DNA of 33,432 nt, taken from assembly GCA_017991635.1 (NCBI GenBank), contig JAGOQE010000006.1, forward strand, positions 1-33,432, in the 5' to 3' direction. The notes under the pieces are model-generated. The model saw only the letters and a program-made list of their open reading frames with translations, was not told the origin of the DNA and searched no databases. Source of the stretch: Minisyncoccota bacterium. Lineage in GTDB: Bacteria > Patescibacteriota > Minisyncoccia > Phycocordibacterales > Phycocordibacteraceae. Both the position numbers and the translations under genes were made by a program. Position 1 is the first letter of the stretch. Each line of letters opens with the position of its first letter. Positions 1-33,432 of the stretch are shown piece by piece.

Positions 1-14
1 AAGATATCTTTCAT

Positions 15-1286
15 ATGCCGTGCGCCTTCAATCCTCACGGTGTTTCAAGGCGTGTTTGCATTGAGACGTCAGCCCTACAGGTGCGGAATCGTGGGTGCTG
101 TCAGTTTGAGTGTGCGTCTTCAGTGCGTGCATGCCGTATTTGCATTACGCAGGGAGTTGAACCTGAAGTGGTGGTAAATCGCCGAAGCGGACTCTGCTTC
201 TTCCATGAGGAGTATGGAGAGTCTGCGTCGCGCCGTACTTCTACCAAGGAGGGGATTCCTCCGCCACGGTATGCCCACACGCCGGCAACGTTACTTGACC
301 CTTCAAGGAAGGATGCTAAGGCGCCGGTAAGCAGGCGTCCGAGCGAGCGTCAGGAGCTTCGCACGACGGGACGGGAAATTCTTGACCGTGTTCGACGCGC
401 GATGAGCACTGCCGAGTTGGTCACGCTTAATCCACGGAAAATTAGGCCTATGCCTGATCAACCGAGGAAATTCTTTGACCCCGAACGTCTCGCAGCTCTC
501 TCAGAATCTCTTCGCTCCTATGGGCAAATCATGCCAGGGTTCGTGCGTAAGATTCCCGAGGATGAGGAAGGTTGTGATCACGAACTGCTGGATGGCGAGC
601 GCCGGTGGCGCGCCTCGCTCATGGCAAACATTACGTATCGTGCACTTCGTATTGAAATTGATGACGAGGCTGCTCGCTACGTCATCTCCATCATTGCAAA
701 CTTCAATCGGGCCGAGCACACCACCATGGAAATCTCGGACTCCATTAAAGTTATGATGGAAGAACTAAAGATGACGCAAGCGGAGATTGGCGAGGCGCTT
801 GGTATGCATCCAGTACATATCTCGCGTTACTACGGTCTTCAGCGTCTCGTACAGGGTGTGCGTGACCTCCTTGATCCGAATATGGTTAAGGATAAGAAGA
901 AGCGCCTCACCCGTTCTGCAGCTTTCGAGCTTGCTCTTCTTGCCCCGCACGCTCAGCTCCCCAAGGCTGAAGCTTTGCTTAAAGGTGAGATTTCGATGAC
1001 TGATTTGCGTCACCATGCGCAGACGTCAGATGATCGGATTCCCACAGCAGGTAAACGTCTTATTCACGACGTGCACGAGCGGTGGCGTGGTTCGTATAGA
1101 AGGGGAGAAGTAATCTCCGGAAAAATTGAGGATCTGATGAGTGTCATGAAGAACACTCCAGCTCCGGACCAATTTACCCAGGGCCACTCAATCTATATGA
1201 CCCGTCAGGTGCTTGAGAAAATTCAGCGTCAAATCGGCGATGCGCTCAAGCATGTCGATCAGAAAATCTCGAGTAAGGCGAGCTAA
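15..1286 (+). CDS. ParB/RepB-like partition or nucleoid-occlusion family protein
   Basis: A ParB N-terminal (ParB/Srx-fold) domain runs from about residue 138 to 235. It has QPRKFF, LAALSESLRSYGQIMPGFVR and the hallmark GERRWRA box. A helix-turn-helix follows (KMTQAEIGEALGMHPVHISR), then a helical tail. ParB proteins bind centromere-like DNA and, in many families, CTP. No ParA lies next to it in the window. The start is uncertain. The frame is open to base 1, so the gene may begin outside the window. The first ~129 residues are rich in Cys and Arg and match nothing I recognise, whereas the conserved part begins near an internal ATG at 402. Neither start has an SD. The domain call is firm and the N-terminus is not. 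Confidence 0.72.
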   Translation: MPCAFNPHGVSRRVCIETSALQVRNRGCCQFECASSVRACRICITQGVEPEVVVNRRSGLCFFHEEYGESASRRTSTKEGIPPPRYAHTPATLLDPSRKDAKAPVSRRPSERQELRTTGREILDRVRRAMSTAELVTLNPRKIRPMPDQPRKFFDPERLAALSESLRSYGQIMPGFVRKIPEDEEGCDHELLDGERRWRASLMANITYRALRIEIDDEAARYVISIIANFNRAEHTTMEISDSIKVMMEELKMTQAEIGEALGMHPVHISRYYGLQRLVQGVRDLLDPNMVKDKKKRLTRSAAFELALLAPHAQLPKAEALLKGEISMTDLRHHAQTSDDRIPTAGKRLIHDVHERWRGSYRRGEVISGKIEDLMSVMKNTPAPDQFTQGHSIYMTRQVLEKIQRQIGDALKHVDQKISSKAS

Positions 1287-1310
1287 TACTGCCTCTCGAT
1301 TGTGCCACTT

Positions 1311-1343
1311 GCCACCTAACAGTGTTTAGGTGGCATTCTTTTT
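1311..1343 (+). terminator. Rho-independent terminator after the ParB-like gene
   Basis: A perfect 9-bp stem (GCCACCTAA at 1311-1319, TTAGGTGGC at 1326-1334) with a 6-nt loop is followed by ATTCTTTTT. It separates the ParB-like gene from the ATP synthase operon. Confidence 0.88.
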
Positions 1344-1348
1344 CCACC

Positions 1349-1377
1349 TTTTCTAGAGCGACTCCCTCTGGTACACT
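1349..1377 (+). promoter_or_regulatory. Possible ATP synthase operon promoter
   Basis: TACACT at 1372-1377 is a fair -10 box. The matching -35 (TTTTCT at 1349-1354, 17-nt spacer) is weak. It is the best candidate between the upstream terminator and atpB and would give a leader of about 70 nt. A second AT-rich element, GTATAG near 1420, cannot be excluded. Confidence 0.35.
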
Positions 1378-1452
1378 CATAGGTATGGATAGGGTAGCGG
1401 CCCGAGAGGGTTCTTTTGTACGTATAGAGGCGCAGACGCGCTAGCTTTTTGT

Positions 1453-2244
1453 ATGACCGCACCTGAAGCCGTAGGACATGCAGAGGGCGTAAAAGAGGCG
1501 AGTATTCACGTCGTCCTTAAAGCTGAAGAACTCTTCAGTGTTTTTGGCTTTCCTGTAACGAACTCACTCATCATGACCTGGATTGTCGTTGGTCTGATGA
1601 TTCTCTTCGCTATCCTATTCAAGAACAAGATTGCGATGGTGCCAGGGAAACTACAGGCCGGGATTGAATGGGTCTTTCAAGGAGTGCTCGGCTACATGAC
1701 CGAGATTCTTGAGAGCGAGAAGCTCGCACGTCGATTCTTCCCGCTTATCATGACCATTTTCTTTTTCGTCTTGATTGCAAACGAACTTGCCTTCCTTCCT
1801 GGTATCGGAACTATCGGCCTTGAGGGCGAGCACGGACTTACGCCACTGCTTCGTGCGCCTGGTGCAGACCTTAACATGACGCTTGCTCTCGCTATCATTT
1901 CTTTCCTCACGATTGAAATTACGGGTCTTGTTCAGCTTGGCTTCTTTAAGTACAGTGCAAAGTACGTCAACTTCACCTCTCCGGTGAATTTCGCTGTCGG
2001 CATTATTGAGCTCATCTCAAACCTTGGACGTCTTATTTCGTTCTCGTTCCGTCTTTTCGGAAACGTCTTTGCAGGAGAAGTAATGCTCGTGGTGGCGGCG
2101 TTCTTTGTGCCATACCTACTGCCGGTGCCGTTGATGGGCTTTGAGGTATTCGTAGGCTTTATTCAGGCAGTGGTGTTCGCCATGCTAACCCTGTTCTTTA
2201 TTAAGCTTGCCATCATGGAACCACATGGGTCCGAGAGCCACTAG
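1453..2244 (+). CDS. atpB: F1Fo ATP synthase subunit a
   Basis: Membrane stator subunit that forms the two proton half-channels against the c-ring. The 263-residue protein has five to six hydrophobic segments and the family signature SFSFRLFGN, whose Arg (R200) is the essential channel arginine. Downstream EVMLVV and the C-terminal MLTLFFIKLAIMEPH are also typical. It opens the operon a-c-b-delta-alpha-gamma-beta-epsilon. The start is the ATG in TTTTTGTATG. No SD stands at the usual distance; the nearest purine run (AGAGG) is about 25 nt upstream. No atpI-like gene precedes it in the window. Confidence 0.96.
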   Translation: MTAPEAVGHAEGVKEASIHVVLKAEELFSVFGFPVTNSLIMTWIVVGLMILFAILFKNKIAMVPGKLQAGIEWVFQGVLGYMTEILESEKLARRFFPLIMTIFFFVLIANELAFLPGIGTIGLEGEHGLTPLLRAPGADLNMTLALAIISFLTIEITGLVQLGFFKYSAKYVNFTSPVNFAVGIIELISNLGRLISFSFRLFGNVFAGEVMLVVAAFFVPYLLPVPLMGFEVFVGFIQAVVFAMLTLFFIKLAIMEPHGSESH

Positions 2245-2294
2245 GCTCTTGCATCTATGTGGCTCTTGGATGGGTCAAATTATTTAACGTATAA

Positions 2295-2534
<240 letters not shown>

Positions 2535-2571
2535 CGAGACTCCTGGTCTCGACCTCACTTAAAAACCCTGT

Positions 2572-3015
2572 ATGGAACAACTCTTTGACGCATTCGGCAT
2601 TGACTGGAAGCTCTTGATTGCGCAAGCAATTAACTTCGGCGTCCTTCTTGCTGTTCTCACGTATCTTCTCTACAAGCCAGTCCTAAAGACGCTTGATGAG
2701 CGAAGCGCCCTTATTAAAAAGGGTGTGGTTGATGCTGAGGAAGCAACGAAGAAGCTTGAAGAAGCAGATGACACGGTGAAGGCGCGCCTACAGGAGGCAG
2801 AAGGTGAGGCAGAGGGACTTGTTGCTCGTGCACGCGACGAGGCAGGCTCAGAGCGCTCACGTATTGTGAAGGAGGCGGAGACACGCGCATCTCATATTGA
2901 GAAAGATGCTGAGGCTCGCGCAAAGGAGGCAAAGGAACAGGCTCTCAAGGAGAGTGAGCGTGAAATTGCACGTCTCGCTATCCTTGCTGCAGAGAAAGCT
3001 ATTCGCAAAAGCTAG
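2572..3015 (+). CDS. atpF: F1Fo ATP synthase subunit b
   Basis: Peripheral stalk subunit of 147 residues. One N-terminal membrane helix (about residues 12-34, LLIAQAINFGVLLAVLTYLL) continues into a long charged Ala/Glu/Lys-rich helix up to the C-terminus. That layout is standard for subunit b. It lies between atpE and atpH as expected. The start CCCTGTATGG has no SD. Confidence 0.95.
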   Translation: MEQLFDAFGIDWKLLIAQAINFGVLLAVLTYLLYKPVLKTLDERSALIKKGVVDAEEATKKLEEADDTVKARLQEAEGEAEGLVARARDEAGSERSRIVKEAETRASHIEKDAEARAKEAKEQALKESEREIARLAILAAEKAIRKS

Positions 3016-3020
3016 TACGT

Positions 3021-3386
3021 ATGGAGAAAATTTACGCACAGGCTATCGCCAAGAAGGTTCGTGAAGGAGCGAACGAGGAAGACCTCGTGAAGGCACTTTC
3101 ACTACACCTAGAGCGTATGGGTCGCGTAAAACTTCTCCCTCGTATTGTGGCTGAACTCAAGCGTGAAGTCGCTCGCAAGGAAAAGAGCGAAGCCGTGCTT
3201 GAACTCGCTCACGAAGGACTTCGCGAAAGCGCTCTCAAAGAGCTTTCATCACTCGGCCTCTCAGTGAATGATGTTCGCATCAACACTGACCTTATTGAGG
3301 GGTGGCGCGTTCGCACCGCAAGCTCCGTTCTAGACAAAAGCGCAAAGCGTTCACTGGTGGAGCTCTACAAAAGAATCACCGCATAA
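3021..3386 (+). CDS. atpH: F1Fo ATP synthase subunit delta, short form
   Basis: The delta subunit joins the top of the alpha3beta3 head to the b-subunit stalk. At 121 residues it is clearly shorter than the usual ~175-180. The C-terminal part is recognisable (INTDLIEGWRVRTASSVLD then SAKRSLVELYKR), which corresponds to the b-binding end of the family. The N-terminal helical domain is reduced. It begins 5 nt after atpF ends and has no SD, so translation probably depends on operon context. The identification rests on position plus the C-terminal motif. Confidence 0.88.
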   Translation: MEKIYAQAIAKKVREGANEEDLVKALSLHLERMGRVKLLPRIVAELKREVARKEKSEAVLELAHEGLRESALKELSSLGLSVNDVRINTDLIEGWRVRTASSVLDKSAKRSLVELYKRITA

Positions 3387-3406
3387 TTTATTAATCACGC
3401 ACTTGT

Positions 3407-4957
3407 ATGGAAAGTATTATCAAACGAATTGAAGCAGAAATTGCATCCTTCACGCCTTCTGAAAGTCAGGAGGAGACAGGAATCGTGCGCGCTACCGGAG
3501 ACGGTATTGCAGAAATTGACGGGCTCACGAACGCAGTGATGACGGAGATGGTGCTCTTTGATCCATCATTCGATCGATCACTTGAGGAGGCACTCAAAGA
3601 CCCAGAAGCACTCTACGGTCTTGTCCTAAACCTTGAAGAAGACGGCGTTCGTGCCGTGATTCTCGGTAACGGCTCTCGTGTGTACGAGGGTATGCTTGTG
3701 CGTCGTCTCGGTCGTTTGCTTTCCATTCCTGTCGGTGACGCACTCATCGGTCGCGTAGTGAATCCGCTTGGAGAAGTACTTGATGGTAAGGGTGCTGTAG
3801 AAGGTACTGCCTTTCGTCCTATTGAGCGCGAAGCATACGGCGTGATGGATCGCTCTCCAGTGAATACTCCCATCCACACTGGAATCAAGGCTATTGACTC
3901 AATGATTCCAATTGGTCGTGGTCAGCGTGAGCTCATCATCGGTGACCGCGGTACTGGAAAGACGACCATTGCAATTGACACCATCCTCAATCAAAAAGCA
4001 GAGCCAGAGGCTACTCGCCCTATCTGTATTTACGTCGCTATTGGTCAGAAGGAATCAAAGACTGCGAAAATTGTAGCTCAACTTGCTGAGGCAGGCGCTA
4101 TGGATTACACCATCGTCGTTACTGCTCCCGCATCAAGTCCTGCTGCCTTTCAGTTCCTCGCACCGTTTGCAGGAGCTGCTATTGGTGAGCACTTCATGGA
4201 GCAGGGAAAGGACGCGCTCGTTATCTACGATGACCTTTCAAAGCAGGCTGTTGCGTACCGTCAGATGTCACTTCTCCTTCGTCGTCCACCAGGTCGCGAG
4301 GCGTACCCAGGAGACATCTTCTACCTACACTCACGCTTGCTTGAGCGTGCCGCAAAGCTCTCTAAAGAAAAGGGTGGAGGCTCTCTTACAGCGCTCCCTA
4401 TCATTGAGACACAGGAGAATGATGTGTCTGCGTACATTCCAACAAACGTAATCTCAATTACGGACGGACAAATCTTCCTTGAGGCTGACCTCTTCAACAA
4501 GGGTATGCGTCCCGCTATTAACGTGGGACTCTCCGTGTCTCGTGTGGGCTCAAGTGCTCAGACGAAGGCAATGAAGAAGGTGTCAGGAAAGATTAAGCTT
4601 GAGCTTGCGCAGTTCCGCGAACTTGAAGCTTTCATGCAGTTTGCCTCTGACCTTGATGCTGATACTAAGAAGCGTATTGATTCAGGACGTCGCATGACTG
4701 AAGTGTTGAAGCAGGGAAATGGAGCACCACTTCCTTTTGAGATGCAAGCAGCAGTTATCTACGCTGCTACAAACGGATTCTTTGATGGTTTTGAGCCAGA
4801 TGAGACTGCAGCAGCAGAGCGCAAGCTTCAGGACTATCTCATGCGTGAGGGAGAAAATGTGTTGAAGGCAATTCGTGATGGTCGCGAAATTAGTGAAGAT
4901 ACCGAAGGTAAGCTCAAAGAAGTCTTGACTGCCTTTGCTGAGCGCACTGCTGAGTAA
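3407..4957 (+). CDS. atpA: F1Fo ATP synthase subunit alpha
   Basis: Non-catalytic nucleotide-binding subunit of the F1 head, with normal length (516). The P-loop is GDRGTGKT at residues 179-186. Most bacterial alpha subunits have GDRQTGKT, so the Gln is replaced by Gly. Other signatures are intact: [20 protein letters not shown], the SVSRVG segment carrying the Arg that reaches the catalytic site, and the [17 protein letters not shown] stretch. The start TTGTATGG lacks an SD. Confidence 0.97.
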
Positions 4958-4977
4958 TACTCAAATCCAAACTTCCT

Positions 4978-7292
<2,315 letters not shown>

Positions 7293-7294
7293 GT

Positions 7295-7543
7295 ATGGCT
7301 AAGACATTTCATCTCACCGTTGCGCGTGTCGGGGAGAATCTCTTTGATGGAGATGCTCTTTCGGCAACCGTACCTGGTGTTGAAGGAGTGTTCACTATTC
7401 TTGCAGGGCACGAGTCATTGGTGTCTCCGCTTAAGATCGGCACGTTAAAGATTGTAGATGGGGAAGGTGCAGTACACGAGATTCCACTTGAAGTGCCTGG
7501 CGTAGCCGAGGTCTCAAGCAATCAAGCCACTGTCCTCTTGTAG
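7295..7543 (+). CDS. atpC: F1Fo ATP synthase subunit epsilon, N-terminal domain only
   Basis: Only 82 residues, against about 130-140 in most bacteria. It covers the beta-sandwich that binds gamma and the c-ring (FHLTVARVGENLFDGDA, then GVEGVFTILAGHESLVSPLKIG). The protein stops at VSSNQATVLL, where the two C-terminal helices would begin. Those helices carry the inhibitory function of epsilon in well-studied bacteria, so that mode of control should be absent (inference). It is separated from atpD by 2 nt and is the last gene of the operon. Confidence 0.92.
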   Translation: MAKTFHLTVARVGENLFDGDALSATVPGVEGVFTILAGHESLVSPLKIGTLKIVDGEGAVHEIPLEVPGVAEVSSNQATVLL

Positions 7544-7546
7544 TCC

Positions 7547-7574
7547 TTGCAGTTATGACTTGCTGAGTCATAAT
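7547..7574 (+). promoter_or_regulatory. Promoter with overlapping inverted repeat
   Basis: TTGCAG (7547-7552), 16 nt and CATAAT (7569-7574). The -10 lies 6 nt before the ATG at 7581, so the transcript should be leaderless. A perfect 8-bp inverted repeat, TTATGACT (7553-7560) and AGTCATAA (7566-7573), fills the spacer and overlaps the -10, as an operator would. Confidence 0.6.
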
Positions 7575-7580
7575 TACGAT

Positions 7581-7991
7581 ATGACCCGGGATGGCGACTA
7601 CCACGTTGAGTCATTTCTAAAATGGCCAAAGCACTACCACGGTGACGTGGTGAGGGTGCTGTTCGTTGCAATTGCCATGCTCATATTCCTCACGGAGTTT
7701 GTAGGAGCCAGACTTCCATTCACGTCATCAGGAATCATAACGATGGTCCTCGTTCTCGTAATTTCTGCTGGAATTACAAATCCGGCACAGAAGTGGATTC
7801 ACATCTTGAATATGGGCATCTCAATCTTTGGAACTATGATTTTTGGTAATGTAGCTCTCTCAAAGCTGAACGTGCCGTCTGCAGATATTTCTCAAGTTGG
7901 TACCGTCACACTTATTTCAGTACTGTTTCTCTGCGCACTCTATTTCGCAACCCGGACTGTACGTGGTCGTTTTGTTACTCACGTCGATTAA
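7581..7991 (+). CDS. Small integral membrane protein, function unknown
   Basis: A 136-residue protein. After a polar N-terminus (MTRDGDYHVESFLKWPKHYH) it has about four hydrophobic segments: VRVLFVAIAMLIFLTEFVGA, IITMVLVLVISAGI, ILNMGISIFGTMIFGNVAL and VTLISVLFLCALYFATR. I recognise no family. The ATG at 7581 is preferred over the upstream one at 7560 because the promoter -10 lies between them. It follows the ATP synthase operon but has its own promoter, so a role with the enzyme is not implied. Confidence 0.65.
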   Translation: MTRDGDYHVESFLKWPKHYHGDVVRVLFVAIAMLIFLTEFVGARLPFTSSGIITMVLVLVISAGITNPAQKWIHILNMGISIFGTMIFGNVALSKLNVPSADISQVGTVTLISVLFLCALYFATRTVRGRFVTHVD

Positions 7992-8021
7992 TCTTTACAC
8001 TCGTCGTCTTCGTGCTAACCT

Positions 8022-8044
8022 CACCCTAGAAGATTCTTAGGGTG
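8022..8044 (+). other. Hairpin just upstream of a start codon
   Basis: CACCCTA (8022-8028) pairs with TAGGGTG (8038-8044). The stem ends 5 nt before the ATG at 8050. It could affect initiation or be the remains of a terminator, but it has no T-run. Confidence 0.35.
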
Positions 8045-8049
8045 TTGAG

Positions 8050-8421
8050 ATGGTCTTTCGTCCTCACGAGAATGATAAAACGCTGTCATCCCAGAGGGGT
8101 AGTCAAGCAGAAGAACTTTTCTCTCAAGCCGTTATCCCAAGAGGAGTAGATACACCGAGTTGGTTGAATTTCATTCGTATGGCAACTGCCCTAGAAGATT
8201 CATCAGGTGTAGACGCTATCGCCTCACTCGATGTTGGTGAAGTCAATATTCAAATTAAATCATCTGTAACTGGCGTGTATAAGCACATGCTCAAGTATGG
8301 AAACAAGCATCTCATCATTGTTGTGACTCCAGGGAAGACTCCAGAAGTCGTGCGGAGAGAGGTGTATATCCACCTTCGAAACTTCCGCGATGGTAGACTC
8401 GCTGAGATTTCACGAAAGTAA
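8050..8421 (+). CDS. Hypothetical protein, possible PD-(D/E)XK nuclease fold
   Basis: 123 residues and no family recognised by name. An N-terminal helix with E21/E22 (GSQAEELFSQAV) precedes GVDAIASLD with D55 and then NIQIKSS with Q68-x-K70. The order E...D...QxK on successive elements is the active-site pattern of small restriction-endonuclease-fold proteins, where Q can replace E. The rest (KHLIIVVTPGKTPEVVRREV) could form the later strand and helix of that fold. This is motif-level evidence only. No SD is seen. Confidence 0.5.
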   Translation: MVFRPHENDKTLSSQRGSQAEELFSQAVIPRGVDTPSWLNFIRMATALEDSSGVDAIASLDVGEVNIQIKSSVTGVYKHMLKYGNKHLIIVVTPGKTPEVVRREVYIHLRNFRDGRLAEISRK

Positions 8422-8451
8422 GACCCTGCATGCTCCGCATGCAGGGTCTTA
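8419..8451 (+). other. Long perfect hairpin overlapping a stop codon
   Basis: AAGACCCTGCATGC (8420-8433) pairs with GCATGCAGGGTCTT (8437-8450) around a 3-nt loop; T8419 and A8451 extend the stem. It begins inside the TAA stop of the preceding gene. The strand lacks a T-run after the stem, so it may be a weak or non-canonical terminator or an mRNA 3'-end stabiliser. Confidence 0.6.
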
Positions 8452-8461
8452 AAACGTACGG

Positions 8462-8467
8462 TATAAT
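8462..8467 (+). promoter_or_regulatory. TATAAT -10 box, leaderless start
   Basis: A consensus TATAAT lies 9 nt before the ATG at 8477, which places the expected transcription start on or next to the A of the start codon. No convincing -35 was found. Confidence 0.6.
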
Positions 8468-8476
8468 AGTCAACGT

Positions 8477-8704
8477 ATGGGACTACAAAATTTTCTACTT
8501 TCTCAAGTTGTTAAGCATAAGATGAAGGACGTGCCTCCGGCACAGCGCGAGCAGATTATCGCCCTTGTTCAGAAGGACCCTGAACTCTTCAAGCGTATTG
8601 GCGAAGAAATCGAGCGACGCACCAAGGGTGGTGAGAGTCAGATGAAGGCCTCTATGGAAGTGATGAAGAAGTACCGGACTGAGATAGCGGCACTCATGCA
8701 ATAG
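8477..8704 (+). CDS. Small helical protein, function unknown
   Basis: 75 residues, mostly charged helix (KMKDVPPAQREQIIALVQKD, then EEIERRTKGGESQMKASME) and a short hydrophobic N-terminus. No family is recognised. It has its own consensus -10 box and lies 1 nt upstream of the quinone-reductase gene, so the two are probably cotranscribed. Confidence 0.65.
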   Translation: MGLQNFLLSQVVKHKMKDVPPAQREQIIALVQKDPELFKRIGEEIERRTKGGESQMKASMEVMKKYRTEIAALMQ

Positions 8705-8705
8705 T

Positions 8706-9275
8706 ATGAAAATTTTCATTCTTCTTGGAAATCCTGACAAGGAAACACTTTCGGGTCAGATTGCTTCACAGTACGAGAGCGATGCCACGCTTGCCGGACA
8801 TGAGGTGCGACGTTTGAATATTGGCGACCTCACCTTTGACCCTATTCTCCATAAAGGATACAAGGTAATACAAGAACTTGAGCCAGACTTAAAGCTCGTT
8901 CAGGAGAATATTCGTTGGTGTGACCATCTTGTTTTCGTATACCCTGTGTGGTGGTCTGCAACGCCTGCTCTTGTGAAAGGAATGTTTGACCGTATGTGGC
9001 TTCCCGGATTCGCGTTCAGGTTCTGGAAGAATGGACTTGGTTGGGACAAACTTTTGAAGGGCAAAACTGCACGAGTTATTGCACTTTCAAAGATGCACCC
9101 CTTTGCAATTAAGTTTATGTTTGGTGACTTCACCAATGAAGTATCTCGGGCGACATTTGGTTTCTCTGGACTTAAAGTGTCTCGAACTGAGATTGGAAAC
9201 TCAGAGAAGCTTACCGATGCGCAGAAGCTGACTCTCATGAGAAAGGTTTCAGCGCTTGCGAAAAAGGGAAGATAG
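8706..9275 (+). CDS. Flavodoxin-fold NAD(P)H:quinone oxidoreductase family (Flavodoxin_2)
   Basis: 189 residues. The family is seen from the N-terminal strand KIFILLGNPDKETLSGQIA (nucleotide/FMN phosphate loop), the FMN-binding segment FVYPVWWSATPALVKGMFDR and the following MWLPGFAF. It belongs with NQO1, MdaB and KefF-like enzymes, which reduce quinones or related compounds using FMN or FAD. It overlaps no neighbour and starts just after a TAG. No SD is present. The family is clear and the substrate is unknown. Confidence 0.85.
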   Translation: MKIFILLGNPDKETLSGQIASQYESDATLAGHEVRRLNIGDLTFDPILHKGYKVIQELEPDLKLVQENIRWCDHLVFVYPVWWSATPALVKGMFDRMWLPGFAFRFWKNGLGWDKLLKGKTARVIALSKMHPFAIKFMFGDFTNEVSRATFGFSGLKVSRTEIGNSEKLTDAQKLTLMRKVSALAKKGR

Positions 9276-9280
9276 TTCTC

Positions 9281-9308
9281 TTGCAGTTTCCGCTCCACGT
9301 TGTACGCT
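9281..9308 (+). promoter_or_regulatory. Promoter for the structured RNA
   Basis: TTGCAG (9281-9286), a 16-nt spacer and TACGCT (9303-9308). The expected start, about 7 nt after the -10, is at 9315, exactly where the closing stem of the RNA begins. The same -35 sequence and spacer length occur at 7547. Confidence 0.6.
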
Positions 9309-9314
9309 ATTTGG

Positions 9315-9449
9315 GCAGAGGTGGCCTAGTCGTAACTGCCGAAAGGCTTCCGCCTAGTTGAGCACCCGCCGTACCCCCCCCCGACGGCCCTGGCCTCGCG
9401 TATGCCACCTCTGCACCCTGCTTCGCCCTTAGGGCGGAGCTATCTTTTT
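9315..9449 (+). ncRNA. Candidate structured small RNA, unidentified class
   Basis: No ORF explains this stretch. GCAGAGGTGGC (9315-9325) pairs perfectly with GCCACCTCTGC (9404-9414), closing a ~100-nt domain. Inside are AACT/AGTT (9334-9337, 9356-9359) enclosing a GCC-GAAA-GGC tetraloop hairpin (9338-9347), and GCCGT/ACGGC (9368-9372, 9384-9388) with a loop holding nine C in a row. A terminator follows at 9420-9449 and a promoter precedes it. I looked for SRP RNA (no GGAA-loop S domain with its internal loop), tRNA (acceptor-like ends but no T-arm consensus), 6S, tmRNA, RNase P and common riboswitches without a match. It could still be a divergent member of one of these. A riboswitch for ychF is less likely because a terminator intervenes. 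Confidence 0.62.
9420..9449 (+). terminator. Rho-independent terminator of the structured RNA
   Basis: GCTTCGCCC (9420-9428) pairs with GGGCGGAGC (9432-9440) with one G-T pair, then TATCTTTTT. It lies 30 nt before ychF. Confidence 0.72.
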
Positions 9450-9478
9450 GTACAAAACAATCGTAAAGTTAGAAAACT

Positions 9479-10576
9479 ATGCTTAAAATCGGAATTGTCG
9501 GTCTCCCAAACGTGGGAAAATCTACCTTGTTTAACGCCCTCACCAAGGCGTCTGTGCCTGCTGAGAATTACCCTTTCTGTACTATTGATCCTTCAGTAGG
9601 TGTCGTTGGTGTTCCAGATGAGCGCCTGGAGAAGCTCCGCGCGCTTTCAGGCTCAGAAAAGATTCTTCCCGCTGCTGTGGAATTTGTTGATATTGCAGGA
9701 CTCGTTAAGGGGGCTTCTGAAGGTGAGGGTCTTGGTAATCAGTTCCTATCTCATATCCGTGAAGTGGATGCTATTTTGCAGATGGTTCGCTTTTTTGATG
9801 ATCCTGACATTACTCACGTCCACGGAGAAGTTGACCCTGTTCGAGACATTGAGGTGATTAATCTAGAACTTATCCTCGCTGACCGCGACGTTGTAGGTAA
9901 ACGCCGGGAGAAACTCGTGCGTGATATTCGCGCAGGCTTGAAGGAGGCTGTAGCTGAGGATGAAATTCTAAATAGGATTGAGCAAGCATTGAGCCAAGGG
10001 CTACTTGCCCGCACTGTTGAGTTGGCTCCTGAAGAATCAAAGCTCATCAAGTCAATGAATCTTCTTACTCGAAAGCCAATTCTGTACTGTTTTAACGGTA
10101 AAACAGGAGGTCATAACCTGGACGAAATTAATGATGGACGTGCTGAGGCAGCGTTCCGTTATGTTGAATCACTTGGCGGGGAATACGTACAGGTGGATGC
10201 GCGTACCGAGCACGAACTTAACGATGTTGCTGACGATGATAAGGAAGTGTTCCGTTCGGAGCTTGGTGTACAGGTAGACGGTCTCGATGCACTTATTCAA
10301 GGAGCCTACAAGACGTTGGGTCTTATTACATTCTTTACTACAGGGCCAAAGGAAACACGTGCGTGGACCATCACTCGTGGAGCAACAGCACCTGAAGCTG
10401 GGGCGGTCATTCACAATGACTTCAAAGATAAGTTTATCCGTGCAGAAACCGTTAATTGGGCAACGCTCATTGCTGACGGTTCGTGGAGTCAGGCACGCGA
10501 CAAGGGTGACATTCGCACAGAAGGAAAGACCTACGTCGTCGCTGATGGTGACGTAATGGTATTTCTCCACTCATAA
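9479..10576 (+). CDS. ychF: Redox-regulated ATPase YchF (OLA1 family)
   Basis: 365 residues, the usual length. The P-loop is GLPNVGKS (residues 8-15). The switch region [20 protein letters not shown], the [10 protein letters not shown] segment and the C-terminal TGS-like domain ending in [13 protein letters not shown] are all characteristic. YchF is a ribosome-associated P-loop protein that prefers ATP to GTP. The base-recognition motif appears as CFNGK rather than the NKxD of GTPases, as usual for this family. The start is ATG in AGAAAACTATG, with no SD. Confidence 0.96.
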
Positions 10577-10605
10577 AAAGAGCGCCCGAGGTTGTGCCTC
10601 GGGCG
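10575..10605 (-). terminator. Terminator between ychF and the converging cysteine hydrolase gene
   Basis: CGCCCGAGG (10583-10591) pairs with CCTCGGGCG (10597-10605). On the minus strand the stem is followed by a CTCTTTTT run, so it mainly ends the minus-strand gene, although the hairpin also lies directly after ychF. Confidence 0.8.
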
Positions 10606-10622
10606 TCCGTGTGACATTTGCG

Positions 10623-11162
10623 TCACGAAATTCGCGGAATATCGAGCGAAAGCTCACCATTTCTGCTGTACCACCACAGGCTCTTGTCTCTCCTTTTGTT
10701 TCGTGGCGAGTCAGAAATGAGTTTCTCGGAAGTGATAATGCGTAGTCCGTACTTTACAGCCGACTGCGCCGTTTCAAATACGCAATAGCTGGCATTCACG
10801 CCTGCGAGAATTACTTCCTCGACTCCCAATTCTTCTAGGAAGGAACGGAGTGCCGTGCCAAGAAAGGCATTGTTGTTCTTCTTCACGATAAAGTACAGGT
10901 TGCGGTAGCCACTGAGTTCCACTTGAAGCTCGGGAATGGTAGAACCGCTACCCTTATACTCAATAACAATAATAGGTACATTTCGCTTCTTGCATTCACG
11001 AATCAGTTCAATCTGAGCACTAATCATTTGAGTGACTTCATCCGGGTGGTGCTTATGCAGAAACTCTTTCTGCATGTCGATGATGAATAGCGCCTTTTGC
11101 GATTGGCCGCTTGCGCGAGTTTCTCTTCCGATAAGAAAGGCAACAAGCCTCGATAGCCACAT
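10623..11162 (-). CDS. Isochorismatase-like cysteine hydrolase
   Basis: 179 residues with the family's catalytic triad in order: Asp in ALFIIDMQKEF, Lys in FIVKKNNNAFLG, Cys in AGVNASYCVFETAQSAV. The superfamily includes nicotinamidase, isochorismatase and various amidases. The region before the first strand is short, and no metal-binding DxHxxxH is evident, so nicotinamidase is not proven. It is the only minus-strand gene between 1 and 15 kb and has a strong SD (GGAGGAG, 5 nt before ATG), unlike its neighbours. That suggests a separate origin or control. Confidence 0.83.
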   Translation of the reverse strand: MWLSRLVAFLIGRETRASGQSQKALFIIDMQKEFLHKHHPDEVTQMISAQIELIRECKKRNVPIIVIEYKGSGSTIPELQVELSGYRNLYFIVKKNNNAFLGTALRSFLEELGVEEVILAGVNASYCVFETAQSAVKYGLRIITSEKLISDSPRNKRRDKSLWWYSRNGELSLDIPRIS

Positions 11163-11220
11163 GGACTCCTCCGTACGGCAAGATGTTCTTTGGCGAATCT
11201 ATCACAGTCAATGAAAAAAG

Positions 11221-11239
11221 CCACGAAATGTGGTATAAT
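11221..11239 (+). promoter_or_regulatory. -10 box with adjoining inverted repeat, leaderless start
   Basis: TATAAT at 11234-11239 is 8 nt before the ATG at 11248. Directly upstream, CCACGAAATGTGG (11221-11233) is an inverted repeat (CCAC/GTGG) touching the -10, a possible operator. The -35 is poor. Confidence 0.55.
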
Positions 11240-11247
11240 CAAAGGAT

Positions 11248-12210
11248 ATGGAACACACTACAGAGGTGAGAAGCAAGGTAACACCAAAGGATTTCTTTCT
11301 CTGGGCAGGGGCAATGCTCGCTCTCTATGTTGGCATTTTCTCCCTCGTCTCGCTCATATTTGAGTACATTAATTTTGCGTTCCCAGACCCACTCGCCTAC
11401 AGTGGCGACCCATACTCTGGAGCGGTTCGTTTCGGTATGGCGTCCCTTATCGTTCTTGTCCCTACAGTGCTCTTCTTGATGCATCTCATTCGCAAGAATA
11501 TTGAAGTTGAGCCAGGCAAGGCTGAAATCTGGGTTCGTAAGTGGGCAATCATGCTCACGCTCTTTGCTGCAGGGGCGACTATCATTATCGACCTCATTAC
11601 ACTCGTTAACACGTTTCTAGGAGGAGAGATTTCAGTGCGCTTTGGTCTTAAGGTTGCCGTAGTGCTTCTTGTTGCCATTCTCGTTTTCCTCCATTTCCTT
11701 GCTGACTTCAAGGGCTATTGGATTATTGAACGCAAGAAAGCACGCTTAATTGGCATTGCTTCTGGTAGTATGGCGCTCCTTACTGTGTTTGCCGGCTTCT
11801 TTATTATCGGTTCTCCCATGGACGCGAGACTTCTTCGCTTTGATGAAGAGAAGGTGAGTGACCTTCAAGGTATTCAGTCACAGCTCACCTATCACTACCA
11901 ACAGAAGGCCGTACTCCCAGAAACCTTGTCTGAACTTAATGACGCACTCTCAGGATATATGGTTCCTGTAGACACACAAACGAAGAGTCAGTATCGTTAC
12001 GAGAAGATTTCGAAACTCTCGTTTAAACTCTGTGCAACCTTCAACAAGGAAAGTATTGATCGTAGTGGACAGGGAGACTACAAGGATATGGCTGTCTCGT
12101 ATCCGTCTGGTGGCGTTGTTGATAGCTGGTATCACGGAGCAGGTGACGTGTGCTTCACGCGTACAATTGATCCAGAGCTCTACCCAATATACGAAAAGGG
12201 TATTAGATAG
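11248..12210 (+). CDS. DUF5671-type membrane protein with C-terminal extracytoplasmic domain
   Basis: 320 residues. The first ~200 contain five hydrophobic segments (for example DFFLWAGAMLALYVGIFSLV, MASLIVLVPTVLFLMHLI, LKVAVVLLVAILVFLHFLA), matching the DUF5671 arrangement common in CPR genomes. The last ~110 residues (LQGIQSQLTYHYQQKAVLPE, then FKLCATF and GDVCFTR) resemble the tail of pilin-like or competence-type proteins and have two Cys that may pair outside the membrane. It lies 3 nt upstream of leuS with no intervening promoter, so the two are probably cotranscribed. Function unknown. Confidence 0.72.
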   Translation: MEHTTEVRSKVTPKDFFLWAGAMLALYVGIFSLVSLIFEYINFAFPDPLAYSGDPYSGAVRFGMASLIVLVPTVLFLMHLIRKNIEVEPGKAEIWVRKWAIMLTLFAAGATIIIDLITLVNTFLGGEISVRFGLKVAVVLLVAILVFLHFLADFKGYWIIERKKARLIGIASGSMALLTVFAGFFIIGSPMDARLLRFDEEKVSDLQGIQSQLTYHYQQKAVLPETLSELNDALSGYMVPVDTQTKSQYRYEKISKLSFKLCATFNKESIDRSGQGDYKDMAVSYPSGGVVDSWYHGAGDVCFTRTIDPELYPIYEKGIR

Positions 12211-12213
12211 CGT

Positions 12214-15048
12214 ATGAAAGGGTTCCGACACGACGAGATTGAGAAACATGCCCAAGAGAAGTGGGAGCGACTAGAACTTAATCGCTCCAATCTTACTGAC
12301 GATACCCGTGAACCATACTATCTTTTATTTGAGTTCCCCTACCCCTCAGGTGACCTTCACATAGGACATTGGTACGCTTTCGCGCTTACTGACATCTACG
12401 CTCGATTTCTCAGGCAAACTGGGAAGAACGTGCTTTTCCCGGTCGGTTTTGATGCCTTTGGTCTTCCCGCTGAAAACGCAGCAATAAAGCATGGAGTGAA
12501 TCCGCGCGAGTGGACCTACAAGAACATGGAGCATATGCGTACGCAGATGAAATCTATGGGTACGTCAGTGGATTGGTCACGTGAGGTCATCACGTGTGAT
12601 CCAAGCTACTACAAGTGGACGCAGTGGCTCTTCATTAAACTAATGGAACAAGGCTTAGCCGAGCGAAAGGAGGCGAGTGTGAAATGGTGTCCTAAAGACA
12701 ATACCGTACTTGCAAATGAGCAGGTTGTTGATGGTGCGTGTGAGCGTTGTGGTACTGAAGTTGAGGAGAAACGTCTTACGCAGTGGTTTATGAAGATAAC
12801 CGACTATGCCGAGCGTCTCCTTTCTGACCTGGACCCGCTTCCATGGCGCGAAGATATTAAGGAGGCACAACGCGCTTGGATTGGTAAGTCAGAGGGTGCC
12901 GCGCTCACATTTTCAATACAAAACTCCGATGAGTTTATTACGGTATTTACCACCCGTCCTGACACGGTCTTTGGCGCTACCTATGTTGTCCTCGCCCCTG
13001 AACATAAGCTTGTTGATGTGCTTAAGGACTCAATCACCAACTGGAGTAAAGTGGAGGCGTACAGAACACAAACCTCACGCAAGACTGATAGAGAGCGTTC
13101 AGAGAATAAGGAAAAGACTGGCGTAGAACTCAAGGGTGTCTCTGCAATTAATCCGGGAACTAAGGAGGCAATTCCTGTGTATCTCGCGGATTACGTCCTT
13201 GGCTCATATGGAACAGGTGCTGTTATGGCTGTGCCTGCCCATGACGAGCGTGACTATGAGTTTGCTAAAAGAATGTCACTCCCTGTAACGCACGTTGTGT
13301 TGCCTGTACGTATTGATGAGAAGAATCCTCAAATTCCCGGAAAGGAAGTGGTTTTCCGAAATCTTGTCATGGCAATTGTTCGTAATCCTAGAAATGACAC
13401 GTACTTAGTTCTCAGGGTAAAGAGTCCTGAATGGACCACCTTTGTGATTGGAGGTGTTGAAGATGGTGAGGACATTGAAACAGCCGCAAGACGTGAGATT
13501 CTCGAGGAGTCAGGCTACAAGAATCTCAAGTTCATTCGTACTCTTGGCGGTCCAATCCAGTCTGAATTTTATGCTGGCCATAAAGGAGTGAATAGAGTTG
13601 CGCACAACACAACAGTCCTATTTGAGCTTCTTGATGAGGCTCAGGAGCCTCTCTCAGAGGAAGAGGCAGATAAACACACTGTTGATTGGGTTCCTTTTTC
13701 TGAGATTACGCGCGAAAAAATGTCGCACGCTGAACTTGATATTGTTCTTGCTCGTCTAGAACAGGGCGATGGTGCCTACACAGGTGAGGGAGTGCTCGTG
13801 AACTCTGGGCCATTCAATGGGCGAAATAATGAGGAGGCCATGTGGGACATTGTTGAGTCAGTGGATGGCACAAGAACAACGAACTACCGCATCCGCGACT
13901 GGCTCGTGTCTCGTCAGCGTTACTGGGGCTGTCCAATCCCTGTTGCGTACGATCCGGAAGGAAAGCCTCATCCAATCCCTTCTGAGCATCTCCCATGGCT
14001 CTTGCCCGAGGATGTGGACTTCGCGCTTGGTGGCGCAGACTCACCTCTAAAGACCTCAAAGGAGCTTAAGGCACGAGTTGAGGCAATCTTTGGTGAGGGG
14101 TGGACACCTGAGTACGACACGCTTGATACTTTTGTCGATTCTTCTTGGTACTTCTATCGCTATCTTACGCCTACGGACGAACATCACTTCTCAGACAGCG
14201 CTCTCATGAAGAAGTGGCTACCTGTGGACCGTTACTCGGGAGGAAGTGAGCATACGACTATGCACCTTCTCTATGCGCGTTTCTTTCATAAGGCACTTCA
14301 CGACCTTGCCCTCGTGCCTGGAGAGGAGCCATTTGTAGAGCGCTTCAATCGCGGACTTATTCTTGGACCTGATGGACAGAAAATGAGTAAGTCGAAAGGT
14401 AATGTCGTTAACCCCGATGAGTGTGTGAAGGAATTTGGCGCAGACGCTATTCGCGCATACCTTGCCTTTATTGGTCCCTACAACGAGTCTGGCACCTACC
14501 CTTGGAATCTGGACGGTGTGAAGAGTATGCGTACGTTCCTTGAGCGAGTACAGAAGCTCAAAGACAAGGTGGTGGAATGTCCTGGCTCACTCGCTCGTCC
14601 CATTGCGCGTACCGCGCAGGGTGTTTCTGAGGACACTACTAAGTTCAAATACAATACGGCTCTCGCAAAGCTCATGACGCTTGTCCGAGAGTTTGAGAAG
14701 GCACCTGCAATCACACTCGCGGAGTATCACGACCTGCTCACTCTTCTTGCTCCATACGCTCCACACCTGAGCGAGCATTTGTACGGTGAAGGGCAGGAGT
14801 ACGAAAGTATTCACCTTCGTCCGTTCCCAGTAGTGGATGGAGCGCTCCTTGAAGAGGACACAGAGACGCTTACCGTGCAGGTCTTAGGCAAGAAACGTGC
14901 CGAACTGACCGTGCCGAAGGGCTCTGACGAGGCGTTTGTTGTTGGGGAGGCGAAGAAGCTTCCTGAGGTCTCAAAGTATCTTGACGGAAAGGAAATAAAT
15001 CGTGTAATCTACGTTTCTGGGCGTATTTTGAACTTCGTGGTTTCTTAG
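12214..15048 (+). CDS. leuS: Leucyl-tRNA synthetase with inserted NUDIX hydrolase domain
   Basis: 944 residues. Class Ia features are complete: HIGH at 49-52 in SGDLHIGHWYAF, KMSKS at 723-727 in GQKMSKSKGN, the catalytic-core DSSWYFYRY and YSGGSEHTTMHLLYARFF, and RDWLVSRQRYWGCPIP. The CP1 editing domain is seen as FTTRPDTVFGATYVVLAPEH and GTGAVMAVPAHDERDYEFA. After LPVTHVVLP, about 150 extra residues (roughly 370-517) form a NUDIX domain. Its box at 413-435 fits GX5EX7REUXEEXGU exactly, ending in RREILEESGY. The chain then returns to the normal LeuRS sequence EGVLVNSGPFNG. The frame is continuous, so this is a true fusion. Attachment of Leu to tRNA is certain; the NUDIX substrate is unknown. 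Confidence 0.96.
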   Translation: MKGFRHDEIEKHAQEKWERLELNRSNLTDDTREPYYLLFEFPYPSGDLHIGHWYAFALTDIYARFLRQTGKNVLFPVGFDAFGLPAENAAIKHGVNPREWTYKNMEHMRTQMKSMGTSVDWSREVITCDPSYYKWTQWLFIKLMEQGLAERKEASVKWCPKDNTVLANEQVVDGACERCGTEVEEKRLTQWFMKITDYAERLLSDLDPLPWREDIKEAQRAWIGKSEGAALTFSIQNSDEFITVFTTRPDTVFGATYVVLAPEHKLVDVLKDSITNWSKVEAYRTQTSRKTDRERSENKEKTGVELKGVSAINPGTKEAIPVYLADYVLGSYGTGAVMAVPAHDERDYEFAKRMSLPVTHVVLPVRIDEKNPQIPGKEVVFRNLVMAIVRNPRNDTYLVLRVKSPEWTTFVIGGVEDGEDIETAARREILEESGYKNLKFIRTLGGPIQSEFYAGHKGVNRVAHNTTVLFELLDEAQEPLSEEEADKHTVDWVPFSEITREKMSHAELDIVLARLEQGDGAYTGEGVLVNSGPFNGRNNEEAMWDIVESVDGTRTTNYRIRDWLVSRQRYWGCPIPVAYDPEGKPHPIPSEHLPWLLPEDVDFALGGADSPLKTSKELKARVEAIFGEGWTPEYDTLDTFVDSSWYFYRYLTPTDEHHFSDSALMKKWLPVDRYSGGSEHTTMHLLYARFFHKALHDLALVPGEEPFVERFNRGLILGPDGQKMSKSKGNVVNPDECVKEFGADAIRAYLAFIGPYNESGTYPWNLDGVKSMRTFLERVQKLKDKVVECPGSLARPIARTAQGVSEDTTKFKYNTALAKLMTLVREFEKAPAITLAEYHDLLTLLAPYAPHLSEHLYGEGQEYESIHLRPFPVVDGALLEEDTETLTVQVLGKKRAELTVPKGSDEAFVVGEAKKLPEVSKYLDGKEINRVIYVSGRILNFVVS

Positions 15049-15121
15049 AATCGAGTACCAAAATATGGCTTATTTGCTCACTTTTATGAGCGTAGGGTAG
15101 GCAAAAAAGCCTCAAAAACGA

Positions 15122-15151
15122 TTGACAAAAGGGGGTTCGGCATGCTATCAT
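15122..15151 (+). promoter_or_regulatory. Sigma70-type promoter of the 3D-domain gene
   Basis: A consensus TTGACA (15122-15127), 18-nt spacer and TATCAT (15146-15151). The start would be near 15158, giving a leader of about 28 nt without an SD. Confidence 0.78.
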
Positions 15152-15185
15152 ACCCAAGCAAGAAAGCTTCGGCTGACTTGCGAAT

Positions 15186-15830
15186 ATGCATCCCGTATTA
15201 CTAGGCCTTGTTGGCCTTTTCGTTTTGTCTAACGGTGGTCAAGCGCCGGTTCCGACCCCGGCTTCTCAGATAATCCCTGAGTCAAGCCAGGCGGTCAGTG
15301 CACTATCGGAGTCAACATCTCTTCCCGGAGGTACGACGAAGAAGGTGGCTGCACGGAGCCAGGATGGAGCGCTTGAACGTTATGACGTGTCGCTTACTGC
15401 ATACAACGCTGTGCCGTCGCAAACAGATGGAGATCCGTTTACGACAGCCAGTGGTGCGTACTCCAACCCTGAGGTTGTAGCCGCACGGTCAGTTGACCTT
15501 GCAGGAAGCCTTCCTTTCGGTACAGTCGTCGCAATCTCACGTACCGCTTCGGATTCATCTTGGTGTAACTACTCTAAGGTTGAGTCTCTGATCGGATATC
15601 GCGTGATTGCTGACAGCATGAACTCACGTATTGTTAATCACGTGGACGTGCTTCTCCCTACGGACGAGACTGTTTCCTTGGATGGCCATCAGGTTTCCGC
15701 AGCCCGAGCAATCGGAAAGTGTGACCAGGTGGAAGTACGTGTCGTGGGCTACGTAAATGTCTCGGAAATCCCTGACACTCAAGCAGAACTCGCACGCCTC
15801 ATTGAAGGTACAGAACTCGCTCGCAGATAA
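15186..15830 (+). CDS. 3D-domain (RlpA-like barrel) exported protein
   Basis: 214 residues. The N-terminus MHPVLLGLVGLFVLSNGGQA is a short export or anchor segment, followed by a Pro/Ser-rich linker. From about residue 68 the sequence matches the 3D (three-aspartate) domain of MltA- and YuiC-like proteins: LTAYNAVPSQTDGDPFTTAS, then SLPFGTVVAIS and YRVIADSMNSRIVNHVDVLL. This double-psi barrel is found in peptidoglycan-cleaving enzymes, so a role in cell-wall turnover fits with the GH18, VanY and beta-lactamase-like genes downstream. No SD despite a good promoter. Confidence 0.8.
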   Translation: MHPVLLGLVGLFVLSNGGQAPVPTPASQIIPESSQAVSALSESTSLPGGTTKKVAARSQDGALERYDVSLTAYNAVPSQTDGDPFTTASGAYSNPEVVAARSVDLAGSLPFGTVVAISRTASDSSWCNYSKVESLIGYRVIADSMNSRIVNHVDVLLPTDETVSLDGHQVSAARAIGKCDQVEVRVVGYVNVSEIPDTQAELARLIEGTELARR

Positions 15831-15844
15831 TATTCACGAGTCCG

Positions 15845-15877
15845 AAAAAACCCGCTTGCAATGCACGCGGGTTTTTT
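15845..15877 (+). terminator. Rho-independent terminator
   Basis: AAAAAACCCGC (15845-15855) pairs with GCGGGTTTTTT (15867-15877). It ends the 3D-domain transcript, and the A-run also makes it usable from the other side. Confidence 0.9.
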
Positions 15878-15902
15878 CTTTGATGTATGTCACACAAAAA
15901 CG

Positions 15903-15908
15903 TATACT
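15903..15908 (+). promoter_or_regulatory. TATACT -10 box, leaderless start
   Basis: TATACT lies 8 nt before the ATG at 15917 and directly after the preceding terminator. It decides the start of the glycosidase gene. Confidence 0.58.
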
Positions 15909-15916
15909 CAATATAT

Positions 15917-17095
15917 ATGAAGTACTTTTATATTTCTCTAGCGCTCGTGGTGGTTCTTTTTGCGCCTCAGGTTTCCTTTGCGTCCGGTGACGTAGAAGTG
16001 TCGGGGTGGATTCCTTATTGGAGAGCAAGCGAAGGTTCCAAGGCAACAGTTTCGCACATTACCGCCTTTAGCGAGGTTAGTCCCTTTGGCTATACGGTCA
16101 AAAAGGACGGAACGCTCTATGACGCGATGAAGCTGAAGAACTCCGCATGGAAGAAGTTATTCACTTCAGCAAGGAAAAACCATGTGCTTATACTGCCGAG
16201 CGTAATGATGAGCGATGGTGCACAAATTCACGCTATTCTCTCAGACAGCACTCAGCGAGCTAAACACATTGACTCGATCATGTCTGAGGTAGAGAAACAT
16301 GATTTTGATGGTATTGATATTGACTATGAAGGCAAGAAGGCTTCAACTCGGGAGTACTTCTCTACATTTCTTAAGGAACTCAAGGCAGAACTTGGCGACA
16401 AGATTCTTGTGTGTACTATCGAAGCCCGTACGCCTCCAGAATCTCTCTACAGTACCGTGCCTGCGACGCTTGAGTATGCAAATGACTATCCAAGCATAAA
16501 TAAGTATTGTGATCGAGTACGTATCATGACGTATGACCAGCAGACGGCTGATATAAAGCTTAATGCTGAAGCTGCACATCCTTATGCGCCTGTGTCTGAC
16601 ACGCGTTGGGTGCGCAAGGTAATGGAATTTACTAAGAAAAGTATTGATGCAGACAAGCTCTCACTTGGTATCCCAACCTACGGGCACGAATACGAAATAA
16701 CCGTATATGCAAATGGCCTGTACGGGTATAAGAAGCTTTGGGCGTTCAACCCAAAGTACGCAACAGATATGGCCAAGAAGAAGAAAGTAACACCTGCTCG
16801 CTCTGAGTCGGGTGAAATGGTCGTAGCCTACTTGCCTAAAAAACTTCCTAAGACGCCCGAAAAGGTTACCGTGAAGGCACCAGAGGACGCCTCTAAGGCC
16901 GAGATGGCGATTTACGAGGCTCGGGCGTACGCTCTTGCTACTGGTAACCCCACCAAGGTTAATGTCATGTGGTGGAGCGATGCTGGAGCTATTAAGGACA
17001 AGGCTGACCTTGCTCGAGAACTTGGTATTCGTGGAGTTGGTATCTTCAAGATCGACGGAGGTTTCGACAAGGGTCTCTGGAACGCGCTCAAGTAG
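15917..17095 (+). CDS. Exported GH18-family glycosidase-like protein
   Basis: 392 residues with a signal peptide (MKYFYISLALVVVLFAPQVSFASG). The mature part is a TIM-barrel GH18 domain like those of YaaH/YdhD spore-cortex hydrolases. It begins VSGWIPYWR and carries DGIDIDYE at 131-138, which is the full DxxDxDxE active-site motif with catalytic E138, then RIMTYDQ and LGIPTYGHEY. Expected substrates are beta-1,4-linked N-acetylhexosamines in chitin or peptidoglycan. An ATG at 15887 would put the promoter and part of a terminator in the coding region, so 15917 is chosen. The stop codon abuts the stop of vanY. Confidence 0.88.
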   Translation: MKYFYISLALVVVLFAPQVSFASGDVEVSGWIPYWRASEGSKATVSHITAFSEVSPFGYTVKKDGTLYDAMKLKNSAWKKLFTSARKNHVLILPSVMMSDGAQIHAILSDSTQRAKHIDSIMSEVEKHDFDGIDIDYEGKKASTREYFSTFLKELKAELGDKILVCTIEARTPPESLYSTVPATLEYANDYPSINKYCDRVRIMTYDQQTADIKLNAEAAHPYAPVSDTRWVRKVMEFTKKSIDADKLSLGIPTYGHEYEITVYANGLYGYKKLWAFNPKYATDMAKKKKVTPARSESGEMVVAYLPKKLPKTPEKVTVKAPEDASKAEMAIYEARAYALATGNPTKVNVMWWSDAGAIKDKADLARELGIRGVGIFKIDGGFDKGLWNALK

Positions 17096-17998
17096 CTAGT
17101 CGAAGATAGTGATGAGGTAGGTATCTATTTCCCGCTCACCAAGGTCGTACAGGTGCTTTTCTTCGTTATACAGATAAGTGGCGAGTGATTCACCGACGTA
17201 ACGCCAGTGCCAAGGCTCATATTGGTAGTAGGTATTATTCTTTGGGTAGGACAGTGTAAAACCGTACTCGTGAGCATGCTCAACAAGCCATGCATAGCCC
17301 TTTGTTTGGTCAAAGGTATTCCATGACCGACCATTGAGAGGTGTGCCAAGGTCAACCGTAGTCCCAAGCTGGTGTTCGGAGTAGCCCTGATCAGCTGAAA
17401 AGGCGTTTGCGCCTGTGCCGTACTTAACGACGTACCCGTCCTTTAGTGCGGCCTGCTCTCCAAACGATCGGTACGCGGAAAGAACAGTAAGTTCTGCGCC
17501 GTCATCCTTTGCGTCAGTAAGCATTCTCTCGAGGGACGCACGCACATTTGCGTGTATCAGAAGTTTCTTGCCCTCATCAAAGACAAAGTCACTATCAATG
17601 ACAGACAGACCAGATGGTTGGTAGTGCTCATTTAAGAAATAGACACGCGAGTATTTTTTTAAAAGCTCGGGGTCAAGTGAGTTGAGTTTTTCTAGAGTTC
17701 CTACTGAGCTGGCGACTTCGGACACCTTTGCTTCAAAAGCGTCGTTTCGCGCTCGTTCGTTCTGATACTCTTCTTGAAAGACGTTGCGCTCGTTTGCAAG
17801 GTCTGTCATCTCATCCTGCAGTGTGGCAATCTTTTCATACTGTAGAGCGCTGTCAGCTAGAAAATCCGTCACCACGCTTCTGTGAGACAGTTCGCGGTAC
17901 GTAAGCACTGCCACGAGGATGCCTGTCGTAGCTGTTAGAGCGAGTAAGGAGACTTTTGACCAGCGAGGAAGTGCGTTCATGTCTACTAACCATCGCAT
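17096..17998 (-). CDS. vanY: VanY-type D-Ala-D-Ala carboxypeptidase (peptidase M15B)
   Basis: About 300 residues. An N-terminal membrane anchor (VSLLALTATTGILVAVLTY) and a coiled-coil stretch precede the zinc peptidase domain. The domain shows SAYRSFGEQ, then YSEHQLGTTVDLG with the His and Asp zinc ligands, and EPWHWRYVG with the third ligand. M15B enzymes trim the terminal D-Ala of peptidoglycan stem peptides. The frame extends to a TTG at 18010; ATGs at 17998 and 17980 are more ordinary starts, and none has an SD. It is transcribed toward the GH18 gene. Confidence 0.88.
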   Translation of the reverse strand: MRWLVDMNALPRWSKVSLLALTATTGILVAVLTYRELSHRSVVTDFLADSALQYEKIATLQDEMTDLANERNVFQEEYQNERARNDAFEAKVSEVASSVGTLEKLNSLDPELLKKYSRVYFLNEHYQPSGLSVIDSDFVFDEGKKLLIHANVRASLERMLTDAKDDGAELTVLSAYRSFGEQAALKDGYVVKYGTGANAFSADQGYSEHQLGTTVDLGTPLNGRSWNTFDQTKGYAWLVEHAHEYGFTLSYPKNNTYYQYEPWHWRYVGESLATYLYNEEKHLYDLGEREIDTYLITIFD

Positions 17999-18080
17999 AT
18001 ATGAATTCAAAAGTCATTCCACAGGCGTTTTCACCAAACACACGGTAGTATAGAGAACGCACTAATCACTATTCATACGC

Positions 18081-18491
18081 ATGTCATCTACATCAAAAGC
18101 GCCCACAGTACTCGTTAAACGCTCTTCAGCAGGGTTAGGACTCTTTGCGGGAGAACCAATCAAGAAGGGAACCTTTATTATCGAGTATGTGGGTAGGGTC
18201 ATTTCGAAAGAGGAGGAAGAAACCTCAAGAAGTAAGTACCTATTTGAAGTTTCAAGCAAAAAAACTATTGACGGTTCGGACAGGAGTAATACTGCCCGAT
18301 ATATTAATCATGCGTGCAAACCAAACGCAGAGGCCGAGATTAAGTCAGGTCGAGTTATGATCTCTGCAATCAAGAATATTGCGAGTGGTGATGAGATTAC
18401 GTATGACTACGGTAAAGAGTATGTAAATGAGCATATCAAGCCACACGGCTGTAAATGTGCCTCATGCATAGCTAAGCGCTCTGCAGTGTAA
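18081..18491 (+). CDS. SET-domain protein-lysine methyltransferase
   Basis: 136 residues, a compact SET domain with post-SET zinc site. Motifs in order: GLGLFA (18-23), IEYVG (34-38), RYINHACKPN (73-82, the NHxCxPN pseudoknot motif), EITYDYG (105-111) and CKCASC (124-129). These are the SAM- and lysine-binding elements of eukaryotic histone methyltransferases. SET proteins occur in some bacteria, such as Chlamydia. A small basic or DNA-binding protein is a likely type of substrate, but this is inference. It is divergent from vanY across an 82-bp gap and lacks an SD. Confidence 0.92.
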   Translation: MSSTSKAPTVLVKRSSAGLGLFAGEPIKKGTFIIEYVGRVISKEEEETSRSKYLFEVSSKKTIDGSDRSNTARYINHACKPNAEAEIKSGRVMISAIKNIASGDEITYDYGKEYVNEHIKPHGCKCASCIAKRSAV

Positions 18492-18495
18492 GTAT

Positions 18496-18524
18496 TTTAC
18501 GTGCCTGCCTAAGGGCGTTATAGT
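18496..18524 (+). promoter_or_regulatory. Promoter of the DUF454 gene
   Basis: TTTACG (18496-18501), 17-nt spacer, TATAGT (18519-18524). Transcription would start about 21 nt before the ATG, with an SD-like GAGGGG in the leader. Confidence 0.62.
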
Positions 18525-18551
18525 CAGGATAGAGAGAAAGAGGGGAACATA

Positions 18552-19019
18552 ATGATTCGTAAGGTATACACGGCTTTTAAGCCGTTTTTGAGGTTCGTCG
18601 CCGTCCCGCTCGGTTTCGTGTTCTTTGCACTTGGGTGTGCAGGAGTAGTGTTGCCACTTATTCCACATACGCCGTTCTTCATACTTACGGCAGTTTTGTG
18701 GGGATATGGTTCTGACACGCTGTATCGCTGGCTTCACACGCTCCCAGTCGTTGGTGCTTCGCTTGACGCTTGGAGTAAAGAGGGTGCGGTGCCGCTTCAC
18801 GCAAAGGTGCTGTCGGCTGTTACGCTCGCCGTAGGTATTACTCTTGCCATTACTGTCGGACCTTGGCTTTGGTACCAGATTGTTATCCCGATTATCCTGG
18901 TAATTGTCCTTCTGTTCATTGCCTCCAGGCCCAGGCCTTCGCATCAAAAGCGTGAAATAGTCTCATTATGGGCTGCTTTTGTCCTGTGGGGTAGGGCTCG
19001 CAAGAGTAGTGCTTCTTAA
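18552..19019 (+). CDS. DUF454 (YbaN) family inner-membrane protein
   Basis: 155 residues. The family pattern is seen in GFVFFALGCAGVVLPLIPHT followed by PFFILTAVLWGYGSDTLYRW, then LHTLPVVGASLDAWSKEGAV and PLHAKVL. Two further hydrophobic segments follow (VTLAVGITLAITVG, IVIPIILVIVLLFIA). The function of YbaN-type proteins is not established. This is the one clear plus-strand gene with an SD (GAGGGG, 6-7 nt before ATG). Confidence 0.85.
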   Translation: MIRKVYTAFKPFLRFVAVPLGFVFFALGCAGVVLPLIPHTPFFILTAVLWGYGSDTLYRWLHTLPVVGASLDAWSKEGAVPLHAKVLSAVTLAVGITLAITVGPWLWYQIVIPIILVIVLLFIASRPRPSHQKREIVSLWAAFVLWGRARKSSAS

Positions 19020-19033
19020 GCGCACCCAATACA

Positions 19034-19074
19034 CATGGCCTGTACCCACAAGTACAGGCCATGGCTATTTTTTT
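19034..19074 (+). terminator. Strong Rho-independent terminator
   Basis: A perfect 12-bp stem, CATGGCCTGTAC (19034-19045) with GTACAGGCCATG (19052-19063), is followed by GCTA and seven T. It rules out the ATG inside the stem (19035) as a gene start. Confidence 0.92.
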
Positions 19075-19103
19075 ATCCTACGATAGAATGGGGAGACTTG
19101 GTT

Positions 19104-20084
19104 ATGAAAACAAAGGGGTGGAATATAGCAGGCACTGTAGGAGCACTCGTTCTTGGCATTTTGCTAGGCTACGTAGTGCATGATCTTGGAGACGGAGCTC
19201 ACAAGATAGATTACGGAAGGCAAGTGAGAGAAGGTGGTGGCACGTTCACCAACCCATTACTTGAGTGCGAAGTAGCGTCTGGCACTATTGATGCGCCAAA
19301 AAGCAGATTTGGACGTGAACTTAGTGCGTATGTTGAAGAAGTAAGTAAACGCTACGGTATTACTGATATCGGAGTGTACTATCGTGACCTAAATAACGGT
19401 CCGACGTATGGTGTAGGAGAGGACAAGGAGTTTGCACCCGCTTCACTTTTGAAAGTCCCTGTGTACCTCGCATTCCTCAAGCACGCTGAAACTGACAGTT
19501 CAATAATGTCTAAGCAAATCACTTTCGATGAAAGCATGACGCTCACTAGCGCGACTCAAATTATTGAGTCAGAGCTCCGTCTCCATCCTGGTACTACATA
19601 CACTGTGGCGGAACTATTAACGAGAATGATTAAGTATTCTGACAACGACGCACTGAATGTGCTCTATCCACTTTTGCCTGAAAGGGAATATACAGACTTG
19701 TTTAAGCGTCTTGGACTTACTGATTTTTCGCCAGCTAACGCTTCGTACACACTTTCCGTTAGGGAATACTCAACTTTTTTTAGAGTACTGTTTAACGCCT
19801 CATTCTTGAGTCAGTCTTCGTCTGAAGAAGCCTTAAGAGCTCTCTCTGAAACTACATTTAGTAGCGGTATTAGAGCTGGAGTTCCGCAGAATATTCAAGT
19901 TTCTCACAAATTTGGAGAACGTGAGCTTGGTGATGGGTACATGCAACTTCACGATTGTGGCATCGTCTATCCGGAGAAACGTCCATACCTTATTTGCATA
20001 ATGACACGCGGAACAAACCAGGATGCAATTACAGAAGCCATCAGCGATATTTCGGCGTTTGCGTACCAGAAGACAATTCAGTAG
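19104..20084 (+). CDS. Class A beta-lactamase-like serine hydrolase
   Basis: 326 residues with one N-terminal membrane anchor (WNIAGTVGALVLGILLGYVV). All three active-site elements of the penicillin-recognising serine hydrolases are present: S114-L-L-K117 (SxxK), S179-D-N181 (SDN) and K269-F-G271 in the place of KTG/KSG. The third motif has Phe instead of Thr/Ser, and I see no clear Omega-loop ExxLN. It may therefore be a carboxypeptidase or other envelope enzyme rather than an antibiotic-degrading enzyme. The start at 19104 is preferred because the longer frame runs through a terminator. Confidence 0.82.
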   Translation: MKTKGWNIAGTVGALVLGILLGYVVHDLGDGAHKIDYGRQVREGGGTFTNPLLECEVASGTIDAPKSRFGRELSAYVEEVSKRYGITDIGVYYRDLNNGPTYGVGEDKEFAPASLLKVPVYLAFLKHAETDSSIMSKQITFDESMTLTSATQIIESELRLHPGTTYTVAELLTRMIKYSDNDALNVLYPLLPEREYTDLFKRLGLTDFSPANASYTLSVREYSTFFRVLFNASFLSQSSSEEALRALSETTFSSGIRAGVPQNIQVSHKFGERELGDGYMQLHDCGIVYPEKRPYLICIMTRGTNQDAITEAISDISAFAYQKTIQ

Positions 20085-20097
20085 ACTCCCGTAAACA

Positions 20098-20121
20098 GAA
20101 ATTGCCCAAACGGACAATTTC
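20098..20121. other. Hairpin between converging genes
   Basis: GAAATTG (20098-20104) pairs with CAATTTC (20115-20121). It lies between the convergent beta-lactamase-like and thymidine kinase genes. Neither side has a T-run, so terminator function is only possible. Confidence 0.4.
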
Positions 20122-20132
20122 CGCCTGAGCAA

Positions 20133-20747
20133 TCATTTCGCTTGCACAGGAGTACCAAAACATGTACGGCAACGTACCTCATAGCTCTCAATGTCACCGA
20201 CAGCAACCGTCGCGACACTGCTACTCATACGCTGTGTATGTCGTGCGTCATAGCTTCCGCAAGACATACATACGCCTGAGAGTTTCTCGACGCGGTCTGC
20301 GATAGCCATAATTCCGGCTATTGGGCCAAACGGAAGACCTCTGAAGTCTTGATCAAGGCCTGCAACAATGACACGTATATCGGACGTAGCATTACGAGTA
20401 ACGTACTCAGATATTTCAACACCGAACCAGCCAAGACCATGCGTGCCTTCTTCGACTGGAAAAAATTGAGCTTCATCAACACCGAGAACTTCCGCACGTT
20501 CAGCATGAAGAAAATTCTTGAGCTCCTCGTGCGTGCGAATGATAGTTGCCGGATATTCATCACGAACGTGCGGGACTCCTGCCTCGAGCTTTCTTGAGGC
20601 AATACTTCCTTGTGTCCGCGTGTCAACATGAGGCTTGATCACCGCAACGCTTTTTCTCGCAAAGCGCGCCCGATTAAGTTCGGAGATAAGTGCTTCGGAC
20701 TTACCAGAGAACATCGGTCCGGTTATCACGTGTAGATGTGCGGGCAT
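20133..20747 (-). CDS. tdk: Thymidine kinase
   Basis: 204 residues. Type II thymidine kinase features: P-loop GPMFSGKS (residues 10-17), DEAQFF with the catalytic Glu/Asp strand, the lasso segment GLDQDFRGLPFG and a structural zinc site CMSCG...CRTC. It phosphorylates thymidine to dTMP, which suits an organism that salvages nucleosides. The start at 20747 is chosen because it has a strong SD (AAGGAG, 6 nt before ATG); the frame extends 22 codons further without one. Confidence 0.95.
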   Translation of the reverse strand: MPAHLHVITGPMFSGKSEALISELNRARFARKSVAVIKPHVDTRTQGSIASRKLEAGVPHVRDEYPATIIRTHEELKNFLHAERAEVLGVDEAQFFPVEEGTHGLGWFGVEISEYVTRNATSDIRVIVAGLDQDFRGLPFGPIAGIMAIADRVEKLSGVCMSCGSYDARHTQRMSSSVATVAVGDIESYEVRCRTCFGTPVQAK

Positions 20748-20827
20748 GTGTAGCTCCTTGGGAACAAATTCTATATGAAAGCATACCGCAATAGTGCTCT
20801 CGTGCATAAGCAATACTCAGATGCTGA

Positions 20828-20833
20828 TATAAT
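20828..20833 (+). promoter_or_regulatory. TATAAT -10 box, leaderless start
   Basis: A consensus -10 lies 6 nt before ATG 20840. The gap to the start codon leaves no room for a leader. Confidence 0.55.
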
Positions 20834-20839
20834 AAATGA

Positions 20840-21403
20840 ATGGTACGTCGCCGTCGCAAAAAGTTCTTTCTCTCGAAGTATAAGAATTCACTCATTCTTC
20901 TAGCGAGTCTTTGCGTGCTCTTTATGATTGCTGACACTCCTTTCGTGCATGGACTTATTGAACGTATAGCAAGTCTGAACCTGCTCGGATCTGTGCTTGC
21001 AGGCGTCTTCTTTGTGTCTGTATTTACCGTAGCCCCCTCAACGCTCGTATTGCTGGAGCTTGTTAATCATTACCCAATTGTGTTGGCAGCACTTACAGCT
21101 GGTCTGGGTGCAGTGCTGGGTGACTTTCTCATTTTTCGCTTCCTTAAGGATGGAGTATTTGAAGAGCTTGCGCCCTTATTCAAAAAGGCCGGTGGTAGTG
21201 CACTAGCAAGACTCTTAAGAATGCCAGGATTTAGATGGCTCGCACCTGTTCTGGGCGCTGTTATTATTGCGTCCCCGTTTCCAGACGAGGTGGGTATAGC
21301 ACTCATGGGAGCCTCTAAAATCTCCGCGGTACAGTTCTTTGCCCTTACCTACACACTAAACACCATAGGGATATTCGCTATCCTTACAGTGCTTTCTGGG
21401 TAG
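20840..21403 (+). CDS. Polytopic membrane protein, weakly DedA/VTT-like
   Basis: 187 residues. A very basic N-terminus (MVRRRRKKFFLSKYK) is followed by four to five membrane segments (SLILLASLCVLFMIAD, LGSVLAGVFFVSVFTVAPST, IVLAALTAGLGAVLGDFLIF, WLAPVLGAVIIASPFPDEVG, FFALTYTLNTIGIFAILTVL). The AGLGAVLGDFLIFRFL and SPFPDEVGIALMGAS parts recall the re-entrant loops of DedA/VTT proteins, but the match is loose. It is divergent from tdk. Confidence 0.62.
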   Translation: MVRRRRKKFFLSKYKNSLILLASLCVLFMIADTPFVHGLIERIASLNLLGSVLAGVFFVSVFTVAPSTLVLLELVNHYPIVLAALTAGLGAVLGDFLIFRFLKDGVFEELAPLFKKAGGSALARLLRMPGFRWLAPVLGAVIIASPFPDEVGIALMGASKISAVQFFALTYTLNTIGIFAILTVLSG

Positions 21404-21404
21404 A

Positions 21405-21608
21405 TTAAAGACGAGACACGCGCTCAGCGTAAGGTCCCTTCTTGCTTTGAGTAATAGAAAAGGACACCTTGTCGCCAACCTTAAGCTCGCCAAAGGTAAC
21501 ACCTTGTAGGCTGTCAGCATGGAAAAAGAGCCCTTCCTTAGCAGTTCGGTTTCTCTTTATCATGCCTGAGTTTCGCTCGCCCAGTTCGGTAATGATGCCT
21601 TGTTCCAT
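21405..21608 (-). CDS. Divergent cold-shock-domain protein
   Basis: 67 residues and clearly paralogous to the gene immediately upstream. The nucleic-acid-binding RNP1 motif GFGFI is replaced by NSGMI, so two of the stacking aromatics are lost, while the RNP2-like GLFFHADSL is kept. The end GDKVSFSITQSKKGPYAERV is standard. Binding to RNA may be altered. Its -10 (TATTAT, 21613-21618) is only 4 nt from the ATG. It stops 2 nt from the end of the membrane-protein gene on the other strand. Confidence 0.85.
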   Translation of the reverse strand: MEQGIITELGERNSGMIKRNRTAKEGLFFHADSLQGVTFGELKVGDKVSFSITQSKKGPYAERVSRL

Positions 21609-21635
21609 AAATATAATAGTTACCAGAGAGGAATG

Positions 21636-21663
21636 AAAAGAAGCGCCCGAGAGCGCTTCTTTT
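21636..21663 (-). terminator. Bidirectional hairpin terminator between the two csp genes
   Basis: AAAAGAAGCGC (21636-21646) pairs with GCGCTTCTTTT (21653-21663). On the minus strand it follows the first csp gene and separates it from the second. Confidence 0.88.
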
Positions 21664-21671
21664 CGCGTAGA

Positions 21672-21872
21672 TTAAATACGACTTACGTTGGTTGCGTTAG
21701 GTCCCTTAGGTCCCTCTGCAACTTCAAACGACATCTTGTCGCCAACCTGTAGGTCGTCAAATGCTACGTTTACAAGCTCGTTTGAGTGAAAGAAAAGATC
21801 CTTGTCAGCTCCTTCGCGCTTGATGAAGCCAAACCCCTTATCGGTAAGTCCAGCAATTGTTCCTGTCTGCAT
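21672..21872 (-). CDS. csp: Cold-shock protein
   Basis: 66 residues, a complete cold-shock domain with RNP1 KGFGFIKR and RNP2-like DLFFHSNEL, ending GPKGPNATNVSRI. Such proteins bind single-stranded RNA and act as RNA chaperones. It has a ~90-nt leader with a hairpin, as in many cold-shock genes, and no SD. A divergent paralogue lies directly downstream. Confidence 0.95.
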   Translation of the reverse strand: MQTGTIAGLTDKGFGFIKREGADKDLFFHSNELVNVAFDDLQVGDKMSFEVAEGPKGPNATNVSRI

Positions 21873-21961
21873 GTTTGTTTTTTGCGATGCACCTGATAAC
21901 TATCAAGTGCAGGAGAGAAAGGGAAGAGCGAACTCGACGTCTTAGCCCGACTGCGATTGAT
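21873..21961 (-). promoter_or_regulatory. Structured 5' leader of the cold-shock gene
   Basis: About 89 nt from the predicted start to the ATG. It holds an imperfect hairpin near the gene, GCACTTGATA with TATCAGGTGC (minus strand, about 21889-21912), and a pyrimidine-rich run. This is similar in size and position to leaders that control csp mRNAs by temperature in other bacteria. Confidence 0.45.
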
Positions 21962-21967
21962 AATGTA

Positions 21968-21996
21968 AATCTACCATATGTTAACTTCTGTGTCAA
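21968..21996 (-). promoter_or_regulatory. Promoter of the cold-shock gene
   Basis: On the minus strand: TTGACA (21991-21996), 17-nt spacer, TAGATT (21968-21973). Confidence 0.7.
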
Positions 21997-22019
21997 ACAT
22001 ATGAATAGGTGCGCTCCGT

Positions 22020-22256
22020 CTACTTATTGTATAGGACTCGTAACCGCTCTAATGCGCGGTGCACTTGCACCGCTACGGCATTCTTTGACTGGCCTGTTAT
22101 TTCAGATATCTCGTGGAGGGACAGTCCAAGAGCGTAGCGCATATGGAGCACCTTTTGGTAACGTTCTGGAAGCTTATTAATCAATAGATACGCCGTCTTA
22201 CCATCGAGCGCGTCCAAGAGCGAGTCGGTCTCCTCCTTGGTGAAGGTGGCGTTCAA
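22020..22256 (-). pseudogene. Sigma factor region 4 fragment
   Basis: The reading frame matches sigma70 region 4 of ECF-type factors: INKLPERYQKVLHMRYALGL, then SLHEISEITGQSKNAVAVQV and HRALERLRVLYNK, including the helix-turn-helix that binds the -35 box. Region 2, needed for -10 recognition and core binding, is absent, and the frame is blocked by a TAG at about 22308. The only start is a TTG at 22256 with no SD. A functional 78-residue protein cannot be excluded, but a truncated gene is the simpler reading because it abuts another truncated gene. Confidence 0.6.
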
Positions 22257-22349
22257 GGATTTACACTCTATAGTTTCTTCGTTGCCATTCTTGGAGCCTG
22301 CGTCCTAATATGGATTATGCGCATGGTGAGAAAAGGAGGACGTTCGTAG
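22227..22349 (+). pseudogene. GlsB/YeaQ/YmgE C-terminal fragment
   Basis: This frame has no start codon and is closed upstream by TAG at 22185. It encodes GLLLGEGGVQGFTLYSFFVA followed by ILGACVLIWIMRMVRKGGRS and stop. That aligns with the last ~35 residues of YeaQ-type transglycosylase-associated membrane proteins (VxGF...VAxxGA...L.I.R). The first two membrane segments are missing. Its 5' end overlaps the sigma fragment on the other strand, so the junction lies near 22205-22256. Confidence 0.62.
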
Positions 22350-22363
22350 GTCTTGCACAGCTA

Positions 22364-22400
22364 AAGAGCCCCGAAGTCTCTTGAAGACTTCGGGGCTCTT
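22364..22400. terminator. Strong bidirectional hairpin
   Basis: A perfect 16-bp stem, AAGAGCCCCGAAGTCT (22364-22379) with AGACTTCGGGGCTCTT (22385-22400). It lies just past the end of the minus-strand gene at 22407 and past the GlsB fragment on the plus strand. Confidence 0.85.
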
Positions 22401-22406
22401 GCAATT

Positions 22407-22925
22407 TTACGCAGCCGTGCGCAAAGGAACAATGCCTTCGCCAACTGACCATGCCCTAAATGGACTCATGGGCGGAACATCAACCCGCTCAACCATTTCG
22501 AGAGCCTCGCGAGGCTCGTAAACGAACAAACTCACGGGCAGGTGACTGTCAGCAATGGCCGTGCGAATCAGTGCAGGATTAGCACCGTCACGCTTTCCAA
22601 CTCTGCCAGTGCCAATCTGCACAATTGAGTGATCCTGACCTTCGCTCACGTGATTGAGAAAATCAAGACCAAAACGAACATGCTCTTCGGCGCCAACCCA
22701 ACCGCCTTGGCGGAGGTGGTGGCAGATAATCATATGAATTTTTCGAGACTCATCGAAATCATAGCTGATAACCGTGCCAAGCTTCAGAAGCTTGGATGGT
22801 ACAGCGTTTCTGAGGAAACGTAGACCGATGCCGGTCACGTCTCTGAGTTCTGAATTCATTCCGATGATGACGTCAGATTTGTTGCTTTTGGCAGTAATGT
22901 CGCCAACGACAATGTCCTTAATCAA
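22407..22925 (-). CDS. Hypothetical protein, possible macro-domain fold
   Basis: 172 residues. The N-terminal half reads like a macro (ADP-ribose-binding) domain: DIVVGDITAKSNKSDVIIGM, then NSELRDVTGIGLRFLR. This matches the GDIT...DxIVNxxN...GxG order. A later QIGTGRVGKRDGANPALIR could be the second ligand loop. The Asn and Gly-rich loop are shifted from the classic pattern, so the family is unproven. The start is a TTG, fixed by a strong SD (GGGAGG) 6 nt upstream. It has its own promoter and terminator. Confidence 0.55.
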   Translation of the reverse strand: MIKDIVVGDITAKSNKSDVIIGMNSELRDVTGIGLRFLRNAVPSKLLKLGTVISYDFDESRKIHMIICHHLRQGGWVGAEEHVRFGLDFLNHVSEGQDHSIVQIGTGRVGKRDGANPALIRTAIADSHLPVSLFVYEPREALEMVERVDVPPMSPFRAWSVGEGIVPLRTAA

Positions 22926-22955
22926 GATATCCTCCCAAGGATGTGCTCTGAGAGG

Positions 22956-22984
22956 ACTATAGGATATTGCGTACTGGAGAGCAA
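22956..22984 (-). promoter_or_regulatory. Promoter of the macro-like gene
   Basis: Minus strand: TTGCTC (22979-22984), 17-nt spacer, TATAGT (22956-22961). The leader of about 25 nt contains the SD. Confidence 0.65.
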
Positions 22985-22995
22985 TAGGGACTGAA

Positions 22996-23033
22996 ATAAC
23001 AAAACGTCTGGCTTTGGCCAGACGTTTTGTTAT
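22996..23033. terminator. Perfect hairpin terminator overlapping a stop codon
   Basis: ATAACAAAACGTCTGGC (22996-23012) pairs with GCCAGACGTTTTGTTAT (23017-23033). The stem includes the TAA stop of the small basic protein gene at 23030-23032. On the minus strand a T-rich TTTTGTTAT follows the GC part. Confidence 0.85.
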
Positions 23034-23143
23034 TTCTTCTTGCGAGAAGCGAGCATTTCTGCCTTGATGGCGAGACGCTTGGCCGTCTTTTGAGGCCTAC
23101 TTCTGATTTTCTTTGGGCTTACGCCGTGTGAATTTACTCCCAT
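23030..23143 (-). CDS. Very small basic protein (37 aa), unknown
   Basis: The frame starts ATG at 23143 and encodes 37 residues: MGVNSHGVSPKKIRSRPQKT, then AKRLAIKAEMLASRKKK. It has 11 Lys/Arg and no acidic residue except one Glu, the character of a nucleic-acid- or ribosome-binding peptide. It sits between an AT-rich possible promoter (TATATA near 23165) and a perfect terminator that begins at its stop codon, so the transcription unit fits it exactly. No known family is recognised; it does not match bTHX or bL36. Confidence 0.55.
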   Translation of the reverse strand: MGVNSHGVSPKKIRSRPQKTAKRLAIKAEMLASRKKK

Positions 23144-23197
23144 ATCAGGTATTTGTTAGGTGTATATATACAATACTACGAATTTCAATAATGTGAA

Positions 23198-23587
23198 CTA
23201 GGTAACTCGCAGTTTCGAAGCCGTGGTGGAAATGCGTTCCTTAGCACTTTCGTCATGTGTGAATTTCAAAAAGTCTTCGTGAGGAGGCTGTGGAATGAGG
23301 TGCATGTGCACGTGAGGAACAGACAGGCCTTCAAGAGTGAAGACAACTACCTTTGGCGCGAGACGTTCCTTAAGAACAAGCGCAACCGTTCGTGAAGCGT
23401 CCATGAGGTCTCTGTACTCGCTCTCATCTAAGTCTAGGACATTCTCCTTGTGGTACTTGGGAATAACTAACGTATGTCCGTCGGTGACTGGATTGTGATC
23501 AAGAAAGGCAATGTGAGACTCACTTTCCCAAATACGGGAGTGATGTGGCTCGTCAGTGCTGACAATCGAACAGAAAACGCATTCCAT
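23198..23587 (-). CDS. HIT-family nucleotide hydrolase
   Basis: 129 residues. The zinc-type N-terminus MECVFCSI, the helix HNPVTDGHTLVIPKYH and the catalytic histidine triad HVHMHL (92-97) identify the HIT family, which hydrolyses nucleoside phosphoramidates or dinucleotides. The ATG at 23587 is preferred over one at 23608 because a TAGTAT box lies 7 nt upstream of it, giving a leaderless start. There is no SD, in contrast to the FAD oxidoreductase gene just upstream. Confidence 0.92.
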   Translation of the reverse strand: MECVFCSIVSTDEPHHSRIWESESHIAFLDHNPVTDGHTLVIPKYHKENVLDLDESEYRDLMDASRTVALVLKERLAPKVVVFTLEGLSVPHVHMHLIPQPPHEDFLKFTHDESAKERISTTASKLRVT

Positions 23588-23594
23588 TTCAGTA

Positions 23595-23600
23595 ATACTA
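23595..23600 (-). promoter_or_regulatory. TAGTAT -10 box of the HIT gene
   Basis: On the minus strand TAGTAT lies 7 nt before the ATG at 23587. This agrees with the -10 to ATG distance of other leaderless genes in the window. Confidence 0.45.
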
Positions 23601-23610
23601 TCATGCAAAA

Positions 23611-23656
23611 GAAAACACCCACCAACAAACGCGTGGGCGTTCCCTTGGTGGGTGTT
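23611..23656 (-). terminator. Terminator repeat, copy 1 (CCCACCAA type)
   Basis: AACACCCACCAA (23614-23625) pairs with TTGGTGGGTGTT (23645-23656), and the loop contains an inner ACGC/GCGT stem. On the minus strand it is followed by TTTTCTTTT and ends the FAD oxidoreductase transcript. Bases 23611-23653 are identical to 24968-25010. Confidence 0.85.
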
Positions 23657-23695
23657 GTAGCCATTCTACGACGGGTCGTGGAACGGCTACTGATT

Positions 23696-24892
23696 TTAAT
23701 TGGCCAGACTGGCCGAAATACGCTTGGCGCCTGCCTGAGCTCCTGGGATGTTCCGCGATAGCGGTCCGCCCCCAAGCTCACCCAGACGTCCCATGAAGTA
23801 CAGACCAGGAAGTTCGGTCGATTCGCGACTTTCACGCACGTGAGGCAGACCCCACGTGTTCTTAAGGCCTGACGCTAAGCCAGCGAGAAACGGTGTTTCG
23901 TTCAAGGACGTTCTGTACCCAGTCGCAAAAATCACCATATCGAGCTTATCTTCAAGTGCCATCACCTTTATGTTTCCGCCAGGAGTGATCTTCCACATAT
24001 CGACAGGGATGCCTTCACGAAGGAAGACGGCTCCATCGTTCACTTGAGCGGAGAGCGTGTCCCAGACTTCGGGGGTGATGCCATGTCCGACACGTGCAGC
24101 ATGCAATTGGCGCGCACGCTCTTCCCAAGAGGAAAGTCCCATGAACCCCTTGTACAACACTTCACCAGGACGCCACGCTGGGTCAGCTTCAAGCTGACTT
24201 ACCGTGACACTTGAACTGGTGCAGAGCGAGACCTTATTCCTTTCGGCAAAACGCGTAGCAAGAGTCGCAGCAGTAAGACCGCCGCCAACAATGCAGATAC
24301 GCTTGCCACGTGGCGTCTGGCGCACATCAACTGCGTCGGAGTGCACGATGCGCGGACTTTGCGGACCACCGTCAGGAAGCCAGGGTTTTCCAAGTCCTGA
24401 GGCAACCACAACGTTATCGGAGACAATATTCATGAAGCCATCACAGGTTGTGACCTTCGTCATAAACGTTGCATCTCCGTAATCGACGCCAGTCACCCAA
24501 CCCGACACCACGTGAGCCTGAAGCTCGTATTTGTCGATGAGCGATTTAGCGTGACGATTGAACGAAGCTACTCGTGCAGGCTCAGAGACCCTCATCTCCG
24601 TAGTCTTGTCACTAACGAACGTGCGCCTTCCGAGACTGCCCGTGCGAACGTGTTCGTCAAACTCAAAACGTATGAGAGACTCGCCATTTTGAAATGGGTC
24701 GAGGTTTGCCGCATTTGAGGTACGCAACACCGAAAGGTCTTGTGTCACCATTCCGCGTTTCCAATTACCAAGAAGGGGTTGGGCGTCGACAATGATGAAA
24801 TCACGATAGTTGTAGTAGGCCTTCAGACGAAGCGCGAGGGCAATGGCCTGAACACCTCCGCCAATGATTACCACGCCGGTTTTCTTTAACAT
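23696..24892 (-). CDS. FAD/NAD(P)-binding oxidoreductase, flavin monooxygenase-like
   Basis: 398 residues. The first Rossmann motif is VVIIGGGVQAIALALRL (FAD), the second is ICIVGGGLTAATLATRF (NADPH), and the ATGY motif is present in IFATGYRTSLNETPFLAGL. The segment SVLRTSNAANLDPF and overall order resemble lysine/ornithine N-hydroxylase and other class B flavoprotein monooxygenases. The substrate is unknown. The start has an SD (GGAGAAG). The gene is bracketed by two copies of the same 43-nt terminator sequence, suggesting that it came as a unit. Confidence 0.85.
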   Translation of the reverse strand: MLKKTGVVIIGGGVQAIALALRLKAYYNYRDFIIVDAQPLLGNWKRGMVTQDLSVLRTSNAANLDPFQNGESLIRFEFDEHVRTGSLGRRTFVSDKTTEMRVSEPARVASFNRHAKSLIDKYELQAHVVSGWVTGVDYGDATFMTKVTTCDGFMNIVSDNVVVASGLGKPWLPDGGPQSPRIVHSDAVDVRQTPRGKRICIVGGGLTAATLATRFAERNKVSLCTSSSVTVSQLEADPAWRPGEVLYKGFMGLSSWEERARQLHAARVGHGITPEVWDTLSAQVNDGAVFLREGIPVDMWKITPGGNIKVMALEDKLDMVIFATGYRTSLNETPFLAGLASGLKNTWGLPHVRESRESTELPGLYFMGRLGELGGGPLSRNIPGAQAGAKRISASLAN

Positions 24893-24967
24893 CTGTCTTC
24901 TCCGGTTCTAGCTGTAATTACAAAAAGAGCACTCGTCAGAATATAACACTAAAATGCAAAAAGTAAA

Positions 24968-25013
24968 GAAAACACCCACCAACAAACGCGTGGGCGTTCC
25001 CTTGGTGGGTATT
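24968..25013 (-). terminator. Terminator repeat, copy 2 (CCCACCAA type)
   Basis: Same 43 nt as 23611-23653. Outer stem AACACCCACCAA (24971-24982) with TTGGTGGGTATT (25002-25013, one mismatch). On the minus strand it is followed by TTTTCTTTAC and TTTTT. It overlaps the stop codon of the gene at 25012. Confidence 0.85.
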
Positions 25014-25275
25014 AGGACTTTCGGTCCCCAATTCCCCGATAATCACTTTCATAGTGCTGAGCAATGTAGAGGAGCTTTTCGGACGAAACCTTGCAGACAA
25101 GGTCAAGCGGATCGCCGTCCTTCATCCCATTACCGTGATTCCACCAGTAGTTGCGAGCAAACTCACGCATAATGGCTTCGTCGGAAGCGGTTTCAGGAAG
25201 TCCGAGAACTTCCGCAAGATTCCACCGCTCATGACGATTTAAAGTAGGCGTTGTTCGTACCAGCGTGTCAGTCAT
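25012..25275 (-). CDS. Hypothetical protein (87 aa)
   Basis: No family recognised. A soluble, mostly helical protein with NLAEVLGLPETASDEAIMRE and YWWNHGNGMKDGDPLDLVCK as notable stretches. The start overlaps the end of the upstream gene by 8 nt and has its own SD (AAGGAG), so the two are a translationally coupled pair. The terminator overlaps its stop. Confidence 0.65.
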   Translation of the reverse strand: MTDTLVRTTPTLNRHERWNLAEVLGLPETASDEAIMREFARNYWWNHGNGMKDGDPLDLVCKVSSEKLLYIAQHYESDYRGIGDRKS

Positions 25276-25576
25276 CTAGCATCTCCTTGGGGCGCGCAAG
25301 GTGCGACCGAGTTAATCCTTTAAGATGGAAATAGCGTGTCCAGTAGTAGTCATGTCTCGAGAACGGCTGTGAGAATTCGTCCTTGAAGTGTTCACCAACA
25401 AGAGCTTCTGCTGTCTGAAACGCCATCAAAGGGTCTCGTCGGTTGTGCAGAGTCAGGGACGGGTTTCTCCCTCGCGAGCGTTGCCATTTCCCATGCAGAT
25501 ACACACGTTCTAATGAGTGTTCAGGAAACATGAACGCAATCGTCTTAAGGGAAAGTCGAACAGTTGGTTTGCCCAT
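25268..25576 (-). CDS. Hypothetical protein (102 aa)
   Basis: No family recognised. Basic protein with aromatic-rich C-terminal half (FSRHDYYWTRYFHLKGLTRS). The SD AAGGAG is 5 nt before the ATG. It is the first gene of a two-gene operon with the 87-aa protein and has a good promoter at 25602-25629. Size, density and lack of relatives resemble phage-type or mobile accessory genes, but nothing here proves that. Confidence 0.65.
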   Translation of the reverse strand: MGKPTVRLSLKTIAFMFPEHSLERVYLHGKWQRSRGRNPSLTLHNRRDPLMAFQTAEALVGEHFKDEFSQPFSRHDYYWTRYFHLKGLTRSHLARPKEMLDD

Positions 25577-25601
25577 TGTCGCTCCTTTTCAGTCTAAATG
25601 G

Positions 25602-25629
25602 AGGATACGGCTAAATACCAGCTAGTCAA
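25602..25629 (-). promoter_or_regulatory. Promoter of the 102/87-aa operon
   Basis: Minus strand: TTGACT (25624-25629), 16-nt spacer, TATCCT (25602-25607). Confidence 0.65.
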
Positions 25630-25667
25630 TACTCGTAAGAATTCCTGTGATTTACCGTCTTAATAGA

Positions 25668-25673
25668 TATAAA
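25668..25673 (+). promoter_or_regulatory. TATAAA -10 box, leaderless start
   Basis: TATAAA lies 8 nt before the ATG at 25682. No good -35 is present. Confidence 0.45.
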
Positions 25674-25681
25674 CTATATGT

Positions 25682-26275
25682 ATGAAGACACAAAAACCCT
25701 ATATCATTGTGCTGATTCTCTTATTCGCTGTGGGTATTGTCGCGCTTACGTTCTTGCTGCTTCCAAACAAGAATACGAATCCTATTTCACAAACACCTCC
25801 CTCCATAGCTTCGTTTAGCGACTGCGAGAAGGCTGGGTATCCTGTGATGGAAAGTTACCCTCGTCAGTGTAGAACTCCAGACGGCAGAACCTACGCTGAA
25901 GAGGTGACAGTAGAAGAGCTTAATGCACGCATTACCTATACCAATGCGAGCGCCGACCTTCTTGTAATTGAAAATCCGACGCCAGACTCAGTTACTGGCA
26001 AGGAATTTACAGTCACCGGCATGGCGCGCGGATTCTGGTTCTTTGAAGCCTCGTTTCCCATTCAAGTCCTAGACAGTAACGGCAAGGCGCTTGTCACTGT
26101 AGTTGCCCAAGCACAGGAAGAATGGATGACGGAGAAGTTTGTTCCCTTCAAGGCCACGGTACTCATACCGAGTACGTACACAGGGAAGGCGACACTCGTG
26201 CTTATGAGGGACAATCCTTCGGGACTCCCTGAAAACGACGCCTCAGTATCTATTCCATTTACTATTGAGTATTAA
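25682..26275 (+). CDS. Membrane-anchored Gmad2-domain protein
   Basis: 197 residues. One N-terminal membrane helix (IIVLILLFAVGIVALTFLLL) is followed by a conserved cysteine-bearing motif seen in many CPR proteins (FSDCEKAGYPVMESYPRQCR). The C-terminal ~95 residues fit the immunoglobulin-like Gmad2 domain (GKEFTVTGMARGFWFFEASF, then FVPFKATVLIP and SIPFTIEY). The product is probably an extracytoplasmic binding protein. Its strand and lack of an SD differ from the surrounding minus-strand genes. Confidence 0.8.
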   Translation: MKTQKPYIIVLILLFAVGIVALTFLLLPNKNTNPISQTPPSIASFSDCEKAGYPVMESYPRQCRTPDGRTYAEEVTVEELNARITYTNASADLLVIENPTPDSVTGKEFTVTGMARGFWFFEASFPIQVLDSNGKALVTVVAQAQEEWMTEKFVPFKATVLIPSTYTGKATLVLMRDNPSGLPENDASVSIPFTIEY

Positions 26276-26314
26276 CCAGGTACTTACCGTGTGCTTTGGA
26301 CAATCTCTTAGTGG

Positions 26315-26320
26315 TACGAT
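26315..26320 (+). promoter_or_regulatory. TACGAT -10 box, leaderless start
   Basis: TACGAT lies 6 nt before the ATG at 26327. The upstream TGCTTT at 17-nt spacing is a weak -35. Confidence 0.42.
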
Positions 26321-26326
26321 GGACTC

Positions 26327-27133
26327 ATGAGAATTGAAACTGTTCACGATAAAGGGGTGGGCATTGTTAATGAAGATTTCCTGTTAGTAAGCAACCCTAC
26401 ATTCGGGGTCTTTGATGGCGCTACCGGACTTGTGCCCTATATGAGTCCTGAAGGAAAGACTGGTGCTCTTTTAGCGTCTACGCTTGTTGGTGAGACCTTT
26501 ACCAATGCTGAGAAATCTCTTGAGGAGTTGGCCGTAGATGCAAGCGCTGCGCTTCAGCTCGCAATGGAAGATGCGAGTGTTGATACTACTAAAAAGACTT
26601 CACGCTGGAGCACGAGTGGTGCGGCGGTAAGAATTACAGGATCACAACTTGAATGGCTTCAAGTTGGAGACTGTCTAATACTCGTCATAAACAAGGATGG
26701 CTCGCACAGAGTGCTTGTAGAGAATTACAACCACGATTTAGAGACACTACTGATGTGGCAAGAGCTTACTTCTAAGGGTGTGGAGAATGTTCGTGCAGAA
26801 CTGATGCCACAACTTCTTAAAGTTAGAGATAATACTAATGTGACCTATGGCGCCTTTAATGGTGAACGTGCGGTTGAAAAGTTCACGCATACTGGAACTA
26901 TCTCGCTCGACGAAGTTTCTGAGATTTTGCTTTTCACGGATGGACTTTTCATTCCAAAAGAAAATCCCGAAGCGTCAGATGATTTTGGTACGTTCGTTTC
27001 ACTCTATAAGGAAGGAGGTTTGGAGAAAGTCAGAGCAGTGGTGCGAGAAATGGAGGAGGGCGACCCGAAGTGCGCAAAGTATCCTCGATTCAAACAGTTT
27101 GATGATATTGGGGCGATCGCTTTGTCATTCTAA
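26327..27133 (+). CDS. PP2C-like protein phosphatase
   Basis: 268 residues. Metal-ligand motifs of the PPM/PP2C fold are in order: NEDFLLV (15-21), FGVFDGATG with D30-G31, WLQVGDCLILVI, ILLFTDGLF and the C-terminal DDIGAIALSF with paired Asp. It should remove phosphate from Ser or Thr in proteins. No kinase or anti-sigma partner is adjacent. No SD; a short AT box precedes the start. Confidence 0.85.
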   Translation: MRIETVHDKGVGIVNEDFLLVSNPTFGVFDGATGLVPYMSPEGKTGALLASTLVGETFTNAEKSLEELAVDASAALQLAMEDASVDTTKKTSRWSTSGAAVRITGSQLEWLQVGDCLILVINKDGSHRVLVENYNHDLETLLMWQELTSKGVENVRAELMPQLLKVRDNTNVTYGAFNGERAVEKFTHTGTISLDEVSEILLFTDGLFIPKENPEASDDFGTFVSLYKEGGLEKVRAVVREMEEGDPKCAKYPRFKQFDDIGAIALSF

Positions 27134-27146
27134 GCAAAAAAGAAAC

Positions 27147-27193
27147 CGCCCACCAAAAGAGTGTGCCTGGTAGGCAATCTCTTTTGGTGGGCG
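27147..27193. terminator. Bidirectional terminator, related to the CCCACCAA repeats
   Basis: CGCCCACCAAAAGAG (27147-27161) pairs with CTCTTTTGGTGGGCG (27179-27193), and the loop has an inner TGCCT/AGGCA stem. It serves the converging PP2C gene and the 143-aa gene. The outer arm shares CCCACCAA/TTGGTGGG and the two-tier design with the repeats at 23.6 and 25.0 kb. Confidence 0.88.
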
Positions 27194-27204
27194 ATGTTAA
27201 TGCC

Positions 27205-27636
27205 TCACGGTGCGCTTTTTCGCACAAAAATGAGCATGGCCAGCTTCTTGAAGAAGCGGTGTTCCACTGCGTATACATTCCACTCATGGTCAATCATGTA
27301 TGTGCGACCCTTGAGATACCCGTAGGTATTGGTCACATCCTCACTTAGGAAAGTATCGGAGAACTCAATAATTGCGTGCAGGGCACGATGATGGATTGGA
27401 AGAGCAACATTTCCCCCAGCGGGAAGCCCGGTCAATTCGTGCAGAGCATCGTGCTCATCATCTGAAATCTGCTGTAGGGAATAGAGTGCCTTCTGATACT
27501 CGGTGGCTTGCCCAAGAAGCGTGCTGAAGCGAGGTGCGCTACCGCTTGGGGCTCTGTAATGCTCGGGCGTCATGCGCAAAAGCGCACTCTTCATCATCTC
27601 AAGCATCTCAACACCGACATGGACAGATGTGTTCAC
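27205..27636 (-). CDS. Hypothetical protein (143 aa)
   Basis: No family recognised. Probably helical, with no membrane segment. Distinct stretches are YQKALYSLQQISDDEHDALH and LKGRTYMIDHEWNVYAVEHR. The start is a GTG, fixed by an SD (AGGAG, 7 nt upstream) and a good promoter further up. It forms a single-gene transcription unit between two terminators. Confidence 0.65.
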   Translation of the reverse strand: MNTSVHVGVEMLEMMKSALLRMTPEHYRAPSGSAPRFSTLLGQATEYQKALYSLQQISDDEHDALHELTGLPAGGNVALPIHHRALHAIIEFSDTFLSEDVTNTYGYLKGRTYMIDHEWNVYAVEHRFFKKLAMLIFVRKSAP

Positions 27637-27670
27637 GATCTAACTCCTGTTAGGTGATTGTTCTCAGCAA

Positions 27671-27698
27671 ATTATAGCACAATTTCCAATTTTGTCTT
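27671..27698 (-). promoter_or_regulatory. Promoter of the 143-aa gene
   Basis: Minus strand: AAGACA (27693-27698), 16-nt spacer, consensus TATAAT (27671-27676). The leader is about 30 nt. Confidence 0.68.
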
Positions 27699-27711
27699 AA
27701 ATAAACAGAAA

Positions 27712-27736
27712 GCCCGTCAAGCAATGCCTGACGGGC
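27712..27736 (-). terminator. Rho-independent terminator
   Basis: GCCCGTCA (27712-27719) pairs with TGACGGGC (27729-27736). On the minus strand it is followed by TTTCTGTTTATTT. It ends the HD-domain gene. Confidence 0.82.
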
Positions 27737-27741
27737 CATTT

Positions 27742-28404
27742 CTATGAAAGAAGCGAGAGTGACCGTTCGAGGTTTCTTCGTGCCTGCTTCTCGTACTCAT
27801 CACGATAATAGGAGAGTCGATAAATGCTCGGCTTCTCTTTTGTCTTTGCAAGAATACTAGAGAGAACTCGTGCACGACCAGCTCGAAACTGCTCTTCAGG
27901 CACCCAGTGGTACTCCTCACGAATTTGACGTTCGTATTCATCGAACATTTCTTCAGATTGACCAAGAATTGAAAGGTCGGCGTCAACGACATGTCCTTCG
28001 TCAACAAAGTTACTCCGTACCGAGACCTTGTGGTCAGTTGCGCGAATGTGCGAACCGACCAGCCGAGCATTCACTGTTAGGCACTTTGCGTCAGCCAGAA
28101 CAGCTTCAGCATATACTGCGCTGCGCTCCTCATTATCACTCGCATGAGTGTCATAGAAGATATCGTGATACCAGAGAGCAAACTCAATCGCCGCCTTCCT
28201 CGGAACACTAATATGTGAACCTGAGGCAAGAACAACAGCGTCATCGAATTCACGCAGGCAGTGCTCGATATGAGCAAGCGTGTGGTACGCGCGACCTTCT
28301 TCTGAGTACCGCTTCGCGAGATCTTCAAGCAATGCTTCGGGATTTCCTTGATGGTCCAGTAAGGACCACAGACCAAACCACTTTTCCTCAAGGTAGGGGG
28401 TCAT
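27742..28404 (-). CDS. HD-superfamily metal-dependent phosphohydrolase
   Basis: 220 residues. The motifs YHTLAHIEHCL (H41, H45), FALWYHDIFYD (H80-D81) and the late VVDADLSILG Asp follow the H...HD...D order of HD-domain enzymes. This subgroup of small predicted phosphohydrolases has unknown substrates. The start at 28404 is fixed by an SD (AGGAG, 7 nt upstream); the frame is open for 14 more codons that would remove the SD from use. A TATAAC -10 box lies near 28438. Confidence 0.83.
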   Translation of the reverse strand: MTPYLEEKWFGLWSLLDHQGNPEALLEDLAKRYSEEGRAYHTLAHIEHCLREFDDAVVLASGSHISVPRKAAIEFALWYHDIFYDTHASDNEERSAVYAEAVLADAKCLTVNARLVGSHIRATDHKVSVRSNFVDEGHVVDADLSILGQSEEMFDEYERQIREEYHWVPEEQFRAGRARVLSSILAKTKEKPSIYRLSYYRDEYEKQARRNLERSLSLLS

Positions 28405-28448
28405 TTCAAACTCCTGTTGTGTTCGTCTATGTGCGTTATAGCACACAC

Positions 28449-28484
28449 AAGAAAACCCGCGAGCTAAAGCTCGCGGGTTTTCTT
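28449..28484. terminator. Strong terminator hairpin
   Basis: A perfect 16-bp stem, AAGAAAACCCGCGAGC (28449-28464) with GCTCGCGGGTTTTCTT (28469-28484). On the minus strand the stem ends GGGTTTTCTT and follows the 105-aa protein gene. Confidence 0.9.
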
Positions 28485-28494
28485 AACTCAGCCT

Positions 28495-28812
28495 TTAAAT
28501 TTCGGCTCCAGCGCCAACGTTCATGTCAGCTTTGAACTTCTCAATCACCTCAGGGTGCTTACCCTCCTTGCACTCAGAGACAAAGAGTTCAGCACTAGCA
28601 GCGTCAGGAAACGACATGTATGCGAGTGCTCCCTCACAGACAGCGTTGATATCAATCTTTCCAGAGGATTGCATATCCTGATCCTGTTCTTCTACCTGCT
28701 CTGTTGGCACAACATCTAAGTCAGTTGGCTGTGCACTAAGGAAGGCAAAGTAACTAAAGACGCCCACAACAAGAAGGGCAATAACGACGGCAATGGCGGT
28801 TTTGATGTTCAT
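28495..28812 (-). CDS. Small membrane-anchored protein, unknown
   Basis: 105 residues. MNIKTAIAVVIALLVVGVFS plus YFAFL is a membrane anchor, then an acidic Gln/Glu linker and a small domain with two Cys (DINAVCEGALAYMSFPDAAS, then LFVSECKEG) likely to form a disulfide outside the membrane. No family recognised. The frame extends upstream, but ATG 28812 begins the anchor and the extra sequence covers a terminator. No clear SD. Confidence 0.68.
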   Translation of the reverse strand: MNIKTAIAVVIALLVVGVFSYFAFLSAQPTDLDVVPTEQVEEQDQDMQSSGKIDINAVCEGALAYMSFPDAASAELFVSECKEGKHPEVIEKFKADMNVGAGAEI

Positions 28813-28866
28813 ATGAGATATAGCTACAAGTACAAAATAAGTATAGTACAAAATTGGAAAGGAAAA

Positions 28867-28909
28867 ACGGCCTGCGGGTGAGGCAGGCCGTAGCGCCATT
28901 ACCGGCGCT
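28867..28909 (-). terminator. Tandem hairpins at the end of the RecQ-like gene
   Basis: ACGGCCTGC (28867-28875) pairs with GCAGGCCGT (28883-28891), followed on the minus strand by TTTTTCC. A second small hairpin AGCGCC/GGCGCT (28892-28897, 28904-28909) covers the stop codon. Confidence 0.85.
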
Positions 28910-30449
28910 GAAGGATTTCCCAGAGAAGTTCCTGGGTAGGCTCACTTGAACCAAAGAACTCTGCGACCCTATTCTTCTCACGGACTTGCATCCGCTCGTG
29001 CATCTGGGTCTTCTTCAACAGATTCAAGAAGATATCGGAGTCATGGTCGAGTCCGAAGACCGAGAAGCCATCAGCATTTTCAACAATGACACCGGCCCTC
29101 TGAAGCAAGGCGACCGAAGTCTGTACACGAGACATATACGCTTCTTTGTGGCGAATACGTTCAGTTTGCATGACCATGTGACGAGAGACATGCATGAACT
29201 TCTGCAGGTTGTACTCCCTCCGCTCCTTGACGGCGAGTTTACCAACGCGCTTCTTGAGCCACCCGTGCACCTGTTCGACGAAGTCGATGTCAGGAACACT
29301 GAATTGCATTTTCTTAAGCTCGTCTTCCAGATAATCCAAACGAGTGTGAAGGACGGTGGCTCTTGAAGGGAGTCCATCGCGACCAGCACGACCAAACTGC
29401 TGGGCGAAATCAATGAGTGTGTAGGGTGTTTGGTAGTGAATGACCTGTCGGACATCCGCTCTATCAATACCCATGCCAAACGCTGAAGTCGCAACAACAA
29501 TGGGCTGGCTATCGTTCAGGAATCCAGTGAGCGTTTCAAGCTTGTCCTCGTAGGGAAGGTTCGCGTGAAAGAGGTACGGTCGCGTATACCCTCGTGTACG
29601 GAGTACCGACTGGTACTTCATTAAACGAAGATACAGACTCACAGCAGTGTCTCGTGCGCCACAGTAGATGATGACTGGGCCACGGTACTCTGGAGTGCTC
29701 AGGAGCTTAAAGAGCTCGTTGCTCTTTTTAGTGCCGAGTGCTCGAGTGTTATTCTCTTCATCAAATCCACGAATCACTGAGAGGGCGATGTTGTCACGCA
29801 TTGGGGAAGCACGCACAGTGACATATCCTGGATTGAGAGGAAGACGCCTCTTAATGTCCGCTTCAATCTTTGCATCGATGGTTGCCGTGAAGGCAGAGCA
29901 ATGTTTGATCTTCAACCGCTGAACGGCAACGCGAATGCGCTGATAGTCAGGGCGAAATGAATCACCCCACGTACTTACGCAGTGCGCCTCGTCAACAGCA
30001 GCTCGATCAAACTGTGTTCCTCCGAAGAACTCCATGAAATCTTCACTCAGGAGAAACTCAGGAGAAACATACAGAAAGCTCGGTTCCTCCTTAGTCACCG
30101 TCTTGAAGTAGAATCTCGCGGCCATCCTTTGCACATCGGTTTGATTCGAGTGAAAGGCAAAGGCTTTGATGCCGAGACGACGGAGTTTCTGTACCTGGTC
30201 GTCTTGAAGCGCAATCAGAGGAGATATCACGAGCGTCTTTGCGTTCGTAACCACTCCTGGAATCTGAAAGCACGCGGACTTACCACCACCAGTCGGCAGG
30301 ACGCCGAGCGTGTCGTGGCCCTCAATGCTTGCGCGAATGAGGGGTTCTTGGTCTTCCGAAAGTGAATCGTAGCCAAACAAGGCAACGACCTCTCGAAGGC
30401 GCTCCTCGTAAGAGCCAGCTTCAATTTGCACTGCGCTTTTGTGGCGCAT
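28899..30449 (-). CDS. RecQ-like DEAH-box DNA helicase
   Basis: 516 residues. Superfamily 2 motifs: GVLPTGGGKSACFQIP (Walker A, 49-64), VISPLIALQDDQV, VDEAHCVSTWGDSFRPDY with the aromatic-rich RecQ loop, SAFTATI, then ATSAFGMGIDRADVR and QQFGRAGRDG. After the second RecA lobe the protein has no four-Cys zinc site, and no HRDC domain is apparent. The last ~130 residues are helical and unlike RecQ. It likely unwinds DNA in repair, but with a reduced accessory part. The start is fixed by an SD (AAGGAG, 7 nt before ATG 30449). Confidence 0.9.
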   Translation of the reverse strand: MRHKSAVQIEAGSYEERLREVVALFGYDSLSEDQEPLIRASIEGHDTLGVLPTGGGKSACFQIPGVVTNAKTLVISPLIALQDDQVQKLRRLGIKAFAFHSNQTDVQRMAARFYFKTVTKEEPSFLYVSPEFLLSEDFMEFFGGTQFDRAAVDEAHCVSTWGDSFRPDYQRIRVAVQRLKIKHCSAFTATIDAKIEADIKRRLPLNPGYVTVRASPMRDNIALSVIRGFDEENNTRALGTKKSNELFKLLSTPEYRGPVIIYCGARDTAVSLYLRLMKYQSVLRTRGYTRPYLFHANLPYEDKLETLTGFLNDSQPIVVATSAFGMGIDRADVRQVIHYQTPYTLIDFAQQFGRAGRDGLPSRATVLHTRLDYLEDELKKMQFSVPDIDFVEQVHGWLKKRVGKLAVKERREYNLQKFMHVSRHMVMQTERIRHKEAYMSRVQTSVALLQRAGVIVENADGFSVFGLDHDSDIFLNLLKKTQMHERMQVREKNRVAEFFGSSEPTQELLWEILQRR

Positions 30450-30482
30450 GGTGTTCTCCTTGTAAGAGATCTGTCCTTGTAG

Positions 30483-30510
30483 GTTATACAAGAAAAATAG
30501 GAAAAGGCAA
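30483..30510 (-). promoter_or_regulatory. Promoter of the RecQ-like gene
   Basis: Minus strand: TTGCCT (30505-30510), 16-nt spacer, TATAAC (30483-30488). The leader of about 30 nt has the SD. Confidence 0.7.
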
Positions 30511-30516
30511 GGCACT

Positions 30517-30578
30517 AAAAGAAAACCGCCCCTTCGCCGAAACGAAGGGGTTTAGGTTTCGCTTCGCCGAGAGGCGGT
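30517..30578 (-). terminator. 62-nt terminator repeat, copy A
   Basis: On the minus strand ACCGCC...GGCGGT closes a structure with an inner CCCCTTCG/CGAAGGGG stem and a TTTTCTTTT tail. It ends the 161-aa zinc-binding protein gene. It matches 31159-31220 at 61 of 62 positions. Confidence 0.8.
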
Positions 30579-30593
30579 AGTATTTTCCGTGAA

Positions 30594-31079
30594 TTACCGA
30601 GGAATCACCAGGTGCTGTGTGACCTGAATCCTACCGAAATTGTTCTGCTGCAAGACAAGTCCTTGAGGCAGAAAATCGAAGCTGTACCGAGCAAAGAATT
30701 TGTTGAGCTCGGCACGAGCACTGGTGAGCTTGCGAGCAACTTTCGAGGGATCACCATCGTGTCCAAAGTGATTCACGCTAAAGCACGGAACTTGGCCGCG
30801 ATGGAATGCAGGTATCAATGCGTGCGCATGGCGTTCATGTTCAGCACACACCAAGGGAGTGCCGTGCACAGCTCCGCACACGCGGCACGTGCGCGCGAAT
30901 ACCTGTGCTTCCACGAACTCCTTCTCGCAGAGCTTGCAGCGGAGTTCAAGTGGCGTGCCTGCGAAACGGTCGTGAAGCACAAGATTATCATCGTCAGTGC
31001 TCGCACCACAGGCGGCCACACGATCCGTACCGAGGGTCAAGTCGTGCAGGTGAGTTTTTGACGCAGTGCTGTTTGACAT
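30594..31079 (-). CDS. Hypothetical protein with zinc-finger-like Cys/His cluster
   Basis: 161 residues, no family recognised. LRCKLCEKEFVEAQVFARTC followed by RVCG gives two CxxC pairs spaced like a zinc ribbon, with a nearby VCAEHERHAHALIPAFH rich in His. Both ends are polar. The SD GGAGG is 5-6 nt before the ATG, with a good promoter upstream. It may bind nucleic acid or be a small regulatory protein; this is inference from the zinc site only. Confidence 0.62.
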   Translation of the reverse strand: MSNSTASKTHLHDLTLGTDRVAACGASTDDDNLVLHDRFAGTPLELRCKLCEKEFVEAQVFARTCRVCGAVHGTPLVCAEHERHAHALIPAFHRGQVPCFSVNHFGHDGDPSKVARKLTSARAELNKFFARYSFDFLPQGLVLQQNNFGRIQVTQHLVIPR

Positions 31080-31113
31080 AGTGTCCTCCGTTAAGGTTCT
31101 GGGTACTGATATT

Positions 31114-31141
31114 CTTATACCACATATATTAATTTTGTCAC
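31114..31141 (-). promoter_or_regulatory. Promoter of the 161-aa gene
   Basis: Minus strand: GTGACA (31136-31141), 16-nt spacer, TATAAG (31114-31119). Confidence 0.68.
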
Positions 31142-31158
31142 GCTATCTATAGAGCATG

Positions 31159-31220
31159 AAAAGAAAACCGCCCCTTCGCCGAAACGAAGAGGTTTAGGTT
31201 TCGCTTCGCCGAGAGGCGGT
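31159..31220 (-). terminator. 62-nt terminator repeat, copy B
   Basis: 61 of 62 bases equal copy A at 30517-30578. It begins at the stop codon of the 99-aa gene and has the same TTTTCTTTT tail on the minus strand. Confidence 0.8.
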
Positions 31221-31519
31221 TACTTCACACTATAGTTGCGCCAGAGAAGGGCCCCATCTGACTTTCGAATGCAGATAATGTTGCCGTAGCCGAAGTAGAA
31301 CGGGTCGCCGAAATTTGGGCGTCCGTAGAGTTGGATACCTCCCATCGTCTGCTTTACACGCCCGTTCTGCACGTGCGCCTGGACACCATCCCAGCGAGCA
31401 GAAGAGGGCAGTACTCGCTCAACGGGAGCACCTTTTGCGAGTTCGACTGTGAACCCACCTTCATAATCCCAGTACCCAGCGGGATTCTGGAACGTCTTCT
31501 CTGTGTCTGTCAACGGCAT
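31220..31519 (-). CDS. Hypothetical protein (99 aa)
   Basis: No family recognised. Gly- and Tyr-rich, probably beta-structured (PAGYWDYEGGFTVELAKGAP, GGIQLYGRPNFGDPFYFGYG). The SD AAGGAGG stands 5 nt before the ATG. A promoter covered by a long palindrome lies upstream, so this gene is probably repressor-controlled. Confidence 0.6.
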   Translation of the reverse strand: MPLTDTEKTFQNPAGYWDYEGGFTVELAKGAPVERVLPSSARWDGVQAHVQNGRVKQTMGGIQLYGRPNFGDPFYFGYGNIICIRKSDGALLWRNYSVK

Positions 31520-31563
31520 GGAAGCCTCCTTCGCAACATTATTGATTGGAACTAGCTGGTAAT

Positions 31564-31593
31564 CATAATGACATTATACTGTCGTTATGTCAA
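31564..31593 (-). promoter_or_regulatory. Promoter with 26-bp palindromic operator
   Basis: Minus strand: TTGACA (31588-31593), 17-nt spacer, CATTAT (31565-31570). The inverted repeat CATAATGACA (31564-31573) / TGTCGTTATG (31580-31589) pairs at 9 of 10 positions and covers the -10, the spacer and the edge of the -35, which is typical for a repressor site. A plus-strand TATACT at 31575 lies in the same palindrome. Confidence 0.66.
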
Positions 31594-31702
31594 ATATAAA
31601 GGACTGCGTTTACTGCTCGAAATCATGATTCACGATGCTAGCCAACACTAAATCACCTGTTATACGGTAAGTGACTTTCTGCTTGAGCTTTCGGTGGATA
31701 CA

Positions 31703-31741
31703 AAAGAAAAGGCCCCGTTGAGACAGAGCCTCTTCGGGACC
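31703..31741 (-). terminator. Terminator after the 141-aa gene
   Basis: GGCCCCG (31711-31717) pairs with CGGGACC (31735-31741), one G-T pair. On the minus strand it is followed by TTTTCTTTTG. Confidence 0.72.
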
Positions 31742-31749
31742 TTGATCGC

Positions 31750-32175
31750 TTAGAGCGGCCATGAAGGATCGGGAAGAATTTCCTCCCATCCATTATTGAA
31801 ATCCTCGAGCCATGTCGGACTATCTTTCCAGTATATGCAGACGCTCTCCGCGTGTTTGAACGCATCAAGGAGTGGGCGTTCGCTCGTGTCCTCCCACAGT
31901 TCAGCGAAGAATTCAGGAGCCAGAGCTTTTAGTCTTCTGAACTCTGGCCCGCTAATGATCCGCTTGCGCTCGCCACTCTGTAAAGCGTAGTGCTCGAAGA
32001 AGAGTCTGCTGGCACGATTCATTTTTCCGGCAATGATACGTCGCACCATTGTGGAACCTTCTTCACCGAACAGTAGGGCACCAACTGCGAGATCACTCTC
32101 GCGAAGACCAGTCTGAGAGTCATTTACCAAGCCTCGCTTTTCAGCAAGGGAATTCACGTTATCTCTGTAGGCCAT
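31750..32175 (-). CDS. Hypothetical protein (141 aa)
   Basis: No family recognised. Acidic, helical, with LAVGALLFGEEGSTMVRRII and a Trp-rich tail (SVCIYWKDSPTWLEDFNNGW). The start at ATG 32175 is fixed by an SD (GGGAG, 7 nt upstream); the longer frame is not supported. A TATGGT box near 32210 could be its -10. Confidence 0.6.
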   Translation of the reverse strand: MAYRDNVNSLAEKRGLVNDSQTGLRESDLAVGALLFGEEGSTMVRRIIAGKMNRASRLFFEHYALQSGERKRIISGPEFRRLKALAPEFFAELWEDTSERPLLDAFKHAESVCIYWKDSPTWLEDFNNGWEEILPDPSWPL

Positions 32176-32493
32176 GAGACTCTCCCAAGGTGCGCTTGGT
32201 GCACCATACCACAATTTCTGACATGTCTGTTTCGGTGATTAAATTCTACCCGCACGCTTCCCAAGCGCGCTCCGCGGAGCAAATGGAAAAACCCCTTTCG
32301 GGGTTCTCCAATTTGCTCCGCGGGTAAGCAAAGCTTGCCCGCGTTCGCCTCCATGGAAATGAAAATGACCCTCGGAAGGGTCGCTTTCATTTCACTCCGG
32401 CTCCCCAAGTATCCTATTTACCGAACTTTATACACTGTCTCCATACGTGATCGAGAGTGTCCACCGACTTGAACGACTGGCGTACATTATGCG
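32176..32493. other. Gene-free stretch with a cluster of hairpins
   Basis: About 318 nt without a credible gene. It holds the leader of the 141-aa gene, a 52-nt hairpin (32272-32323, outer CCGCGGAGCAAAT with ATTTGCTCCGCGG, inner AACCCC/GGGGTT), an overlapping alternative hairpin CGCGGGTAAGC/GCTTGCCCGCG (32319-32343), and a third (32356-32393, GAAATGAAA...GACCCT/AGGGTC...TTTCATTTC). On the minus strand the first and third end in T-rich runs, so they can act as tandem terminators for the gene at 32494. The 100 nt next to that gene show nothing I recognise. Confidence 0.7.
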
Positions 32494-33432
32494 CTAACTG
32501 CCACTGCTCACTGGTTCGTCAATGTCTATGGCTGGGACAAAACCATAGTGAGTTAGTGCTCCTTGTAGGTAGCCGAAAAACTCTGGGCTGGGAGGAGGAA
32601 ACTTTGGGTGAGGTATTACGATACCGCACGCTTCGCCCTGCTCGGCTTCACTTTCCGTTTGGTAGTGATATGAAAAGTTTGTAAAGAATGCCGCGCTCAA
32701 TGGGTACTCGGCTGGTGAGAGGTCTTTGAGTTTTTTGTTTACAAGTGCCTTGGCGTCTATAACCCACGGCTTGCTATCCATTGAGACACTCGGCGTGAGT
32801 GGGGCGTTTACGTCAATAAAGACGGCAAATGGAGTATCCTTTGGATTTTGCTCCAGCGCTTCCGTAAACATTCTACGAATAACACGTGCCGACAGCAGTT
32901 TTTCCAAAGTCGGCAATAACCCAACTTCGTGGAGAACTCCTTGGCGTCTTTTACTCTTTGCTTCTACTGCCAACGACGAACCTGTCTCTCTGTGTGTAGC
33001 AACAAACTCACAGCGCTTACTTTTACTGGTTTCGTCAGTGAACTGAATATCGCAATCCAAGCGAGCGAAAATGGCGGCTATCGCAATCTCGTACCGAGCG
33101 CCTTGGTAATGCTCTTTCGTTTTCAGACGATCCAAGAGTGTTTTTGGGAGTTTCTGTTTATGGATCAAACTACACACGTCAAAAGCAAGGAGTAATAATG
33201 ACTTGCTATACCCGTCTGGTTTAGCGCCCCACACCGTATCACTTACACGCTCCGCGGTATCTTGATTTCTTTGTATCCACTCACCAAGTTTTTCAAGGCA
33301 CAATGCAATGAAATGTCGATCTGCTTGAGGTAATGCACTCTGTGTAGAAAGCCAGTCCTGCCCCAACTCTGCCTTCAAAATATTTATCATAAATGTGTGG
33401 AAGGTTTCATTTGGTTCAACGTGTGCGTACAC
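32494..33432 (-). CDS. Possible PD-(D/E)XK nuclease-fold protein, cut by window edge
   Basis: 312 residues are visible. The frame is open to the last base, where a GTG happens to stand, so the true start is probably outside. The first ~105 residues are helical. A nuclease-like core follows: GARYEIAIAAIFARL with E115, KRCEFVATH with E142, and LAVEAKSKRR with E157-x-K159. Glu in place of the usual first-strand Asp is a known variant of this fold. It could be a restriction or repair nuclease, or an orphan of that fold. No partner gene (methylase, toxin, helicase) is visible to the left of it. Confidence 0.6.
   Translation of the reverse strand: MYAHVEPNETFHTFMINILKAELGQDWLSTQSALPQADRHFIALCLEKLGEWIQRNQDTAERVSDTVWGAKPDGYSKSLLLLAFDVCSLIHKQKLPKTLLDRLKTKEHYQGARYEIAIAAIFARLDCDIQFTDETSKSKRCEFVATHRETGSSLAVEAKSKRRQGVLHEVGLLPTLEKLLSARVIRRMFTEALEQNPKDTPFAVFIDVNAPLTPSVSMDSKPWVIDAKALVNKKLKDLSPAEYPLSAAFFTNFSYHYQTESEAEQGEACGIVIPHPKFPPPSPEFFGYLQGALTHYGFVPAIDIDEPVSSGS

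Follow-up and report, generated by a model that had tools for sequence, protein, structure and literature searches.

A NUDIX hydrolase domain as an exchangeable cassette in the editing region of Patescibacteria leucyl-tRNA synthetases

The leucyl-tRNA synthetase (LeuRS) encoded in the window (the whole 33,432-nucleotide stretch of Minisyncoccota DNA analysed here) has a complete NUDIX domain replacing a short loop of its CP1 editing region, and this insert is an exchangeable cassette, mobile relative to its host gene. Both parts belong to known families; what appears to be undescribed is their combination in one protein, together with the spread and the exchange of that architecture. The reading that we favour, and regard as probable, is that an active NUDIX hydrolase is housed in a working LeuRS, making the protein bifunctional, and is swapped as a module. 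The domain would hydrolyse a substrate of the nucleoside-diphosphate type while LeuRS charges and edits tRNA, and would be kept for its catalytic activity.

The leuS gene with its inserted NUDIX domain occupies positions 12214..15048 (+) and is open throughout, as the sequence-only reading had it (a continuous frame of 944 codons). The 944 aa product is a full-length member of the curated bacterial LeuRS equivalog TIGR00396 (leuS_bact; 872 bits against a cut-off of 548) and the sole LeuRS detected in its genome (726 kb), where one of nine NUDIX matches lies inside LeuRS. From the translation, the class I synthetase motifs HIGH (12358..12369, +; residues 49-52) and KMSKS (14380..14394, +; residues 723-727) are present, and both CP1 editing motifs are intact: the T-rich motif TTRPDT (12949..12966, +; residues 246-251), also located in an alignment of 193 LeuRS, and HDERD (13240..13254, +; residues 343-347), conserved in the LeuRS alignment. 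With these four motifs in place the host LeuRS has apparently been left functional. An AlphaFold2 (AF2) model of the full-length protein (pLDDT 89.7, pTM 0.80) shows both insert junctions at high confidence, and its best PDB matches are LeuRS structures (Z 39-44). The solved LeuRS of T. thermophilus (1obc/2bte), E. coli (4aq7) and Agrobacterium (5ah5) have the same core, CP1 and motifs, but no NUDIX domain is described in them, whereas the window LeuRS adds 157 residues in CP1. Elsewhere in the window, a 143-aa ORF directly 3' of the ATP synthase genes (7560-7991, +) has apparently hydrophobic segments and no Pfam match, and a small SET-domain protein is encoded at 18081-18491 (+; PF00856, E 3.5e-25); the SET family is better known for eukaryotic lysine methyltransferases.

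The inserted domain lies at 13297..13767 (+; residues 362-518, site C), as delimited by comparison with insert-free relatives, in which CP1 has a loop of about 8-20 residues at this place. The Pfam NUDIX family PF00293 matches residues 384-505 (E 4e-15 for the full-length protein, 1.9e-16 for the insert on its own); in Pfam searches of the excised insert NUDIX was the sole match, with no splicing (Hint) or endonuclease domain and no mobility gene. The NUDIX box GGVEDGEDIETAARREILEESGY (13450..13518, +; residues 413-435), with catalytic R427, E428, E431 and E432, has zero mismatches to the consensus GX5EX7REUXEEXGU. AF2 of the insert alone (86 relatives in the input) gave a mean pLDDT of 92.6, and among PDB structures this model is closest to 2azw, a MutT/NUDIX protein (Z 18.2, rmsd 2.1, 146 residues). 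After it come RppH (Z about 15), to which more of the top matches below 2azw belong than to any other group, and Ap4A/Ap6A hydrolases, MutT1, NUDT15 and others, the whole group lying at Z 13.7-15.4. Sequence identity of the insert to solved NUDIX members is merely 15-23%. It has the fold and the complete box in common with PF00293 hydrolases (2azw, RppH, Ap4A/Ap6A hydrolases), and differs from them in being embedded in a synthetase and in its own conserved HKxxNR motif. A NUDIX domain in the LeuRS CP1 editing region, with a perfect box at residues 413-435, had been proposed from the sequence; Pfam, AF2 and PDB fold comparison agree on the domain and the box fits exactly. The extra segment had been placed at 13320-13767, of which the end stands and the start has to be moved about 8 residues earlier, to 13297. 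The possibility raised there that the segment is an ordinary CP1 extension fails against the short loop of the insert-free relatives, and the structure prediction suggested there as a check does give a NUDIX fold carrying the box.

All three catalytic Glu residues of the box are present in 128 of 132 inserts (the other four have lost one) and E428 is invariant (132/132), at a typical pairwise identity among inserts of about 40%; further top-conserved positions are G413, G434, W492, K457 and E484. A subfamily motif, HKGVNR (13579..13596, +; residues 456-461), lies near the X-loop, which determines substrate specificity in NUDIX enzymes (position from PMC5389931), and is itself conserved, K457 being found in 127 and N460 and R461 in 117 of the 132. 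E484 (13663..13665, +), a Glu outside the box kept in 93% of inserts, is a candidate extra metal ligand or base by analogy with Glu125 of lupin Ap4A hydrolase (PMC2707057). Over eight close pairs (Nei-Gojobori) dN/dS was 0.010-0.066 for the insert and 0.026-0.177 for the host LeuRS, the insert being lower in every pair where both were computable; dS is near saturation in some pairs, so that the insert-versus-host contrast carries more weight than the exact values. Purifying selection is shown by computation to act on the insert's predicted catalytic activity, and the sequence-only view of a genuine NUDIX domain in CP1 is thereby upheld for its catalytic residues as well, which are kept under strong selection. 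Since insert-free LeuRS are frequent in the same genus, the NUDIX function would there be dispensable or otherwise met.

The history of the insert departs from that of LeuRS, which is the outcome of the search and tree mapping of insert-bearing LeuRS that had been suggested from the sequence. With 192 rows in the LeuRS core tree (the trees being quick ones), parsimony requires at least 42 gains or losses of the insert, and well supported branches alone make at least 28 necessary. Two LeuRS that are 94.5% identical (L056 and L141) differ in the insert, the NUDIX domain of one being matched in the other by the eight residues VEIAGAEL; in another pair (L088/L137) the hosts are 82% and the inserts just 32% identical, and in a third (L108/L143) hosts of 47% identity carry inserts of 77% identity. 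Across 5355 pairs, how similar the hosts are is only weakly correlated with how similar their inserts are (Spearman 0.20). Maximum-likelihood trees of host and insert have 8 of 100 splits in common, all of them shallow, and forcing the host topology on the insert data costs 3708 log units, the insert topology on the host 17237. Similarity begins and ends at the loop, giving the cassette sharp boundaries. Where the two members of a pair differ in the insert, a DNA identity of about 0.9 drops to about 0.7 near the site (roughly -50 to +125 nt), and this dip is absent in three of four pairs with the same insert, which suggests, in a small sample, that a short flank may travel along with the cassette. 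The LeuRS gene itself has also been transferred in Patescibacteria, which does not explain why a gene and the insert within it should disagree. The insert has thus been gained, lost and replaced repeatedly through horizontal exchange of a short stretch of leuS. Searches of viral, phage and plasmid collections (IMG/VR, phages, plasmids) returned no relatives of the insert; the vehicle was probably uptake of foreign DNA followed by recombination, and Patescibacteria have been described as competent (PMC10633639, PMC12455944).

The insertion is not peculiar to the genome of the window, and here the framing of the sequence-only reading is not supported: the module recurs across Patescibacteria and is exchangeable. 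LeuRS-sized frames with a NUDIX match were found in about 53 of 380 genomes sampled evenly across the phylum (part of these frames were fetched and confirmed as LeuRS), plus one match in an isoleucyl-tRNA synthetase (IleRS), and in the window's genus 35 of 79 genomes have a NUDIX domain in a frame of at least 945 aa. When 84,980 species were scanned globally with a 7-row insert alignment, at a sensitivity bounded by two peptide patterns, 161 relatives were returned, of which the best 80 are all from Patescibacteria or unclassified metagenome-assembled genomes; within the scan's sensitivity the insert is restricted to Patescibacteria. A homologous domain at the same position in more than 100 independent LeuRS genes far exceeds chance. 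The subfamily is found almost only inside Patescibacteria LeuRS. Standalone small proteins belonging to it (L059:3818-4291, L081, L158, L168) nest among the LeuRS inserts, so that the subfamily has probably passed between a free and an inserted state, in one direction or the other. One assembly with a standalone NUDIX protein (G010, 84% complete) yielded no LeuRS. A standalone copy as substitute for the insert was considered and rejected, as insert-free genomes of the genus generally have no close standalone relative.

Most NUDIX inserts are at site C (about residue 361), as in the window; the other NUDIX sites are A (about 208, ahead of CP1) and B (about 240, at the start of CP1), and six LeuRS (L103, L126, L128, L153, L166, L173) have two or three NUDIX domains. 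Other inserted segments, near the start of CP1 or after it, were seen in L172, L149, L106, L091, L183, L119, L123, L179, L045, L038, L166, L212 and L215-L218; nearly all match serine-hydrolase or alpha/beta-hydrolase families (e.g. L038, L045, L149, L172), and that of L106 has no family match. HAD inserts occur in L170 and L185, a Ham1/ITPase insert in L170 and nucleotidyltransferase inserts in L170 and, adjoining site C, in L213. In L170 (positions 1677-6500, genome G061) HAD, Ham1/ITPase, NUDIX and nucleotidyltransferase domains thus stand in the single frame of a LeuRS of at least about 1600 aa, and an IleRS of at least 1453 aa (L171:2141-6499, G337) has serine-hydrolase-like, NUDIX and histidine-phosphatase inserts. 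It is conceivable, at somewhat short of an even chance in our estimation, that the editing region of Patescibacteria class I synthetases serves to hold small enzymes that can replace one another, being loaded and traded horizontally at a small number of fixed loops in an essential gene. We put forward with the same reserve the list of what it would hold, namely NUDIX (up to three copies), serine-hydrolase-like, HAD, ITPase and nucleotidyltransferase domains, and a histidine phosphatase in one IleRS.

Variation in the editing motifs themselves was also seen. Nine LeuRS (L026, L027, L054, L057, L083, L103, L128, L135 and L209) have TTRPDT replaced (by NSVPQT, DSIPQT, SAHFEA or TKFWET) and HDxRD retained, and post-transfer editing may be altered or lost in them. 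Coupling of the insert to loss of editing was rejected, as in the alignment of 193 an altered T-rich motif occurs in both classes, nine NUDIX-bearing and three insert-free LeuRS, and does not track the insert. One contig (G016:C16) has two distinct leuS genes (L053, L054), one NUDIX-bearing and the other insert-free with a degenerate T-rich motif.

The substrate of the NUDIX domain is most likely a small nucleotide. The sequence-only reading had suggested that the domain may clear or sense Ap4A-like side products of the synthetase. Aminoacyl-tRNA synthetases make dinucleoside polyphosphates, which makes these attractive as substrates; we consider them a possible choice of rather low probability, and Ap4A is a possible member to which no specific feature points. 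ApnA hydrolases have an X-loop tyrosine about 17 residues past the NUDIX box (PMC5389931), and the window insert has Y453 at +18 from the box, but of the 132 inserts 74 have F at this position and 52 have Y, so it is unconserved and Ap4A could not be named from it. The NADH diphosphatase signature SQPWPFPQS, downstream of the box (PMC5389931), is missing from the window LeuRS translation, and residues 448-470, read without position alignment to ADP-ribose diphosphatases, contain no proline of the kind that those enzymes have past the box in the X-loop region (PMC5389931). Choosing a substrate from the fold neighbours also failed, with so many NUDIX families within the narrow range of Z given above that the ranking does not discriminate. 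The window encodes a HIT-domain protein as well (23198-23608, -; PF01230). Certain HIT proteins hydrolyse dinucleoside polyphosphates or aminoacyl-AMP, and its presence therefore bears on the need for the NUDIX domain.

Other explanations have to be weighed against an active hydrolase carried by LeuRS. The domain might be a sensor of a nucleotide or alarmone that tunes charging or editing by LeuRS and is no enzyme in its own right; its location inside the editing domain, and that of the extra copies and the IleRS case in or beside CP1, hints at such coupling. We think this unlikely, since the metal-binding Glu residues are among the best conserved positions, beyond what a binder needs, and since inserts of about 32% identity swapped between LeuRS of about 82% identity argue against a tuned allosteric interface. 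That LeuRS loops simply tolerate globular domains, the NUDIX being a selfish or neutral rider of no use to the cell, would fit its patchy presence and the unrelated enzyme domains at several LeuRS sites. Such a mere passenger is disfavoured by the low dN/dS of the insert (below that of the host) and the retained catalytic Glu residues, as well as by the lack of any Pfam match to a mobility gene or splicing domain in the excised insert, and it has in our view only a small chance of being right.

It is also improbable, to much the same degree, that the NUDIX domain acts on tRNA or other RNA held by LeuRS, for instance at a 5' phosphate or an NAD or dinucleotide cap close to the acceptor end. RppH-type NUDIX enzymes act on RNA in this way and RppH is the largest group of fold matches below 2azw; moreover, it is established for LeuRS that during editing the 3' end of the tRNA is accommodated in CP1. 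The fold ranking is, however, blind to substrate, many NUDIX families scoring at Z of about 14-15. With source genomes that are mainly metagenome-assembled, one might suspect that a NUDIX gene was joined to leuS by misassembly or by a fusion of frames, but the same in-frame architecture recurs, with conserved junctions, in LeuRS from numerous sampling projects (more than 100 distinct proteins), which leaves this effectively refuted. The preferred reading remains that of an active NUDIX hydrolase in a working LeuRS.

We found no paper on a NUDIX domain in LeuRS or any other synthetase in the literature searched, most subscription papers lying outside the search. The cyanobacterial CAAD domain is a membrane anchor repeatedly recruited by class I synthetases including LeuRS and IleRS, and is like the NUDIX insert in having more than one insertion point, relatives that stand alone and a patchy distribution (PMC4893482). 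Unlike the insert, CAAD is no enzyme and species with a common insertion site tend to cluster (PMC4893482), whereas what has entered the editing domain here is an enzyme, and one that passes from host to host. CAAD is nonetheless the nearest precedent. Inteins are in-frame inserts in conserved proteins, patchy in occurrence and with histories unlike those of their hosts. The NUDIX insert resembles them in its patchiness and host-discordant history, but, with NUDIX as the only match and no Hint/splicing or endonuclease domain in the excised segment, its identification as an intein was rejected. In a 2026 Protein Sci survey of domain insertions the LeuRS editing domain (PF13603) is an inserted module, and for insertion-consistent families no host case was found among classified structures (PMC13114784). 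Here the LeuRS editing domain itself hosts other enzymes, and the NUDIX domain in CP1 contradicts the published statement that domains of the insertion-only kind, the editing domain of LeuRS included, are never hosts (PMC13114784).

An essential protein, as a rule under strong constraint, thus harbours a second enzyme that moves between lineages while the host gene does not, and the natural series of insertions, deletions and replacements lets one study how enzymes accept domains. The case is testable, as one Patescibacteria lineage is genetically tractable through natural competence (PMC10633639). If the editing region is indeed a holder for small enzymes, accessory enzymes would travel, and be expressed, within a housekeeping protein. 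For a very large and poorly understood group of bacteria, the finding points to a nucleotide chemistry coupled to tRNA charging.
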